Part shown: positions 1 to 64,000 of the stretch, in pieces
How the letters are laid out: each line of letters starts with the position of its first letter
Position numbering within the stretch: the stretch's first letter is position 1
Source: Shewanella acanthi
Lineage (GTDB): Bacteria; Pseudomonadota; Gammaproteobacteria; Enterobacterales; Shewanellaceae
DNA: 64,000 nucleotides
Reading direction: 5' to 3'
Assembly (NCBI RefSeq): GCF_019457475.1
Contig: NZ_CP080413.1
Span: forward strand, 2,232,001-2,296,000
Notes under the pieces: model-generated
Databases searched by the model: none
What the model was told of the DNA's origin: nothing
Seen by the model: only the letters and a program-made list of their open reading frames with translations
Program-made: the position numbers and the translations under genes

Positions 1-437
1 CCAGCCCACAGAGTCGCTTCAGGCGCAGACTCAAGCATACCTTTCGCCGTTACATTGAATTGTCTAAACGCAACATCACCTTTACTGGTATTTAAACCTG
101 GTTCCGATACGGACTGATAATCATTAAACTGAGCACCAGCATCTGTCTGGTAAGAAAGCATGGTGTTAACTTTTACTTGAACACCATTTTGATCAACGAC
201 CATTTTGTTTAAGCCTAATTCAGCATAAGTATCACACTCATCACCTAATCGTCCTGTATAATGGCCTTTGGCACCACTACCAAAACAGTATTGTTCACCA
301 CCTTTAGACGTTGTCGAAATACCAGCACGACCATAACCAGTGAATTCAAAACCAGAACTGATATTGGTATTTGCAAAACTAGTAGCAGAGTATCCAGAAA
401 GAGCTAAAACAACAGCATTACGAATAATATTTTTCAT
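1..437 (-). CDS. lamB: LamB-type maltoporin, 5' part only
   Basis: This reading frame starts with ATG at 437 and stays open to the left edge, so only about 145 N-terminal residues are visible. They begin with a signal peptide of about 22 residues ending in SFA, followed by a start of mature protein that resembles LamB: GFEFTGYGRAG, then GGEQYCFG, then GRLGDECDTYAELGL. E. coli LamB has closely similar segments there, including the cysteine pair. LamB proteins are outer-membrane trimeric beta-barrels that let maltodextrins and other sugars diffuse in. The gene follows the permease gene by 51 bases on the same strand and is probably the last gene of that operon. The sugar specificity cannot be told from this part. 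Confidence 0.85.
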   Translation of the reverse strand, partial: MKNIIRNAVVLALSGYSATSFANTNISSGFEFTGYGRAGISTTSKGGEQYCFGSGAKGHYTGRLGDECDTYAELGLNKMVVDQNGVQVKVNTMLSYQTDAGAQFNDYQSVSEPGLNTSKGDVAFRQFNVTAKGMLESAPEATLWA

Positions 438-488
438 ATATTTCCCCATCAACATAATTTATTAATTAGATTTATAATTTTTTACTTC

Positions 489-1757
489 TTATTTACTACT
501 CTCAATTTTTATAACCTTGCTTCCGTTAATTCCATAAAATGCAATATAGAGATAACAGATTAGAGGTAATAAAAATGATATTTGAACTCCAAATGCGTCT
601 GCTATAACCCCTTGGAGAACAGGAACGATTGCACCACCAACGATAGCTAAACAAAGTAAGCCAGACCCTTGTGATGTTAAGGACCCTAGATTGGCTAATG
701 CCAAGCTAAATATGGTCGGGAACATAATTGAATTACACAAACCAACAGATAGAACAGCCCACATTGCAACATCGCCTGATGAAGATATTGCAATAGATAG
801 CATTATTACTGATGCCAATGAATTAAAAGCTAATAACGAACCTGCACTGATTTTTTGCATTAAAGCAGCACCGATAAATCGACCAACCATTGCACCGCCC
901 CAATATATGGCGATGTAATTTGCAGCCTCACTCTCCTTTAATCCTGCGATATGTTCTTGACCTAAGAAGTTAATTAAGAAACTACCTATTGCTACCTCTG
1001 CACCTACATAGAGGAAAATGCCTAAAACTCCAAATTTTAGATTTCTCACCTTTAGAGCTTCAAAAAAGTGAGAAGACTCTACCGATTGAGATTTTTGAAT
1101 TTTAGGTAATTTAAGCCATGAAAATATAAATGCTAGCAATACTAAAGACGCTGAAAGGATTAAGTATGGCGTTTGCAGTGACTGAGCTTGAGACTCAGGG
1201 GACATTTCAGTGCCAGAACTAATAGCACTCAGAATTAATCCACCACCAATAATCGGCGCTAAAGTTGTACCTAATGAATTAAATGCTTGAGTTAAGTTCA
1301 ATCTACTTGCTGAAGTTTGAGCAGGTCCAATTAGTGTCACATATGGATTTGCCGCCACTTGGAGCATTGTAATGCCACTTGCAAGCACGAATAATGCTGC
1401 AAGAAATAACACATAAATATGCATCTCTGCGGCAGCAATCAAACTAAGGCAACCGACTGACGCTATCACCAATCCAATAACAATCCCTTTTTGATAGGAA
1501 TATTTCTCAACGAACTTTCCAGCAGGTATGGAAGTTAAAAAATACGACCCAAAAAAGCAAAACTGAATCAACATAGCTTGCGTGTATGTTAATTCAAAAA
1601 TTGATTTTAAGTGAGGGATTAAAATGTCATTTAAGCAAGTAATGAATCCCCACAGGAAAAATAACAATGTCATAGCACTTAGTGCCATGCTTGAGTTTTT
1701 CCCAGAATGAAATTCTTCATTTTTTGCGATACCAATGAATGGTTGATTCGTTGACAT
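489..1757 (-). CDS. FucP-type MFS sugar permease
   Basis: A 422-residue inner-membrane transporter with about twelve hydrophobic segments. The segments [19 protein letters not shown] and QVAANPYV are typical of the FucP/GluP branch of the major facilitator superfamily, which moves fucose, glucose, galactose or maltose with protons. It is clearly paralogous to the permease at 24572-25843, sharing long stretches such as [13 protein letters not shown]. The start codon directly abuts the stop codon of the lipoprotein gene (TAA then ATG), and a GGGAG ribosome site lies inside the upstream gene, so translation is probably coupled. Base composition is AT-rich compared with the paralogue, which suggests separate acquisition. 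The substrate is unknown; the following LamB gene favours an oligosaccharide. Confidence 0.88.
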   Translation of the reverse strand: MSTNQPFIGIAKNEEFHSGKNSSMALSAMTLLFFLWGFITCLNDILIPHLKSIFELTYTQAMLIQFCFFGSYFLTSIPAGKFVEKYSYQKGIVIGLVIASVGCLSLIAAAEMHIYVLFLAALFVLASGITMLQVAANPYVTLIGPAQTSASRLNLTQAFNSLGTTLAPIIGGGLILSAISSGTEMSPESQAQSLQTPYLILSASLVLLAFIFSWLKLPKIQKSQSVESSHFFEALKVRNLKFGVLGIFLYVGAEVAIGSFLINFLGQEHIAGLKESEAANYIAIYWGGAMVGRFIGAALMQKISAGSLLAFNSLASVIMLSIAISSSGDVAMWAVLSVGLCNSIMFPTIFSLALANLGSLTSQGSGLLCLAIVGGAIVPVLQGVIADAFGVQISFLLPLICYLYIAFYGINGSKVIKIESSK

Positions 1758-2369
1758 TTAATTACTCCCCATCTGAACGAAACTGACTTCTAAATTTCTT
1801 TCTTGGTTATATGCAATTAAATCAACCCCGTTAATACCTTCTTTATTAGTAGCAATAGTCAATGCCGTAAAACTTCCTTCATTTTCACAATTAGAAATCT
1901 GAAGGTCCCATATTTTCACATGGCCAAAGTGTTTAACCATTGAACCAAATGCATCACAACCACTCCAACTAGCCTTAAATTCCCCTTCATCTAATTCTAG
2001 AAACCCAGAATAACCTTCAGAGTGTGTTATTAAAGACTTCAAATGTTCTTGATTAAGAGCATGTACTTGACGGTCTATCTCATTAAACATTATTGAAAAG
2101 TTTTCACTACGATACCCTTGCCATTCTTCGCCAGATTTCCAATATATATTGGATAAACCAGTTTCATCATATGCAAGAATGTAGCTGCCACTTGCAGAAA
2201 AAAATGCATTAAAAGTTTTCTCAGAACCGGAAACGTTTGCAACTCCGTGATGAAAACCACTCGACAAATAGTCAACCGTCAAGTCATTATCTTTCTTGGG
2301 TTCAGAGGAGTAATCCTTATCGCATGCAGTTAGACTGCCCAATAAAAATAGGACTAATAGTTTTTTCAT
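1758..2369 (-). CDS. Putative lipoprotein of unknown function
   Basis: A 203-residue protein that I do not recognise. The N-terminus is a lipoprotein signal: a short basic start, a hydrophobic core and the lipobox LTAC with Cys16, followed by Asp, which in E. coli would favour inner-membrane retention. The mature part is polar with several aromatic residues (FHHGVANVSG, YWKSGEEWQGY) and looks like a beta-rich secreted domain. It sits 11 bases after the SurE-like gene and directly against the permease gene, so it is certainly in the same operon and probably acts in the periplasm with them, for example as a substrate-binding or chaperone partner. No function should be assigned from sequence alone. 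Confidence 0.75.
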   Translation of the reverse strand: MKKLLVLFLLGSLTACDKDYSSEPKKDNDLTVDYLSSGFHHGVANVSGSEKTFNAFFSASGSYILAYDETGLSNIYWKSGEEWQGYRSENFSIMFNEIDRQVHALNQEHLKSLITHSEGYSGFLELDEGEFKASWSGCDAFGSMVKHFGHVKIWDLQISNCENEGSFTALTIATNKEGINGVDLIAYNQERNLEVSFVQMGSN

Positions 2370-2380
2370 TATTTAGTCCC

Positions 2381-3415
2381 TTATTGATTTACTAAGTTTG
2401 ATAATTGATAACGTACTAAAGTTTGTTTACGTTCCTTGGCTGTATAATCAGCATCAATAATTGTAATTGTTGCATCAGCAGGCCCCTGCAGCATGCCTTG
2501 CATTGAAAGGAGGAATTGACTAAATGTGTATACCCCTTCTGACTCAGGGTTTTCATCAAAAGGCACATTAAAGCTTGCTGGACCAGCGAGGGGGGCTGGG
2601 AAGCCTTGTTTAGGGCTAGGAATAGCGATAAATGCACCTGGGATAGCGGGAAATTTGACAGGGATGATTGGGCTTTCAATAGTGCTCATGTCCTCGAAAA
2701 ATACAGGATAACCACCATAATGACCCATTTGGGTATATCTAAATCCGACTTGGCTACCTTGACCAGCGTCAAACTGTGGAATGTTTAAATTTACCCCAGT
2801 GTAATCTGGTAACAGTTTACTTTCGCTAAAAGGGTTAGCAACAAGCTGAGATACAACTTTTGCAGCGATACTTGCTACTTCAGGTGCCGTAACCTCATTA
2901 TCTTTCGTCGACTCTGCAGCACTTATAGCAAGAGTTGGAATATTTCGGTGCAACGCATTTGAAGCAGCACCCAAGGTACCTGACGCTAAAATCGTAACAC
3001 CAAAATTGAACCCTTCATTCGGTCCAGAAATCACTAAATCAGGAGATTTTCCCCATAATTTCCATGCTACAACATCTAAGCCATAAACCATTGATACAAC
3101 AGGCTTGCTGTTTACATAGCAAATATTTGGATCTGATTCTAGACATCCAAGACCCGAAACTCCTGCTTTGAGTGTGCCTTTAGGACTATCTTCAGTTGGA
3201 GTAGGAATAGGACCTGCGTGTAAAGCTCCCGCCTGACTACTTTGTGCTCCATAAGGAGCAGAAATAATAACTCTATGCCCGTCTTCTTTTAATTTTTTAT
3301 ATAAAGATTGAATATTAGGCGTTTCAAAACCGTCATCGTTAGTTATTAGAATATCAATCGCTTGAGATTGAAATGTTGTAACGAGCCCCAAGATAGCAAT
3401 CATGCGTGCGTTCAT
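2381..3415 (-). CDS. Secreted SurE-like phosphatase/nucleotidase
   Basis: A 344-residue protein with a signal peptide of about 19 residues ending in SQA, followed by a SurE domain. The metal-site signature ITNDDGF lies at about residues 24-30, the serine ligand is in the APYGAQSSQ segment, and SGPNEGFNFG supplies the conserved Asn and the glycine-rich loop. SurE proteins remove phosphate from nucleoside monophosphates and other phosphoesters using divalent metal. Classical bacterial SurE is cytoplasmic, about 250 residues long and encoded near pcm; this one is exported, about 90 residues longer, and heads a sugar-transport operon. The extra length is in the C-terminal half. It probably dephosphorylates an external substrate so that the product can be imported, but the substrate is not known. 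Confidence 0.82.
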   Translation of the reverse strand: MNARMIAILGLVTTFQSQAIDILITNDDGFETPNIQSLYKKLKEDGHRVIISAPYGAQSSQAGALHAGPIPTPTEDSPKGTLKAGVSGLGCLESDPNICYVNSKPVVSMVYGLDVVAWKLWGKSPDLVISGPNEGFNFGVTILASGTLGAASNALHRNIPTLAISAAESTKDNEVTAPEVASIAAKVVSQLVANPFSESKLLPDYTGVNLNIPQFDAGQGSQVGFRYTQMGHYGGYPVFFEDMSTIESPIIPVKFPAIPGAFIAIPSPKQGFPAPLAGPASFNVPFDENPESEGVYTFSQFLLSMQGMLQGPADATITIIDADYTAKERKQTLVRYQLSNLVNQ

Positions 3416-3530
3416 ATTATCCCCAATTATTATTATTAATAAACATCAAGGATTCTAAATAACATTGCTATTACACTGGCTATCCTACGAACATATACAG
3501 GCTATCATTTCACCTCAGATGAATTTTGGT

Positions 3531-4556
3531 TCATACTTTGTTCATAAAACGGTAGTCATTTGGGGTTTCGCCATACCATCGTTTAAAAGCTTTGTTAAAT
3601 GCAGTTACGTTTGTGTAACCGAGGACATCACTGATATTACTCACTTTCGCATTCGAATTTTTCAGAAGATTAGTGGCTTCAGTTTTACGAACTTGCTCCA
3701 ATATCATTGAAAATGAAGAGTTTTCTTTTGATAGCATCCTTTGCAAACTTGCTCGACTGGTATTGAGATGGTAGGCAATCGTATTGATATCTAGATCGGT
3801 ATCAGCCTGTTTAATCTTTCGTTCAAGAATTAATTTAACTTCACCGCAAATGGAGGACTGCTGTTCCAGTTCAAGCAATGCAACATCACCTAATTTGTTG
3901 GTGAAAGTGTAAATTCTGGGATTATGATTGGGGTTTGGTGCGTTGAGTAAATTAACATCAAACTTGAGTGCTGATTTTACTTGGTTAAATCGCCAAAAAT
4001 CACCACAATGGATATTGAAGTTTTTTTCATCTTGAATGCTTCGGCTATAAAATAAAAACTCTGGTGTAAACTCAATATTAGGGAAGTTATCTTTTATTAA
4101 TTTTGACAACCCAAATAAAGCTCCTTGAGAAGTATTGAAATCTCGTTCTTTTGTTGTAAATTCATGGGTCAAATAGGCATATTTACCCACAATTTCCAAA
4201 TCTACTCTCCAGCAACGCCATACGTTCTGGAACCTGCAAAGAAATAATAAAAACTCCTGCAAATTTTTAGTATTCATCAAAGCATTGAATGGATTCACAA
4301 TCAGCGAGTTAGTTGGCGTTGATTGCATAATTTTATTGAGGTAGATGAGTTCTCGATTATGGTAATAACCCTGTTCACTTAGAAGATGGTACAAACGTAG
4401 TACACTATCATCATTTGGATAGAAGCTATTTAAGTTATTGTTAATCCAAGAACTGTTAATTTTCGTTGCTTGATAGATTTCAGTTTTAGAGGCGCCCAGT
4501 CGTTCTGCAAGTTGGAATCCCAACTCAACCATATGACTAACATAATGACCAGACAT
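3531..4556 (-). CDS. AraC-family transcriptional regulator
   Basis: A 341-residue regulator. The first 200 residues form an OruR/ArgR-type arabinose-binding-like domain and the last 100 form two helix-turn-helix motifs of the AraC type: INTIAYHLNTSRASLQRML, then the signature NISDVLGYTNVTAFNKAFKRWYG ending in PNDYR. It lies upstream of the surE-like operon in the same direction, with a 115-base gap at 3416-3530 where the operon promoter should be. It most likely activates that operon in response to its substrate. The adjacent position and the shared AT-rich composition support this; no operator could be defined by eye. Confidence 0.9.
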   Translation of the reverse strand: MSGHYVSHMVELGFQLAERLGASKTEIYQATKINSSWINNNLNSFYPNDDSVLRLYHLLSEQGYYHNRELIYLNKIMQSTPTNSLIVNPFNALMNTKNLQEFLLFLCRFQNVWRCWRVDLEIVGKYAYLTHEFTTKERDFNTSQGALFGLSKLIKDNFPNIEFTPEFLFYSRSIQDEKNFNIHCGDFWRFNQVKSALKFDVNLLNAPNPNHNPRIYTFTNKLGDVALLELEQQSSICGEVKLILERKIKQADTDLDINTIAYHLNTSRASLQRMLSKENSSFSMILEQVRKTEATNLLKNSNAKVSNISDVLGYTNVTAFNKAFKRWYGETPNDYRFMNKV

Positions 4557-4845
4557 AAAGAATAAAACCTGAAAATTAAGCCTTAAAAGTAGTTTTTAAA
4601 TTATATCATAAGTAAATTAACAAACTCAGATTCAAACCTTATCATTTTGCCTCAACCTGCAAAAGCTGTAGAATTTCTATCGCTTTTACCGTTAGTTTGA
4701 TCTCCAATTTATGATGTAAATGATTAATTTATTGATAATATCCCGCATTGGATAAAAGATGGTTATCCCATATAAATACAGGAAACCATCATCACTTTAA
4801 TAGGCACCGCACCCACCCCAAATTGGGTATGCTTTTTGATTATAA

Positions 4846-5763
4846 CTACCGTCCCCAGAGCCATGCCGCTCCGCGTACGCCTGATGAACAACCAAATTTA
4901 TTCTGAACAACAAGTGTGTTGCACTCCCTTCCAACAACATATTTGTTTAACAATGCTGGCAGTCTTGGATAAATCGCTTCGACGTTAGACATACCACCAC
5001 CGAGCACAATTGCATCGGGGTCAAGCATATTGACAACGTGGGCAAGTGAACGAGCTAGTCTGTCCATATAGATATCGAATGCCTTGATAGCAATCGAATC
5101 GCCTGCCTCGACTAAAGCCATGATCTCGTGGCCAGCTTTGACAGGCTCACGGTCAACAGTTAATTCCGCTAAAGCTGAATTGTAGTCCCGCACAAAGCCA
5201 GTGCCGGAAATAAAGGTTTCGATACAATCCGGATTACCGCAGAAACAGCGGGTGCTATTAAATTCATCCTTCGTCATCCAAGGCAAAGGATTATGACCCC
5301 ATTCCCCACCAATTCCATTACCACCCGAATGTACGTTTCCATTTACTGCAACACCAGCACCACATCCGGTACCAATGATGGCCCCGAATACAACCCTTTT
5401 ACCAGCAGCTGCGCCATCCACAGCCTCAGACACCGCAAAGCAGTTAGCATCATTGGCAACGCGCACTTCGCGATTAAGTCGTTCTCCTAGGTCCACATCA
5501 AGGGGATGGCCGTTTATCCAAGTTGAATTTGCGTTTTTAACCAAACCAGTGAAGGGCGAAATTACTCCAGGTATACCGACTCCAACTGTCCCCTTTTCAC
5601 CTAATGTGACTTCAGCTTCTTTCACTAATCCAACAACTGCCTGTAGAGTACCTTCATACTCACGAGGGGTTGGAACTCGCTTACGAAACAGTTCGATACC
5701 TTCTTCGTTCAGTGCAACCAATTCAATTTTAGTGCCACCTAAATCAACTCCCATACGTAACAT
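4846..5763 (-). CDS. mak: Fructokinase Mak (ROK family)
   Basis: A 305-residue cytoplasmic sugar kinase, closely similar to E. coli Mak (YajF) along its whole length. The ATP-binding DLGGTK motif is at residues 7-12, the catalytic Asp is in ANDANC (D105), and the ROK zinc site is H157 with C173, C175 and C180 in [10 protein letters not shown]. It phosphorylates fructose, and more slowly mannose, at C6. The start at 5763 has a GGGAG ribosome site about nine bases upstream; a start three codons later is possible. Its composition is nearer to the backbone than to the AT-rich operon on its left. It stands alone on its strand, with a 14-base palindrome about 70 bases upstream that may be an operator. 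Confidence 0.93.
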
Positions 5764-5833
5764 TCACCACTTCTCCCATTACTTCTGGTTAAACGTACTA
5801 CTGCATTTAACCATTTTTAACCGTCCACAGACT

Positions 5834-5847
5834 TATGCCGTGGCATA
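5834..5847. promoter_or_regulatory. Palindrome upstream of mak, candidate operator
   Basis: The sequence TATGCCGTGGCATA is a perfect inverted repeat with six-base arms around GT. It lies about 70 bases upstream of the mak start codon, in the range expected for a repressor or activator site. The regulator is unknown and no second copy was found in the window. Confidence 0.4.
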
Positions 5848-6149
5848 GAATAATGGGTCATAAAATTTCAGGTTTGGAGTTTTTAGTCAACGACAAGTCC
5901 ATATCATCCCGCCTCAAATTACCCTTACCACTCTGGATAGACATTATGTAGTGGTTTCTGAATTGCCATGTTGAAAGCAAATTAATTCGAGAATTACATA
6001 AATTTTAAACAGTGAATCGCCACTATTACAGTAGTCACTTTGTAGCATTACAATGGCGAAACACTAGATTAAAGGCTAATAGATGAGATTTTTAGGTTAA
6101 CTCGTTCGTAAAGTCCCGAATGAACAAACTAGTGCTAACAAACTTTAGG

Positions 6150-6181
6150 CAAAAGAACAGACTGACGAAGCCTGTTCTTGT
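6150..6181 (-). terminator. Terminator after hns
   Basis: On the minus strand AAGAACAG and CTGTTCTT form an eight-base stem around an eleven-base loop, followed by TTTT. It lies 13 bases beyond the hns stop codon, as expected for an intrinsic terminator. Confidence 0.7.
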
Positions 6182-6193
6182 TTCAGAGGAAAT

Positions 6194-6583
6194 TCAAATC
6201 AAGAAATCTTCAATTGAACGACCGCTCTCAACTTGTTGCTTGAAAACTGTTGGCATTCTACCCTGCCCTGTCCAAGTTACGGTTTCGCCCTCAACAACGA
6301 TTGAGTATTTTGCTGGACGAGGTGCACGAGTGCTTTTTACTTTAGCTGCCACGCCACCTAAATCATCAATGGACAAACCCGCCGATTCCATCATTTTATG
6401 AAGCTCTGCAATTTTAGCGATGCGCTCAGCATTCGCTTCAGCTTCTGCCCTCGCTTCTTCTTCTCTTTCTGCAACTATTTTACCGAGCTTCTCGTATACA
6501 TCTTTGAGTTCTGCAACTGATAAGTCTTTAACAGAAGCTTTAAGACGACGAGCATGGGTTAAAATCTCTAAAAATTCAGACAT
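6194..6583 (-). CDS. hns: Nucleoid-associated protein H-NS
   Basis: A 129-residue H-NS. Residues 1-65 are mostly helical and charged and form the oligomerisation region, with a long Glu/Ala coiled coil (about 36-60). The C-terminal DNA-binding domain has WTGQGRMP at residues 104-111; E. coli H-NS has the equivalent WTGQGRTP, whose QGR loop inserts into the AT-rich minor groove. H-NS compacts DNA and silences AT-rich, often foreign, genes. Here it lies beside AT-rich DNA that it would be expected to bind. Its upstream region is only 96 bases before the end of the neighbouring integrase gene, so its promoter is squeezed against a mobile element. It has its own terminator. Confidence 0.95.
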   Translation of the reverse strand: MSEFLEILTHARRLKASVKDLSVAELKDVYEKLGKIVAEREEEARAEAEANAERIAKIAELHKMMESAGLSIDDLGGVAAKVKSTRAPRPAKYSIVVEGETVTWTGQGRMPTVFKQQVESGRSIEDFLI

Positions 6584-6650
6584 TATTTTTCCTAAATAAA
6601 AGATATTCCTCGCAATATAACGGATTTCAATTCAACAAAGCCATAGAGCT

Positions 6651-6667
6651 ATCCAATTAAATTGGAT
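6651..6667. repeat. 17-base palindrome between the integrase end and hns
   Basis: ATCCAATT and AATTGGAT face each other across a single A. The site lies between the integrase stop at 6680 and the hns start at 6583. It has no following T-run and so is a poor terminator. It may be an operator for hns or part of a recombination site. Confidence 0.4.
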
Positions 6668-6679
6668 GATGGTACACAT

Positions 6680-7969
6680 TTAGAATGTAAAGGCTTTTTC
6701 GGCCATATCCAAAATACTATTCTTCTGCGTGGGCAGCCATTTTCCATAGTGTTTTTCAATCATCTTGATACTAGTATGTCCCATTTGCCTCGCAACCCAA
6801 GTGAGCGGTAAACCCGCGGAGATTAAGTGGGATGCAAAAGTATGTCGGGTTTGGCCTGGTCCTCGAAATCGTATTTGTGCATTCTTTAAATGGGTTAAGT
6901 AAAATCGCTGCCTAAGGTGCACATCTGATGTGTACGCCTTATTGGTTTGAGTATTAATAAACACAAAATGGATTGTCTGACTCTCTATCGACTTATTGTC
7001 TTCACGCAGCACCTTGACCGTCTCGGATCGTGATTTAGCAATATCACGCTGCTTTAAGAGGATCGCTTTAGCCTGAGGCAATAACTCAATCTGTCGATTA
7101 CTCGAATGATTTTTGGGTTTCTTATAGATACCTTCAACCACCGCACGCGATATATAAATAGCATTGTTATCAAAATCAATATCTTCCCAGGCAAGCGCCA
7201 TAAGCTCGCTTACTCGAAGTCCCATAAAGCAATTGCAAACAATCATATTGACCTCCGATTGTCTATCCGTAGGCATGGAAGCAAATTTGGCAATCTCTTC
7301 TGCTGAAAAGGGATCTGGCTCCTGCAACAATACCTTTAGGTTCGTCACCTTAGAGGCCTTGAGTTTATCCAATGGATTTATCGCAAGAGTTTCATCGAGA
7401 ATGGCAAAGGTAAATATCTGATTTAAAATACTTAAAATTTCTTTAATCGTTTTATTGCTTAAATAAGACAGTTTGGTATTCATCCAAGCTTCGATATCGG
7501 AGGGTTTAATGGTATCAATAGCGACATTAGCAAAACGTGGACCGATATGGGTCGAGATCTTGTTTTGATAGTTTTTCAAAGTACATGGTGCCAACTTATT
7601 TCGTTTCGCATTCAAAAAAGAGTCAATGTAATGTCCAACGTACAAAGGCTGATTTTTTGCTACCTCTAATTTTGACTCAATCATTGATTCGGGTGAATCA
7701 AGCTTATGGTTTGTATGAATAAAATGTTGACCGCCAATACGTTTCAGAAATTGCTCAGGATTATACTTAGCTAACATTTTAAGCTCATTCACAATGTCAG
7801 CAGCCTGTAACAACCCTTGCTCTGTGCATTCAATTCCATCTAATGCCATACGATAAAGTTTTGACTTGTGTTTCATAATCATTCGGACACTAGTGTTCGA
7901 ACGAATTTCGAGATATTTAAGCTTTCTTTGCTTACAAAACGATTTTGCTTCTTCCACTGACATTAACAT
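6680..7969 (-). CDS. Tyrosine recombinase (phage-type integrase) 1
   Basis: A 429-residue integrase. The N-terminal 75 residues look like an arm-type DNA-binding domain, residues 105-200 a SAM-like core-binding domain, and the rest the catalytic domain. The catalytic features are the first Arg in CFMGLRVSELMALAWEDID, the second Arg in GQTRHTFASHL where the usual HxLR histidine is replaced by Gly, the histidine in MGHTSI, and the nucleophile Tyr in EKHYGKW. It is homologous to the divergent recombinase at 8495-9778, sharing LRxSELMxLAWEDIDF and RHTFASxLISAG. Its 3' end faces hns. It appears complete and could be active in integration or excision of a small element. Confidence 0.9.
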   Translation of the reverse strand: MLMSVEEAKSFCKQRKLKYLEIRSNTSVRMIMKHKSKLYRMALDGIECTEQGLLQAADIVNELKMLAKYNPEQFLKRIGGQHFIHTNHKLDSPESMIESKLEVAKNQPLYVGHYIDSFLNAKRNKLAPCTLKNYQNKISTHIGPRFANVAIDTIKPSDIEAWMNTKLSYLSNKTIKEILSILNQIFTFAILDETLAINPLDKLKASKVTNLKVLLQEPDPFSAEEIAKFASMPTDRQSEVNMIVCNCFMGLRVSELMALAWEDIDFDNNAIYISRAVVEGIYKKPKNHSSNRQIELLPQAKAILLKQRDIAKSRSETVKVLREDNKSIESQTIHFVFINTQTNKAYTSDVHLRQRFYLTHLKNAQIRFRGPGQTRHTFASHLISAGLPLTWVARQMGHTSIKMIEKHYGKWLPTQKNSILDMAEKAFTF

Positions 7970-8300
7970 ATACGGTTCTCAAGACAATTAGACTGTCTTG
8001 ATTTTATTCTAAATAAATGATATTAAAAGGAATCTTCACTGTGAAACTCAGCTTAAATTCCTTAGCTATCTACTATTTTTCTACAGCCCATTTCTGTCAT
8101 TAAGATTTTTAAAATCTTTATATCTTTACATTTCTTTACACTGCTGATTATGTAAAAATTTAAACTTTATTTACAAAAACATATATAAAACAATACCTTA
8201 TCAGCAAAATATTGACTTACGCAAAAACTCACAAAATTTAAGAATTTTTAGTACATCTATAACAATACATTCCTTATTCAAAAATGAGGAATATGAGTTA
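7970..8300. promoter_or_regulatory. AT-rich divergent control region between two integrases
   Basis: This 331-base region separates the two divergent recombinase units and must carry both promoters. It is very AT-rich. A 17-base palindrome (AAGATTTT T AAAATCTT, 8102-8118) is followed at once by two 10-base tandem units, TATCTTTACA and TTTCTTTACA (8121-8140), and by an inverted TGTAAA at 8151. Such clustered repeats are what excisionase or integrase arm-type binding sites look like, but that role is only inferred. The minus-strand frame at 8201-8407 is not convincing as a gene. Confidence 0.5.
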
Positions 8301-8498
8301 ATGACACATAAACATAACATCGGATGGGTAACTGCAAGCGTGTTAGTGAAGCTTAAAGGCTTTACGGAAGACGCACTCAAAAGTAAGAGACGTCGCGAAG
8401 TATTCACTCGCGATGTGCACTACAAAAAATTTGACGGTGCGATTATGTACAACTATGAAGCAATCGATGCATTGATCGCTGGGAGTCAATCTAATTGA
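8301..8498 (+). CDS. Excisionase-like small DNA-binding protein
   Basis: A 65-residue basic protein with the pattern GWVTASVLVKLKGFTEDALKSKR, followed by a VHYKKFDG segment and a tyrosine-rich end. This matches the winged-helix excisionase family (DUF1233-like), in which the first helix pair reads a recombination site next to the integrase gene. The start ATG has a GAGGA ribosome site. Its stop codon overlaps the TTG start of the following integrase in the bases TTGA, so the two are translationally coupled. It would bend DNA and steer the recombinase towards excision, and may also regulate the divergent promoter. Confidence 0.78.
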   Translation: MTHKHNIGWVTASVLVKLKGFTEDALKSKRRREVFTRDVHYKKFDGAIMYNYEAIDALIAGSQSN

Positions 8499-9778
8499 AT
8501 CCATTGCCTGAGCTTGATGAAATTTTAACTCCTGAAAAAGCTAAAGTATTAGCTAGAGAATTGCGTGTAAAGCACATTGAAGTTCACGGGAAATCATTAC
8601 GTGTAATCTTTAAAAAAGATCGCAAGTTAGTTAAAGAAAAACTGAATATTTCTCTAACTCTGCGCAATATTCTTGCATTAAATGATATTGTAAAAAAATG
8701 GAAAACATTACCGGAGGTCGAAATCAGAAAATCTGCGGCGCTTTTTAACAAAAAGGGGTTTAATGCTAATCCTAATTTGAACACGTTTATTGAGAAGTTT
8801 CGTAAATATTACTTTGACGGGTTAGCTCTATCAACAAAAGGTGGCTATAACGCTCATCTGGAGCGTATTGCTGAAAAATTCGGTAACGTAAACATCAATG
8901 AAATTCGAGCTGATGATGTTAAAGACTTCAAATTAGCGTTGAGATTAAAATTTTCAGGGAAAACAACTAACGAAACGATAAGATTACTAAAACGATTATT
9001 TGACATTGCTGTTGAAGATAATGTGATTAATAAAGTTCCATTTAATCACCATCTCATAAAATCTAAGTCGAATAAAAAGTCTCCACTAACTGAAAGTGAT
9101 TTGTTCACAAAAGAAGATCTATTTTCCATTGGAAATAACATACCGTTAAATCCGCCTATTGCATTGTTAATTCTACTAAATTGTTGTATTGGTTTAAGAT
9201 TTTCAGAGCTAATGGGGCTTGCTTGGGAAGACATTGATTTTAATAATCGAATTATTCATGTGAAAAGAGCGATTGTTAATCGTCAAATTAAATCTTTAAA
9301 AGTTGGAAGTTGTAATTATCGACAAGTTGATATTTTAGATCCTGCATTTGATTTATTAATTGAAATGAAGAACCATTTTTTCCATCAATCAAAATTACAA
9401 ACGATTCAAAAACTCAATAGTGATAATAAAACTTTTCAAAAAGAAAGAGTACGATTCGTTTTGCAATGCATGGGAACTAACAATACAAACCATTTTGAGC
9501 AAATTTTCAGACGAAAAACTAACCAATTCTTACAAGATTGTCAGATCAAGCAGAAAACACCGGGACATTGTCGACACACTTTCGCTTCAAATTTGATCAG
9601 CGCGGGGGCAAAAATCGATTATATTTCTATTCAACTAGGGCATTCTAGCGTTAAAACAACTGAAAAATTTTATTATATTTTCATTAGTAAGCTCAATAAA
9701 GCTGTTCGCGATCAAGCATCGCAAGCATTAGCATCTTTTTTCCCAAACATTTCATCATTACATGCTATTGCTGCTTAA
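8495..9778 (+). CDS. Tyrosine recombinase (phage-type integrase) 2
   Basis: A 427-residue integrase starting at TTG, which overlaps the excisionase stop by four bases. It has the same layout as the divergent recombinase at 6680-7969: arm-binding N-terminus, SAM-like core-binding domain at about 95-185, catalytic domain from about 200. The catalytic features are Arg in CIGLRFSELMGLAWEDID, PGHCRHTFASNL with the second Arg, LGHSSV, and Tyr in EKFYYIF. Its coding sequence is very AT-rich; one line counted by hand (8761-8820) has 18 G or C in 60 bases. This is unlike the backbone and points to foreign origin. A strong terminator follows. Confidence 0.9.
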   Translation: MNPLPELDEILTPEKAKVLARELRVKHIEVHGKSLRVIFKKDRKLVKEKLNISLTLRNILALNDIVKKWKTLPEVEIRKSAALFNKKGFNANPNLNTFIEKFRKYYFDGLALSTKGGYNAHLERIAEKFGNVNINEIRADDVKDFKLALRLKFSGKTTNETIRLLKRLFDIAVEDNVINKVPFNHHLIKSKSNKKSPLTESDLFTKEDLFSIGNNIPLNPPIALLILLNCCIGLRFSELMGLAWEDIDFNNRIIHVKRAIVNRQIKSLKVGSCNYRQVDILDPAFDLLIEMKNHFFHQSKLQTIQKLNSDNKTFQKERVRFVLQCMGTNNTNHFEQIFRRKTNQFLQDCQIKQKTPGHCRHTFASNLISAGAKIDYISIQLGHSSVKTTEKFYYIFISKLNKAVRDQASQALASFFPNISSLHAIAA

Positions 9779-9838
9779 ATTTAAACAAAACACATCACGC
9801 AGCTGTTGTTAACATCAGAACAAGCTAAGCGTATAAAG

Positions 9839-9877
9839 AACCAGCACTTCGTTATTTTCATTTCAGTGCTGGTTTTT
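9839..9877 (+). terminator. Terminator after integrase 2
   Basis: AACCAGCACT pairs with AGTGCTGGTT in a ten-base stem, and a run of T follows. It is 60 bases after the integrase stop codon. Confidence 0.8.
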
Positions 9878-10061
9878 ACATTTTAAGGCCATCAATCACT
9901 TTCATTTCTTTGCTTCAATCCTTTGTCACAAGCAAATGCAGATTCCATTCAGTAACAAATAAAAATCATTAACAAGACATCAGCTCACTTGCATTTTGAG
10001 TGTGAACAAGTGTTGGGAATGAGTTTTAGGAAATTCGCGTTTTAAGGTGAGTGATGCGTAG

Positions 10062-10070
10062 CTGTCAGAA
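10062..10070. repeat. Target duplication, left copy
   Basis: CTGTCAGAA lies directly outside the left terminal repeat and is repeated without change at 11130-11138. A 9-bp duplication is the length made by the IS903 branch of the IS5 family. Confidence 0.9.
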
Positions 10071-11129
10071 GGCTTTGTTTCCAAAATCGGTTGAACTCAT
10101 TTCGAAGCCGATGATCAGATCGGCATCATTTACTGACTTACCTTATAACTGTGCCTAAACCCTTCTACCAAACGACCAACTGGAAACAATACAACAAAGC
10201 TTTAATCAACCGAGGTTCACTTACCTTTTGGATTGATGAAGAAGCTATCGCCAGTTGGCAAGCTAAAGCTGAGCAAGGTAAGAAAGGTCGTCCACGGTTG
10301 TTTAGTGATTTGTCCATCACCACCGCGCTTATGGTTAAGCGCATTTTCGCCATGCCTCTGCGAGCGTTACAAGGCTTTATTAATTCAGTATTTCAGCTGG
10401 CTCAGGTGCCACTGGTCTGCCCGCATTACACTTGTATCAGCAAACGTGCGAAGACTGTCAACATTGCCTTTAAAACCAAAACGCGTGGTGCCATTACCCA
10501 CTTAGCGATTGATGCTACGGGACTTAAAGTCTATGGCGAAGGGGAATGGAAAGTGAAGAAGCATGGTACAGACGGTAAACGCCGAGTTTGGCGTAAACTG
10601 CATATCGCCGTTGATACTCACTCACACGAGATTATCGCGGCGGAGCTCAGTTTATCGAATGTCACTGATGCTGAAGTGTTACCCAATTTACTCAAACAAA
10701 CTCAACGTAAAATCCACACCATTTCAGGTGATGGTGCCTATGACACGCGTGAGTGCCACGAAGCTATCCGGCGTAAACAGGCATTTACCTTAATCCCGCC
10801 CCGTGAAGGCGCGGCATACTGGGAGCAAGGGCATCCGCGTAATCTCGCAGTGAGTTTTCAGAAGCTTTATGGTTCCAATAAGAAATGGAAGCAGCGCTAT
10901 GGCTATCACCGCCGCTCCATCTCAGAAACGGCCATGTATCGAATAAAGCAGCTGCTGGGTGGCCGTTTGAGTATGCGAAATTACAACGCTCAGGTGGGCG
11001 AAACTTACGCCATGATCAAAGCGCTGAATAAACTCACAGGGCTAGGTATGCCTGAAACTCACTATGTAGTTTGATATTTAACCAATTAAGAGGGAATTTG
11101 TGCCGACATTCGATTTGGGAAACAAAGCC
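10071..11129 (+). mobile_element. Complete IS5-family insertion sequence (IS903-like branch)
   Basis: The element is 1059 bp long. Its left end GGCTTTGTTTCCAAAATCG and the inverted right end GGCTTTGTTTCCCAAATCG match at 18 of 19 positions, and one transposase gene fills most of the interior. Perfect 9-bp target duplications flank it. Intact ends, an intact gene and an unchanged duplication together suggest a recent insertion and probable mobility. I cannot name the element without a comparison to the IS collections. Confidence 0.93.
10151..11074 (+). CDS. IS5-family DDE transposase
   Basis: A 307-residue transposase starting at GTG, inside the insertion sequence. The DDE catalytic triad is visible: Asp in LAIDATGLKVYG, Asp in SGDGAYDT, and Glu in the IS4/IS5 signature Y-2-R-3-E-6-K, read here in the segment YHRRSISETAMYRIK. 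It cuts and rejoins the element ends. It appears full length with no frameshift. Codon use and base composition are closer to the host backbone than to the AT-rich integrases on its left, so the insertion sequence is likely a later arrival. Confidence 0.95.
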   Translation: MPKPFYQTTNWKQYNKALINRGSLTFWIDEEAIASWQAKAEQGKKGRPRLFSDLSITTALMVKRIFAMPLRALQGFINSVFQLAQVPLVCPHYTCISKRAKTVNIAFKTKTRGAITHLAIDATGLKVYGEGEWKVKKHGTDGKRRVWRKLHIAVDTHSHEIIAAELSLSNVTDAEVLPNLLKQTQRKIHTISGDGAYDTRECHEAIRRKQAFTLIPPREGAAYWEQGHPRNLAVSFQKLYGSNKKWKQRYGYHRRSISETAMYRIKQLLGGRLSMRNYNAQVGETYAMIKALNKLTGLGMPETHYVV

Positions 11130-11138
11130 CTGTCAGAA
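11130..11138. repeat. Target duplication, right copy
   Basis: CTGTCAGAA, identical to 10062-10070, lies directly outside the right terminal repeat. Confidence 0.9.
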
Positions 11139-11188
11139 TTCAATTTTGAGTTTTTGTACTTAAAAAAGTACGATACTGAGCGATGAAA

Positions 11189-11212
11189 AGTTCCCGAGAC
11201 AGTTCCCGAAAC
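11189..11212. repeat. Tandem 12-base repeat near tRNA-Ser
   Basis: AGTTCCCGAGAC is followed at once by AGTTCCCGAAAC, matching at 11 of 12 positions. A 16-base inverted repeat (GTACTT AAAA AAGTAC, 11156-11171) lies just before it. Both sit between the insertion sequence and the tRNA-Ser terminator, a place where integrase sites are often found, but no function is shown. Confidence 0.45.
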
Positions 11213-11220
11213 TGCACAAA

Positions 11221-11254
11221 CAAAAACAGCAACTCACTTAAGTTGCTGTTTTTG
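11221..11254 (-). terminator. Terminator after tRNA-Ser
   Basis: On the minus strand a stem built on AACAGCAACT and AGTTGCTGTT, extended by A/T pairs to about 14 base pairs, ends in a T-rich tract. It lies 12 bases after the CCA end of the tRNA gene. Confidence 0.8.
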
Positions 11255-11265
11255 TTGCTTTTGTT

Positions 11266-11353
11266 TGGCGGTGAGAGAGGGAGTCGAACCCTCGATACGT
11301 TTCCGTATACACACTTTCCAGGCGTGCTCCTTCGGCCACTCGGACATCTCACC
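11266..11353 (-). tRNA. tRNA-Ser (anticodon GGA)
   Basis: The minus strand reads as an 88-base class II tRNA with encoded CCA. It begins GGTGAGATGTCC and ends CTCTCTCACCGCCA, so the acceptor arms pair. The long variable arm is typical of serine tRNAs, the anticodon loop is CTGGAAA with GGA, and the T-arm has GGTTCGACTCC. It is very similar to E. coli tRNA-Ser(GGA). It lies at one edge of the mobile-DNA zone, a common place for integration. Confidence 0.96.
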
Positions 11354-11721
11354 AGATTGTTGTGATTTATTTTTACGTGTTTAATCTTTCACGTTGATTA
11401 ACGGCTGTCAGGAATATTCGCTACAGTTTCATCGTTAACGGAGCGGTACTGTACGCAAAAGGGGTTGAACGGTCAAGCAAAAAAGACTCGATTTCAGGCG
11501 GTTGCGCAATTGCTAAACAAACTTACTGAAATATTAAAGTTTTCATCACCAAAAGGCCATTTAATACCTAACGAACTGCGCTAGCAATTGAGGCTAAGGA
11601 ATGTAGTTTTATAGCCAACGAATACAGGTCCCCTTCTCCATGGTCTACGGCTTAAAAAAGGGATTAACCACAAACAATTGAGTGTGTGGTTTTAACTGGG
11701 GATTTTTTTAACTAAGCATTG
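11354..11721. other. Intergenic region upstream of tRNA-Ser
   Basis: Holds the probable tRNA-Ser promoter at 11448-11476. The remaining part towards the MarC-type gene shows no open reading frame or clear hairpin that I would defend. Confidence 0.5.
11448..11476 (-). promoter_or_regulatory. Candidate sigma-70 promoter for tRNA-Ser
   Basis: On the minus strand TTGACC (11476-11471) and TACAGT (11453-11448) are separated by 17 bases. They are about 95 bases upstream of the tRNA 5' end, allowing a leader that is processed away. Confidence 0.6.
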
Positions 11722-12354
11722 CTAACCTAACACCTGTGGAAATAAGCCCTTAAGCCCAGCAGCAATTACCTCAATCCCAATAGACAACATTAATAAGCCC
11801 ATTAGACGGGTAATCACGTTGATCCCTGTCTTACCAAGGATTTTGTAAATGATGGACGCCATTCTAAACAGACCAAAACTTATCAGGCCAAACAGAATCA
11901 CGGTAATAAACATGCCGATAAGGTTTGCCATCGAATCGTGCTCAGCGGCAAACACGATTACCGAACTGATCGCGCCGGGGCCCGCCATCAAAGGTAAAGC
12001 TAAAGGGACCACGGCAACCGACTCCATGGCTGAGGATTCCCTGTCCTCTTCCTGGTTACGTTTTACTTCGCTAAGTTTCCCCTGCAGCATCGACATTGCG
12101 ATAATGGCAATCAGGCTCCCCCCGGCAATCCTAAAGGCCGATAGCGAGATGCTGAACATATTCAAAATATGCTGCCCCGCGACTATGGTCACCAGCAAAA
12201 TCACCACCACGGCGAAGTTAGCGACTTTACCCGTATGGTTTCGCTCGGCTTCAGTTTGATGGCTGGTCAAACTCACAAATACGGGGAGCAAGCCCACGGG
12301 GTTGATAATCGCGACCAGACCTAAGAAAAATTTAACGTAAAGTGTCAGCTCCAA
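11722..12354 (-). CDS. MarC-family integral membrane protein
   Basis: A multi-pass inner-membrane protein of the MarC family (E. coli YhgN/YchE relatives), with about six hydrophobic segments. The typical motifs are INPVGLLPVF near the N-terminus and PLMAGPGAIS in the middle. The biochemical role of the family is not established. I place the start at TTG 12354, which has AAGG a short distance upstream and gives 210 residues, close to the roughly 200 of YhgN; an upstream ATG at 12408 would add 18 charged residues that are unlike the family. The gene appears to be a single transcription unit on the minus strand. Confidence 0.85.
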   Translation of the reverse strand: MELTLYVKFFLGLVAIINPVGLLPVFVSLTSHQTEAERNHTGKVANFAVVVILLVTIVAGQHILNMFSISLSAFRIAGGSLIAIIAMSMLQGKLSEVKRNQEEDRESSAMESVAVVPLALPLMAGPGAISSVIVFAAEHDSMANLIGMFITVILFGLISFGLFRMASIIYKILGKTGINVITRLMGLLMLSIGIEVIAAGLKGLFPQVLG

Positions 12355-12516
12355 GGGGCACCTTTTATGTCTAAAACCAGTGACTAAACGGACTAAATTC
12401 CAAGCCAATTATAGTAGCTTAAGCACAGATGACTGAAAAATGAGATTTTTAAGGGTTAATCACAAGTTTGAATAATAGTTGCATTCTAAAATCGCCAGCT
12501 GGCTTGTGGGAAAAAG

Positions 12517-12541
12517 AAAAGCCCTCTTTCGAGGGCTTTAG
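12517..12541 (-). terminator. Terminator after the M14 peptidase
   Basis: AAAGCCCTC and GAGGGCTTT form a nine-base stem around a four-base loop, with A on one side and T on the other. It lies about 40 bases after the peptidase stop codon at 12583. Confidence 0.8.
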
Positions 12542-12582
12542 TTATCTTATTTAGTTATCTTAGATCTAATGTTACAGCTAAC

Positions 12583-13536
12583 TTATTTTACTCGCCCGAG
12601 CACATAGTCAATCGCACTGGTGATCGCCGCTACCTGCGCGAGGTTACATTCCTGCGCTGTTGCGTTGGCGCTGTCTGGATACACTTCTGTAGTCGTGTTG
12701 TAGATACAACCTGTAACGCTGCTGCACAAAAACAACGATTTAAGCGGGTAATTGATTACCCCATGTTGCACCACAGGTGAGCCTATAATTTCGCCTTTTT
12801 CATCCGCTGGCGCAACATGAGTAACTTTACTAACGGCATCGATAATCGCCTTTTGGAACGCATCCTGCGGGTTTTCAGTGTCACCCACCACATAGAAACC
12901 GTCTGGGATAGTGCCAGGTGCATAGTCTTTGCCATCGCGGGCGGCTAAGGCTGGGCGAAACTCTGCTTCGTCTGAATCTGTAGTTTCGTGTAAATCCACA
13001 TGCACATCAAATGGATGACCTATGGAGGCCACCAGCGCCATTAAAGATGCAGACTCTTCGGCTGGGCTGCCTTCATAGAAGGAACGGTTTGGATCGATGG
13101 CGTTTGGGTTCCAGCGGTTGATGGTCTCATAACCCCAAGGGCTTACACACACAGCAACAACGAGGTTCACTCTATCGACATACTCAGCGGCAGAATCGGC
13201 TAAAAATGCCAGCGCGCCATGTACACCACTGGTCTCGTAACCGTGAACGCCGCCTGTCACTAATACAGAAGGTTTTGCGGCATCAAACTTAGCCGTTTTT
13301 ACCGCGAATAAGGGATACCGCGCTGGATTAATTGGCAGCGTGCCATATTGCTCAATGCTTAAGCCAATTGCTTCGAGTTTATCTGCCATGGCCTTAAGGG
13401 GTGCTACCACATCATCTTGATATGAGCGTTTGATTTGTGTGCTTGCAAGCCATGCCGCTTTTTCAGCATCGCCCCATTTTTCGCCCGCATTTCCAATAGG
13501 ATAAAAGGATAATTTTGCCGCTGCTTTACTGCTCAT
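12583..13536 (-). CDS. M14-family zinc metallopeptidase
   Basis: A 317-residue zinc carboxypeptidase-like enzyme. The zinc ligands are H98 and E101 in GGVHGYE and H183 in VDLHET; DPNRSF at 148-153 carries the Asn-Arg pair that binds the substrate carboxylate in this family. No signal peptide is seen, so it should be cytoplasmic. M14 enzymes remove C-terminal residues from peptides, or act as deacylases or amidases. The exact substrate here is unknown. It is a single-gene unit with its own terminator, next to an S9 peptidase gene in the same direction, which may suggest a joint role in peptide turnover. Confidence 0.85.
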   Translation of the reverse strand: MSSKAAAKLSFYPIGNAGEKWGDAEKAAWLASTQIKRSYQDDVVAPLKAMADKLEAIGLSIEQYGTLPINPARYPLFAVKTAKFDAAKPSVLVTGGVHGYETSGVHGALAFLADSAAEYVDRVNLVVAVCVSPWGYETINRWNPNAIDPNRSFYEGSPAEESASLMALVASIGHPFDVHVDLHETTDSDEAEFRPALAARDGKDYAPGTIPDGFYVVGDTENPQDAFQKAIIDAVSKVTHVAPADEKGEIIGSPVVQHGVINYPLKSLFLCSSVTGCIYNTTTEVYPDSANATAQECNLAQVAAITSAIDYVLGRVK

Positions 13537-13648
13537 CGCGTGCCTCTACTTCTTATAATGATTAATAATATTTAGGTTAACTTAAACTAATAGATGTGAC
13601 TTGATACATTCGCTCCTGCCTATTTTGGCTTAAGCAAGATGACTCAGT

Positions 13649-13681
13649 AAAAAGCCAGAACAGGGTTCTGGCTTTTATTTT
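13649..13681 (-). terminator. Terminator after the S9 peptidase
   Basis: AAAAGCCAGAAC and GTTCTGGCTTTT pair in a twelve-base stem with a three-base loop. T-rich sequence follows on both strands. It lies about 35 bases after the stop codon at 13715. Confidence 0.85.
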
Positions 13682-13714
13682 TCACTGTTTAGCTAACCTA
13701 AAAAGGGACTTAGC

Positions 13715-15766
13715 TTAATTCTTTGTCCAGCTGTCCATCCAACGGAACACATTTGCGTACCACTGTTCTAGGTTTTCTGGTTTTAAGATCCAGTGATTTT
13801 CATCTGGGAAGACTAATAACTCAGATGGGATACCTTTACGTTGCATAAAGCTGAATGTCGCTAAACCTTGGCCGTAAGGTACACGGAAATCTTTTTCACC
13901 ATGGATAACCAACATTGGCGTCTTCCAGTTTTCAACGTAATTTACTGGGTTGAACTTTTCATACAGCGCTTTATTGTCTGCGTAGGTGCCGCCGAATTCG
14001 TGCTCTGGGAACCACACTTCTTCAGTTACATAGTACATAGAACGCATATCGAACAGACCCGCGTGGTTAACGAGACACTTAAAGCCATCGTTCCAGTTGC
14101 CTTGGATCCAGTTCATCATGTAACCGCCGTAGGACCCTCCTAACGCACAGGCATTTTGTGGGTCGAGCCATTTTTGTTGTTGGCTCACAGCTGCTAGACC
14201 TTTTTGTAAATCTTCTAATGGCTTACCGCCCCAATCTAGGCTGATAGAATCGGTAAAGGCTTGGCCGTAACCCGTAGAGCCGTGGAAGTCGACCATCACC
14301 ACACCGTAACCTGCACCCGCCCATAACTGGGCGTTCCAGCGACCGCTAAATGAGTTACCAAATGAACCTTGCGGCCCACCGTGCACTAAATAAGCGATGG
14401 GGTACTTTTTGCCTTCTTGATAGTTAGCAGGTTTGATCCAGTAACCGTAAACATCCTCGTTGTTCCAACCCTTGAAGCTAAATTGTTGGAATTCACCGAA
14501 TTTGATTTCTGCCAGCTTGTCCTTGTTGACTTCGGTCAGACGTTTTAGGCCTTGACCGTCGGTGTTGATACGGTACAGATCGCCCGGCTCAACTAAGGTC
14601 TTGCTGTCAAAGATCAGTTGATCGTCTGCGATCGCTATTAGGTTGTTGCTGCCGTCACTATAAACAGACTGCACATCACCAAACTGGGTATTCACTTTAA
14701 AAATAGATACTTGTCCAATATCCTGCGCCGTCACGTACAGAGTACGATTGTCAGGCGCAAACATCAGCGAACTTGGGCTTCTGTCCCACAACGGTGCCAC
14801 TTCTTTGGTTTGCCCAGTGCTAGTGTCACGCAGCATGATGCGGTAACGGTCAGCTTCAAAGCCTGGTTTGGTCATGGCAAGGTAGGCCATGTAGCGACCA
14901 TCGCTAGAGAAAGTCGGCTGAGCGTCCCAAGCAATGTTATCGGCAGTTAAGTTTGTGGCAGTGCCACCGTTAACACTCACCTGCCACAGGTCGTAGTTCG
15001 TGGTCCAAGCTTGATCTTTGCTTGGCGCCTTTGCGCTGTAAACTACGTATTTTCCGTCTGGCGTGAAGGTCACTTCTTCCATACCCGAGAATGGCTTAGG
15101 TGGGGTTTCAGTGTCTAAACCTTGGGTGATGTCCACTACTTTGGTCAGCTTCTCACCGTTTAATGCGCCTACAAACAGGTGATTACGGGCATGGTCTTCC
15201 CATGTATCCCAGTGGCGAACCATGAGCTGCTTGTATTCACGGCCAGTGGATTTACGATCGCTTTCTGCCTTGAACTTGTCCTTTGAACAGGCTAAGTCCT
15301 TACACTCAGGGAATACGCGCATGCTTAACACAATTTGAGTGCCATCGTTGGATAGCTCGTAGCCATCGATATCGAGCGGCAGATCAGACACTTGCTTCGC
15401 TTCACCGCCATATAATGGCAGCTGATATAACTGGCTTGAACCGCTGCGGCTCGCAAGGAAGTAAATGGATTTATCATCCTTCGCAAAGGCCACATCGTGC
15501 TCAGTACCTGCAGCTGAGGTTAACTGCACGGGTTTGGCATTGGCAGCGGTCAAATCTAATAAGAACAGATCCGAGCTCGCCTCTCCCTTTTCATTAAAGG
15601 TTTTCAGTCCGTAAACCAGTTTAGTGCCATCGTGAGACACAGTCGTTGAGTGCAATTTGTTAAGTTTTACTAATTGCTGCACGTTAAAAGGCGTTGGGGC
15701 AGCCGCTTGCGCTGAACAGGCTAGTCCTGCTGCGCTGAGCGCCAAAAGGAGAGGAGCTATTTTCAT
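13715..15766 (-). CDS. S9-family prolyl oligopeptidase / dipeptidyl peptidase
   Basis: An exported serine peptidase of about 683 residues. The start at ATG 15766 (MKIAPLLLAL) has GGAC upstream and gives a clean signal peptide ending in AQA; the frame is open to 15781. The first 400 residues form a WD40-like beta-propeller, with repeats of the TolB type. The last 250 form an alpha/beta-hydrolase with Ser in GGSYGGYM (about residue 545), Asp in HGEKDFRVP and His in DENHWIL. Such enzymes release dipeptides or cut short proline peptides in the periplasm. The organism would use it for growth on peptides. It is monocistronic. Confidence 0.92.
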   Translation of the reverse strand: MKIAPLLLALSAAGLACSAQAAAPTPFNVQQLVKLNKLHSTTVSHDGTKLVYGLKTFNEKGEASSDLFLLDLTAANAKPVQLTSAAGTEHDVAFAKDDKSIYFLASRSGSSQLYQLPLYGGEAKQVSDLPLDIDGYELSNDGTQIVLSMRVFPECKDLACSKDKFKAESDRKSTGREYKQLMVRHWDTWEDHARNHLFVGALNGEKLTKVVDITQGLDTETPPKPFSGMEEVTFTPDGKYVVYSAKAPSKDQAWTTNYDLWQVSVNGGTATNLTADNIAWDAQPTFSSDGRYMAYLAMTKPGFEADRYRIMLRDTSTGQTKEVAPLWDRSPSSLMFAPDNRTLYVTAQDIGQVSIFKVNTQFGDVQSVYSDGSNNLIAIADDQLIFDSKTLVEPGDLYRINTDGQGLKRLTEVNKDKLAEIKFGEFQQFSFKGWNNEDVYGYWIKPANYQEGKKYPIAYLVHGGPQGSFGNSFSGRWNAQLWAGAGYGVVMVDFHGSTGYGQAFTDSISLDWGGKPLEDLQKGLAAVSQQQKWLDPQNACALGGSYGGYMMNWIQGNWNDGFKCLVNHAGLFDMRSMYYVTEEVWFPEHEFGGTYADNKALYEKFNPVNYVENWKTPMLVIHGEKDFRVPYGQGLATFSFMQRKGIPSELLVFPDENHWILKPENLEQWYANVFRWMDSWTKN

Positions 15767-15870
15767 TGTTATGTCCATCATATGTTAAATGCCATAAGAC
15801 TGAACATCTTAGGCACAGTAAAAACGATAACTTTGTATCCTTGAAGATAAGGTTGCCACACTAACGAAAC

Positions 15871-15912
15871 AAAAACGCTCAGGCAAGCCAAAAGGCACAC
15901 CTGAGCGAATTA
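15871..15912 (-). terminator. Terminator after class I fumarase
   Basis: CGCTCAGG (15876-15883) and CCTGAGCG (15900-15907) form an eight-base stem. On the minus strand TTTTTG follows. It is about 115 bases after the fumarase stop codon. Confidence 0.7.
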
Positions 15913-16025
15913 TTTTGTGACAAATTGTCATCAAGGACTGCATCACAAAAGCTAAACCGGATCCCGAAACTAACTTCAAAACATAGCCAAGTTAGCCGAT
16001 GTAGCTTTGCCGTCACTAAAGCAGA

Positions 16026-17570
16026 TTAAGCCTTAGCGTTCGCGATGTTAACTTTCCAAATCGCAGGACCTGTTTCGTGGGCGTTCACGCCGTTTGAGTC
16101 AACCGCCACGGTCACTGGCATATCTTCAACGTCAAACTCGTAAATCGCTTCCATGCCTAAATCGGCAAAGGCCACTACGCGTGATTTCTTGATCGCTTTA
16201 GACACTAAGTAAGCAGCGCCGCCAACGGCCATAAGGTACACAGCTTTGTGCTTCTTGATAGACTCAACAGTCGCGGGACCACGCTCAGCTTTACCAATCA
16301 TGCCCATCAAACCGGTTTTATCCAGCATCAAGTCAGTGAACTTGTCCATACGGGTTGCCGTTGTTGGGCCTGCAGGACCGACAACTTCGTTACCGACTGG
16401 GTCAACGGGGCCCACGTAGTAAATGAACTTACCAGTGAAATCCACGCCTTCAGGTAAACCTTCGCCGCTTTCAATCAGGCTTTGAATACGTTTATGGGCA
16501 GCGTCACGACCGGTCAGCATTTTACCGCTTAACAGAATGGTTTCACCGCTCTTCCACTGCTCGATATCGGCTTGAGTCACAGTGTCTAAGTTCACGCGGC
16601 GAACATCGCTGCCCACTTCGCGGGTGATTTCTGGCCAATCACTGAGTGTCGGCGGCGCAAGATCCGCAGGACCTGTGCCATCTAAGTGGAAGTGAACGTG
16701 TCGCGTTGCTGCGCAGTTGGGGATCATGACCACAGGTTTTGATGCTGCGTGGGTCGGTGCAGATTTGATTTTCACATCTAATACAGTCGTTAAACCGCCT
16801 AGACCCTGCGCACCAATACCTAGGTTGTTAGCACGCTCGAAAATATCTAAACGCAGTTTTTCTTCGCTGGTTTCTGCACCGCGCGCCATTAACTCGTGGA
16901 TATCCACGCTTTCCATCAGGGCTTCTTTCGCCAGCACTGCCGCTTTTTCAGCGGTGCCACCGATACCAATACCGAGCATTCCTGGAGGACACCAGCCCGC
17001 GCCCATGGTTGGCAGGGTCTTTTCTACCCAAGCGGCGATATCGTCAGATGGGTTTAACATCACCATCTTAGCTTTGTTTTCACTGCCGCCGCCTTTCGCT
17101 GCGATAGCCACTTCAATGTGGTTGCCCGGCACCATGTCGATGTGCACAACCGATGGCGTGTTGTCTTTGGTGTTTTTACGGCTACCGGCAGGGTCGGCCA
17201 CAATCGATGCACGCAGTGGGTTATCTGGATTGGTGTAAGCACGGCGAACACCTTCATCGACCATCTCTTGCACGGTCATATCGGTTTTGTCCCACTTAAC
17301 ACCCATACCAATCTTAACGAAGGTGGTTACGATACCTGTGTCTTGGCACAGTGGGCGTTTACCTTCAGCAGACATACGCGAGTTAATCAAAATTTGGGCA
17401 ATTGCATCTTTCGCCGCCGCACTTTGCTCACGCTCGTAAGCTTCGCTCATGGCGTCAACGAAATCCTTTGGATGATAATAGGAGATGTATTGCAGGGCAT
17501 CTGCCACACTTTCAATAAAGTCGGCTTGTTTAATCACAACATTTTCAGACGTTTCGTGATGGGATGACAT
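16026..17570 (-). CDS. Fumarate hydratase, class I (iron-sulfur)
   Basis: A 514-residue cytoplasmic enzyme that interconverts fumarate and malate in the TCA cycle. It is collinear with E. coli FumA and FumB. The three cysteines that hold the 4Fe-4S cluster are C75 in LCQDTG, C194 in GWCPPGMLG and C286 in PNCAATRH. The N-terminal alpha region and the C-terminal beta domain (starting near residue 370, GREAAHK-like segment GRDAAHKR) are both complete. Class I fumarases are oxygen-sensitive and serve in iron-rich, often anaerobic growth. I cannot tell FumA from FumB by sequence alone. It is divergent from pabB and has its own terminator. Confidence 0.95.
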   Translation of the reverse strand: MSSHHETSENVVIKQADFIESVADALQYISYYHPKDFVDAMSEAYEREQSAAAKDAIAQILINSRMSAEGKRPLCQDTGIVTTFVKIGMGVKWDKTDMTVQEMVDEGVRRAYTNPDNPLRASIVADPAGSRKNTKDNTPSVVHIDMVPGNHIEVAIAAKGGGSENKAKMVMLNPSDDIAAWVEKTLPTMGAGWCPPGMLGIGIGGTAEKAAVLAKEALMESVDIHELMARGAETSEEKLRLDIFERANNLGIGAQGLGGLTTVLDVKIKSAPTHAASKPVVMIPNCAATRHVHFHLDGTGPADLAPPTLSDWPEITREVGSDVRRVNLDTVTQADIEQWKSGETILLSGKMLTGRDAAHKRIQSLIESGEGLPEGVDFTGKFIYYVGPVDPVGNEVVGPAGPTTATRMDKFTDLMLDKTGLMGMIGKAERGPATVESIKKHKAVYLMAVGGAAYLVSKAIKKSRVVAFADLGMEAIYEFDVEDMPVTVAVDSNGVNAHETGPAIWKVNIANAKA

Positions 17571-17691
17571 AGTAGGTGCGCTCCAGCAGCCTTGTACGGC
17601 GTTACTTGTTTTTTGTTTAATGCTTTCTGGGCCGTTATGATACTCTTTCCCACCTTTTTGGGCTACATCACATTTTAGATAGGGTTAATTG

Positions 17692-19146
17692 ATGGCAAAT
17701 AGGGCGGCATTACCGCTGGCAGTACGCCAACTTGACTGGACTTTCGACACAACAGAACTATTTTCGCACTTTGCAAACGAGTCATGGGCAATCCTATTAG
17801 ACTCGGCCAATGCGCCCCATCAGGATGCCAGATTCGATATAATTTGCGCGTATCCCATTGCGACCATAGTCACTAAAGGTGGAACAAGCGACATTCAAGT
17901 CAAGTTCGGCGGCCTATCATTTCCTTGCGGTATTTCACCAAAAGATGACCCCTTTGACTTAATAAATACCCTGCTAACACATTGGTACCCAAGAAAGTTA
18001 CCCTGTAATCCAACAGAGTTGACCATCCCCTTTAGTGGCGGCGCGATGGGCAGCTTTAGCTACGATTTAGGCCGGCGCATTGAGGTCATGCCCACCATCG
18101 CCGCCGATGATATCCATCTTCCCGAGTTAAACCTCGGATTCTACGATTGGGCGCTGATATTTGATTACCAGCAACAAAAATGGTCTCTAGTGCATTATTT
18201 GGGAGAAGCGGCTCTCAATGCGCAATTGAACATTATTGAAGACAAAATAAGCAAAGCAGTCAGCCACAGCGATTTCAACCTTAAAAGCCCATGGGCGGCA
18301 CAGATCACTAAAGCAGACTACGTAGCAAAATTTGACCAAGTTCAGCGCTACCTACAGAGCGGTGATTGCTATCAAATTAATTTAACCCAACGCTTTGAAT
18401 CGTCATATCAGGGCGATGAGTGGACGGCCTACCAGCAGCTTCGCCGTGCTAATCAAGCGCCCTTCTCGGCTTTTATGCGCCTTGATAACCACGCCATTTT
18501 ATCGATTTCGCCCGAACGTTTTATTCAGTTGCGGGGTGAGGATATTCAAACCAAACCCATTAAAGGCACACTGCCGCGCCATAGCGACCCACTGCTTGAT
18601 AAGGAAACAGCAATTACCCTTGCCAATTCCCCTAAGGATCGAGCCGAAAACGTGATGATTGTGGATTTGCTGCGTAATGATATTGGTAAAGTCGCAGCGC
18701 CTGGCAGTGTACGCGTGCCGCATTTATTCGAGGTAGAGAGTTTCCCCGCGGTGCACCACTTAGTCAGCACAGTGACCGCAAAACTGGATAGTCAGTATCA
18801 TGCCTGTGATCTACTCAGAGCGGCCTTTCCCGGCGGCTCGATAACCGGGGCACCGAAAATTCGCGCCATGGAAATCATTGAAGAGCTGGAACCCTCACGG
18901 CGTAGTCTGTATTGTGGTTCTATTGGCTATCTTAGCCAAGACGGTCAGATGGATACCAGCATTACTATCCGTACGATTGTTGCAGAAGTGGCAGAACGAG
19001 GTGTGGCCGCAAATGCACTTACAAACAGCGGCAAACTCTATTGCTGGGCAGGTGGTGGCATTGTGGCTGACTCCAATGTGGATGCCGAGTATCAAGAAAG
19101 TTTCGATAAGGTCAGCCGCATTTTACCCCTATTGGGAAAGGCATAG
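17692..19146 (+). CDS. pabB: Aminodeoxychorismate synthase component I
   Basis: A 484-residue chorismate-using enzyme that, with a PabA glutaminase, makes 4-amino-4-deoxychorismate for folate. The N-terminal third is the anthranilate-synthase-like domain and the rest the chorismate-binding domain, with SGDCYQINLTQRF, PIKGTLPR, LLRNDIGKV and GGSITGAPKIRAMEI. The PIKGT lysine is the mark of PabB-type enzymes rather than anthranilate synthase. ATG at 17692 has AGGG eight bases upstream; a TTG directly before it is not preferred. A Nudix gene follows 39 bases later on the same strand and is likely cotranscribed. Confidence 0.95.
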   Translation: MANRAALPLAVRQLDWTFDTTELFSHFANESWAILLDSANAPHQDARFDIICAYPIATIVTKGGTSDIQVKFGGLSFPCGISPKDDPFDLINTLLTHWYPRKLPCNPTELTIPFSGGAMGSFSYDLGRRIEVMPTIAADDIHLPELNLGFYDWALIFDYQQQKWSLVHYLGEAALNAQLNIIEDKISKAVSHSDFNLKSPWAAQITKADYVAKFDQVQRYLQSGDCYQINLTQRFESSYQGDEWTAYQQLRRANQAPFSAFMRLDNHAILSISPERFIQLRGEDIQTKPIKGTLPRHSDPLLDKETAITLANSPKDRAENVMIVDLLRNDIGKVAAPGSVRVPHLFEVESFPAVHHLVSTVTAKLDSQYHACDLLRAAFPGGSITGAPKIRAMEIIEELEPSRRSLYCGSIGYLSQDGQMDTSITIRTIVAEVAERGVAANALTNSGKLYCWAGGGIVADSNVDAEYQESFDKVSRILPLLGKA

Positions 19147-19185
19147 TAGAAAGTAGGATTAAGTGTTTCAAGGAAAAGGCAATTC

Positions 19186-19773
19186 ATGGATCAAGCGGAA
19201 TTTAAACTCAGATTTAATCTGCACCCTTTAGCAAGCCTCGATCCTGCCGCTTTTCCTCACCCCAGTCTTCGTAAAGCCGCAGTGCTTATCCCCCTGCTTG
19301 AAATTGCCGGGGAACTGCACATTATCCTGACCCAAAGGCCGCAGCACCTTCGCGCCCATCCGGGGCAAATCAGTTTTCCCGGCGGCAAAATTGAGCCCAC
19401 AGATGCCGATGCGGTCATGGCAGCGCTGCGTGAGGCCGAAGAAGAGATTGGATTACGTTGCGACAATGTCGACGTCATCGGCACCTTTCCCGCCCACAAC
19501 ACCTTTACCGGATTTGAAATCACTCCAGTGATTGGCATGGTAAAAACGCCGTTTGAATTTAAGCTCGACCCAGGTGAAGTCGCCGATTGCTTTACTGTGC
19601 CCCTGCACTTTTTTATGGGGAGAGAGAATCGTCACCGTAAGCAGTTCTTACGCCATGGGCGATACTATTGCGTGCACTTTATTCCCTATGAGCAGCGCTT
19701 TATTTGGGGCGCAACGGCGGCGATTATCGATCACCTCTGCCGCCATTTAACCATCCCTGAAGATTTGATTTAG
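19186..19773 (+). CDS. nudL: CoA-type Nudix hydrolase
   Basis: A 195-residue Nudix protein of the NudL (YeaB) type. The Nudix box runs from G66 to L90, with REAEEEIGL at its end supplying the metal-binding glutamates. The family-specific motif just before it, LRAHPGQISFPGGK, is that of CoA pyrophosphatases, which cut CoA to phosphopantetheine and 3',5'-ADP. It follows pabB by 39 bases, an order also seen in E. coli, and ends 18 bases before a convergent gene. Confidence 0.9.
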   Translation: MDQAEFKLRFNLHPLASLDPAAFPHPSLRKAAVLIPLLEIAGELHIILTQRPQHLRAHPGQISFPGGKIEPTDADAVMAALREAEEEIGLRCDNVDVIGTFPAHNTFTGFEITPVIGMVKTPFEFKLDPGEVADCFTVPLHFFMGRENRHRKQFLRHGRYYCVHFIPYEQRFIWGATAAIIDHLCRHLTIPEDLI

Positions 19774-19791
19774 TCAGTCGCTAAAACTGCA

Positions 19792-20127
19792 CTAAATGAC
19801 GAAGTGTACATAGAGTCCCGCAACGAGGGAGGTTAGCAATAGCAATGGGATATTAAACCAGTAACCGAGTTTACTGTGGTGGGCAACATAATAGTTAAAC
19901 GCAAGACTTAGCAAACTTATCACCCCGCAGCACCAGATCAAATAGATAAGGAGCTCAGTTTCTCCGGGATCCCAATATTGCCTAAAGCTCTCGCCGCGAC
20001 TCAGATAGGAGCCCAGCTCACGTTCGGGACGAGCCTCCCCGAACACTAACAGCGCATACACTGCCAGCGTCCAGCCTAGAATGGATAATGTGGCGAGAAT
20101 AATCTGGAATATTTTGACTTTCCGCAT
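19792..20127 (-). CDS. Small membrane protein of unknown function
   Basis: A 111-residue protein with three hydrophobic segments, at about residues 8-28, 58-80 and 90-110. A polar loop rich in Arg and Glu (ARPERELGSYLSRG) lies between the first and second. I do not recognise a family. It faces nudL tail to tail and is divergent from asnS, with about 150 bases between, so it is a single-gene unit. Its composition is that of the backbone. Confidence 0.7.
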   Translation of the reverse strand: MRKVKIFQIILATLSILGWTLAVYALLVFGEARPERELGSYLSRGESFRQYWDPGETELLIYLIWCCGVISLLSLAFNYYVAHHSKLGYWFNIPLLLLTSLVAGLYVHFVI

Positions 20128-20279
20128 ATCGCCTCCAAGGGTTTAAGGCACAGTATTACTTTAATATTAGTAATATTAACCTCAGGATACCTTTTTCAGC
20201 TTGAGAAAAGCCACCAGCAAGGTAATATAAACCTCCAAATTTTTCATATAAAAACGTTTCGTTGGAGAACTAAGCAACA

Positions 20280-21680
20280 ATGAGCATTGCATCTGTCGCT
20301 TCTGTATTTAATGGCGAGTACGCCGTCGGTTCGAAAGTCACGGTACGTGGCTGGGTAAGAACCCGTCGTGACTCTAAAGCTGGCATCTCTTTTTTGGCAG
20401 TCTATGACGGCTCCTGCTTCAACCCTATTCAAGGTGTTGTGCCAAATAGCTTAGAAAATTACGAAAACGAAGTGTTAAAGCTGACCGCTGGCTGCTCTGT
20501 GATCGTGACCGGTGAGATTGTTGAATCTCCAGGTGCGGGTCAAGCCTATGAACTGCAAGTGACTGACGTTGAAGTCACAGGTTGGGTTGAAGATCCAGAC
20601 ACTTACCCAATGGCGGCAAAACGTCACTCAATCGAACATTTACGCGAATTAGCACACCTGCGCCCACGCACTAACATCATCGGTGCCGTTGCCCGCGTAC
20701 GTAACTGTTTATCCCAAGCGATTCACCGTTTCTACCATGAAAACGGTTTCGTGTGGGTATCAACGCCGCTTATCACTGCCTCTGACTGTGAAGGCGCAGG
20801 TGAAATGTTCCGTGTATCCACACTGGACATGGAAAACCTGCCACGCACTAGCGAAGGCAAAGTAGATTACGATAAAGACTTCTTCGGTAAAGAAGCCTTC
20901 TTAACCGTATCGGGCCAGCTGAACGGCGAAACCTACGCCTGCGCCCTGTCAAAAATTTACACCTTCGGCCCAACATTCCGTGCTGAAAACTCAAACACCA
21001 GCCGCCATTTAGCCGAATTCTGGATGGTTGAGCCAGAAGTAGCGTTCGCGACCTTAAGCGACATCGCAAGCCTTGCTGAAGGTATGCTGAAATACGCCTT
21101 CAACGCTGTTTTAACTGAGCGTATGGATGATTTACAATTCTTCGCCCAACACGTCGATAAAACCGTTATCGAGCGCCTGCAATCCTTCGTATCGAGCGAT
21201 TTCGCCCAAGTGGATTACACCGATGCAGTAGACATTCTGCAAAAATGTGGCCGTGAATTCGAATTCCCAGTCTCTTGGGGTATCGATTTATCCTCTGAGC
21301 ACGAGCGTTACCTCGCTGAAGAGCACTTCAAAGCCCCTGTGGTGGTGAAGAACTATCCAAAGGATATCAAAGCCTTCTACATGCGCCTTAACGAAGACGG
21401 TAAGACCGTTGCCGCAATGGACGTGTTAGCCCCAGGCATCGGTGAAATCATCGGTGGCTCTCAACGTGAAGAGCGTTTAGATGTACTGGATATGCGTTTA
21501 GCCGAGATGGATCTGAACAAAGAAGATTACTGGTGGTACCGCGACCTTCGCCGTTATGGCACAGTGCCACACTCAGGTTTCGGTCTGGGCTTTGAGCGTC
21601 TAGTCTCTTACGTGACGGGCGTATCGAACATCCGTGACGTGATCCCGTTCCCACGTGCACCACGCACCGCGAACTTCTAA
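20280..21680 (+). CDS. asnS: Asparaginyl-tRNA synthetase
   Basis: A 466-residue class II synthetase that charges tRNA-Asn. The N-terminal OB-fold anticodon-binding domain (about 15-100, [18 protein letters not shown]) is followed by the catalytic domain. Motif 2 is in [22 protein letters not shown], and motif 3 is [10 protein letters not shown] near the C-terminus. The length equals that of E. coli AsnS. Codon choice is strongly biased, as expected for a highly expressed gene. It ends with a good terminator. Confidence 0.98.
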
Positions 21681-22008
21681 TTGCGGATCGTCAAGTCAAA
21701 GCAATGATATTTAAAACGCGCTTCGGCGCGTTTTTTATTGGCGAACAATCGCAGTCATTAGCTTAAGCTATGCAACTGTCGAACTGAGTAGAGCTTCACC
21801 TGCATTTTAGACGGTAACAATTGCAATCGCCCTTAGGCTAGTTAGCTGAATCGCGGCTGAAAAATGCGTTAAAATTCATCATTCGATCAAAGTCTTTTAC
21901 TGCAGTCCTTGCACTGACTAGGGCAAGAAATCTAAGATGGCTGCGGTTAAACGGTAGAATAACGACTACCGGCAACCTAACAGCATTTCGCTCAATCGAG
22001 GAACCCTA
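21681..22008. other. Intergenic region between asnS and ddl
   Basis: The asnS terminator occupies the left side (21713-21738). The remaining 270 bases must contain the ddl promoter; a purine-rich GAGGAA lies just before the ddl start. No further reading frame or RNA structure was recognised. Confidence 0.5.
21713..21738 (+). terminator. Terminator after asnS
   Basis: AAAACGCGC and GCGCGTTTT form a nine-base stem closed by the stable tetraloop TTCG, followed by more T. It is 32 bases after the stop codon. Confidence 0.9.
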
Positions 22009-23019
22009 ATGTCTAAAATCAATTTACTTTTGCTGTGCGGCGGTGGAAGTGCGGAACACGATATTTCCCTACTGTCGGCTAACTATTTTGAATCCTCATT
22101 AGCAAAATCTGAGCAATTCAATGTGCTGCGCGTGGTGCTGGATAAATTTGGCCAATATCAAACCGCCGCTGGCGATGACTGTGAACTGACCAATAACCGC
22201 GAAATTCGTTTTCGCGATGAAACTAAACCCGCATGGCCAGTGGATTATGTTATCCCTTGTATCCATGGCTACCCAGGTGAGACCGGCGACATTCAGTCCT
22301 ACTTTAACTTAATTCAACTGCCCTACTTCGGCTGCGAATCTGAAGCCAGCAGTAACTGCTTTAACAAGATCACCGCCAAGATGTGGTTTAGCGCCTTAGG
22401 CATTCCAAACACGCCTTATATCTTCTTAAATCAGTATGATGATGACGCGATAGCCGAAACCAAAGCCGCGCTTGCCAATTGGGGCTCAATTTTTGTTAAA
22501 GCCGCCTCCCAAGGATCATCCGTAGGTTGCTACAAAGTGGATGATGCCAATAAGGTCAGCGAAGTGTTAAAGGATGCCTTTGGTTACGCGCCCTATGTAA
22601 TAGTCGAAAAGACCATTAAGGCCCGTGAGCTAGAAGTTGCGGTATACGAGTACCAAGGTGAAGTGGTTGCCACTCTGCCTGGGGAAATTATCTGTGATAC
22701 CAACACCTTCTACACCTTCGATGAGAAGTATGCCAGCAGCAGTAAGGCGCGCACCGATGTGGTAGCGCAAAACGTGCCTGCAGAGATTAGCGAGCAAATT
22801 CGTCAATACGCAATCAAAGCCTTTAAGGGCATGAAGCTAAGACATCTATCGCGTATTGATTTCTTCTTAACCGAAGATAATGAAATTCTGCTCAACGAAA
22901 TCAACACCTTCCCAGGTTCTACACCGATTTCGATGTTCCCGAAAATGCTGCAGAACCACGGCCACGATTTTACAGAGTACTTAAGCCAGTTGATCTTAAG
23001 CCAAGTAGCAGCTAAATAA
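22009..23019 (+). CDS. ddl: D-alanine-D-alanine ligase
   Basis: A 336-residue ATP-grasp enzyme that joins two D-alanines for peptidoglycan. The N-terminal [14 protein letters not shown] motif, [11 protein letters not shown] in the ATP-grasp subdomain, and [12 protein letters not shown] near the C-terminus with the metal-binding Glu and Asn are all present. It is cytoplasmic. It is not in the mur-fts cluster here but alone, as is usual for DdlA-type copies. The start ATG has GAGGAA upstream. Confidence 0.95.
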
Positions 23020-23047
23020 TCTCAGTTTTATTAGATGATAAATACAA

Positions 23048-23078
23048 AAAGAGCGCCCCATAAAGGCGCTCTTTCTAT
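23048..23078 (+). terminator. Terminator between ddl and the methyltransferase
   Basis: AAAGAGCGCC and GGCGCTCTTT form a ten-base stem with a seven-base loop. It lies between convergent genes and may serve both strands. Confidence 0.88.
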
Positions 23079-23140
23079 TTGTACCCTGTAACTTCTCTCA
23101 AACTACTCTAGTTGCTAATAACAGCTAACAGCCGACAAGC

Positions 23141-24355
23141 CTATTCGGCGATCCGTTCAAGTTTTGCAAGATAAAAGCCATCGAAGCCACTATCGGCAGG
23201 GCTAATGGTTTCATCTTCTATTAGACGGAAATTTGGGTTCTCAGCAAGGAAGGCATCCACCTGACCACGGTTTTCACAGGGGAAAATCGAGCAAGTCGCG
23301 TAAACCACGATACCGCCCACCTTCACCATGCGGCTGTAGCTGCCAAGAATATGTTTTTGCAAATCCATCAGCACAGGCAAACGATCCGGCGTATCGCGCC
23401 ATTTGGCATCGGGATTACGCTTTAATACCCCAAGGCCAGAACATGGCACATCCAGCAGCACTCTGTCGGCACTCAACTTTAAGCGTTTAATGGTTTTAGA
23501 GCCGACAATCAGGCGAGTCTCGATATTGTGGGCGCCATTACGACGGGCACGTTCTTTTAAGTTATCGAGTTTCCACTGCTCAACATCCATCGCCAGTAAG
23601 CGACCTTTACCCTGCATTTGCGCGGCAATATGTAAGGTTTTACCACCAGCGCCGGCACAGGCATCAATCACGCGCATACCCGGTTTCGCATCGAGCGCTG
23701 CAGCAACGCGCTGCGAGCCCGCATCCTGCTGCTCGAACAGGCCGTCTTTAAAACTGTTGGTGCGAAACAATGCCGAGTCTGAGGTCACTTCTAATGCCGA
23801 CTCCACGCCATCAACGGCTTGGGTTGTCACAAATTCAGCGGCTAACTTTTGCGCTAATTCATCACGACTCACTTTTAAGCCGTTTACGCGAAGGAAACGT
23901 TTTGGCGGCGTGCTTAATGCGGCGCGCTCCTTCTCCCAGGTTTCAGTTAACTGCTCACGGCCCATGGTATCTAACCATTCAGGGCAACCATCCCACAGTA
24001 CAGGCTTGGCTTTAGCTTGCTCAATACGCTCGGCTAAGTGCTCGGGATCGACTGGCAGCGAGTACTGCATTTTCGGCAGATCGAGGTTATGGAATAAATG
24101 CCATACGTTTAACAGCTTAGAGCCTAAACGCTCCATTTCCTCAGGCTTGATTTCGGCCAAGAAACAGTAAAGGTTTAAACGGCGCAGAATATCACCGGCA
24201 ACCGTAGCAATACGCGCCTGCTCGGCGGGTACCAATTTTAAGCCGGAAAAATGCTGAGAATAAGCCCTATCGAGGGGTTTACCTTCGCTCAGTACCATCG
24301 CCAAGATACTGATCACTAATTCGTTTGAGCTGGCAGAAAGCGGAGAATTCAACAT
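23141..24355 (-). CDS. RsmB/NOP-family RNA (cytosine-5) methyltransferase
   Basis: A 404-residue protein with a RsmB-like N-terminal region and a SAM-dependent methyltransferase domain. Motif I is DACAGAGGKTLH. The two cysteines of m5C methyltransferases are in LLDVPCSGLGVLKR (catalytic motif IV region) and YATCSIFPCEN (the catalytic or releasing cysteine). The target is probably a ribosomal or transfer RNA cytosine. It lacks the PUA domain of RsmF and differs from RsmB itself in context, so I leave it without a symbol. It is a single-gene unit convergent with ddl. Confidence 0.88.
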   Translation of the reverse strand: MLNSPLSASSNELVISILAMVLSEGKPLDRAYSQHFSGLKLVPAEQARIATVAGDILRRLNLYCFLAEIKPEEMERLGSKLLNVWHLFHNLDLPKMQYSLPVDPEHLAERIEQAKAKPVLWDGCPEWLDTMGREQLTETWEKERAALSTPPKRFLRVNGLKVSRDELAQKLAAEFVTTQAVDGVESALEVTSDSALFRTNSFKDGLFEQQDAGSQRVAAALDAKPGMRVIDACAGAGGKTLHIAAQMQGKGRLLAMDVEQWKLDNLKERARRNGAHNIETRLIVGSKTIKRLKLSADRVLLDVPCSGLGVLKRNPDAKWRDTPDRLPVLMDLQKHILGSYSRMVKVGGIVVYATCSIFPCENRGQVDAFLAENPNFRLIEDETISPADSGFDGFYLAKLERIAE

Positions 24356-24502
24356 TTAAAGGTCACCGTGGATGATAAAACCGGGGGATCATAGGAGGTC
24401 AGGCGGTAATACGCAAGCAAACTGGGCAAGAGTTAAGTTGTTCGTGCAAAAAAAGCCGCAATCAATACAACTCTTTTCAAGACATTAACATCCGACTCAA
24501 TA

Positions 24503-24531
24503 AAAAAAGCGACCCGATAGGATCGCCTTTT
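24503..24531 (-). terminator. Terminator after the maltodextrin-locus permease
   Basis: On the minus strand AGGCGATCC and GGGTCGCTT form a stem with one wobble pair and a four-base loop, followed by seven T. It lies about 40 bases after the permease stop codon. Confidence 0.8.
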
Positions 24532-24546
24532 CATCGATTCGCTAGC

Positions 24547-24576
24547 GCTACAGCTACAGCTACAGCTACAGCTACA
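24547..24576. repeat. Hexanucleotide tandem repeat (GCTACA)5
   Basis: Five perfect copies of GCTACA in a row. The stop codon of the permease gene (24574-24572, minus strand) lies in the last copy. Because each unit carries TAG in the permease frame, a change in copy number would not alter the protein, so it is probably neutral slippage. Confidence 0.9.
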
Positions 24577-25843
24577 TTTTTGAGCCTTTAGCGCCGTAGA
24601 ACATAATAAAGCAGTAGCAAATGACTGGGAGGAAGAAGGCTAATTGGATACCTAAGTTATCCGCTAGCACGCCCTGTAGCAATGGCACAATCGCACCGCC
24701 CACAATCGCCAGACACAACACGCCGCTGCCCTGTGATGTGTGAGGGCCTAAGTCACGCAGCGCTAAGCTGAAAATAGTTGGGAACATAATCGAGTTAAAT
24801 AGTCCCACACCTAGGATTGCCCACATGGCCACACTGCCGCTAGTCGTCATGGCAACAACGACCAGTAACGCCGCCATAAAGGCGTTGAAGGCCAGCACTG
24901 TGCCCGCAGGGATTTTTTGCATCACCGCAGAACCAATGAAGCGTCCCACCATCGCGCCGCCCCAATAATAGGCGATGTAATGGGCCGCTTGCTCCTCTGG
25001 CATGCCGACAATGTGTGACTCACCGAGGAAGTTGACTAAGAAGCTACCAATGGACACTTCAGCGCCCACGTACACGAAAATGCCCACGGCGCCTAACACT
25101 AAGTGAATGCTTTGCAGTGCGCTGGTTTTACCCATATGGGTCTGCACTTCGCCAGGTGCGGCTTCGGTGTGCTCACTGATAGTCGGCAAATCAAGCTTGG
25201 CAAAAATAACCGCTAACACCGCGAGTGCCCCTGCGAGCATCAGATAAGGCAGCTTTACCACTTCCGCTTCAGCGCTCGCCTTCGCCATTTCTGAAGAAAC
25301 GGTCGCAGCCACCGAAAGAATTAACATAGACCCAAAGAATGGTGCCACCGTTGTACCCAGTGCGTTGAAGGCTTGGGTCAGGTTTAAACGGCTTGAAGCG
25401 GTTTCGCTGCTACCTAAAGCGTTAACGTATGGGTTAGCGGCCACCTGTAAAATGGTGATACCCGATGCAAGCACAAACAGCGCCGCAAGGAATAGACCAT
25501 AAACTGCAAAGGATGCGGCAGGGTAAAACATCGCACAGCCAAAGCTTGCGATCACTAAACCTGTGACGATACCTTTTTGATAACCGAGCTTCTTAACTAA
25601 TTGACCCGCTGGAATCGACACCAAAAAGTAAGCGCCGAAGAAGCAGAACTGGATCAGCATTGCTTGGGTATAGTTAAGGGAGAAAACCGCCTTTAAGTGC
25701 GGAATAAGAATGTCGTTTAAGCAGGTGATAAAACCCCACATAAAAAACAGTGAAGTCAGAGATACCAGCGCAAAGCGATAACTTCCGCCCTGTGCAGTAT
25801 TAGCCCCATTCGTCTGACTGCTGGTATTGATCATTGACGCCAT
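24572..25843 (-). CDS. FucP-type MFS permease of the maltodextrin locus
   Basis: A 423-residue inner-membrane sugar/proton symporter with twelve hydrophobic segments. It contains the FucP-branch motifs [19 protein letters not shown] and QVAANPYV. The gene lies 273 bases downstream of the alpha-glucosidase on the same strand, so maltose or short maltodextrins are the likely substrate, as proposed for similarly placed Shewanella permeases. It is paralogous to the permease at 489-1757 but has the base composition of the backbone. Its own promoter probably lies at 25844-26000. A terminator follows. Confidence 0.9.
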
Positions 25844-25961
25844 AAATACGCTCTCTATTGTGTTTTTATTATCTGTAGGGTGCTAAGCCGTTGTTTATAA
25901 GGTTCCTAAATACAGAAACACAAAAACAAGCAAAACATTCCCTAGGCGTTTTCGTACAAAT

Positions 25962-25992
25962 GCAGGCGGTAAAAGGAGGTCTTACCGTCTGC
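25962..25992. other. Hairpin between the alpha-glucosidase and permease genes
   Basis: GCAGGCGGTAA and TTACCGTCTGC pair with one mismatch around a nine-base loop. There is no T-run directly after it on the minus strand. It may be an attenuating or stabilising hairpin between two genes of one transcript, or an operator. Confidence 0.4.
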
Positions 25993-26116
25993 TCGAAGTC
26001 ATTAACAATTTTCTAAAATTCAACCTGCGCGATTATGCTGAAATCTATAGGATTTTAAATTCACACCCGATAGATCACCTAAATATTTCAATCGATTCAG
26101 AGGATCTGGTAAAGGG

Positions 26117-27751
26117 TTATTTCAACATCGCATAGTAACTGGCATGGGCAGATAGTTTTAAGGTTGTCCCCTCCAATGTCGCGGTCTTTAAACCATGGCC
26201 AGTCAGTTCACGGCCTATCGCAAGGCTCGATAAATCAAGCTCAGCGTCATCTTCCTTAAGGTTAAAGCACACTAAGACTTTTTCATCGCCTAAGCTACGC
26301 ACAAAAGCCAGAAGTGGCTCAGGTGCATCGATAAATTGAATGTCACCAACAACCAATACTGGGTGCGTCTTACGCCAGTTTAAGAACTGACGATACCCAT
26401 TAAGGCTGGAATGGGCGTCCGCCTCCTGCACATCCACTGCGGCCGCTAAGTGTGCGTTAGCAACGGGCAGCCAAGGCGCATTGTGGGTAAAGCCTGCAAA
26501 GGGGGCATCTTTTTCCCAAGGCATTGGAGTGCGGCACCCATCACGCCCTTTAAACATTGGCCAGAAGGTTTTGCCAAAGGGATCCTGCAATTCATGGAAC
26601 TCAATTGGCGCTTCGGTCAAGCCTAACTCTTCACCTTGGTAGCTGCACACGCTGCCGCGCAGTGAACACAGCATAGCATTGAGCATTTTCACCATATCGG
26701 TGTTTTGTGTGCCCGAAGTGCTGGCTTTACCCCAACGGCTCGCCACACGCTGCGCATCGTGGTTACCAATCGCCCAACATGGCCAACCATCACCAATACT
26801 GGCTTCAAGTTCTTCAACGGTTTGACGGATATAAGCCGCGCTGTAGTCATTAGTCAACAGCTCGAAGCTGTAAGCCATGTGCAGGCGCCCTTCGCCCTTA
26901 GTGTAAGCCGCCATCACAGCCAATGAGTCCTCAGCGGAGACTTCGCCTAGGGTTACCGCACCAGGGTATTTGTTGATCAGTGCGCGCAAGTCTTCAATAA
27001 ATTCGATGGTCTGCGGTCTGTCATTGTTGTAGTAGTGGTACTGGTAGGCGTAGGGGTTATCCTCGCTAAAGCCACGGCCCTGGCGTTTGTCCTTAGGTTT
27101 AGCAGGATTATCACGCAGCTGCTCATCGTGGTAACAGAAGGTGATCGCATCAAGGCGGAAACCATCAACGCCCTTCTTGAGCCAAAACTCGACGTTATCG
27201 AGCACGGCTTGACGGACTTCAGGATTATGGAAGTTCACATCTGGCTGACTACGCAGAAAGTTATGTAAGTAGTACTGTTGACGGCGAGGTTCCCACTCCC
27301 AAGCACAACCACCAAAAATCGCTAACCAGTTGTTAGGCGCTGTGCCGTCTTCCTTAGGATCGGCCCACACATACCAGTCGGCCTTAGGGTTAGTTCTGCT
27401 CTCGCGGCTCTCAATAAACCACGCATGTTGGTCAGACGTATGGCTAAGCACCTGATCGATAATGACCTTAATGCCACGTGCGTGGGCCTTTTCAATCAGC
27501 TCATCAAAGTCATTCATGGTACCAAAGAGGGGGTCCACTTCGCGGTAGTCACTGATATCGTATCCAAAGTCCGCCATGGGGGATTTAAAGAAAGGGGAAA
27601 TCCAAATGGCGTCCACATTCAGGCTGGCAATGTAGTCTAACTTACTGATAATGCCGCGCAGATCGCCTACGCCATCACCATTGGTATCTAATAGGCTACG
27701 CGGATAAATTTGATAAATGACCGCGCCTCGCCACCAAGTTAAGTTACTCAT
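26117..27751 (-). CDS. GH13 alpha-glucosidase (cytoplasmic)
   Basis: A 544-residue glycoside hydrolase of family 13 that releases glucose from maltose and maltodextrins. The nucleophile is D201 in GVDGFRLDAIT, the acid/base E270 in TLGEVSAED, and the third carboxylate D332 in GNHDAQR. The N-terminal YQIYPRSL with the calcium-type loop NGDGVGD is typical of the alpha-1,4-glucosidase and oligo-1,6-glucosidase branch. No signal peptide is seen, so it should be cytoplasmic and act on imported sugar. It is divergent from the TonB-receptor gene, with two palindromic operators between. The permease gene follows. Confidence 0.93.
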   Translation of the reverse strand: MSNLTWWRGAVIYQIYPRSLLDTNGDGVGDLRGIISKLDYIASLNVDAIWISPFFKSPMADFGYDISDYREVDPLFGTMNDFDELIEKAHARGIKVIIDQVLSHTSDQHAWFIESRESRTNPKADWYVWADPKEDGTAPNNWLAIFGGCAWEWEPRRQQYYLHNFLRSQPDVNFHNPEVRQAVLDNVEFWLKKGVDGFRLDAITFCYHDEQLRDNPAKPKDKRQGRGFSEDNPYAYQYHYYNNDRPQTIEFIEDLRALINKYPGAVTLGEVSAEDSLAVMAAYTKGEGRLHMAYSFELLTNDYSAAYIRQTVEELEASIGDGWPCWAIGNHDAQRVASRWGKASTSGTQNTDMVKMLNAMLCSLRGSVCSYQGEELGLTEAPIEFHELQDPFGKTFWPMFKGRDGCRTPMPWEKDAPFAGFTHNAPWLPVANAHLAAAVDVQEADAHSSLNGYRQFLNWRKTHPVLVVGDIQFIDAPEPLLAFVRSLGDEKVLVCFNLKEDDAELDLSSLAIGRELTGHGLKTATLEGTTLKLSAHASYYAMLK

Positions 27752-27898
27752 TAATGCCCCTTTAATTCTTATTTATCAGCTAAATACCGCCTTTGTCACT
27801 TACTGTTACCCACGGTATCTATACCTCATTGTGGGGAGTGAAATGGCTGGTCAGAGTGTTATTGAGGATACGTGATGTGGGAAATAAGGTTCAATACG

Positions 27899-27916
27899 CC
27901 TGCATACGTATGCAGG
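27899..27916. promoter_or_regulatory. LacI-type operator 1
   Basis: CCTGCATACGTATGCAGG is a perfect 18-base palindrome with a central CG, the form bound by LacI/GalR-family repressors. It lies about 150 bases upstream of the alpha-glucosidase start. A maltose regulator of the MalR kind is the likely ligand, but none is encoded in the window. Confidence 0.75.
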
Positions 27917-28048
27917 ATTCACAGTCAAAGTCATGCAAGGTTGTGTATAAAAATATCTTTTTATTAACAAGGTGTTGAATTAAAAAATGCGTCAATTTTC
28001 AACTACACTTTCAACGAAAAAGCCTTGGTTTACAGACCGCTTACGCCA

Positions 28049-28066
28049 TTGAATACGTATGCACAA
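28049..28066. promoter_or_regulatory. LacI-type operator 2
   Basis: TTGAATACGTATGCACAA shares the core TGnATACGTATnCA with the first operator but is less symmetric in its outer arms. It lies about 175 bases upstream of the TonB-receptor gene, whose promoter it probably controls. Confidence 0.65.
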
Positions 28067-28240
28067 TATTGTTAGCCCTTAAATTCAGAGAGTAGTATTT
28101 CACTGTTGCATAACAATTTGGTTAAAAACGCAGCACTTATGTAGTCATTTAAGCGCCGAGATACCATAAAAACCGCAAAAGCGGTGATAACGATAAAACG
28201 CTCTATAAAAGCGATACAAGCGACTTCAAGGGGATAATAG

Positions 28241-30961
28241 ATGATGAGATTTAAACCCAGCCTGCTGACCTTAGCACTCGTTGCTGCAGGCGCTAGTTTA
28301 CAATCCTACGCAGCCGATGATGCTAATCAGCAACCAGCGGCGCAAGATGACAATATCGAAGTTATTCAGGTAACAGGTATTCGTCGAAGCTTACAAGAAT
28401 CACAATCGTTAAAAATGTCATCGTCTTCCGTTGTTGAAGCGATTTCAGCCGAAGACATCGGTAAATTACCCGATGTCAGTATTGCCGAATCCTTGGCACG
28501 TTTACCCGGTGTTTCTGCTCAACGTCTTGATGGTCGTGCTAACGTCATTTCAATCCGTGGTATGGGCCCAGATTTCACCACTGCAACACTCAATGGCCGT
28601 GAACAAGCTTCAGTTAACGACAACCGCAGTGTTGAATTCGACCAATACCCTTCAGAGTTATTAAACCGCGTTGTGGTTTACAAAACCCCTGATGCCTCTG
28701 TGATGGCACAAGCTATCGGCGGAACTGTCGATATGCAAACCATCAGCCCGCTGACCCATGGCGAACAAACCTTCGCTTTCGGTTTACGTGGTGAGAAAAA
28801 CGATTTAGGGGCGCTTAACAGTGGCTCTGAAGACACGGGTTACCGTGGCAGTATCTCCTATATCGACCAATTTGCCGATGATACCCTAGGTATTGCAATC
28901 GGTTACGCACGCATGATGTCGCCTAACCAAGAAGAGCGTTGGCAAGCCTGGGGTTACCCAGAAAACGCCAATGGTGACAGTGTATTAGGTGGTGCTAAAC
29001 CCTTCGTACGTTCAAGCGAATTAGAGCGTGATGGCGTGTTAGCCGTGGTTGAGTACGCGCCAAGCGATCGTTTCCATTCAACGCTTGATATGTACTACTC
29101 AAAATTCACCGACGATCAACGTCTACGTGGTATTGAAATTCCGAGTGCTTGGGGCACCAACGGTGGCGTTGAAGCCATCACTACCGTCGATGGCCTTGTG
29201 ACCGAAGGCGTAATTCACGGCGCAGAAGTGGTTGTGCGAAATGATGTGAACAAACGTGATGCTGAATCCCTGTCTATTGGTTGGAACAACAAGTTCATGG
29301 TCAACGACAGCTGGACCATTGAAGCAGACATCGCCCTATCAAAAGCTGACAGAACCGACATCGGTATGGAAAGCTACTCAGGTACAGGCCGTGGAACTGG
29401 TGTGGGTGCAGTTGATGACTTAGGCTTTGTTTACAATGGTAACGGCGGTTACGTCTTTGACCACGCGTTAGATTATGCAGACCCGAGTGTCATTCAATTA
29501 GGCGATCCATTAGGTTGGGGAAGTCCACTGGGTGCAAGCACTCAGGACGGCTTTATCAACAAACCTGAAATTGAAGACGAACTGCAATCCTTCCGCCTAA
29601 GCGCTGAATACACTTTAGACTCTGGCATGGTGAGCAGCGTTGAGTTTGGTGTAAACCGTACCGACCGAGATAAGACTAAATTAGACAAAGGTTACTACCT
29701 GACCCTCAAAGGTTACGATGGCTCTGACAACTACACCATGTCCGTGCCTGACAAATACCTATTAGACCCAACCTCCCTCGCCTTCTTCGGCATGGGCGAT
29801 GTATTAAGTTACGATTCATTAGCCTTCTACAACGATGGCAACTATATCGAAACTGACGTAGCCGATGTGGACTTAAGCCGTGCAACTAACTCATGGGCGG
29901 TTCAAGAAGAAGTGACTACAGGTTATGTGATGGCAAACCTTGAGTCAGAACTCTTTGGCATCCCATACACAGGTAACATTGGTCTTCAGGGTGTATACAC
30001 CGACCAATCATCTGACGGTACCGTTGCGACCGTTGAAGATGGCATTGTTAACCTCACCCCACGTACTGCAGGTGATAGTTACTTCGAATTGCTACCAAGC
30101 ATGAACTTAAGCTTTGAAGTAGCGGAAGACCAAGTGGTTCGTGTTGCTGCTGCCCGTACATTGACGCGTTCACGTATGGACAAAATGAACGCCAACCTGA
30201 ACTACAGCTACACAGAAAACCCAAACGACGGTGTTAACTGGTCTGGTAGTGCGGGTAACCCAGAGCTACGTCCATGGTTAGCGCGTCAATTCGACCTAAG
30301 CTACGAAAACTACTTTAGCGATCAAGGTTATTTCTCAATTGCAGTGTTCTACAAAGATCTTGAAAACTATGTTTACGATCAACACGTAGATTTCGATTTC
30401 AGTACACTCTTCCCAGATGTAGCGGGCAATCCAATCGGAGATATCACCCAGCCACAAAACGGTGAAGGCGGTTACGTTCAAGGTATCGAAGCCTCTGTTA
30501 ACGTCGATTTCGGAGTATTTGCCGATGTGTTAACCGGTTTTGGTACAGTGGTTAGCGGTTCTTACAACGACAGCGAAGTGAAAGAAACCCCAACGAGCGA
30601 ACCCACGACACTACCGGGTCTGTCAGAGAAGACGCTGAACGCCACGGTTTACTACGAAAACTCAGGTTTCGAAGCCCGCGTGAGTTCACGTTACCGCAGT
30701 GACTTCCTAGGTGAAGTGACGAAAATCAGTCTGCAACGTGAAAACGTAAACATCAAAGCTGAAACCGTGGTGGACGCTCAGGTGAGCTACGACTTCAGCG
30801 AAAGCGGTATCGAGTCTCTGTATGGTCTATCGGTATTGTTCCAAGTGAACAACTTAACCAACGAGCCGTTCACTTCTTACACAGGCTCAGACCAACGTTT
30901 GGTGCGTGACTACCAAAACTACGGTCGTAACTTTATGTTAGGTGCGAACTACAAGTTCTAA
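28241..30961 (+). CDS. TonB-dependent receptor for maltodextrins
   Basis: A 906-residue outer-membrane receptor. It has a signal peptide of about 24 residues ending in SYA, a TonB-box-like segment (IEVIQVTG, about 38-45), a plug domain to about residue 165 (SSSVVEAISAEDIGKLPDVSIAE is its start, with IRGMG inside), and a 22-strand barrel that ends in an aromatic residue (NYKF). It belongs to the Xanthomonas/Caulobacter type (TIGR01782) that takes up oligosaccharides using the energy of the inner membrane. Position at the head of an operon with amylases, opposite an alpha-glucosidase, points to maltodextrins. A hairpin with a T-run after it may lower expression of the following genes. Confidence 0.92.
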   Translation: MMRFKPSLLTLALVAAGASLQSYAADDANQQPAAQDDNIEVIQVTGIRRSLQESQSLKMSSSSVVEAISAEDIGKLPDVSIAESLARLPGVSAQRLDGRANVISIRGMGPDFTTATLNGREQASVNDNRSVEFDQYPSELLNRVVVYKTPDASVMAQAIGGTVDMQTISPLTHGEQTFAFGLRGEKNDLGALNSGSEDTGYRGSISYIDQFADDTLGIAIGYARMMSPNQEERWQAWGYPENANGDSVLGGAKPFVRSSELERDGVLAVVEYAPSDRFHSTLDMYYSKFTDDQRLRGIEIPSAWGTNGGVEAITTVDGLVTEGVIHGAEVVVRNDVNKRDAESLSIGWNNKFMVNDSWTIEADIALSKADRTDIGMESYSGTGRGTGVGAVDDLGFVYNGNGGYVFDHALDYADPSVIQLGDPLGWGSPLGASTQDGFINKPEIEDELQSFRLSAEYTLDSGMVSSVEFGVNRTDRDKTKLDKGYYLTLKGYDGSDNYTMSVPDKYLLDPTSLAFFGMGDVLSYDSLAFYNDGNYIETDVADVDLSRATNSWAVQEEVTTGYVMANLESELFGIPYTGNIGLQGVYTDQSSDGTVATVEDGIVNLTPRTAGDSYFELLPSMNLSFEVAEDQVVRVAAARTLTRSRMDKMNANLNYSYTENPNDGVNWSGSAGNPELRPWLARQFDLSYENYFSDQGYFSIAVFYKDLENYVYDQHVDFDFSTLFPDVAGNPIGDITQPQNGEGGYVQGIEASVNVDFGVFADVLTGFGTVVSGSYNDSEVKETPTSEPTTLPGLSEKTLNATVYYENSGFEARVSSRYRSDFLGEVTKISLQRENVNIKAETVVDAQVSYDFSESGIESLYGLSVLFQVNNLTNEPFTSYTGSDQRLVRDYQNYGRNFMLGANYKF

Positions 30962-30974
30962 CCTATCAACTGAT

Positions 30975-31007
30975 AAAAGCCTCTGTTAATCAGGGGCTTT
31001 TTCTTTT
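30975..31007 (+). terminator. Terminator or attenuator after the TonB receptor
   Basis: AAAAGCCTCTG and CAGGGGCTTTT form an eleven-base stem with one wobble pair and a five-base loop, followed by TTCTTTT. Only about 70 bases separate it from the next gene in the same direction, so it may allow partial readthrough. Confidence 0.75.
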
Positions 31008-31078
31008 ACGCGTATGACGAATTTCTATTTATCCCTTACATCAAGCACCTTAATATAAAAAATAAAAGGGCTAAGTAA

Positions 31079-32566
31079 ATGAACCAAATCAAAGATATCG
31101 TTATCGTTGGCGGCGGCACATCTGGTTGGATGACTGCGGCCATGTTAATCAGGCTGTTCAAGCAGAACCTCAATATTACCCTGATTGAATCCGAAGCCCT
31201 TGGTACCATAGGCGTGGGCGAAGCCACCATCCCCCCGCTGCAATTATTTAATAATGTCCTTGGGATCGGCGAAAAAGACTTTGTTAACGCCACCCAAGCA
31301 ACCTATAAACTCGGTATTCAATTCGAGGGTTGGAATCAACCCAATGATGCCTATATGCATGCCTTTGGTAATGTCGGCAAGGACATAGGTTTCACCCAGT
31401 TCCACCACTATTGGCTGAAAAGCCAACCTCAAGATGCCGCGGCATTTTGGGATTACTCGTTAAATTATCAGGCCGCCATTCACAATAAATTCCAGCCGCT
31501 GCAACAAATCCCGAACTCACCGATGGCGGGGATCACCCATGCCTATCATTTTGATGCCGCGCTTTATGCGCAAATGCTGCGCCGCTATAGCGAGCAAGCA
31601 GGCGTTAGACGGATTGAAGGCAAGATTGAAACCGTATCCACCTTAGACAATGGCCATATTGAGTCTGTCACCCTCACCTCAGGCGAAACCATTAAGGGGG
31701 ATTTTTTTGTTGACTGCTCCGGCTTTGTGGCACTTCTTATCGAAAAAACCTTAAAGGTGGGTTATGAGAACTACAGCCATTGGCTTCCCTGTGATAGCGC
31801 TTATGCCGTCCCCTGTGAAAATGCAGGCGCACTTAAGCCCTATACCCGCGCCATCGTTCACAAGGCGGGTTGGCAGTGGCGAATTCCCCTGCAGCATCGC
31901 ACGGGTAATGGCATCGTCTATAGCAGTCGTTATATGAGTGATGATGAGGCCAAGGCAACACTATTAAGTACCTTAGAGGGCAAGCCCTTGGCAGAACCCC
32001 GTAAGATCAGTTTCACGCCGGGTCGACGCCTCGAACAATGGCGCCATAACTGTGTCGCCATTGGACTTGCGAGTGGATTTTTAGAGCCGCTGGAATCCAC
32101 CAGCATCCATTTAGTGCAAGCGGCGATTATCCGCCTCACGAAACTCTTTCCCCATCAAGGGATTGAGCAGGCCAATATCGATGAGTTTAATCGCCAGTCA
32201 CAACTGGAATTCGAACAAATTCGCGACTTTATCATCCTGCATTATTGCTTAAATCAACGCAGCGCAGAGCACAACGACCTGTGGCAGCATTGCGCCGAAA
32301 TGGATATTCCTGAAAGTCTCAAACAAAAAATAGCGCTGTTTAAGGCAACGGGTACAGTGTTTAGGCACAAGGATGAACTCTTTACGGAGGCGGCGTGGGT
32401 TCAAGTCATGCTGGGACAAGGACTCTTCCCTAATGATTTTAATCCACTTGCCAATGGTATTGATGATGCGGCGCTCACTGAGCTTTTATCGAATATGCGG
32501 CAAATTATTAATAATGCTGTCAATCAGTTACCTAGCCATCGGCAATATCTAGCGAGTCTACATTAA
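31079..32566 (+). CDS. Flavin-dependent tryptophan-halogenase-like protein
   Basis: A 495-residue protein of the tryptophan 7-halogenase family. The FAD-binding GGGTSGW is at residues 11-17, and the second flavin motif GVGEATIP at 45-52. The residues that act in halogenation of tryptophan by PrnA are retained: a lysine at K77 in TYKLGIQF and a glutamate at E339 in FLEPLESTS. The WxWxIP signature is present as GWQWRIPL at about 263-270. Homologues are often encoded beside TonB receptors for sugars in Shewanella, Caulobacter and Xanthomonas; a few such relatives halogenate indoles in vitro, but the natural substrate is unknown. Its role in a maltodextrin locus is not explained. Confidence 0.88.
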   Translation: MNQIKDIVIVGGGTSGWMTAAMLIRLFKQNLNITLIESEALGTIGVGEATIPPLQLFNNVLGIGEKDFVNATQATYKLGIQFEGWNQPNDAYMHAFGNVGKDIGFTQFHHYWLKSQPQDAAAFWDYSLNYQAAIHNKFQPLQQIPNSPMAGITHAYHFDAALYAQMLRRYSEQAGVRRIEGKIETVSTLDNGHIESVTLTSGETIKGDFFVDCSGFVALLIEKTLKVGYENYSHWLPCDSAYAVPCENAGALKPYTRAIVHKAGWQWRIPLQHRTGNGIVYSSRYMSDDEAKATLLSTLEGKPLAEPRKISFTPGRRLEQWRHNCVAIGLASGFLEPLESTSIHLVQAAIIRLTKLFPHQGIEQANIDEFNRQSQLEFEQIRDFIILHYCLNQRSAEHNDLWQHCAEMDIPESLKQKIALFKATGTVFRHKDELFTEAAWVQVMLGQGLFPNDFNPLANGIDDAALTELLSNMRQIINNAVNQLPSHRQYLASLH

Positions 32567-32697
32567 TCATCGTTTTGACTGTACATCGCTTGGTGTAATC
32601 ACCGCCTAACCTTTTAAGACGATTCGAGGGTAAGACGATAGGTCAGTCTCGACCTCAACAGATGGCCAACGACCTTCATCGGTCTGCGAGGAAATTT

Positions 32698-34776
32698 ATG
32701 TCTGATATGTTTAAAAACACCACTAAGAACGTATTCAAAAACAATCCGCTCAGTTTGCTGTTCAATGTCGGCTTAGGTGTGGTGTTAGTTCTTGGATCCG
32801 CTGCAGTTAAAGCCGAATCGACTTCAGCTCATGCCAATTTAGAAATCAGCGCTCAACTACTTAGTCCAAAATCCGTGAGACTCGAACCTGCCTTTTGGTG
32901 GGCTGGGATGCATAATCCCAAGCTGCAATTAATGCTCCATGGCTTATCACTACCAAATAATCATCAACATCTTAAGGTCGAAGTGTCATCCTCTGATATC
33001 AAAGTGCTAGGCTCAGAAGATACCGACAATCCCCACTATTTATTTATCAATCTTGATTTATCGGCGGCTAAAGCGCAGCAATTTGAGATAACCGTCAGTG
33101 ATGGTGATACGCTGCTCTATCGCATCCCCTACACGCTTGAAAAACGCGAAACCGGTAGCCGTGAACGCCAAGGCTTTAGTCGCAAAGATGCGATTTACCT
33201 CATCACCCCCGACCGCTTCGCCAACGGCAATAGTGCCAATGACAATCACCCCGATATGCTCGAGAAGGTCAACCGAGCCAATCCCGACGGTCGCCATGGG
33301 GGGGACATTGCCGGTATTGCTCAGCATCTTGACTATTTTGCCAAGCTCGGTGTCACGCAGCTTTGGATCAATCCCCTGCTTGAAAATAACCAGCAGGCTT
33401 ATTCCTACCATGGTTATTCCATCACGGATCTGTACCGCATCGACCCACGATTTGGCAGCAATCAGGATTATCAAGCCCTTGCACAACAAGCTAAACAACA
33501 GGGTCTTGGGATCATTATGGACGTGGTCTTAAACCATATTGGTTCTAACCACTGGTGGCTGAAGGATTTGCCAAGTAAAGACTGGCTGAATATGCCAGAT
33601 AACCAAACTACTAAACCAAATGAAGGGTTCATATACAGCAGCCATCGGCGCACGACAGTGCAGGACCCCTACGCAAGCACAGTGGACACTGAGGATTTCA
33701 CCGACGGTTGGTTCGACAAAACCATGCCGGATTTAAATCAGCGCAATCCCAAGCTTGCAACCTATCTTATCCAAAACAGTATCTGGTGGGTGGAATACGC
33801 TGGGCTCACAGGTATTCGTGAAGACACCTATTCCTATTCCGATAAAGCCTTTTTAACCCAGTGGTCTAAGGCGCTAATGGATGAATACCCTAACTTTAAT
33901 ATTGTGGGTGAGGAATGGAGCAATAACCCCATTACCGTATCTTACTGGCAAAAGGGCAAAATTAACGCTGACGGCTATCAGACGAGTCTGCCTAGTCTGA
34001 TGGATTTTCCAGTCTACGAGAAACTCATCGAGAGCCTAAATGCAGCGGAGGATTGGGGCACAGGTCTTGTACAACTCTATGAAGTACTGACTAACGATGT
34101 GGTATATCCTAATTCAGCTAACTTAGTGTTATTCGAAGGAAACCACGATACCAATCGTCTATACAGCCTCGTGAAAGAGGACTTTGCCCTCTATCAAATG
34201 GCATTAACCTATGTGTTTACCGCCAAACGGATCCCACAAATTTTCTATGGCACAGAAGTCTTAATGACAAGCCCGACCAAAGATCGCCACGATGGTGTCG
34301 TACGCAGCGATTTCCCCGGCGGTTTTGCAAGCGGTTCTTCGCAAAACGTGGCCAATGCCTTCACGGGTCTTGGCCTTTCGGATAAGCAACAACAGGCACA
34401 AGCCTTTGTGACTAAACTGCTGAACTATCGTAAGCAGTCTAATGTGCTGCAAGAGGGAGATTTACTGCATTTTGTGCCCAAAGATGGTGTCTATGTGCAA
34501 TTTAGATGCTTAACGCAAGGCGCTAAAACTCAGTCTGCCTGCCACGATCCTTTAGCCGAAAAAGTCATGGTGATTTATAACAAAAATGGCAAAGAGAGCA
34601 GTCTCGAACTGAGCCGCTTTGCTGAAGTGCTAAGCGGCCATACCGCCGCCACGGATGCACTAACAGATGCTGCTATTTCACTCAATAAACCATTGGTGCT
34701 TTCAACCAAGGGGGTCAGCATCGTTGAGATCAAAGCGGCGGCGATGACGCCCCCTGCAACTGACAAGCATAAATAA
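32698..34776 (+). CDS. Secreted GH13 amylase, cyclomaltodextrinase/neopullulanase-like
   Basis: A 692-residue enzyme if started at ATG 32698, which has GAGGAA directly upstream; an ATG at 32662 is in frame but has no such site. After a signal peptide there is a beta-sandwich of about 100 residues of the cyclomaltodextrinase N-terminal type (PAFWWAGMHNPKLQLMLHG), then the GH13 barrel. The nucleophile Asp is in GIREDTYSY (about residue 376), the acid/base Glu in NIVGEEWSN (about 405), and the third Asp in EGNHDTNR. It would cut starch, maltodextrins or cyclodextrins outside the cytoplasm. It lies 131 bases after the halogenase-like gene and five bases before the second amylase. Confidence 0.92.
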   Translation: MSDMFKNTTKNVFKNNPLSLLFNVGLGVVLVLGSAAVKAESTSAHANLEISAQLLSPKSVRLEPAFWWAGMHNPKLQLMLHGLSLPNNHQHLKVEVSSSDIKVLGSEDTDNPHYLFINLDLSAAKAQQFEITVSDGDTLLYRIPYTLEKRETGSRERQGFSRKDAIYLITPDRFANGNSANDNHPDMLEKVNRANPDGRHGGDIAGIAQHLDYFAKLGVTQLWINPLLENNQQAYSYHGYSITDLYRIDPRFGSNQDYQALAQQAKQQGLGIIMDVVLNHIGSNHWWLKDLPSKDWLNMPDNQTTKPNEGFIYSSHRRTTVQDPYASTVDTEDFTDGWFDKTMPDLNQRNPKLATYLIQNSIWWVEYAGLTGIREDTYSYSDKAFLTQWSKALMDEYPNFNIVGEEWSNNPITVSYWQKGKINADGYQTSLPSLMDFPVYEKLIESLNAAEDWGTGLVQLYEVLTNDVVYPNSANLVLFEGNHDTNRLYSLVKEDFALYQMALTYVFTAKRIPQIFYGTEVLMTSPTKDRHDGVVRSDFPGGFASGSSQNVANAFTGLGLSDKQQQAQAFVTKLLNYRKQSNVLQEGDLLHFVPKDGVYVQFRCLTQGAKTQSACHDPLAEKVMVIYNKNGKESSLELSRFAEVLSGHTAATDALTDAAISLNKPLVLSTKGVSIVEIKAAAMTPPATDKHK

Positions 34777-34780
34777 CGAC

Positions 34781-36865
34781 ATGATCCCCATGACCATCAA
34801 TCAAGCTTCCATTAACTCAAAGGATTTTTCATTGTCTCCTTTATCTCCGTTATTTCAAAAACAGCGTACGCTTTTACGCCCATTTGCTCTGATGGCTTTT
34901 GCCTGCTTGACTCAATTGAGTTTCGCCCCTTTAAGCCATGGGGCAAGCGAACAGCCGCAAATGCCAACGCATCAGAACGAACGCATCCAAGATCAGCAAG
35001 CGCCCAAGATAAAACCTGTGGTTTACCAAATTTTTACTCGCCTCTATGGCAATAAAATCACCACCAACAAACCCTGGGGCACTATTGGCGATAATGGCGT
35101 TGGTAAATTTAATGACATTGATGAAACCGCCCTTTTAAGCATCAAAAATCTTGGGGTGACACATATTTGGTTTACGGGTGTCCCCCATCACGATCTGATT
35201 GGCGATTACAGCAGTATTGGCGTGAGTTCTGATGACCCAGATGTCGTCAAAGGGCGTGCAGGTTCACCCTATGCCGTAAAAGACTATTACAATGTTAATC
35301 CTGATTTAGCCGTCAATCCCGCTAATCGCCTACAGGAGTTTGAAGCACTGATCGCAAGGTGCCATGCGCTAGGCCTTAAAGTGATTATCGATATCGTGCC
35401 AAACCATGTGGCGCGTAATTATCACTCCATTAGTAAACCTGAGGGCGTGCGTGATTTTGGCGAAGATGACAATCAACAGCTTGAATATGCTAAGCATAAT
35501 AACTTTTACTATGTCATAGAGAACAACCAAGCTAAAGCCTTTGAAGTACCTGATTTTACGAAGGGGCTGCAGCCGCTTAATGGTGAACCACACCCCTTAA
35601 GTGATGGCAAATTTGCTGAGACCCCAGCCAAATGGACGGGTAATGGTTCACGCCTTGCCAAACCCGATGTCAACGACTGGTACGAGACAGTAAAAATCAA
35701 CTACGGAGTTCGCCCAGACGGCAGCCATGATTTCCCTTCCCTGCCCAAGGACATGGCCACAAGCAATGTCAGCGCCCATTACCGCTACTGGCAACAACAT
35801 GTCGATCAACTGCCAAACTCCTGGGTGAAATTCAATCACATCGCCCAATACTGGCTCGCCAAGGGGGTTGATGGTTTCCGTTACGATATGGCCGAAATGG
35901 TGCCCGTCGAATTTTGGAGCTATTTAAATAGCCATATTAAGCACACAAACCCCAATGCCTTTATTCTGGCTGAGGTCTATAACCCCAGCCTGTACCGCGA
36001 TTATATCCAGCTAGGGAAAATGGATTATCTCTATGATAAGGTTGATCTATACGACACTCTTAAGGCAATCATGGCGGGGCAAAAAAGTACCGCACAGATT
36101 GAGGCTGATCGCCTTAAAGTGCAGGACATTGAATCTCACTTGCTGCACTTTTTAGAAAACCACGACGAGCAACGTATTGGCAATGCCGCATTTTTAGGCA
36201 GTTTCACGGGCAACACTAACAAAGACGCGGTTGATGCCCGCTACGCGCTACCCGCTATGGTGGTGTCCGCTACCCTTGGCACCTCACCGACACTGATCTA
36301 TTTCGGTCAAGAAGTTGGTGAAGCGGCTTTTCAGGATCTTGGTTTTGGAAAAGCCACGCGCACCAGTATTTTTGACTATGCGGGTGTACCCGCCCACCAG
36401 CGCTGGATGAATAACGGTAAGTTCGATGGTGGTCAGGCGACTGAGGCAGAAAAATCCCTGCGGGCCTACTATCAAAAATTACTGCATTTGAGTAAAACGG
36501 AGCCAGCCTTTCTTGGTGAGTATATTAGTCTTGACAGCATTAATCGCAGCTTGGCGCACACTGGCTACGATAACAGCACCTTCGCCTTTGCTCGCAGTCA
36601 AAGTGTAACCAGCGATAGCGCCGAAAAGGGCCAAAAGCTCATTATTGTCAGTAACTTCAGCGCAAAAGAGCCGAAAAAACTCACCTTAACTCTACCCAAC
36701 GCCTTAATAGCAAAGTGGCAGCTTAGTGATGGCGATTATCGACTTGAGGATTTACTTGAATCCCACCAAGGCAAATTAACTGTGACTGCTGGTCAAGGGC
36801 AAATTACGCTTACACTTGAACCACTTGCATCCGCAGTGCTGTCAATCACCGCTTCAGCACACTAA
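34781..36865 (+). CDS. Secreted GH13 alpha-amylase
   Basis: A GH13 enzyme of 694 residues from ATG 34781, four bases after the previous stop codon, which permits coupled restart. A TTG at 34832 with AAAGGA seven bases before it is an attractive alternative start and gives a more usual signal peptide. The catalytic residues in the long form are D369 in GFRYDMAEM, E398 in ILAEVYN and D462 in ENHDEQR. A signal peptide ends near SHGA. It is not closely related to the first amylase and resembles alpha-amylases that act on long alpha-1,4-glucans. It is probably periplasmic or surface-bound and supplies substrate to the TonB receptor. Confidence 0.9.
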   Translation: MIPMTINQASINSKDFSLSPLSPLFQKQRTLLRPFALMAFACLTQLSFAPLSHGASEQPQMPTHQNERIQDQQAPKIKPVVYQIFTRLYGNKITTNKPWGTIGDNGVGKFNDIDETALLSIKNLGVTHIWFTGVPHHDLIGDYSSIGVSSDDPDVVKGRAGSPYAVKDYYNVNPDLAVNPANRLQEFEALIARCHALGLKVIIDIVPNHVARNYHSISKPEGVRDFGEDDNQQLEYAKHNNFYYVIENNQAKAFEVPDFTKGLQPLNGEPHPLSDGKFAETPAKWTGNGSRLAKPDVNDWYETVKINYGVRPDGSHDFPSLPKDMATSNVSAHYRYWQQHVDQLPNSWVKFNHIAQYWLAKGVDGFRYDMAEMVPVEFWSYLNSHIKHTNPNAFILAEVYNPSLYRDYIQLGKMDYLYDKVDLYDTLKAIMAGQKSTAQIEADRLKVQDIESHLLHFLENHDEQRIGNAAFLGSFTGNTNKDAVDARYALPAMVVSATLGTSPTLIYFGQEVGEAAFQDLGFGKATRTSIFDYAGVPAHQRWMNNGKFDGGQATEAEKSLRAYYQKLLHLSKTEPAFLGEYISLDSINRSLAHTGYDNSTFAFARSQSVTSDSAEKGQKLIIVSNFSAKEPKKLTLTLPNALIAKWQLSDGDYRLEDLLESHQGKLTVTAGQGQITLTLEPLASAVLSITASAH

Positions 36866-36888
36866 TATAACCAACAGCATCTCAACAT

Positions 36889-36911
36889 GCGTCACCCACC
36901 TTGGGTGACGC
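36889..36911 (+). other. Strong hairpin after the second amylase
   Basis: GCGTCACCCA and TGGGTGACGC form a perfect ten-base stem with a three-base loop. No T-run follows, so it is more likely an mRNA-protecting hairpin than an intrinsic terminator. Confidence 0.6.
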
Positions 36912-36934
36912 CAACCTGTTATCTAGAGGACCCC

Positions 36935-37318
36935 ATGCTACTCGGTATACACCACGCAGCAATTATCTGCAGCGACTATCAAAAATCAAAACACTTCTAT
37001 GTTGAGGTGCTAGGCCTTAAGGTGCTGGCTGAGCATTTTCGTGAGGTACGTAACTCCTATAAACTTGACCTGTTATTACCGGACAACTGCCAAATTGAAC
37101 TGTTCTCCTTCAATGCCCCGCCGCCACGTCCAAGTTATCCCGAAGCCTGTGGCCTAAGGCACCTCGCCTTTCGGGTGGAATCGATTAACGTTATCATCGA
37201 CCATCTTCACGCCCATCAAATTGAGGTCGAGCCCGTACGTACCGATGAGTACACTGGAAAGCTATTCACTTTTTTTAGCGATCCAGATGGACTGCCTATC
37301 GAGCTTTATCAATGCTAA
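36935..37318 (+). CDS. yaeR: VOC-family protein YaeR (glyoxalase-like)
   Basis: A 127-residue protein of the vicinal oxygen chelate superfamily. It is collinear with E. coli YaeR, with HHAAIICSDY at the start, IELFSF, ACGLRHLAF and FFSDPDGLPIELY. The metal-binding residues His, Glu, His, Glu of the glyoxalase I fold are all in place. The real reaction of YaeR is not established. ATG at 36935 has AGAGGA five bases upstream; the frame is open from 36887, but that part crosses the hairpin. It may be cotranscribed with the amylases. Confidence 0.88.
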   Translation: MLLGIHHAAIICSDYQKSKHFYVEVLGLKVLAEHFREVRNSYKLDLLLPDNCQIELFSFNAPPPRPSYPEACGLRHLAFRVESINVIIDHLHAHQIEVEPVRTDEYTGKLFTFFSDPDGLPIELYQC

Positions 37319-37701
37319 TGAATTAAGGCTAAGAAAAACCGACCAATTGATTACATGCTGTTTCAGTCCCAACGCTTTTAACATCCAAGCATCCATGTTT
37401 ACGCCTTCCGTAAAAATACCTAGGGTGACGCTTTACTCTATGTTCACCCTCACCACTTTCAACGTTGAAAAATTCCGTACGACGTATCAGATTTTCAACT
37501 AACCACTTGAAATAGAGTCCCTAGATTGATGTTTCTTTACAAAGATCTTCTACACTCTATTTACAAAACCATTGCATGTGGGACTTCACTTGCCCCCAAT
37601 CTGGCAAAATTGAAACATACAATGCGGGCTTTTTCGCGTAATGACAGTACTTGATAACTAATACAACTCACACCACATCTTAAATGATGTCAGGAGAAAG
37701 G
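37319..37701. other. Intergenic region before the c-di-GMP operon
   Basis: Must hold the promoter of the three-gene signalling operon. A weak inverted repeat, AGGGTGA with TTCACCCT (37422-37450), lies in its left half. A clear ribosome site AGGAGA at 37692-37697 precedes the first gene. Nothing else was recognised. Confidence 0.5.
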
Positions 37702-39783
37702 ATGTTTTCAGTCAGCGGATCGACACCACGCATTCTCTTAATTGATGATGATGCGGTCCAAATAACATTACTTAACCAAGTGCTGAAAGCGATTGGTCAG
37801 GTGTATTTTGAGCAAAATAGCCATGATGCCCTTGCCCAAGCCATCAATATTAAACCCGATATCATCCTGCTCGATATCCAAATGCCAGGGCTTAACGGTT
37901 ATCAAGTGTTAGCCCAAATTAAGGCCACCCCTGCAATTCAAAATACCCCAGTGATCTTTATTACCTCGCAGGACTCAATAGAAGATCAGCTCCGTTGTCT
38001 CAATGACGGTGCGGTGGACTTTATTGCCAAACCCCTGCATCCGGCAATTGTGGCCGCGAGGGTGCAAACACAGTTGATGATCCGCAACCAAGCAAGGCAA
38101 TTGGTCGATCTCTACCGCCATGCCCAGGTGACATTAGATTCCATCGGCGATGCAGTGATCACAACCGATAAACATTGCGCTATCACCTATATGAATCCCG
38201 CCGCCGAATTACTCATTGGGATGACATCAAGCGATGCAAAAGGCAAAGCGATCGAGGAGGTCATGCCCCTTCGAATCGGCGATGACGGGCCTATCCACAT
38301 TAACCCTGTCCGAATCGCGATGGATGAGCAACGTGTGGTGGGCATGGCTCTGAACTGCAAGTTACATAATCAAGCAGGACATTGGATTCCCGTCGAAGAC
38401 AGTGCCGCCCCACTGATTTCAGAGTCGGGTGAAGTGATTGGTGGCGTGATTGTGTTTGACGATATCAACGAGTCCCGCGCTATGGCGCTTAAGATGTCCC
38501 ATACCTTGCAACACGACCAACTGACGAATTTGCCCAATCGCTTTTTACTGATGGAGCATCTGAGTGCTGAGATGCAAAAAACCGAGCACAATCAAAATAA
38601 ACTCGGACTCATACTGTTAAATATTAATCGATTCAAACTGATTAATGAGGATTTTGGCTTTGACTTCGGCGATGAACTCCTCAAGAAAATCGCCTCTCGT
38701 ATCAAAGGTCTTTTACATAATGGCGAAATCGTCAGCCGACATAATGCCGATGAATTTATGATTTTAGTCCCTGACATTAACCACCCCAGCGACTTAGCCA
38801 ATTTTGCCTTAGCCCTTAAAGAAAACATCGCTCAATTTGCCAAACTCCATCCCGAAATTAACAATTTTTCCATCAGTATGGGATTAAGTATTTTTCCCGA
38901 GGACGCAACCAACGCCCAAACCTTAATGCTTCATGCCGATGCGGCGCTAAACCGTGCTAAGCGTGATGCCAGACATGACGGTGTTTGCTTCTATTCCGAT
39001 GAGATGGAGTCCTACAATATTTCGCGCCGCGCCCGTTATATCCAGCTTAAAAATGCCATTACCCACAGGCAAGTCATCGCCCTTTATCAACCCATGGTGA
39101 ATGCGACCACGGGTAAAGTCGAAGCCGTAGAGGCCTTGATGCGAATTAAAGACAACGATAACAATTTAGTGCCGCCAAATGAGTTTATCTCGATAGCCGA
39201 AGAAACACGGCTCATCATTCCCCTTGGCGAGCAAATGATCCATATTGCCTTGGCGCAATTGAGGGATTGGCATGAGAAGGGATTTAACCTGCGCATGTGC
39301 CTCAACATCTCCCCTATCCAATTTCTCGATCCTCATTTTGTCCCCTTCTTCCTCAGTGCTATTGAGCGCCATAGAGTCAAACCTGATCTGATTGAACTTG
39401 AAGTGACCGAGAGTTTAATGCTGCAAAATCTGCAACAGGTCACCTGTGATATGGTGCAATGTCGCAATCTGGGCATTTCAATCTCCATAGATGACTTTGG
39501 CACTGGTTATTCTTGTCTTAGCTATTTAAAGGACTTACCCGTAGATGTCCTTAAAATTGATAGAACATTTGTGAAAGCGCTTTGGGATCAAAATGCGGAT
39601 CACGCATTAGTGCACACCATTGCCCAGCTTGCAAAGGGTATGGGGCTCAAGTCCGTTGCAGAAGGAGTTGAAAGTGCATATCAAGTCAAAAGATTAAATG
39701 AAATGGGGGTCACACTATTACAGGGGTATTACTTTTCAAGGCCCATCCCCGCCGATGCAATTAAAGCGGAATACCCACTATGA
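37702..39783 (+). CDS. Response regulator REC-PAS-GGDEF-EAL, probable c-di-GMP phosphodiesterase
   Basis: A 693-residue cytoplasmic protein if started at ATG 37702, with AGGAGA upstream. The receiver domain (about 8-125) has the acidic pair IDDDA and the phosphate-accepting Asp in LLDIQMPG (D58). A PAS domain follows at about 145-265. The GGDEF domain is degenerate: the signature is HNADEF instead of GGDEF, so it should not make c-di-GMP and may bind GTP as a sensor. The EAL domain looks active, with EALMR, NISPIQF, ELEVTESL, DDFGTGYS, LKIDRTF and AEGVES. It would destroy c-di-GMP when told to by the kinase next door. The stop codon overlaps the kinase start codon (ATGA). Confidence 0.92.
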   Translation: MFSVSGSTPRILLIDDDAVQITLLNQVLKAIGQVYFEQNSHDALAQAINIKPDIILLDIQMPGLNGYQVLAQIKATPAIQNTPVIFITSQDSIEDQLRCLNDGAVDFIAKPLHPAIVAARVQTQLMIRNQARQLVDLYRHAQVTLDSIGDAVITTDKHCAITYMNPAAELLIGMTSSDAKGKAIEEVMPLRIGDDGPIHINPVRIAMDEQRVVGMALNCKLHNQAGHWIPVEDSAAPLISESGEVIGGVIVFDDINESRAMALKMSHTLQHDQLTNLPNRFLLMEHLSAEMQKTEHNQNKLGLILLNINRFKLINEDFGFDFGDELLKKIASRIKGLLHNGEIVSRHNADEFMILVPDINHPSDLANFALALKENIAQFAKLHPEINNFSISMGLSIFPEDATNAQTLMLHADAALNRAKRDARHDGVCFYSDEMESYNISRRARYIQLKNAITHRQVIALYQPMVNATTGKVEAVEALMRIKDNDNNLVPPNEFISIAEETRLIIPLGEQMIHIALAQLRDWHEKGFNLRMCLNISPIQFLDPHFVPFFLSAIERHRVKPDLIELEVTESLMLQNLQQVTCDMVQCRNLGISISIDDFGTGYSCLSYLKDLPVDVLKIDRTFVKALWDQNADHALVHTIAQLAKGMGLKSVAEGVESAYQVKRLNEMGVTLLQGYYFSRPIPADAIKAEYPL

Positions 39784-42700
39784 TCAATCGGATATTTAAT
39801 CGCATTAATACCATTGTATGGTGGGCCCCCCTCCTGATTGGTTTATTTCTAACAACCTGCTTTGCTAGCCTGCTTCACTATCAAAATCAAATCGATAACG
39901 CTGCCCATGTTAGAAGCCTTGCCAATGAGGCAGAGCAAATGATTATCCAACGGTTTGAACTGTTTCAATACGGTTTGCGGGGCGCTCGGGGGGCCGTGAT
40001 TGCGGCTGGGGTAAATCAAATCACCCGCGGACAATTTGAAGATTATATGGATAGCCGTGACATTGATTCCGAATTTTCTGGCGCATTAGGTTTTGGCTTT
40101 ATTCGCAGAGTCCCAATGGCCGAGGAAGCCGCGTTTGTTGAAGCCGCCAGATTGGACGGCGCGCCAAACTTTAAGATTAAAACCCTCAATCCCCATGATG
40201 GTGACCGCTTTGTTATTCAATATATTTACCCTATTGCCCGCAATCAGCAGGCAGTGGGTCTAGATATTGGCTCCGAATCCAATCGCCGCAATGCTGCGCT
40301 TAATTCAGCAAGGGAAAATAAAGCCCGTATAACAGCACCAATTACTTTGGTTCAGGCAAATAAAAAAGCACGCCGTGGTGTACTGATAATGCTACCTATT
40401 TATGCGAGCAATGTGCCGCTGGATACGCCTGAGCAGAGAGAAGCGCAAGTTAAAGGCTGGTCCTATGCGCCTCTGGTTGTGGATGATGTGTTAGCCGATC
40501 TCAATAATGTCATGGGCCAAGCGCAAATCGTCTTAGTGAGTAAGCTTGATAACGACACTTTCTTTAGTACCGAGCGCCTAACAAACACTGCCTATTTTCC
40601 GACTGAGCAGGTTTCTCGCGATATACGGGTATTCGGTCAGCAATGGACCCTCATCTTAGTCCCTAATTCCTTAGCCTTTGAACACCAACGCTGGAACATT
40701 CCTTGGATTGTGACCCTTGGCCTCACACTGACCTTTGTGTGTATCTTTGTCCTTAACTTAATCACAACACGGGCCGTTAAAAACGTTGATGAATCTCAGG
40801 AAATCCCCCGAGGCGTTAAAAGCATGGGGCTATTTTTAAGGAGCGATACCGTTAAACGCTCCTGGCCCTCTGCACTTTGCATTCTCATACTGATTTTTTG
40901 TTCTACTTCTTGGCTAATTCTGGATAAGGAGCAACAAACCGTCTCAATTAAACTTCGTAATAGCGCCAAAGCCGCCATCAGCGCAATTGAAGATACTGCC
41001 AAAAAATACTCTGAAGATGCCATCTTCCTCGCTAATACGCCGCCGATTCAAGAGTTAAGGGATTTTCAACATCAATCATTATCCAGCATTAGTGCTGCGG
41101 ATAAGAGCTGGCGTGATAGCCTCGCCGATATTTTTAAAGCCTATATGCTAACAACACCGGATATCTTTCAAGTCAGGTTGATTACGGCAGAGTCAGGGTG
41201 GCATGAACAGGTAAAAATCCAACGCGAAGGTGATGAATTAGTCCGATACGAAGATAAATCGCTACAGAACAAGAGTCATGAGCCTTACATCAAAGATACC
41301 CTCCGTTTTGCTGCGGGGGGGGTATATATGTCCAATATCAATCTCAACCGAGAGCATGGCAGCATCGAATACCCTGAACGTCCTGTGTGGCGTTTCTCAA
41401 CCCCTATTTTCTATGATGATGGAGAACCACTTGGCATCATCATTATCAATATCAGTGCATTGCCCTTTATCAAAGGGATAATCAACGACAATTCAGCTGC
41501 AGTAACAACTTATCTAACTAATGCAGATGATGAATTTATTTATCATCCGGATCCCTCAAAAATGTTTGTATTTGAACAGGGTAAGTCCTATCGCTGGCAG
41601 GATGAGTTTCAACCGGTTAGTTCAATCAATATTGATGTGGATAACAGTCATAGTTTTACGAGTCACCAAGGTAGAATTTGGGAACAAAGTCAGCAGTTTA
41701 ATATGGAGAGCGCGACTAATCCTCGCGTTATCAATCTCCACAGTACCGTATCTCAGCTCCCAACACTTATCAGTGTTGGGAGTAAAATTTTGTTACTTGG
41801 ACTCCTCTTATTCATTCTGGCATTCATCAGCAGTGCCGTGCAGTACTGGTTATGGCTCACCACCCTTGTCGCAGAAAAAGACAAATGGAATGCACAGCTA
41901 CGCCATCAGCAGGAAAAGGAAACACTACGCTTTAAGGGCTTGATTGAATCGTCACCCGAAGCCACCCTGATTGTGGATCAGTACGGCTTAATCAAAATGG
42001 TCAATACTGAAGCTGAAAAAATGTTCGGTTATACCCGCGAGCAACTTGAAAATTACAGCATCGAAAGGCTGATCCCCTCAGAACTTAGGCATCACCACGC
42101 CACCCATATTAAGAATTACACAGCAAATCCAAAAACTCGCCGGATGGGGGCAACCAAGGATTTATTTGCCATCAATGCCGAGGGTACTGAATTTCCTGTT
42201 GAAATCAGCCTTAGCGCCGTGTCGATGGAAAACGAAATGCTAGTGTCAGTGTCGGTGCGTAACATTACCGAACGACTTGATATTGAACGTAAATTACGTA
42301 CAGCACTTGAAGATGCTGAACAAGCCACCCAGGCAAAAAGTGCATTTTTAGCCAATACCAGCCATGAGATCCGCACTCCATTGAATGCGATTATCGGGTT
42401 AACCCACCTGTTATCCAATGAAAATCTGACCGAAGCACAGCGTCGAATAGTTGAAAAAATTAGCCTTTCTGGTAAATCTTTGCTCGGAATTGTCAACGAT
42501 GTGCTGGATTTATCTAAAATCGAAGCCAACGAAATGATGCTAGAGCCGCTGCCCCTCGAGTTAAAGGACTTTTTGGATGAGATTGGCAGTATATTTAGCA
42601 TTCAAGCGGAAACCAAAAACCTCCATTTTGCGCTGCATCTTAGTCAAGATTTACCTCTGAGAGTCAATGCCGATGCCATTCGACTGAGGCAAATCTTGGT

Positions 42701-44588
42701 CAACTTACTGAGTAATGCCCTTAAATTTACCTCCCTAGGGGAAATCACGCTCAGTGCTGAAGTCGTCGCAGACCTTGATGACAAAGAAAGTCAGGAGACC
42801 ACCACGCGGATCCGTTTTACAGTAACAGATACAGGAATTGGCATAACAGCCAGTGCACAGGAGCGATTATTTAACCCCTTTTCTCAGGCGGATATCAGCA
42901 CGACACGCCGATTTGGTGGCACGGGTCTTGGACTGTCTATTGTACAAAAATTGGTTTTTTTGATGCAAGGCACCCTCGGTGTGGATAGTACCGATGGCAA
43001 AGGCAGTCAATTTTGGGTTGAACTGCCCTTCGACACTAATCATTTAGAGGAGACCTCTCTTCCAGAACATACGCATCAATCGCTGTATGTCATGATTGCT
43101 GAAGATAATTCGCAGGATGCTCAGGTATTACAATCATTAACCCGCTCGCTTGGCTGGCGTGCAGATATCGTGCCTGATGGTAAAGCCCTATTAGAGCTAT
43201 TTACCAGCCGGCTAAATCAAAATCTGCGCTTGCCCGATGCCTTATTAGTCGATTGGCAAATGCCTAACCTTGATGGCATAAAAGCCCTAAAAGCGTTAAT
43301 TCAAACCGTCGGCCGAGAAAACCTGCCCGCTGTACTGATGGTATCCGCCCATGATCGTAACCAGATTGCAATCGAAGATACCCAGCACTTAATTGGTAGT
43401 ATTCTCCAAAAACCCGTCAATCCCTCAACATTATTCAATGCCGTGAATGAGGTTGTGAGCCAACATACCGGCCTTAACGAAAAGGTATTACATGCCACAG
43501 CCACCGATGCCATTAAAGCCAAATGGTTGCCCGACGTAAGAGTGTTAGTTGTAGACGACAGCGAAACCAATTTAGAGGTCGCCGCATACATTCTTAACCA
43601 AACGGGGGCCATCGCCGCCACAGCGAGCAGTGGTAAACAGGCCATTCAAAAAATGGAGATGGCTGACAGGCCATATGACGCGGTGTTAATGGATGTACAA
43701 ATGCCAGAAATGGATGGCTTAGAGGCAACTCGGTATATCCGCGAAACCCTAGGGCACACCAAGCTGCCCATCATTGCATTGACGGCAGGCGCCTTAGTTG
43801 AAGAACGACGTCGAGCACTGACAGCAGGGATGGATGACTTTTTAACCAAACCCATAAGTCCTTCACGTTTAATCAGTGTACTACGGTCACAAATTGCTAG
43901 GAGTCGAGGCCACGAGCTCGCCATCGAAGAACTTAAACCCACCGCCAATGATGAAAGTGAATGGCCGAGCATAGAAGGCCTTAACAGTGAACGAGCACAG
44001 GAATTATTGCTCGGTAATAAGGAATTGTTCTACACCACACTAAGGCACTTGCTTGAAGAGAACAGCAATCTCACGGCGGAACTGATTGAAGATATAGATG
44101 AACCCGACAATCAAGCATTACGCCTCTCCCTCGCAGCCCAAGTGCATAAAATGCGCAGCGCAGCAGGGATGATAGGCTCTGAAATTATCCATACTTTAGC
44201 CACCGACGCCGAGCGGCAATTACGCGAGGATAACAGCCAATCCTATGGAACATTGAGCAAATTAATTTCTGCACTCAGTCAGTTAACTAGTGCTAGCAAA
44301 GACAGTCTTCAAGAATGGGATCAATCAATTAAACAAACGTTGACTGAAAATGCCAGCCAATTGAGTGAACAAATTTCACAAGAAACCCTTAACCATCTTT
44401 TGCAATTACTGTCGGATCAGGATCTGAGTGTATTGGATCTCGTCGAGCAACATCGAGAAAGTTTATTGGTGACACTGGGCGCCAATCATTTTGAAGAATT
44501 GCTAGACTCTCTTAGACGGCTAAACTTTAAACAGGCTAAGACAATCCTTGAAGCCCCGATAAAGCGTACAGGAACAGTAAATGAATAA
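39780..44588 (+). CDS. Hybrid sensor histidine kinase with CHASE and second sensor domain
   Basis: A 1602-residue membrane kinase. In order: membrane segment (about 13-33), CHASE sensor domain (about 60-250), two membrane segments (about 300-325 and 360-380), a second extracytoplasmic region of nearly 300 residues that looks like a Cache-type domain, a fourth membrane segment (about 675-700), PAS (about 715-835), HisKA with the phosphorylated His in NTSHEIRTP (about 861), HATPase (about 960-1085), two receiver domains (from about 1102 with LLVDWQMP, and from about 1253 with VLMDVQMPEMDG) and a C-terminal Hpt domain with His in QVHKMRSAAG (about 1455). It overlaps the genes on both sides, by 4 and 8 bases, so it surely passes phosphate to the two flanking response regulators. 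Confidence 0.92.
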   Translation: MINRIFNRINTIVWWAPLLIGLFLTTCFASLLHYQNQIDNAAHVRSLANEAEQMIIQRFELFQYGLRGARGAVIAAGVNQITRGQFEDYMDSRDIDSEFSGALGFGFIRRVPMAEEAAFVEAARLDGAPNFKIKTLNPHDGDRFVIQYIYPIARNQQAVGLDIGSESNRRNAALNSARENKARITAPITLVQANKKARRGVLIMLPIYASNVPLDTPEQREAQVKGWSYAPLVVDDVLADLNNVMGQAQIVLVSKLDNDTFFSTERLTNTAYFPTEQVSRDIRVFGQQWTLILVPNSLAFEHQRWNIPWIVTLGLTLTFVCIFVLNLITTRAVKNVDESQEIPRGVKSMGLFLRSDTVKRSWPSALCILILIFCSTSWLILDKEQQTVSIKLRNSAKAAISAIEDTAKKYSEDAIFLANTPPIQELRDFQHQSLSSISAADKSWRDSLADIFKAYMLTTPDIFQVRLITAESGWHEQVKIQREGDELVRYEDKSLQNKSHEPYIKDTLRFAAGGVYMSNINLNREHGSIEYPERPVWRFSTPIFYDDGEPLGIIIINISALPFIKGIINDNSAAVTTYLTNADDEFIYHPDPSKMFVFEQGKSYRWQDEFQPVSSINIDVDNSHSFTSHQGRIWEQSQQFNMESATNPRVINLHSTVSQLPTLISVGSKILLLGLLLFILAFISSAVQYWLWLTTLVAEKDKWNAQLRHQQEKETLRFKGLIESSPEATLIVDQYGLIKMVNTEAEKMFGYTREQLENYSIERLIPSELRHHHATHIKNYTANPKTRRMGATKDLFAINAEGTEFPVEISLSAVSMENEMLVSVSVRNITERLDIERKLRTALEDAEQATQAKSAFLANTSHEIRTPLNAIIGLTHLLSNENLTEAQRRIVEKISLSGKSLLGIVNDVLDLSKIEANEMMLEPLPLELKDFLDEIGSIFSIQAETKNLHFALHLSQDLPLRVNADAIRLRQILVNLLSNALKFTSLGEITLSAEVVADLDDKESQETTTRIRFTVTDTGIGITASAQERLFNPFSQADISTTRRFGGTGLGLSIVQKLVFLMQGTLGVDSTDGKGSQFWVELPFDTNHLEETSLPEHTHQSLYVMIAEDNSQDAQVLQSLTRSLGWRADIVPDGKALLELFTSRLNQNLRLPDALLVDWQMPNLDGIKALKALIQTVGRENLPAVLMVSAHDRNQIAIEDTQHLIGSILQKPVNPSTLFNAVNEVVSQHTGLNEKVLHATATDAIKAKWLPDVRVLVVDDSETNLEVAAYILNQTGAIAATASSGKQAIQKMEMADRPYDAVLMDVQMPEMDGLEATRYIRETLGHTKLPIIALTAGALVEERRRALTAGMDDFLTKPISPSRLISVLRSQIARSRGHELAIEELKPTANDESEWPSIEGLNSERAQELLLGNKELFYTTLRHLLEENSNLTAELIEDIDEPDNQALRLSLAAQVHKMRSAAGMIGSEIIHTLATDAERQLREDNSQSYGTLSKLISALSQLTSASKDSLQEWDQSIKQTLTENASQLSEQISQETLNHLLQLLSDQDLSVLDLVEQHRESLLVTLGANHFEELLDSLRRLNFKQAKTILEAPIKRTGTVNE

Positions 44589-45525
44589 CCCCGTTGAAGA
44601 AGCGCTCCCCGATATTTTGATCATCGACGACGACAGTACCGTGGTTATCACCTTGCACAAGGTATTGTGTCATATCGGTCGCATTCGCTTTGCCAGTGAC
44701 GCCACTCAAGCCTTTGAAATGATAAACGAGGCTAAACCTAATCTCATCCTGCTCGATGTCGAACTACCTGATATGAATGGCCTTGAGGTATGCACTAAAC
44801 TCAAGTCGAATCACGAGACCAAAGGGATCCCTGTGTTATTTATCACTAGCAATATCGAGACGGGTTTTGAGGAGAAAGTCTTCGATGCTGGCGCGTCTGA
44901 CTATATCGTTAAGCCGCTCAAACCAAGAGTGGTGGCAGCAAGGGTACAAACCCACCTCGCCTATCACAGGGCGATGGAGCAACTTAACAAATTAGCCCAT
45001 ACCGATAGTCTGTCGAACCTCGCCAACCGTCTCACCTTTGATGAACAACTAGATTTAGAATTTCGCCGAGCTAAGCGTCAACATGAGCCCTTAACCTTAG
45101 TCCTTATCGATATAGATGAATTTAAGAAATACAATGACCATTTTGGCCATCTTGCTGGCGATGAATGTATCCGCAACATAGGCCACATTTTAAGTAGCAT
45201 AACCAAACGCCCCGCCGACTTAGCGGCGCGCTATGGCGGTGAAGAGTTTGCGCTGATATTGCCAAATACCCAAGCACCTGGCGTTAAAGTCATTCTGAAG
45301 GAACTGATTAATCGGGTTGAGCAGTCGAGTATTCACCATGCCCCTAATGCAATGCACAGCGTGGTGACTATCTCCGCGGGTTATACTACTCTGGCCGCCG
45401 AAGAGTGCGAACAAAACCTCACCGCAACAGATCTATTGCAGGCTGCAGATAAAGCGCTGTATATCTCTAAACACAATGGCCGCAACCGATGCACCTTTGA
45501 ATCACTTTCCCAAGCATACCATTAG
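44581..45525 (+). CDS. Response regulator REC-GGDEF, diguanylate cyclase
   Basis: A 314-residue cytoplasmic response regulator. The receiver domain has IDDDS and the phosphate-accepting D59 in LLDVELPD. The GGDEF domain carries an intact active site, GGEEF at about 219-223, and the inhibitory I-site RPAD five residues before it, as in PleD. It should make c-di-GMP from two GTP when phosphorylated and be limited by its product. Its receiver domain is clearly related to that of the first gene of the operon (both contain VVAARVQT or VAARVQT after the final Lys-Pro), so one kinase probably addresses both. It overlaps the kinase gene by 8 bases. Confidence 0.94.
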   Translation: MNNPVEEALPDILIIDDDSTVVITLHKVLCHIGRIRFASDATQAFEMINEAKPNLILLDVELPDMNGLEVCTKLKSNHETKGIPVLFITSNIETGFEEKVFDAGASDYIVKPLKPRVVAARVQTHLAYHRAMEQLNKLAHTDSLSNLANRLTFDEQLDLEFRRAKRQHEPLTLVLIDIDEFKKYNDHFGHLAGDECIRNIGHILSSITKRPADLAARYGGEEFALILPNTQAPGVKVILKELINRVEQSSIHHAPNAMHSVVTISAGYTTLAAEECEQNLTATDLLQAADKALYISKHNGRNRCTFESLSQAYH

Positions 45526-45555
45526 GGAGGCACTTAATGGTCAATGTAAAGCAAT

Positions 45556-45587
45556 AAAAAAGCCGCTTAAAATGCGGCTTTTTTATT
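45556..45587. terminator. Bidirectional terminator between the c-di-GMP operon and def
   Basis: AAAAAAGCCGC and GCGGCTTTTTT pair in an eleven-base stem around a short loop, with A-tract and T-tract on the two sides. It lies between convergent genes. Confidence 0.9.
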
Positions 45588-45635
45588 TGCGTCCGTTTTA
45601 ACGCTTTAAGTCAAACTGAACAGACTAGCAACGGA

Positions 45636-46127
45636 TTAAGCGTACTTACGCACTTTTTTAAGGGCGATTTGTTGCTTTAGTGCAGATAAATGCTCGATAA
45701 ACACTTTACCGTGCAAATGATCGATTTCGTGTTGCAGTACGATTGCTAAAAAGTCATCAGTTTCAATTTCTAGTGGCTGTCCTTTACGGTCAAGTGCCGT
45801 GACTTTGACTTTTTCGAAGCGAGTCACTTTAGCACGATAGCCAGGAATCGAAAGACAGCCTTCCTCGCCAACATACTCGCCAGATTTTTCAACAATTTCA
45901 GGATTAATCAGCACCATAGGCTCTGAGCGATCTTCGGATAAGTCAATCACGATAACTGCATCTGTGCTACCCACTTGGGTTGAAGCTAAACCAATACCAT
46001 CATCGGTGTGATACATTGTTTCGATGAGATCATCAATAAAACCTTGAATCGCTTCAATATCCTTTACAGGTTGAGCCTTACGCTTTAAACGCTCGTCCGG
46101 AATAGTCAGAATAGGAAGTACAGCCAT
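45636..46127 (-). CDS. def: Peptide deformylase
   Basis: A 163-residue metalloenzyme that removes the formyl group from new proteins. All three motifs are present: [10 protein letters not shown] (45-53, Ser instead of the usual second Ala), EEGCLSIPG with C91, and QHEIDHLHG with H133, E134 and H137. The metal ligands are Cys91 and the two histidines. It stands alone and is not beside fmt as the main copy usually is, so it may be a second deformylase of the genome; this is inferred from context only. Confidence 0.93.
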
Positions 46128-46340
46128 GCCTGTTCGTCTCTCAATGGGTCAAAAATGAGGCGTCATTATGAACTATTCCAGTATTTTCTCAATATGAAAG
46201 AGTAATTAGTTTAATAAAAATCAACGCAATCGTTTTTATAGATTTATGTACCAGTAATGAAAGACCTTCTCGCCGTTTGAGCTTTGACGTAGACTGGCGG
46301 CATAAGCTTATCAGTCACATCACAAGAGACAGTCGGTACT

Positions 46341-46763
46341 ATGGGGTACTCAAAGGAACATTCACCGATAGCAGCCTTATTAGCGCAGGATGAACGCATC
46401 ACAAACCAAGCCAAATCCACAGCACAAGTCCACCCTATGGCCAGAATATGGCAAGTCATCGCGATGATCCCGAAAGGAAAAGTCACAAGCTACGGCAAGG
46501 TTGCCGACTTTGCCGGACTCCCCGGTAGGGCGCGATACGTCTCTAAGGCGCTGAAAGCGGCGCCCGAACATCTCGCCCTACCTTGGTTTAGGGTACTTAA
46601 TAGCCAAGGGAAAATTTCCTTTGAAAAAAATTCAGCCTACTTTCAGGAACAATTGGAATTATTACGTATTGACGGTATTGCGGTGAACTGTGGCAAAGTA
46701 GATTTGTCTGAATATGAGTGGCAACCGGATTTAGCAACTTTAGTACTGTCTTTGTCATTTTAG
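46341..46763 (+). CDS. atl: Alkyltransferase-like (ATL) DNA-repair protein
   Basis: A 140-residue protein with only the DNA-binding fold of O6-alkylguanine-DNA alkyltransferase: IWQVIAMIPKGKVTSYGKVA, then LPGRARYVSKAL and PWFRVLNSQGKIS. The PCHR active-site motif reads PWFR here, so Cys is replaced by Trp82, as in ATL proteins, and His by Phe83, which is unusual even for them. ATL proteins bind alkylguanine, flip it out and call nucleotide excision repair. The family core is about 100 residues, so the first 30 residues may be an extension or the start may be at ATG 46437. It is divergent from def. Confidence 0.88.
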   Translation: MGYSKEHSPIAALLAQDERITNQAKSTAQVHPMARIWQVIAMIPKGKVTSYGKVADFAGLPGRARYVSKALKAAPEHLALPWFRVLNSQGKISFEKNSAYFQEQLELLRIDGIAVNCGKVDLSEYEWQPDLATLVLSLSF

Positions 46764-46924
46764 TTTAATGTCTTGATCTATAGACTGTTTACATGGAATA
46801 TCAGCTAGGCTATAAACTAAGAGATGCGCCGGTTTGGTGACGTTTTGAAGTACTACCGAGTTAAGTCATGTTTTGCTGTTCCAACGTGATCATCGCAAAC
46901 ATTTTGTGACATAAGGAGCATTAT

Positions 46925-47725
46925 TTGCGTACCATCCCCCTGTTCGTTGCGAGTCTTTGTGCCCTAGGCCAAAGTACCATTGCCCAAGCAGCTCCATCAC
47001 CATTAACTCCCCAAACAGCTGAATATCAAGTCAATTTTGGTGATGTCGAATTGGGTAAAGCGAAATACCAACTCCCTAAAATGGAGGATGGTATTTATAA
47101 ATACAGTTTCGACAGCGATTTAAGTTTACTGTTATTAACCGATGTGCGGCATGTTGTGAGTGAATTTGCGCAGGAGGGAGAGCGACTCATCCCCATGCGT
47201 TACCTGCATAAGCGTGAAGGTGTTGGGCCCAATTTCACTGAACAAACCGCTTTCGCCCAGGATCAGGGAATGATTTTCACCCGCTACAAGGATGAAAAGG
47301 GGAAGTTTCCCTTTAATGGCGATGTGTTTGATCCACTGATGGTGCAATTGCAGTTCAGGCTAGACATCAGCTCAGGAAAACAACCTCTTGATTTTAAAAT
47401 GATAAAAGACAATGAAATTGATGAATACCAATTTCATGTCGTCGGCAAAGAGCGCGTCACTATCGAAAGCGGCAGCTATGAGACAGTAAAAATTGAAGTG
47501 GTTCGCGATGAGAAAAAGCGTAAAAAAAGGCAAACCTTTTTCTGGATGGCACCTGAACTGGCTTATTTACCTATCCGCTTGACCCATTTTGAAAAAGGCA
47601 GCAAGCAGCTCGATATAAAACTGCTGAATTACCAATTTGACGATGTTCCAAATGCGGCAAACTCAGCCACGGCGGAAGGGACTGAAAAAAAGATCCCTAA
47701 ATTACTTGGTAACTCAGCCCAGTAA
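46925..47725 (+). CDS. DUF3108-family secreted protein
   Basis: A 266-residue protein starting at TTG, with a good AAGGAG site six bases upstream. An N-terminal signal peptide ends in AQA near residue 22. The rest is a DUF3108 domain, seen in YQVNFGDVELGKAKYQL, FTEQTAF and the basic EVVRDEKKRKKRQTFFWM segment. Such proteins lie in the periplasm and are of unknown function; some are lipid-binding-like by fold. No partner is obvious from the neighbours. Confidence 0.82.
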   Translation: MRTIPLFVASLCALGQSTIAQAAPSPLTPQTAEYQVNFGDVELGKAKYQLPKMEDGIYKYSFDSDLSLLLLTDVRHVVSEFAQEGERLIPMRYLHKREGVGPNFTEQTAFAQDQGMIFTRYKDEKGKFPFNGDVFDPLMVQLQFRLDISSGKQPLDFKMIKDNEIDEYQFHVVGKERVTIESGSYETVKIEVVRDEKKRKKRQTFFWMAPELAYLPIRLTHFEKGSKQLDIKLLNYQFDDVPNAANSATAEGTEKKIPKLLGNSAQ

Positions 47726-47805
47726 GCTTAATAGCTGCTTACTAAGACTTTGTTGTTACGAAGATTTGCTGTTGTAGATTCCATAGATTAACAACCACTT
47801 AATCA

Positions 47806-47849
47806 AAGGCCAAACTCGCACTCTACATGGAGTTCAGCAGTTTGGCCTT
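47806..47849. terminator. Probable terminator between convergent genes
   Basis: AAGGCCAAACT and AGTTTGGCCTT form an eleven-base stem around a 22-base loop that itself contains a short hairpin (ACTC with GAGT). The T-runs on both sides are short. Confidence 0.55.
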
Positions 47850-47858
47850 ATCTTTGAA

Positions 47859-48650
47859 TCAATGTCGATGCTGTAAATCGATGATAAGTTCGCCGAGCCG
47901 AAACAGTTTCCAGTCACCAGGCTGCATCACATGCCACTGTTCATTTTCGGTCAATGGTCTAGTCGCAATGACGGTCACGACATCGTGTGGCGTGGTCTCC
48001 TGATTAAAATCAATCACTACATCAGTATCAATTAATTTGGCTTTGCCAAAGGGCGCGCGGCGAGTGATGTAACAAAGATTGTTACTGCAAAAACTCATTA
48101 AATACTCACCATTACTTAGGATCATATTAAACACCCCGAGGGCACGGATTTCCTCGGCGAGCGTGGCAATAAACCGAAACACGAGAGTCATATCCTCAGG
48201 GCGCTTATCGCCAAACTGAGTGGCGACTCGCTCTAAAATCCAACAAAAGGCCAGTTCACTGTCGGTATCCCCCACGCTTTGATAGCGGGACACTTGGAAT
48301 TTGTCCTGATAATCGCTTAATTGGCCATTGTGGGCGTAGGTCCAATATTGCCCCCAAAGTTCGCGGGTAAATGGATGCGTATTTTCTAAAGAAACGCAGC
48401 CGCGATTCGCCTGTCGGATATGGCTTATCACCACTTCACTTTTGATGGGGTAGGATTTAATTAATTTGGCAATATGTGACTCGCTGCTAGGGCTCGCATC
48501 CTTAAAGGTACGACTCCCCTTACCCTCATAAAAGGTAATGCCCCAGCCATCGACATGGGGACCTGTCACACCACCGCGCTCGGCTAAGCCAGTAAAACTA
48601 AACACAATATCGGTAGGGACATTGGCACTCATTGCCAGTAATTCACACAT
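47859..48650 (-). CDS. yafJ: Class II glutamine amidotransferase, YafJ-type
   Basis: A 263-residue protein with an N-terminal nucleophile glutaminase fold. Cys2 (MCELLAM) should be exposed by removal of the first Met. HVDGWGITFYE, SHIRQANRG and YAHNGQLSDY match the E. coli YafJ family. The natural acceptor is not known. It is cytoplasmic and a single-gene unit. It is divergent from fadE by about 240 bases. Confidence 0.9.
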   Translation of the reverse strand: MCELLAMSANVPTDIVFSFTGLAERGGVTGPHVDGWGITFYEGKGSRTFKDASPSSESHIAKLIKSYPIKSEVVISHIRQANRGCVSLENTHPFTRELWGQYWTYAHNGQLSDYQDKFQVSRYQSVGDTDSELAFCWILERVATQFGDKRPEDMTLVFRFIATLAEEIRALGVFNMILSNGEYLMSFCSNNLCYITRRAPFGKAKLIDTDVVIDFNQETTPHDVVTVIATRPLTENEQWHVMQPGDWKLFRLGELIIDLQHRH

Positions 48651-48738
48651 ATTTCTCGCCTATTGGTTGTACGACTACCTCTTTGCAGCATTGTAACTAT
48701 TTGAAGATATTTGTGGAATGTACGATGAAGACAAAATA

Positions 48739-48756
48739 TTTAAACAATTGTTTGAA
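48739..48756. promoter_or_regulatory. Palindrome upstream of fadE, candidate PsrA or FadR-like operator
   Basis: TTTAAACAATTGTTTGAA is an 18-base near-palindrome of the form AAAC-N4-GTTT, which matches the consensus bound by the fatty-acid regulator PsrA. A second half-matching TTCAAACAA lies at 48769-48777. It is about 140 bases before the fadE start. Confidence 0.6.
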
Positions 48757-48893
48757 AAACACTTGTGTTCAAACAATCTTAGGTTTAACTTTTATGCGAC
48801 ACAGGTCAGACCACAAGCTATAATTGTGATCGTAATCAACAACATTTGCTATCACCTGTGATTGGCATTAGGTCATCTATAAGGAGAAATACA

Positions 48894-51341
48894 GTGACTA
48901 CCCTACTTTGGATCATCGCCATGATCTTTGTGCTCGGTGCGTTAGCATACCTTCGGGTATCCTTGCTCACGGCCACTGCTGCAGCCGCTGTTGTGATGAC
49001 AGCAGGATGGACACTTGACGTTGTTGGCCCAATCTCTTGGATTATCTTCCTTGTGATCGCGCTTCCCCTCAATATCAGTGCGTTTAGACAAAATGTGATC
49101 AGCCGTCCGCTGATGAAAGTGTACCGTGGCATCATGCCTGAAATGTCTTCTACCGAAAAAGAAGCCATCGAAGCCGGTACTACTTGGTGGGAAGCTGACC
49201 TGTTTGCCGGCAACCCTAACTGGAAAAAACTTCATAATTACCCTGTTGCTCGCCTAAGTAGCGAGGAACAAGCCTTCCTCGACGGTCCAGTAGAAGAAGT
49301 GTGCAAGATGTTAAATCAACATCAGGTTTCACACCAACTTGCTGATTTACCAGTCGAAATCTGGCAATATCTTAAAGATAATGGCTTCTTTGCCATGATC
49401 ATCAAGAAAAAGTATGGTGGTTTAGAATTCTCTGCCTATGCCCAATCACGCGTACTGCAAAAGCTTGCAGGCTTAAGCAGCGAGTTAGCCTCTACCGTAG
49501 GTGTGCCTAACTCCTTAGGCCCTGGTGAGTTATTACAGCACTATGGTACGCCTGAGCAGCAAAACCACTACTTGCCACGTTTAGCAAAAGGCTTAGAAGT
49601 TCCCTGCTTTGCATTAACCAGCCCAGAAGCGGGTAGTGACGCCGGTTCTATTCCTGACTTTGGTGTCGTTTGTAAAGGCATGTGGGAAGGCGAAGAAGTT
49701 CTCGGTATGAAACTGACTTGGAACAAACGCTATATCACCCTAGCCCCGGTTGCGACGGTATTAGGTCTGGCATTTAAACTGCGCGACCCTGAACATTTGC
49801 TCGGCGATAAGGAAGAGCTAGGTATCACCTGCGCCCTTATCCCAACTGACGTTGAAGGCGTTGAAACTGGTCGTCGCCACTTCCCGCTGAACTGTATGTT
49901 CCAAAATGGTCCAACCCGCGGGAATGAAGTGTTCGTGCCATTAAGCTTTATCATCGGTGGTCCGAAAATGGCTGGCCAAGGCTGGCGCATGCTGGTTGAG
50001 TGTTTATCGGTGGGTCGTGGTATCACCCTGCCGTCAAACTCAGCTGGTGGTGTAAAAACCGCAGCATTGGCAACAGGTGCCTACGCCCGCATTCGCCGTC
50101 AATTCAAACTGCCTATCGGTAAGTTAGAAGGGATTGAAGAGCCAATGGCGCGCATCGGCGGTAACGCGTATCTGATGGACGCAGTAACGTCATTAACCAC
50201 GACGGGTATCGACTTAGGTGAAAAACCGTCGGTGATTTCTGCCATCGTTAAATTCCACCTCACCGACAGAATGCAGAAATGTATTATCGATGCGATGGAC
50301 ATCCACGGCGGTAAAGGTGTGTGTTTAGGCCCTAACAACTACTTAGGTCGTGGCTACCAAGCGGCGCCTATTGCGATCACTGTTGAAGGCGCAAACATTC
50401 TGACCCGTTCGATGATCATCTACGGACAAGGTGCAATCCGTTGCCATCCTTACGTGTTAGCTGAAATGCAATCGGCCTTCGATAACGAATCCGGTCAAGG
50501 CTTAGCCAACTTCGATGCAGCGATTTTCGGTCATATCGGTTTTGCGACCAGTAACTTTATCCGTAGCTTCTGGTTAGGCTTAACCTCAAGCCGTTTCTCA
50601 AACGCGCCATACTCTGATAAAACCAAGCGTTATTATCAGCATATGAACCGTTTCAGTGCCAACTTAGCCCTGCTGTCGGATTTAGCGATGGCAACATTAG
50701 GCGGCAACCTTAAACGTAAAGAGCGTATCTCTGCCCGTTTAGGCGATCTGTTAAGCCAGCTGTACCTTGCCTCTGCGACCTTGAAACGCTATCAGGACGA
50801 AGGTCGTCAAACTGCCGATTTACCATTAGTGCAATGGGCGGTTGAAGATGCGCTGTATAAGTTACAGTCGTCACTGGATGAATTGTTAGATAACTTCCCT
50901 ATGGGTCTTGGCGGCGTACTGCGCGTTGTGATGTTCCCATTCGGTCGTCCACTGAAACGTCCTAGCGATGTGCTGGATCATAAAGTGGCGAAAATCATGC
51001 AAACGCCATGTGAAAGTCGCGACCGTTTAGGTAAAGGCCAATACTGGACGAACTCTGAACACAACGCAGTTGGTATCCAAGAGCAAACGCTTAAAGATAT
51101 CCTTGCCGCCGAGCCATTGTTCGACAAAGTCTGCAAAGCTAGCGGTAAACGTCTGCCATTTATGTGGCTAGATAAGGTGGCTGCTGAAGGTAAAGCATTA
51201 GGCGTACTGAGTGACACTGAAGTGCAACTAATGGAACGCGCTGAAATTGGCCGTATGAAGACCATCAACGTAGATGACTTCGATCCCGCTGAGCTGCGTG
51301 CTGAAACCGTTGCATCTACATCACAGGAACGCGCGGCATAA
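48894..51341 (+). CDS. fadE: Acyl-CoA dehydrogenase FadE
   Basis: An 815-residue enzyme of fatty-acid beta-oxidation, collinear with the 814-residue E. coli FadE. GTG at 48894 has a perfect AAGGAG upstream; the longer frame from 48846 has none. It begins with two hydrophobic segments, so it is membrane-bound, then has the acyl-CoA dehydrogenase fold: [12 protein letters not shown] at the FAD-binding site, [19 protein letters not shown] and [11 protein letters not shown] near the active-site region. It makes the first double bond in acyl-CoA and passes electrons to ETF. A PsrA-like site lies upstream, so fatty acids are the likely inducer. A strong terminator follows. Confidence 0.96.
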
Positions 51342-51374
51342 GCGATTAAACACCGCTTAAGTCGATTCCTAATT

Positions 51375-51405
51375 AAAAAGGAGGCCATTGGCCTCCTTTT
51401 TATTT
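51375..51405. terminator. Terminator between fadE and the antiporter
   Basis: AAAAAGGAGGCC and GGCCTCCTTTTT form a twelve-base stem with a three-base loop. The neighbouring genes converge, so it may act on both. Confidence 0.9.
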
Positions 51406-51433
51406 TCATTTAATCAGAGACATTACCCCGGAT

Positions 51434-53359
51434 TTAATGCATTTGGTCGAGTCCTTGCTGATCAGTGGCGCCAGACTGCTCAGTTTTTTCTGCTATTGCC
51501 GCTTCTTCAGCGGCGCGGGCCTGGGCTTCTTGTGCCTCCTGCTCGGCAATTGCCTGCTGCACTTTGGCTTCCTCCAATGCTTCAACGGGTAATAAACTGA
51601 TTAGTTCTATCCCACTCGGGAACTGGGTATCATTGCCAGATACAACATTGACTTTGCCTTCTTTAGTGAGATACACCAAAGGCATTGCTGTTTCACCATA
51701 TCGCTTACAAAAGTGTTCATAGGTGAAGTTGTCAGTTAAATTAGTGACTTTTAGCTGCGCCCCCTTGGCCATTAAACTGGCAATTTTGGCATAACTTACG
51801 GTATCGCCGAACAGCGTCAATCGCTGTTTGTAGGATTCAGAAAATTGATGGCGCGCACTGCCCGACTCAGTGTTATTGAGTCCAAATACCTTTTTCTCAC
51901 CAAACACATCCTGAAAATAAAAATTCACTAAGGGGTTTAGTTGGCGGTATGGTGAGATAATTAGCACTCGACCAATACCTGTGAGGTCCATATAGGTCTC
52001 GGCATGTTCAGAGGCAGGATTGCCAAAATACACTGGGATATTATCCATCCTCGCTAGCCGGATATTGTCCCAGTTATTGTCTGCCAGCAACACTTTGATG
52101 TCCTTAGATTGAAGGATTTTAGCCAGTTCACGGGAGAATTTTGAGGCCCCAAATATCAACAAGCCTTGAGCACTGCCCGAGGTTACCCCCAACACTCTGG
52201 CCCACTTACCCGCGGTTAAACTCTGGATAACCACAGTGCCGATAATAATAAGGAACACCAGTGGCACAATCGCCTCCGCTCCCTGCACATGACTCTCTTC
52301 TAATTTTATCGCAAACAATGATGAGACCGCTGCCGCCACAATCCCTCGCGGGGCAATCCAACATAAAAACCATTTATCCGCCTTCGATAATGTCGTACCA
52401 ATTCCTGATACCCAGATACTGAGAGGTCTGGCAATGAGCATAGTCACCGCCAATACCCCTAAACCACCCCAACCTAAATCGACCATTGCGCTGGAATCGA
52501 GGCGCGCGGCCAACAGGATGAACAGGGCAGAAATCAACAGTACCGTCAGGGTTTCTTTAAATTCCAATATTTCGGCAATATCCACTCCGCGCATATTGGC
52601 AAGCCATATCCCCATCACAGTCACGGTTAATAACCCCGATTCTTCTTGAATAAGATTCGAACCTACAAAAATCCCCAGCATCAGGGTTAACACGGCGGCA
52701 TTACGCAGGTAATGGGGTAATAAATCGTGACGCAGCACCTGACCAATTAAGTAACCCGCCGCCGCCCCTAGGCCTAAGCCAATCGAAAGCATCGAACCTA
52801 AAGAATACAGCACATGGCTAGTTGGATTTCCTGAAACTGTTATGTATTCAAAGACGAGTACCGCAAGCAATGCACCTATGGGATCAATAACAATCCCCTC
52901 CCAGCGTAAAATGCTTGCCAGCTGAGACTTAGGACGCACACTTCGAAGCATCGGCACTATCACTGTTGGCCCTGTCACAACGACCAAGGCACCGAATAAC
53001 ATGGCGACTTCCCAGCTGAAATCGAGCAAATAAAAGGTCGCGGTACTAATACAGCCCCAGGTAATGGCGGTGCCTATCGTGACTAAGTGCGTCACCATGC
53101 GGCCATGATCTTTAATCTCTTTAAAGTTAAGCGTGAGTGCACCTTCAAACAAAATAACGGCGACACCGAGGGAAATAATGGGGAATAACAAATGACCAAA
53201 GACCGCATCGGGATTGAGTACCCCCAAGGCCGGTCCTAAAATCAGTCCACAGATCAACAGGGGGAGAATTGCAGGTAGCCTTAGCTTCCACCCTAACCAT
53301 TGGCAAAAGAGAGACAACACACCTATTAAGGCTAACATCCCAGTGATTTTTTCAACCAT
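51434..53359 (-). CDS. Cation/proton antiporter, CPA1 type with TrkA-N domain
   Basis: A 641-residue inner-membrane protein. The first 400 residues hold about twelve hydrophobic segments of the sodium/proton exchanger fold, including LFEGALTLNF, VTGPTVIVPML and the Asp of GIVIDPIGALLAV. A soluble nucleotide-binding domain of TrkA-N type follows (SAQGLLIFGASKFSRELAK), then a Glu/Ala-rich tail of about 40 residues that looks like a coiled coil. It exchanges Na+ or K+ for protons for pH or ion control; the ion cannot be deduced. It has its own promoter region at 53360-53712 and converges on fadE. Confidence 0.88.
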   Translation of the reverse strand: MVEKITGMLALIGVLSLFCQWLGWKLRLPAILPLLICGLILGPALGVLNPDAVFGHLLFPIISLGVAVILFEGALTLNFKEIKDHGRMVTHLVTIGTAITWGCISTATFYLLDFSWEVAMLFGALVVVTGPTVIVPMLRSVRPKSQLASILRWEGIVIDPIGALLAVLVFEYITVSGNPTSHVLYSLGSMLSIGLGLGAAAGYLIGQVLRHDLLPHYLRNAAVLTLMLGIFVGSNLIQEESGLLTVTVMGIWLANMRGVDIAEILEFKETLTVLLISALFILLAARLDSSAMVDLGWGGLGVLAVTMLIARPLSIWVSGIGTTLSKADKWFLCWIAPRGIVAAAVSSLFAIKLEESHVQGAEAIVPLVFLIIIGTVVIQSLTAGKWARVLGVTSGSAQGLLIFGASKFSRELAKILQSKDIKVLLADNNWDNIRLARMDNIPVYFGNPASEHAETYMDLTGIGRVLIISPYRQLNPLVNFYFQDVFGEKKVFGLNNTESGSARHQFSESYKQRLTLFGDTVSYAKIASLMAKGAQLKVTNLTDNFTYEHFCKRYGETAMPLVYLTKEGKVNVVSGNDTQFPSGIELISLLPVEALEEAKVQQAIAEQEAQEAQARAAEEAAIAEKTEQSGATDQQGLDQMH

Positions 53360-53712
53360 ATAACATCCTTTAATCCAGCCCTGTCAGAGTATCATTTAAG
53401 CTAACATGCTTTTTTCACGTAGAAAAATGAACTATTGGTGTTAACAATAGCAGCAAAAACTGACTTACTGTATAAAGCGATTGTGCTCAGGCAAGCAGAA
53501 TGAAATTTTATTTTTGGCTAACGGCTAAAAGCTAAATCGCCGCAGTGGGATAAAGGTATATGTATTATTAGGCAAACGTCTGTCCGACAGTAACAGCTAA
53601 AAACTGTCTACGAACAACAAGAAAAAGGCATGTCATCGAGACACTCTTGTTAGAAAACAAATTGATGAATACACATAGGACAGGATGCTAAATCAAAACG
53701 CGCAAAAGAAAA
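53360..53712. other. Intergenic region upstream of the antiporter gene
   Basis: Should contain the antiporter promoter on its left. No open reading frame, palindrome or repeat that I would defend was found in the rest; the tRNA-Asp terminator begins at its right edge. Confidence 0.4.
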
Positions 53713-53736
53713 AAGCCTCATCTTTCGATGAGGCTT
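53713..53736 (-). terminator. Terminator after the tRNA-Asp pair
   Basis: On the minus strand AAGCCTCATC and GATGAGGCTT form a ten-base stem with a four-base loop, followed by TTTTTTC. It lies ten bases after the CCA end of the second tRNA. Confidence 0.9.
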
Positions 53737-53745
53737 ATTCCTATT

Positions 53746-53822
53746 TGGCGGAGCGGACGGGACTCGAACCCGCGACCCCCGGCGTGACAGGCCGGTATTC
53801 TAACCAACTGAACTACCGCTCC
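53746..53822 (-). tRNA. tRNA-Asp (anticodon GTC), second in the transcript
   Basis: The minus strand reads as a 77-base tRNA with encoded CCA: GGAGCGG at the start pairs with CCGCTCC before GCCA at the end, the anticodon loop is CTGTCAC with GTC, and the T-arm is GGGTTCGAGTCCC. The tRNA sequence is identical to the copy at 53940-54016. A terminator follows. Confidence 0.96.
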
Positions 53823-53939
53823 AAATTCTTTCTATCCAAATTGACAGATTAACTGCTATTTCACGTGATAGACCGTTGAAATAAAACGACATTTAAATTT
53901 ACAAACCACCGTTTCAAACTCTATACAGAGTAACTTGAT

Positions 53940-54016
53940 TGGCGGAGCGGACGGGACTCGAACCCGCGACCCCCGGCGTGACAGGCCGGTATTCTAACCA
54001 ACTGAACTACCGCTCC
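53940..54016 (-). tRNA. tRNA-Asp (anticodon GTC), first in the transcript
   Basis: Identical in its 77 bases to the copy at 53746-53822 and in the same direction, with a 117-base spacer. No terminator was seen between them, so they are probably transcribed together. Confidence 0.96.
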
Positions 54017-54179
54017 ACTCAAGTTGCGGTGAATAATACGGGGGCGTTATCACAGCGTCAACCGTTTTTTTCACGCAACTTAATCGTTTAGCTAAAATTT
54101 CGCCAACAGAACTAAAAAACCTCGATTAATGAACAAAATACAATCAAAAAAACCATGTAACCTAAAGACAAATTCTGCT

Positions 54180-55661
54180 TTATCTTCTTCTGGGTGGATC
54201 ATCTGGCATCGTTAAATCAATATCATCGTGAGTAAGCTTGCTCGAAGCACCTTCTGTGCCCTTTTCCAACATCCGCTGTTCTGCTGCCGCGAGGGCTTGT
54301 GCAAGACTTTGGCGTTTACGCCACAGTATTAACCCCGCGACACCAAGGAAAAGCAATAAAGCATTGACGGTAATAATCCAGAACATGGCATCGGACTTGG
54401 CTTTTGCTTCCTCTTCGGCGGCCTGTTGTGCTGCAATCGCAGCCAGCTCTTCAGCGCTTGGCGGAGGTTCTGGTGGCTGAACTAAATTAAAAAACAGCTC
54501 AGGAACATCTAGGACGATTTCACGCCCTGTTACTGTGGTGGTCGCAACGGAACCTTTTATGCGGTAACTACCGAATTCTGTCACACGGGGTAGAGGTAAA
54601 ATACTTTCAGCCTGAGGCATTCCTTTCATAATAACGGGTAATTGCAATCCAGCGGGCCCCGTTAATTCTAATGATACATGGGTGTCTGAAAGTTTAAGAA
54701 CAGACTCATCAGCTTGTACTCTAAGTTTCCATTGACCCGATAGTGGATCATCGGGGGTCATAACCTCCACCTTTATCGGTCTTGGTGACAATAGAAAAGG
54801 ATAGGAAATTTGTCGATCGAATACGTTATTTCGCGCATTCACAACAAAGTTATAATTACCCCATGGCTGCTTTAGATTGATGTCACTGGTGAAAACACCA
54901 TCGTCAGGCTTTTCATCGTACTTCTCACCATTATCCTTGTAAGAACCCACAATGATGTCACCCGTGGCATAATTTTCATCACCCACATTGTGTTTACTGA
55001 CAAAATGCACCGTCCATTCCACCAGAAAATCCAAACCTGGCATCCTTAAGCGCTCTTTATCCCCCATCAGTTGAGCAAAGATTTTAATGTCTTCCCCCTG
55101 AAACAGCGGCTGTGGCAGTGGCTGCACTTCAATCTCAAGTTTTGATACCTTCTTGATTTTAGAGCCCTGTACTACCTTACCCACCAATTGCCACGGCCCT
55201 GGCTGGGGAGAAGGAATATAAATAATGTCGCCGGTAAGGCCATCGACCCATTGCACGTCCTCAGGGTGACGGTTGGCGTACCATTTACTTCCATCGGGCA
55301 ATACAACAATCACGGGAGATGAACCATATTCGCGCTCAATAATTAACGTCATATCACTGACCAAATGATCAACGCGGAATCGGTTTTTAAGCTCAGATGC
55401 CGTATCTAAGGGCACGATTTTACGTGTCAGCTGTGGGCTCACGACCGCTTTAGTAGCCGCTTTGCTAGATGATTCATTGGTTTCAGCAACCTTGACTTTA
55501 GCAGGTGTTGTTTGCGCCGCAGTGACCTCGGCCGCCTTCACCGTAGGTGATGGTTCAGCCACAGTGCTGGGCGCAATCTCTGCGGCACTTATCACGCCAA
55601 CATAACTTGTACTTAGGAATATAGTGGTCGTAAAAAGGACTGTTCGCAGCGGCATCGTCAT
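54180..55661 (-). CDS. TIGR03503-type membrane-anchored protein
   Basis: A 493-residue protein of a conserved gammaproteobacterial family of unknown function (TIGR03503). It has a signal peptide (ending near ISA), a Thr/Ala/Lys-rich linker to about residue 75, then a region like a von Willebrand/chloride-channel-associated beta structure (SKWYANRHPEDVQW; DDGVFTSDINL), a Pro/Glu/Ala-rich stretch (PPEPPPSAEEL), a single membrane helix near residues 425-445 (FWIITVNALLLFLGVAGLILW) and a charged cytoplasmic tail. It lies ten bases after dnaQ in the same direction and is probably cotranscribed with it. No activity is known. Confidence 0.85.
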   Translation of the reverse strand: MTMPLRTVLFTTTIFLSTSYVGVISAAEIAPSTVAEPSPTVKAAEVTAAQTTPAKVKVAETNESSSKAATKAVVSPQLTRKIVPLDTASELKNRFRVDHLVSDMTLIIEREYGSSPVIVVLPDGSKWYANRHPEDVQWVDGLTGDIIYIPSPQPGPWQLVGKVVQGSKIKKVSKLEIEVQPLPQPLFQGEDIKIFAQLMGDKERLRMPGLDFLVEWTVHFVSKHNVGDENYATGDIIVGSYKDNGEKYDEKPDDGVFTSDINLKQPWGNYNFVVNARNNVFDRQISYPFLLSPRPIKVEVMTPDDPLSGQWKLRVQADESVLKLSDTHVSLELTGPAGLQLPVIMKGMPQAESILPLPRVTEFGSYRIKGSVATTTVTGREIVLDVPELFFNLVQPPEPPPSAEELAAIAAQQAAEEEAKAKSDAMFWIITVNALLLFLGVAGLILWRKRQSLAQALAAAEQRMLEKGTEGASSKLTHDDIDLTMPDDPPRRR

Positions 55662-55671
55662 ATTAAATTAT

Positions 55672-56400
55672 CTATCCTCTCCAGAGGCATTTCCCTGATT
55701 TTGCGACTAAATCAAGGCGCTGTTCATGCATGACCAGTTCATCGGCCGATGCACTAACAACTTTAAGATTGAGTGATGCAGGATCAAATCGTTGAATACC
55801 GCCCGCCTCTTGACCAACTTCTTCGTTTGACAAATTGAACTTCGTCTGACCACCAGTCATCGCCAAATAAACGTCGGCAAGAATTTCAGCGTCGAGCAGC
55901 GCGCCATGGTATTCACGGCGGGAGTTATCGATGCCATAACGTTTACACAGTGCATCGAGGTTGTTCTTCTGCCCTGGGTGTAAAAACTTGGCGATTTCAA
56001 GGGAGTCTAAAATGCTACAGATACTTGACGTCTTTGGCCCTAAGGGTTGCAGCAAGGAAAACTCATGATCCATAAAGCTCACGTCGAAGTTTGCGTTATG
56101 GGCCACAATTTCGGCGCCGTCGATAAAGTCAATAAACTGCTGGGCAATTTGGTGGAATCTGGGCTCATTGGCCACACGCTCATCGGTAATACCGTGAACT
56201 GCAATCGCCTCGGGGTCAATCGCTTGTCCGGGGTTAATATATTGGTGGAAGTAACGTCCCGTTAATCGGCGATTAATTACTTCGACACAACCGATTTCAA
56301 TGATCCTGTGACCTAAATACACGGCGCCACTACCTTGGTTCATACCTGTGGTTTCGGTATCCAAAATAACCTGACGACTGGCGTTTGAAATAATATTCAT
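55672..56400 (-). CDS. dnaQ: DNA polymerase III epsilon subunit
   Basis: A 242-residue proofreading exonuclease of the replicase. The DEDDh active site is complete: D14 and E16 in VILDTETTG, Asp in HNANFDVSF, and His and Asp in [15 protein letters not shown]. The C-terminal part ends near a typical clamp- and alpha-binding region. It is divergent from rnhA with 70 bases between, as in E. coli. The TIGR03503-type gene follows directly. Confidence 0.97.
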
Positions 56401-56470
56401 ACTTTATTACGCTTCTGATGACTTTTTTTCGTTATACTCGGCCGAAATTCACGGCGATGGTAACCACTTG

Positions 56471-56941
56471 ATGACTGAACTAAAACTGATACACATCTAC
56501 ACCGATGGCTCCTGCTTAGGCAATCCTGGCCCCGGTGGCTATGGCATTGTAATGAATTATAAGGGCCATACAAAGGAGATGTCCGACGGTTTTGCACTAA
56601 CGACGAATAACCGCATGGAATTACTCGGTCCCATTATTGCCCTTGAAGCATTAAAAGAACCCTGCAAAGTCATTCTTACCAGCGATAGCCAATATATGCG
56701 CCAGGGCATTATGACTTGGATCCATGGCTGGAAGAAGAAAGGCTGGATGACCTCCAACCGTACCCCAGTTAAAAATGTGGATCTCTGGAAACGCCTTGAT
56801 AAAGCTTCACAAATCCATGACATCGATTGGCGCTGGGTAAAAGGCCATGCAGGCCACACCGAAAACGAGCGTTGTGATGTGCTTGCCCGCAGCGCGGCTG
56901 AAGCCAAACCAACCCAGATTGACGAAGGCTACCAAGCATAA
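56471..56941 (+). CDS. rnhA: Ribonuclease HI
   Basis: A 156-residue enzyme that removes the RNA strand of RNA/DNA hybrids. The catalytic residues are Asp in [12 protein letters not shown] (D12), Glu in NRMELLGPI, Asp in [11 protein letters not shown] and Asp in [10 protein letters not shown]; the basic protrusion is the [10 protein letters not shown] region. The ATG at 56471 is preferred over the TTG just before it. It shares its promoter region with dnaQ. Confidence 0.97.
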
Positions 56942-56988
56942 TTCAGCACAGTTCGACCATCAATCGCAATGACCATTTACCCCCATTA

Positions 56989-57007
56989 AGGGCTCCTAAA
57001 GAGCCCT
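56989..57007 (+). other. Hairpin after rnhA
   Basis: AGGGCTC and GAGCCCT form a seven-base stem with a five-base loop, about 50 bases after rnhA. Without a T-run it is at best a weak terminator. Confidence 0.4.
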
Positions 57008-57097
57008 GCTGTAACACCCGGTGACGTCTAACATTCGCCACTGTTTGAATGCCACTATTGGCGGATTGACTTTATCTGGGTCAACACCTGAGTCCAA

Positions 57098-58000
57098 CTA
57101 TATTGGCAGTTTCACCTGCAAAAAATTATTGCAAAAATCCACAAAAGCCTGCCCTAACGAGGTGACTTGACGACTCTTATGGGTAATCCTGTAAAACTGC
57201 CGTTCAAGCATCAAACCTTCGATATGCACTAAGGCCAATTCCTTACGATTTAGCTCCTTGTCTAACGCCAGCTCCGACAATACGCCTAAACCTGCGCCCT
57301 GCTTCACCGCCTGCTTAATGGCATCGGGCGTGGCAAAACAAAATTTCACTTCGGGTTGCATATCGAGTTCATTGGCAGCATTCACAAAATATTCCCGCGT
57401 TCCTGAACCTTCTTCGCGCAGCACCCAAGTTTGTCCCTTAAGCTCATGCGGCTTAACATGACAGCCCGCTAAGGGATGCGCCGGATGGCAAAAAACCAAT
57501 AATCTGTCCCTATGCCATAGCTCAATGTTTAGGCGATTATCAGTGCAATACCCCTCAATAAACCCTATCTCGGATCGAAATTGAGCAACGGATTGAATCA
57601 CCTCTTGAGTATTAGTGATGGCCACGTCAACATGGGTCTGGGTATGTTGCTGACAAAAAGCAACAGCCGCCTTGGCAAGCAGATAATTACCAATAGTTGA
57701 GCTTGCGCTAATAGCAAGTTGCCCAATAAGATCCGCGCTTTGCCGGCTAAAAACCTGCTCAATTTGCTCAACGCGGTGCAGCACATCGGTTGCAAGCGGC
57801 AACAATAAAATGCCCTGCGAGTTAAGCTGTAATTTATTACCCATACGCTCAAACAAACGAGTATCGAGTTGCTTTTCGAGTTCCGCTAGCGCCATCGATG
57901 TCGCGGGGGCGGAAAGGTTCACCCGTGCCGCCGCCTTCGCCACTTGACCACTGCGGGCAACCGCTTCGAACACAAGGAGCTGCTTAAGCGTTATTCGCAT
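57098..58000 (-). CDS. LysR-family transcriptional regulator
   Basis: A 300-residue regulator. The N-terminal winged helix (residues 1-60: LLVFEAVARSGQVAKAAARVNLSAPATSMALAELE in two parts) is of LysR type and the rest is the effector-binding domain (VHYH-like EIGFIEGYC, WVLREEGSGTREYF). The latter resembles CysB/CbbR-like domains of the YeiE branch. The target is unknown; the neighbouring genes are on the other strand or in conserved housekeeping order, so its target is probably elsewhere. It lies between rnhA and the yafS-like gene, where E. coli has none. Confidence 0.88.
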   Translation of the reverse strand: MRITLKQLLVFEAVARSGQVAKAAARVNLSAPATSMALAELEKQLDTRLFERMGNKLQLNSQGILLLPLATDVLHRVEQIEQVFSRQSADLIGQLAISASSTIGNYLLAKAAVAFCQQHTQTHVDVAITNTQEVIQSVAQFRSEIGFIEGYCTDNRLNIELWHRDRLLVFCHPAHPLAGCHVKPHELKGQTWVLREEGSGTREYFVNAANELDMQPEVKFCFATPDAIKQAVKQGAGLGVLSELALDKELNRKELALVHIEGLMLERQFYRITHKSRQVTSLGQAFVDFCNNFLQVKLPI

Positions 58001-58019
58001 GTCACGTCCAACTTTTGAA

Positions 58020-58910
58020 TTATTTTTCTGTTTTCTCAGCTAATCGACCAGCCCGTCCCGCCGTGGGAGCCGTTGACCAATTAGGCTGTATAATTTTGCG
58101 TTTATCACGCACTGGCGTCAGTGGGGATTCTAATTTACGTGCAACAATCAAATACAAGCTGCCTGTGCTCGGTAACCAGGAGGCCAGTGTCTGCTGCATG
58201 AACCGCCCTTCATTAAATTCACCAATCAGCGGGTGATACACTAAACGCTCATCGCTCACCACTTGATAACCTAAGAGCCCCAGCCAATCCCTCACCCTTG
58301 AGGGCATAAAAAATCGGCCACACCAAGGCAGTTGTTCCTGATATTTCGGCCAAAGTTTCCCAATAAATACAGGGCTTAATGGATTGAATCCCACAATCAC
58401 TAAATACCCGCCGGCAATAAGCACCCTGTCGGTTTCACGCAATATTCGATAGGGATCAGCTTCAAACTCGAGCAGCAAACTCATCACCACTGCATCAATG
58501 ACCCCATTTTGCAGTGGTAAATGGCAATAATCACCTATGAGAGAGGCATTAAGCTCATGACAGAGGGAAAAATGATGGGCAACAGGGGATTCCATGCTTG
58601 AAAGCTGAGCCCCTAATGGGCCCATTTTTAAAAGGTGATAGCCAAACATCCTAGGCCACCAGTCACTGAGTTTTTCAGCAACAACCTGCTGTAACGCAGC
58701 ACCATTAGGCAGGTCCTCCCACTGCGCGGGTTTACGTGCACTTGCAAAATTGGTCACACCATCCTCCCTAATCTCTACTTCACCGAATCCACCCTCTGTG
58801 GAATGGCAAAGCCCCTTGCCCTGTTCACATTGTATAAAACTACCACTGTGTATCATGCTTTCAAGGTGACATTCAGCATTGATAGTCCACTGCAACATAG
58901 TGAATAACAA
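58020..58910 (-). CDS. YafS-like SAM-dependent methyltransferase
   Basis: A 296-residue protein with a class I methyltransferase fold. The SAM-binding region is around [22 protein letters not shown], with [17 protein letters not shown] as the following strand. It occupies the place of E. coli yafS, between rnhA and gloB and divergent from gloB, and is similar in layout. The substrate is not known. The N-terminal 15 residues may be an artefact of a late true start. The C-terminus is basic and may not be folded. Confidence 0.82.
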
Positions 58911-58978
58911 TGGTCGCCAAGCCCATTAAGGTGATAGATAATAACCCTAACTCACTTTTGCACAGGATGGGCAAGGCT

Positions 58979-59782
58979 ATGCTCACTATAACAGCTGTCA
59001 ACGCATTTAATGACAATTATATCTGGGTTTTACAACAAGATACCCAAAGTCATGTCTATGTGGTTGACCCAGGTGACGCCGATGTGGTTATCAATTATTT
59101 AGCGTCAAATCAGCTTCAGCTCGCCGGGATTTTAATTACCCACCACCACAGGGATCATACTGGGGGAATCGCAAAGCTTAGTGAATACACTCGCAACACA
59201 ACGGGTGAAACACTTAGGGTTTATGGTCCTAAGCAAGAAAATATTGCCGGGGTGAATCAGCCCATAGATCCCAAGCTCATTGATGAGTTAAACATCCCCT
59301 ATATCAATGCTAAGGTTACTATCTTAAGTGTACCAGGACATACCGCAGGTCACATTGCCTATGTGATTGAAGATAATCTTTTTTGTGGTGATACGCTTTT
59401 TAGTGCTGGCTGTGGACGCCTCTTCGAAGGCACCAGTGCACAAATGCACCACTCACTTTCACAGCTGACTCAGTTGCCCAGCCAAACTAAGGTCTATTGT
59501 GCCCACGAATATACCTTATCAAACCTCAAATTTGCCCTAAGAGTCGACCCGCAAAACCCCCAGTTACGCTATTATATGGACAAAGTCACTGAGCTCAGAG
59601 CTAAAGGGATAGCAACAATTCCATCAACCATCGGCCTTGAACTGGCCATAAACCCCTTCCTTCGCGCCAGAGACGCACAGATCCAGCACAACATAAAACA
59701 GCACTTTTGTGATCAAAATCTCACTCATTTTGATACTCTCACCTGTTTTAGCCTACTAAGACAGTGGAAAGATATTTTTTAG
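58979..59782 (+). CDS. gloB: Hydroxyacylglutathione hydrolase (glyoxalase II)
   Basis: A 267-residue metallo-beta-lactamase-fold enzyme that finishes methylglyoxal detoxification by releasing D-lactate and glutathione. The two-metal site is THHHRDH at residues 54-60, followed by [24 protein letters not shown] and CAHEYTLSN. It is collinear with E. coli GloB from ATG 58979, which begins [18 protein letters not shown]; the frame upstream to 58910 has no counterpart there. It is divergent from the yafS-like gene, as in E. coli. Confidence 0.96.
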
Positions 59783-59833
59783 AAAATGACGTTTTACTTT
59801 TGATTGAAAAATAAACAGTTTTTCGCCATGTTG

Positions 59834-59847
59834 ATGATGTAAATCAA
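59834..59847. promoter_or_regulatory. FNR/EtrA-like site upstream of mltD
   Basis: ATGATGTAAATCAA matches the FNR form TTGAT-N4-ATCAA with one change. It lies 185 bases upstream of mltD. It is a single weak match in AT-rich DNA and may be chance. Confidence 0.3.
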
Positions 59848-60031
59848 AAATTACCATAGAAGATGTACGATAATTAAGGGACAAGACAGGAAAGATCCCA
59901 TAGAATGGCGTGTTTTTGCGTGAATACTTTGCGCGATGCATTAGCTTAATCTCAATTAAAATCAAAACCTTACTAGGTTATTGATGAGATTTCAGTATAG
60001 CTAGGGCACTAACAGAGGACTATCGTTTTTC

Positions 60032-61576
60032 ATGAGAGTATCACTTTATGTTGTAGCAGGGGGATTTGCCTTGCTCGCGGGTTGTCAAACGTTTGAACCC
60101 CCAATGGTCAACCAGCAAGAAGCTGAAACAGTCAAAACCGAAAATACCGTCCCACAGTATTATCTCGCAACCGAACCCGAATCGGCGCAAATAACCGATG
60201 TGTGGGAAAGAATTCGTCAGGGAATGCAACTGCCTATCCCTGATCAGAAACTGATCGATCATTACCGTGATTGGTACATTAAGAATCCAAAACACCTCGA
60301 AGTGATTTCGGAGCGTGCGGCACCTTATATGTACTTGATCGTGGAAGAGTTAGAAAAGCGCCATCTGCCAATTGAAATTGCCTTGCTGCCAATTATTGAG
60401 AGTGCATTTGATCCAAGTGCATCTTCAGCCAGTGCAGCCTCTGGCCTTTGGCAATTCACTACACCGATGGCAAACCATTTTGGCCTAGAAATGAATTGGT
60501 GGTACGACGGTCGCCGTGATGTGCCAGCGTCGACTATCGCAGCACTGGATATGCTCGAATACCTGTACGAAAAGACCAACAACAATTGGCTCTATGCCAT
60601 TGCGGCCTACAATTCAGGTGAATCTCGTATTCTTAATGCCATTAAGAGCAATGAGCAAAAAGGTAAGAAAACCGATTTTTGGTCGCTTGACTTACCTAAA
60701 GAAACTGAACGCTATGTGCCACAGTTACTTGCTCTTGCTGAAGTCATTAAAAATGCGGATGAGTATGGCATTAGTCTCGCCCCTATCGATAACAGTCCGA
60801 CCATTGAAGTGGTCGATATCGACAGCCAAATCGACTTAGCGATGGCAGCCGGGCTTGCCAATATGACCACTAACGATTTGAAAAAACTCAACCCTGGTTA
60901 CAACCACTGGGCGACTTCGCCGATGGGGCCGCATACCTTAGTGTTGCCTATCGATAAGTCAGAGGAATTTAAAAAAGCGTTAGCCGAAACCGAAACTGAT
61001 GCGCGTGTCAGCTGGCTAAGATATACCATCAAATCCGGTGACAGTATCGGTGCTATCGCGAAGAAACATCACACCTCAATTAATGCGATTCGTGCTGCTA
61101 ACGGCATGAAAAACAATAAAATTGTTGCGGGTCGACATCTGATTATTCCGGTATCAGCTGAGGATAAGCAGCTATATGCCATGTCGAGCAGTCAAACATT
61201 ACCGAAGAAAGCCCGCAGTTCATCTTCAGGTAGCAAGCTGACATACAACGTGAAATCTGGCGATACCCTGTCTGAAATAGCCCAGATGCACCAAGTCACC
61301 GTTAAGCAATTGATGGCTTGGAACCAATTAAAGGGCAGTAACTTACGTTTAGGTCAGCAATTGACGATAGTTGCACCGAATGAACAAACAGTATCGGATA
61401 AAATCCGTACTGTGAGTTACAAAGTGAAATCGGGTGATTCACTTGCACGCATCGCCAATAAATTCAACGTCACCGTGGCGGAGTTACTCGAGTGGAATAG
61501 TCTTTCTGCCTCGCAATTTATTCAACCAGGCCAAGTGTTAAAACTGGTTGTTGACGAAAGTAATCTTAATGCTTAA
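60032..61576 (+). CDS. mltD: Membrane-bound lytic murein transglycosylase D
   Basis: A 514-residue lipoprotein that cuts peptidoglycan without water, making anhydro-muropeptides. The lipobox is LLAGC with Cys18. The transglycosylase domain (about 95-255) has the catalytic Glu123 in LPIIESAFDP, then ASGLWQFTT and YNSGE. Three LysM repeats for peptidoglycan binding follow at about 330-375, 405-450 and 455-500, each with a GDSIGAIAKKH- or GDTLSEIA-like start. It lies after gloB as in E. coli. A bidirectional terminator follows. Confidence 0.96.
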   Translation: MRVSLYVVAGGFALLAGCQTFEPPMVNQQEAETVKTENTVPQYYLATEPESAQITDVWERIRQGMQLPIPDQKLIDHYRDWYIKNPKHLEVISERAAPYMYLIVEELEKRHLPIEIALLPIIESAFDPSASSASAASGLWQFTTPMANHFGLEMNWWYDGRRDVPASTIAALDMLEYLYEKTNNNWLYAIAAYNSGESRILNAIKSNEQKGKKTDFWSLDLPKETERYVPQLLALAEVIKNADEYGISLAPIDNSPTIEVVDIDSQIDLAMAAGLANMTTNDLKKLNPGYNHWATSPMGPHTLVLPIDKSEEFKKALAETETDARVSWLRYTIKSGDSIGAIAKKHHTSINAIRAANGMKNNKIVAGRHLIIPVSAEDKQLYAMSSSQTLPKKARSSSSGSKLTYNVKSGDTLSEIAQMHQVTVKQLMAWNQLKGSNLRLGQQLTIVAPNEQTVSDKIRTVSYKVKSGDSLARIANKFNVTVAELLEWNSLSASQFIQPGQVLKLVVDESNLNA

Positions 61577-61610
61577 TCGCTTTAATACGTAAAAGCTAAC
61601 GTTTAATAAC

Positions 61611-61642
61611 AAAAGGCAGCATCACAGATGCTGCCTTTTTAA
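61611..61642. terminator. Bidirectional terminator between mltD and the AsmA gene
   Basis: AAAAGGCAGCAT and ATGCTGCCTTTT form a twelve-base stem with a five-base loop, with A- and T-runs on the two sides. The flanking genes converge. Confidence 0.92.
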
Positions 61643-61671
61643 TTCATGTCCGCGTTAGCGCAACTACATGA

Positions 61672-63486
61672 TTAAAAACCACCAAGTTTTTTCAGTAGTG
61701 AATCCTTCAGTTTATCCTTAGCCTTATTGGTCTCATCCTTTAACTGATTATTGAAAAGTGCTTCTGTATCGAGCTTATATTCAGGTTTTTCGAAAGTACC
61801 GGTAATGAGCAAAGGGATATCGATAGACGTCAACGTATCTTTACTACTGCCTCCCTGGCCTTTAAAGGAATCCACTAAACTGGTTGTTAAACGATAATCC
61901 AGAGCTTCAGTCATGAGGTTCGCGCTCCCCTTACCTGCCACCCGCAACAATGGTGAGGACATGGCCAAATCAGGGTTAGTCGCGATACCATTTTCGATGG
62001 AGAAGGTCCCTGTTAAACTCGAGAAGTCAGTTTTCTTCTCGGCTTTTTTATCTTCAGACAGGTCACCCTTTAATTTTGCCTGGGCACCACGGATCATCTG
62101 CGGAATATTCACCCCATAAAGAGCACCATCAGTGATATCAAACTTGCCCGTAGCGAGCAGGTTTTTCTTTAATTGTTCGGGGATAAGGCTGTTACCACTG
62201 CCCTTCACTTCGATATTGGCAGCACCTGCGAGTATGTCCACATCGGCCGAATCCATTAGCAATGGGCGAATTTGAATGCCACTGATCTTCTTATCAAACT
62301 GATAACTGGCGACGGGATGACGAGCATCGAGCTGAGCATTTGCCAATACACTGCCTTGATACAGTTCGGCTTTTAGCTGCTTGAGGTTAACCATGCCATT
62401 TTGAATTCCCAGTTCGACAGCCCAATTTTGGGTCGCAATATTGAGGACTTTGACCGATTTAACCTTCAATTTAACACTCAGATCTAGCGTCTTGAGAGCC
62501 GTTAAATCAGGTTCGCTCATGACACTTGCTTTTTCACTATCTGCAGCGGTCTGCTCGGATGGAGATTGAGGTAAAAGCGCATCTAAATCGACATCGCCAA
62601 CATCAAGCTCACCTTTTATTTGTGGGATTTTAGCGCCGAAATTAACTGAAGCGCTCCCCGTTGCATTGATATTCGCCGCACTAAGCTGACTAATTTGCGC
62701 CGACAACTGCTGTTTGTTGAGATCGAGTGCAGCGCTTAAATCTAACTTAGCTTCAAGTGTATTGTTGGGGATCCCCTCACCTTCAACTTGCGATTGAGTC
62801 GAAAACTTTTCTAGCTGTAACTGACTAAAGTCGTTGCTCAGTTTAATTTGCCCACTACCTTTGCTTGCCAGTTTCATATCCGTTAGTGATGCGGTGAGTT
62901 CATATTCCAAGTCCGCAAATTGGTCGAGGGAAAACCTGCCTAAGGTTAATTTTTTAAGGGTTAAGGTTTGTGTTTGTCCCTGAGTTTCATCAATCAGATT
63001 AATTTCGGTGTTAAGAATTGAAACGCCGCCCACATCGAGGCTCGCCAATTGGGCATTGGCTTGAGTCGTTGTCTTATCAGCCTGCTTTGAGCCATTGCCT
63101 GAAAGCCCATCGAAACTCGAGCTACCATTTTTACGACTGACAAGATTGAATTTCGCGCCATCCAAACTCAATAATGCCACTTGGATTTGCTTACTTATTA
63201 ATGGCATTAACTCCACTTCCGCAACGGCTTGATTGACTTCAAGCATGGATTTGGGCTCAAACCCTTCGGGATTTGAAAAGGTGACACCGCCTAAATTAAT
63301 CCCAACGGTCGGAAAAAAAGTCCAAGTTAAGTCATCTGCAATGACTAGCTCACGGCCAGTTTGCTTTTTAACCGCATCAACAATTGCGGGTTTAAAATCA
63401 TTAGGGTCGAAAAATACCGTGAGATATAAGGTGACGGCCAATACCAATATCACCACAATGCCAAGAAGCCACTTAATGAATTTCAT
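61672..63486 (-). CDS. AsmA-family protein
   Basis: A 604-residue protein anchored by an N-terminal membrane helix (residues 5-25, LLGIVVILVLAVTLYLTVFF), followed by FDPNDFKPAIVDAVKKQTGR, the start of the AsmA/YhjG domain, and a long beta-rich periplasmic part. The C-terminal AsmA_2 region is about 430-580. AsmA-like proteins are members of the bridge-like lipid-transfer group and affect outer-membrane lipid balance. Gene order places it after the RraA-like gene on the same strand, with 43 bases between them, so they may share a transcript. Confidence 0.88.
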   Translation of the reverse strand: MKFIKWLLGIVVILVLAVTLYLTVFFDPNDFKPAIVDAVKKQTGRELVIADDLTWTFFPTVGINLGGVTFSNPEGFEPKSMLEVNQAVAEVELMPLISKQIQVALLSLDGAKFNLVSRKNGSSSFDGLSGNGSKQADKTTTQANAQLASLDVGGVSILNTEINLIDETQGQTQTLTLKKLTLGRFSLDQFADLEYELTASLTDMKLASKGSGQIKLSNDFSQLQLEKFSTQSQVEGEGIPNNTLEAKLDLSAALDLNKQQLSAQISQLSAANINATGSASVNFGAKIPQIKGELDVGDVDLDALLPQSPSEQTAADSEKASVMSEPDLTALKTLDLSVKLKVKSVKVLNIATQNWAVELGIQNGMVNLKQLKAELYQGSVLANAQLDARHPVASYQFDKKISGIQIRPLLMDSADVDILAGAANIEVKGSGNSLIPEQLKKNLLATGKFDITDGALYGVNIPQMIRGAQAKLKGDLSEDKKAEKKTDFSSLTGTFSIENGIATNPDLAMSSPLLRVAGKGSANLMTEALDYRLTTSLVDSFKGQGGSSKDTLTSIDIPLLITGTFEKPEYKLDTEALFNNQLKDETNKAKDKLKDSLLKKLGGF

Positions 63487-63529
63487 ACAAACATCCTTAT
63501 CAATCGCAACTAAAATGGTAACTCTAACC

Positions 63530-64000
63530 CTAGTTGATTTGCGTTAAATCTAGCAACTCCCCGCTCAATGCCACGCCATTTTTATCGGCGTAGAGTGTCA
63601 TACCTGGCTTAATCAACACATTGGCAATTTCAACGGTCACATTTATCTGTCCTTGATTTAATTTTTCCGTTTTAATCGGCATCGCGCCTAGGGCAAATAC
63701 ACCAAGATCAAAGGTTGCTATTTTGGCGGCATCCCTAACATAACCATTTATCACAACGCCCTGCCAGCCATTGTCGACCGCGCTTTGGGCGATTAAATCA
63801 CCTAACAACGCCCGACGATTAGAGCCTCCCCCATCGACGACTAATACTTTTCCTTTACCGGGTTGTGAAAGTATCTCTTTGACCTTAGAGTTATCTTCAA
63901 AGCATTTGACTGTCACCACTTCACCCCAAAATAAGGGCTTGCCACCATAGGATTTAAATGCGAGAGGAAGATATGTCATTTCAGCTGGAAATTGGTCGAA
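63530..64000 (-). CDS. RraA-family protein, 5' end outside the window
   Basis: The frame is open through the right edge, so the true start is not seen; an ATG at 63979 is inside the protein, because the codons before it still read as RraA-like sequence (FDQFPAE). About 156 residues are visible, of 160 or so in the family. FWGEVVTVKCFEDN, KVLVVDGGGSNRRALLGDLIAQSA, GVVINGYVRDAA and LGVFALGAMPIKTEK match RraA. Some members inhibit RNase E; others are aldolases that use the same glycine-rich and Arg-Asp motifs. Which applies here cannot be decided by eye. The AsmA-family gene follows. Confidence 0.88.
   Translation of the reverse strand, partial: FDQFPAEMTYLPLAFKSYGGKPLFWGEVVTVKCFEDNSKVKEILSQPGKGKVLVVDGGGSNRRALLGDLIAQSAVDNGWQGVVINGYVRDAAKIATFDLGVFALGAMPIKTEKLNQGQINVTVEIANVLIKPGMTLYADKNGVALSGELLDLTQIN

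Follow-up and report, generated by a model that had tools for sequence, protein, structure and literature searches.

Five minus-strand genes stand at the left end of the window, by which we mean the whole 64,000-nucleotide stretch analysed (genome positions 2232001–2296000 of a 4.13-Mb single contig): an AraC-family regulator, a SurE-family protein as the first gene after it, a lipoprotein, an MFS permease and a LamB-family porin (Table 1). As the first-pass annotation had it, four genes read leftward behind the regulator, with intergenic gaps of 11 bases (SurE–lipoprotein), 0 bases (lipoprotein–permease) and 51 bases (permease–LamB). The last value holds for a LamB start at 437, where a ribosome-binding site lies and which is more likely than a start at 455 (gap of 33 bases).

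LamB is cut by the left edge of the window, and its remainder, together with genes for a GH1 beta-glucosidase, 6-phosphogluconate dehydrogenase (gnd) and a carboxylesterase, was read beyond that edge in locus L004 (genome 2220001–2240000; window coordinate = L004 coordinate minus 12000). The four-gene set, previously taken for a complete uptake system, is therefore not the complete operon; GH1, gnd and the ROK sugar kinase were missing from that list. Downstream gaps are 27 bases (LamB–GH1) and 221–222 bases (GH1–gnd), and the sole strong terminator-like hairpin found, 12 pairs followed by eight T (L004:7528–7499), is just behind gnd, with the carboxylesterase beyond it at 512 bases from gnd. 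As GH1 and gnd follow LamB and are closed off by this hairpin, the operon most likely consists of SurE, lipoprotein, permease, LamB, GH1 and perhaps gnd, whose co-transcription we infer. Sigma-70 promoter scanning returned 42 sites against 41.3 in shuffled sequences, no excess, and so no promoter is claimed.

Table 1 Positions of the operon genes and other island features, in window coordinates unless prefixed L004
Feature	Position	Strand	Family match or remark
Left direct repeat copy, 27 bases	L004:1265-1291		
Carboxylesterase with lipobox	L004:5426-7144	same as LamB	
6-Phosphogluconate dehydrogenase (gnd)	L004:7657-9183	same as LamB	
GH1 beta-glucosidase with lipobox	L004:9405-11090	same as LamB	PF00232, 422 bits
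LamB-family porin, N-terminal part in window	1..437 (whole gene L004:11118-12455, 445 aa)	minus	PF02264, 276 bits (whole protein)
MFS glucose/galactose permease, GlcP/GluP type	489..1757	minus	PF07690, TIGR01272 gluP
SurE-associated lipoprotein, lipobox LTAC	1758..2369	minus	No named family; profile match, three invariant Cys
Secreted SurE-family protein, putative phosphatase	2381..3415	minus	PF01975, 124.4 bits (cut-off 22.1)
AraC-family regulator	3531..4556	minus	PF12833 (AraC HTH)
ROK sugar kinase, fructokinase/glucokinase type, behind AraC	4846..5763	minus	NF007108, 527 bits (cut-off 443)
H-NS-family protein, island-borne	6194..6583	minus	PF22470, PF00816
Tyrosine integrase 1	6680..7969	minus	PF00589, PF14659
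Tyrosine integrase 2	8495..9778	plus	PF00589
Right direct repeat, 27 bases, TGGCGGTGAGAGAGGGAGTCGAACCCT	11266..11292		Within 3' end of tRNA-Ser(GGA)
tRNA-Ser(GGA)	11266-11353	minus	

Borders and composition of the island

The operon lies on a 22.0-kb island with the 3' end of tRNA-Ser(GGA) repeated at its two borders; a 20-base core of the repeat occurs exactly twice in the 4.13-Mb genome. Between the borders are two tyrosine integrases, an H-NS-family gene and the ROK kinase as well as the operon; 27-bp tRNA 3'-end repeats at both borders with integrases inside are the marks of a tRNA-associated island. GC content is 39.8% for the island against 47.1% for 190 kb sampled outside it, and the GC3 values of SurE, lipoprotein, permease, LamB, GH1, AraC and esterase fall under those of all 93 sampled core genes. 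The host is assigned to Shewanella because the secreted SurE of congener G058 appears to be that of Shewanella benthica DSM 8812, the sequences in L011 and L073 being the same. None of the 116 other Shewanella genomes searched contained the island GH1 gene. Horizontal transfer, which the first-pass annotation had suggested from the AT-rich composition, is well supported by this absence from congeners, the repeats, the integrases and the low GC and GC3.

Two cargo genes are extra copies of functions held elsewhere in the genome. The ROK kinase is the third copy, the others being 84% and 68% identical to it. The island gnd shares 94.5% identity with its counterpart elsewhere in the genome and resembles core DNA in composition, unlike the rest of the cargo; given this and the 222-base gap that separates it from GH1, gnd may be a separate insertion.

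Permease, porin and beta-glucosidase

The permease scored 374.5 bits against TIGR01272 (gluP), over the subfamily cut-off of 202.55. The L-fucose permease FucP, the type proposed in the first-pass annotation, is not supported: the score against TIGR00885 (266.2 bits) falls below the equivalog cut-off of 280.4, and the protein is 60–64% identical to Shewanella glucose permeases. The porin and inner-membrane permease read earlier in the string thus both stand as family matches, with the permease reassigned by profile and identity to the GlcP/GluP glucose-permease group. Its closest relatives, at 60–64% identity, come from Shewanella and other genera and mostly lie in beta-glucoside loci, where the permease is divergent from a LacI-type regulator, a GPH transporter and a cytoplasmic GH1, and adjoins large secreted glycosidases, in line with the layout published for Shewanella (PMC2996990); these neighbours, of which part were scanned, were named from their sequences and from published loci.

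LamB has maltoporins as its nearest solved structures and is scarce in the genus, with 7 of the 117 Shewanella genomes searched having a LamB over the Pfam cut-off; in four other Shewanella genomes with LamB, no SurE, GlcP or GH1 adjoined it. Both catalytic motifs of GH1 are kept in the island protein (acid/base TFNEP, nucleophile SENG), and it carries the glycone motif NFEW, which we take to mark the ordinary, non-phospho beta-glucosidases of the family. The enzyme is accordingly predicted to be of the non-phospho type, and the permease would for that reason more naturally take free glucose as its substrate.

At E ≤ 1e-80 the GH1 lipoprotein was found in only one other genome, G376, among 394 of the order; at E ≤ 1e-100 there was none other among 369 genomes of the class, and the 23 other genomes of G376's family held no GH1 of the island type. 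G376 has three such loci (L143, L144 and L145), all alike in that LamB is directly followed by a GH1 lipoprotein, 42–53% identical to the island's. In L145 an AraC regulator, 41% identical to the island AraC, stands in front, and a GPH transporter follows, which the island operon differs in. Unlike the island, none of these loci has SurE, its lipoprotein partner or GlcP. Its presence in G376 too suggests that AraC–LamB–GH1 is probably an older unit; SurE–lipoprotein plus GlcP between AraC and LamB was seen in the island only, among the genomes searched.

The SurE–lipoprotein pair

SurE of the E. coli type is an intracellular nucleotidase. The island protein carries a signal peptide, with cleavage at ...SQA-IDILITNDD, and at its metal site D27, D28, S59/S60 and N133 line up with their counterparts in the canonical SurE that the same genome encodes. 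Its score against TIGR00087 is 106 bits, below the equivalog cut-off of 135.1, and it is better treated as a superfamily member than as a TIGR00087-equivalog 5'/3'-nucleotidase. The secretion first proposed for this SurE-type protein holds up, and a phosphatase role is plausible because the metal-binding residues are kept. The SurE enzymes known so far work inside the cell as 5'/3'-nucleotidases and polyphosphatases and are broad phosphatases (PMC8475336). Dephosphorylation of sugar phosphates or phosphorylated glucosides is the activity that would best fit this SurE's neighbours.

The lipoprotein matched nothing in Pfam or NCBIfam. We surveyed relatives of the SurE protein at 80 loci among the matches listed, taking one genome per species, and in 39 of them a lipoprotein of one family lies directly downstream of SurE; a second such pair is found elsewhere in the island's host genome (L005). 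A profile built from 35 SurE-adjacent lipoproteins, with the window protein left out, was searched against 191 ORFs and matched the window lipoprotein at E = 1.3e-5 and the host paralogue at 1e-52, the next match being the esterase at 0.002. Three cysteines are invariant across the 35 members and are shared by the window lipoprotein. Within the family the window pair is divergent, with identity of its SurE reaching no more than 44% even in the best segment. Pairs such as those of Shewanella benthica, Vibrio furnissii, Pseudoalteromonas haloplanktis and Aliivibrio fischeri likewise have a signal-peptide SurE directly followed by a lipoprotein of about 210–235 aa, but lack the adjoining porin, permease or glycosidase of the island operon. 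Long ORFs in L041 and L116 were considered as SurE–lipoprotein fusions and discarded, as SurE is in another frame.

Neighbouring genes of the pair did not name a substrate: in the SurE loci listed, the only conserved neighbours were one upstream gene pair lacking a Pfam match, present in part of the loci. No permease of this type and no GH1 adjoined SurE in these loci, and LamB was near it only in L060, at a distance of about 3 kb and on the other strand. Nowhere else among the loci searched did this permease, LamB or GH1 adjoin SurE directly.

The model of the host paralogue (pLDDT 90.5) is all-beta apart from a single 4-residue helix and has two successive domains, each similar to small beta-barrels, including those found in surface lipoproteins. 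VIA-align returned mostly small beta-barrel matches (Z about 8–11), one barrel at a time, which may reflect merely a common arrangement, and Foldseek gave no match at E ≤ 0.001. The window lipoprotein's own model is nearly all-beta (pLDDT only 68) and likewise had no match in the PDB at E ≤ 0.001. A solute-binding protein, the role first offered for the lipoprotein, is therefore not supported, as the paralogue's modelled twin barrels lack the alpha/beta binding-protein fold and the protein is a recurrent neighbour of SurE; that it anchors, chaperones or regulates SurE is speculation.

These observations bear on two other ways of reading the operon. One is dedicated scavenging of phosphorylated sugars or sugar nucleotides, in which SurE would be the central enzyme, LamB and the permease would serve it as two transporters, and the lipoprotein would bind the substrate. 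Secretion of SurE, its intact metal site, the broad activity of SurE phosphatases on nucleotides and polyphosphate (PMC8475336) and its place straight after the regulator are all in keeping with this, but the operon also carries a non-phospho-type GH1, LamB–GH1 with the same AraC type occurs in G376 without SurE, many genomes have the lipoprotein behind SurE with no such transporters adjoining, and the modelled paralogue has the wrong fold for binding; we consider scavenging quite unlikely. The first-pass annotation had itself favoured it and had named a gene order confined to this genome as evidence to the contrary, and the four-gene order was found nowhere else searched. The other takes the pair for a passenger: a phosphatase module of general use in the periplasm that sits in a glucoside operon with no metabolic link to it. 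Its many unrelated contexts and the second copy in the same genome agree with that, whereas tight packing between regulator and permease, with the 0-base gap to the permease, and a low GC3 shared with both these genes argue against it, leaving the idea doubtful.

A predicted glucoside route and its known counterparts

The reading we prefer, at a probability of roughly 0.6, is that the operon on this 22-kb integrated island is under AraC control and serves to use beta-glucosides as a glucose source, and that the SurE–lipoprotein module has been recruited into it. Glucosides would cross the outer membrane via the LamB-type porin; whether in the periplasm or on the cell surface, the lipoprotein GH1 would free glucose, which the GlcP/GluP permease would bring in for phosphorylation by the ROK kinase, and the extra gnd would support pentose-phosphate flux. 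Taken together, the porin, the exported beta-glucosidase, the glucose permease, the kinase and gnd would make up a consistent path from glucosides into central metabolism. The SurE module, recruited between regulator and permease, would most likely dephosphorylate phosphorylated glucosides or sugar phosphates, yielding free sugar for cleavage or import. Substrate, direction of flux and the roles of SurE and the lipoprotein are what we infer from the gene content.

Together, the tight spacing, the hairpin behind gnd, the GH1 motifs, gluP score, Bgl-like relatives and AraC–LamB–GH1 of G376, with the extra ROK kinase and gnd copies, the island's borders and composition and the 39 of 80 SurE–lipoprotein pairings among the loci listed, point to beta-glucoside and glucose catabolism rather than primarily a sugar-phosphate scavenger. 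A more elaborate, undescribed route is also conceivable, although we think it unlikely: phosphorylated, perhaps acylated, glucosides could be handled outside the cytoplasm, with SurE stripping phosphate, the esterase stripping acyl groups, the twin-barrel lipoprotein anchoring or regulating SurE, and GH1 freeing glucose for import.

What the island would offer is a glucose-from-glucoside pathway in mobile form, with extra kinase and gnd copies and its own porin, in a genus where so few of the genomes searched have LamB over the Pfam cut-off. The survey also reveals a recurrent, unnamed partnership of exported SurE and lipoprotein in gamma- and betaproteobacteria, which is the most interesting loose end.

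Literature searches turned up no such gene set. Among the closest known systems is the Bgl pathway of the Shewanella reconstruction by Rodionov et al. (2010), which names the permeases GlcP and groups them with glucosidases that are secreted and with a glucokinase of the ROK type (PMC2996990). Common to both are a GGP-family glucose permease, a ROK-type sugar kinase and a beta-glucosidase predicted to lie outside the cytoplasm and release glucose there; in the island, the GH1 lipoprotein with its export signal and GlcP stand in one gene string, a pairing shared with Bgl. The host genome has a Bgl-type locus as well (L156). Bgl has a TonB-dependent receptor where the island has a LamB porin, a LacI-type BglR where the island has AraC, and BglT and a cytoplasmic BglA, both absent from the island operon, while the operon's setting adds SurE, lipoprotein and gnd and is island-borne, unlike Bgl. 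The operon would work like Bgl and yet, with AraC and LamB in place and BglT missing, we do not file it as Bgl; its parts are known, and their combination is new.

Genes around the secreted SurE relatives

Two further conserved genes lie upstream of the gene pair for a secreted SurE-family putative phosphatase and a lipoprotein in about ten genomes, among them those of Vibrio, Photobacterium, Pseudoalteromonas and Colwellia. Their products, of ~240–325 and ~340–424 amino acids, each begin with a hydrophobic stretch, and a Pfam scan of some of them returned no matches among those scanned. In genome G060, a NamZ-type exo-beta-N-acetylmuramidase gene takes the place of the lipoprotein gene behind a secreted SurE gene.

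Coordinates of the features described
Feature	Location	Positions
Upstream gene pair	L043	7897-9888
Upstream gene pair	L077	7603-9832
Upstream gene pair	L071	1589-3543
Upstream gene pair	L062, L064, L070, L080	
SurE and NamZ-type genes	L013 (G060)	1447-3620
PhoD-like phosphatase gene	L145 (G376:C275)	6869-8749
DDE transposase gene	window	10151-11074
GlcP-type permease and putative alpha-glucosidase genes	window	24572-25843 and 26117-27751

Other neighbouring genes

In L145 of G376, a PhoD-like phosphatase gene lies downstream of AraC-LamB-GH1-GPH on the opposite strand; it is possibly another phosphatase near a glucoside locus, or possibly there by chance. The DDE transposase gene falls within the island border, between integrase 2 and tRNA-Ser(GGA). 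An additional GlcP-type permease gene in the window adjoins a putative alpha-glucosidase gene; together they may represent the maltodextrin locus described for Shewanella.
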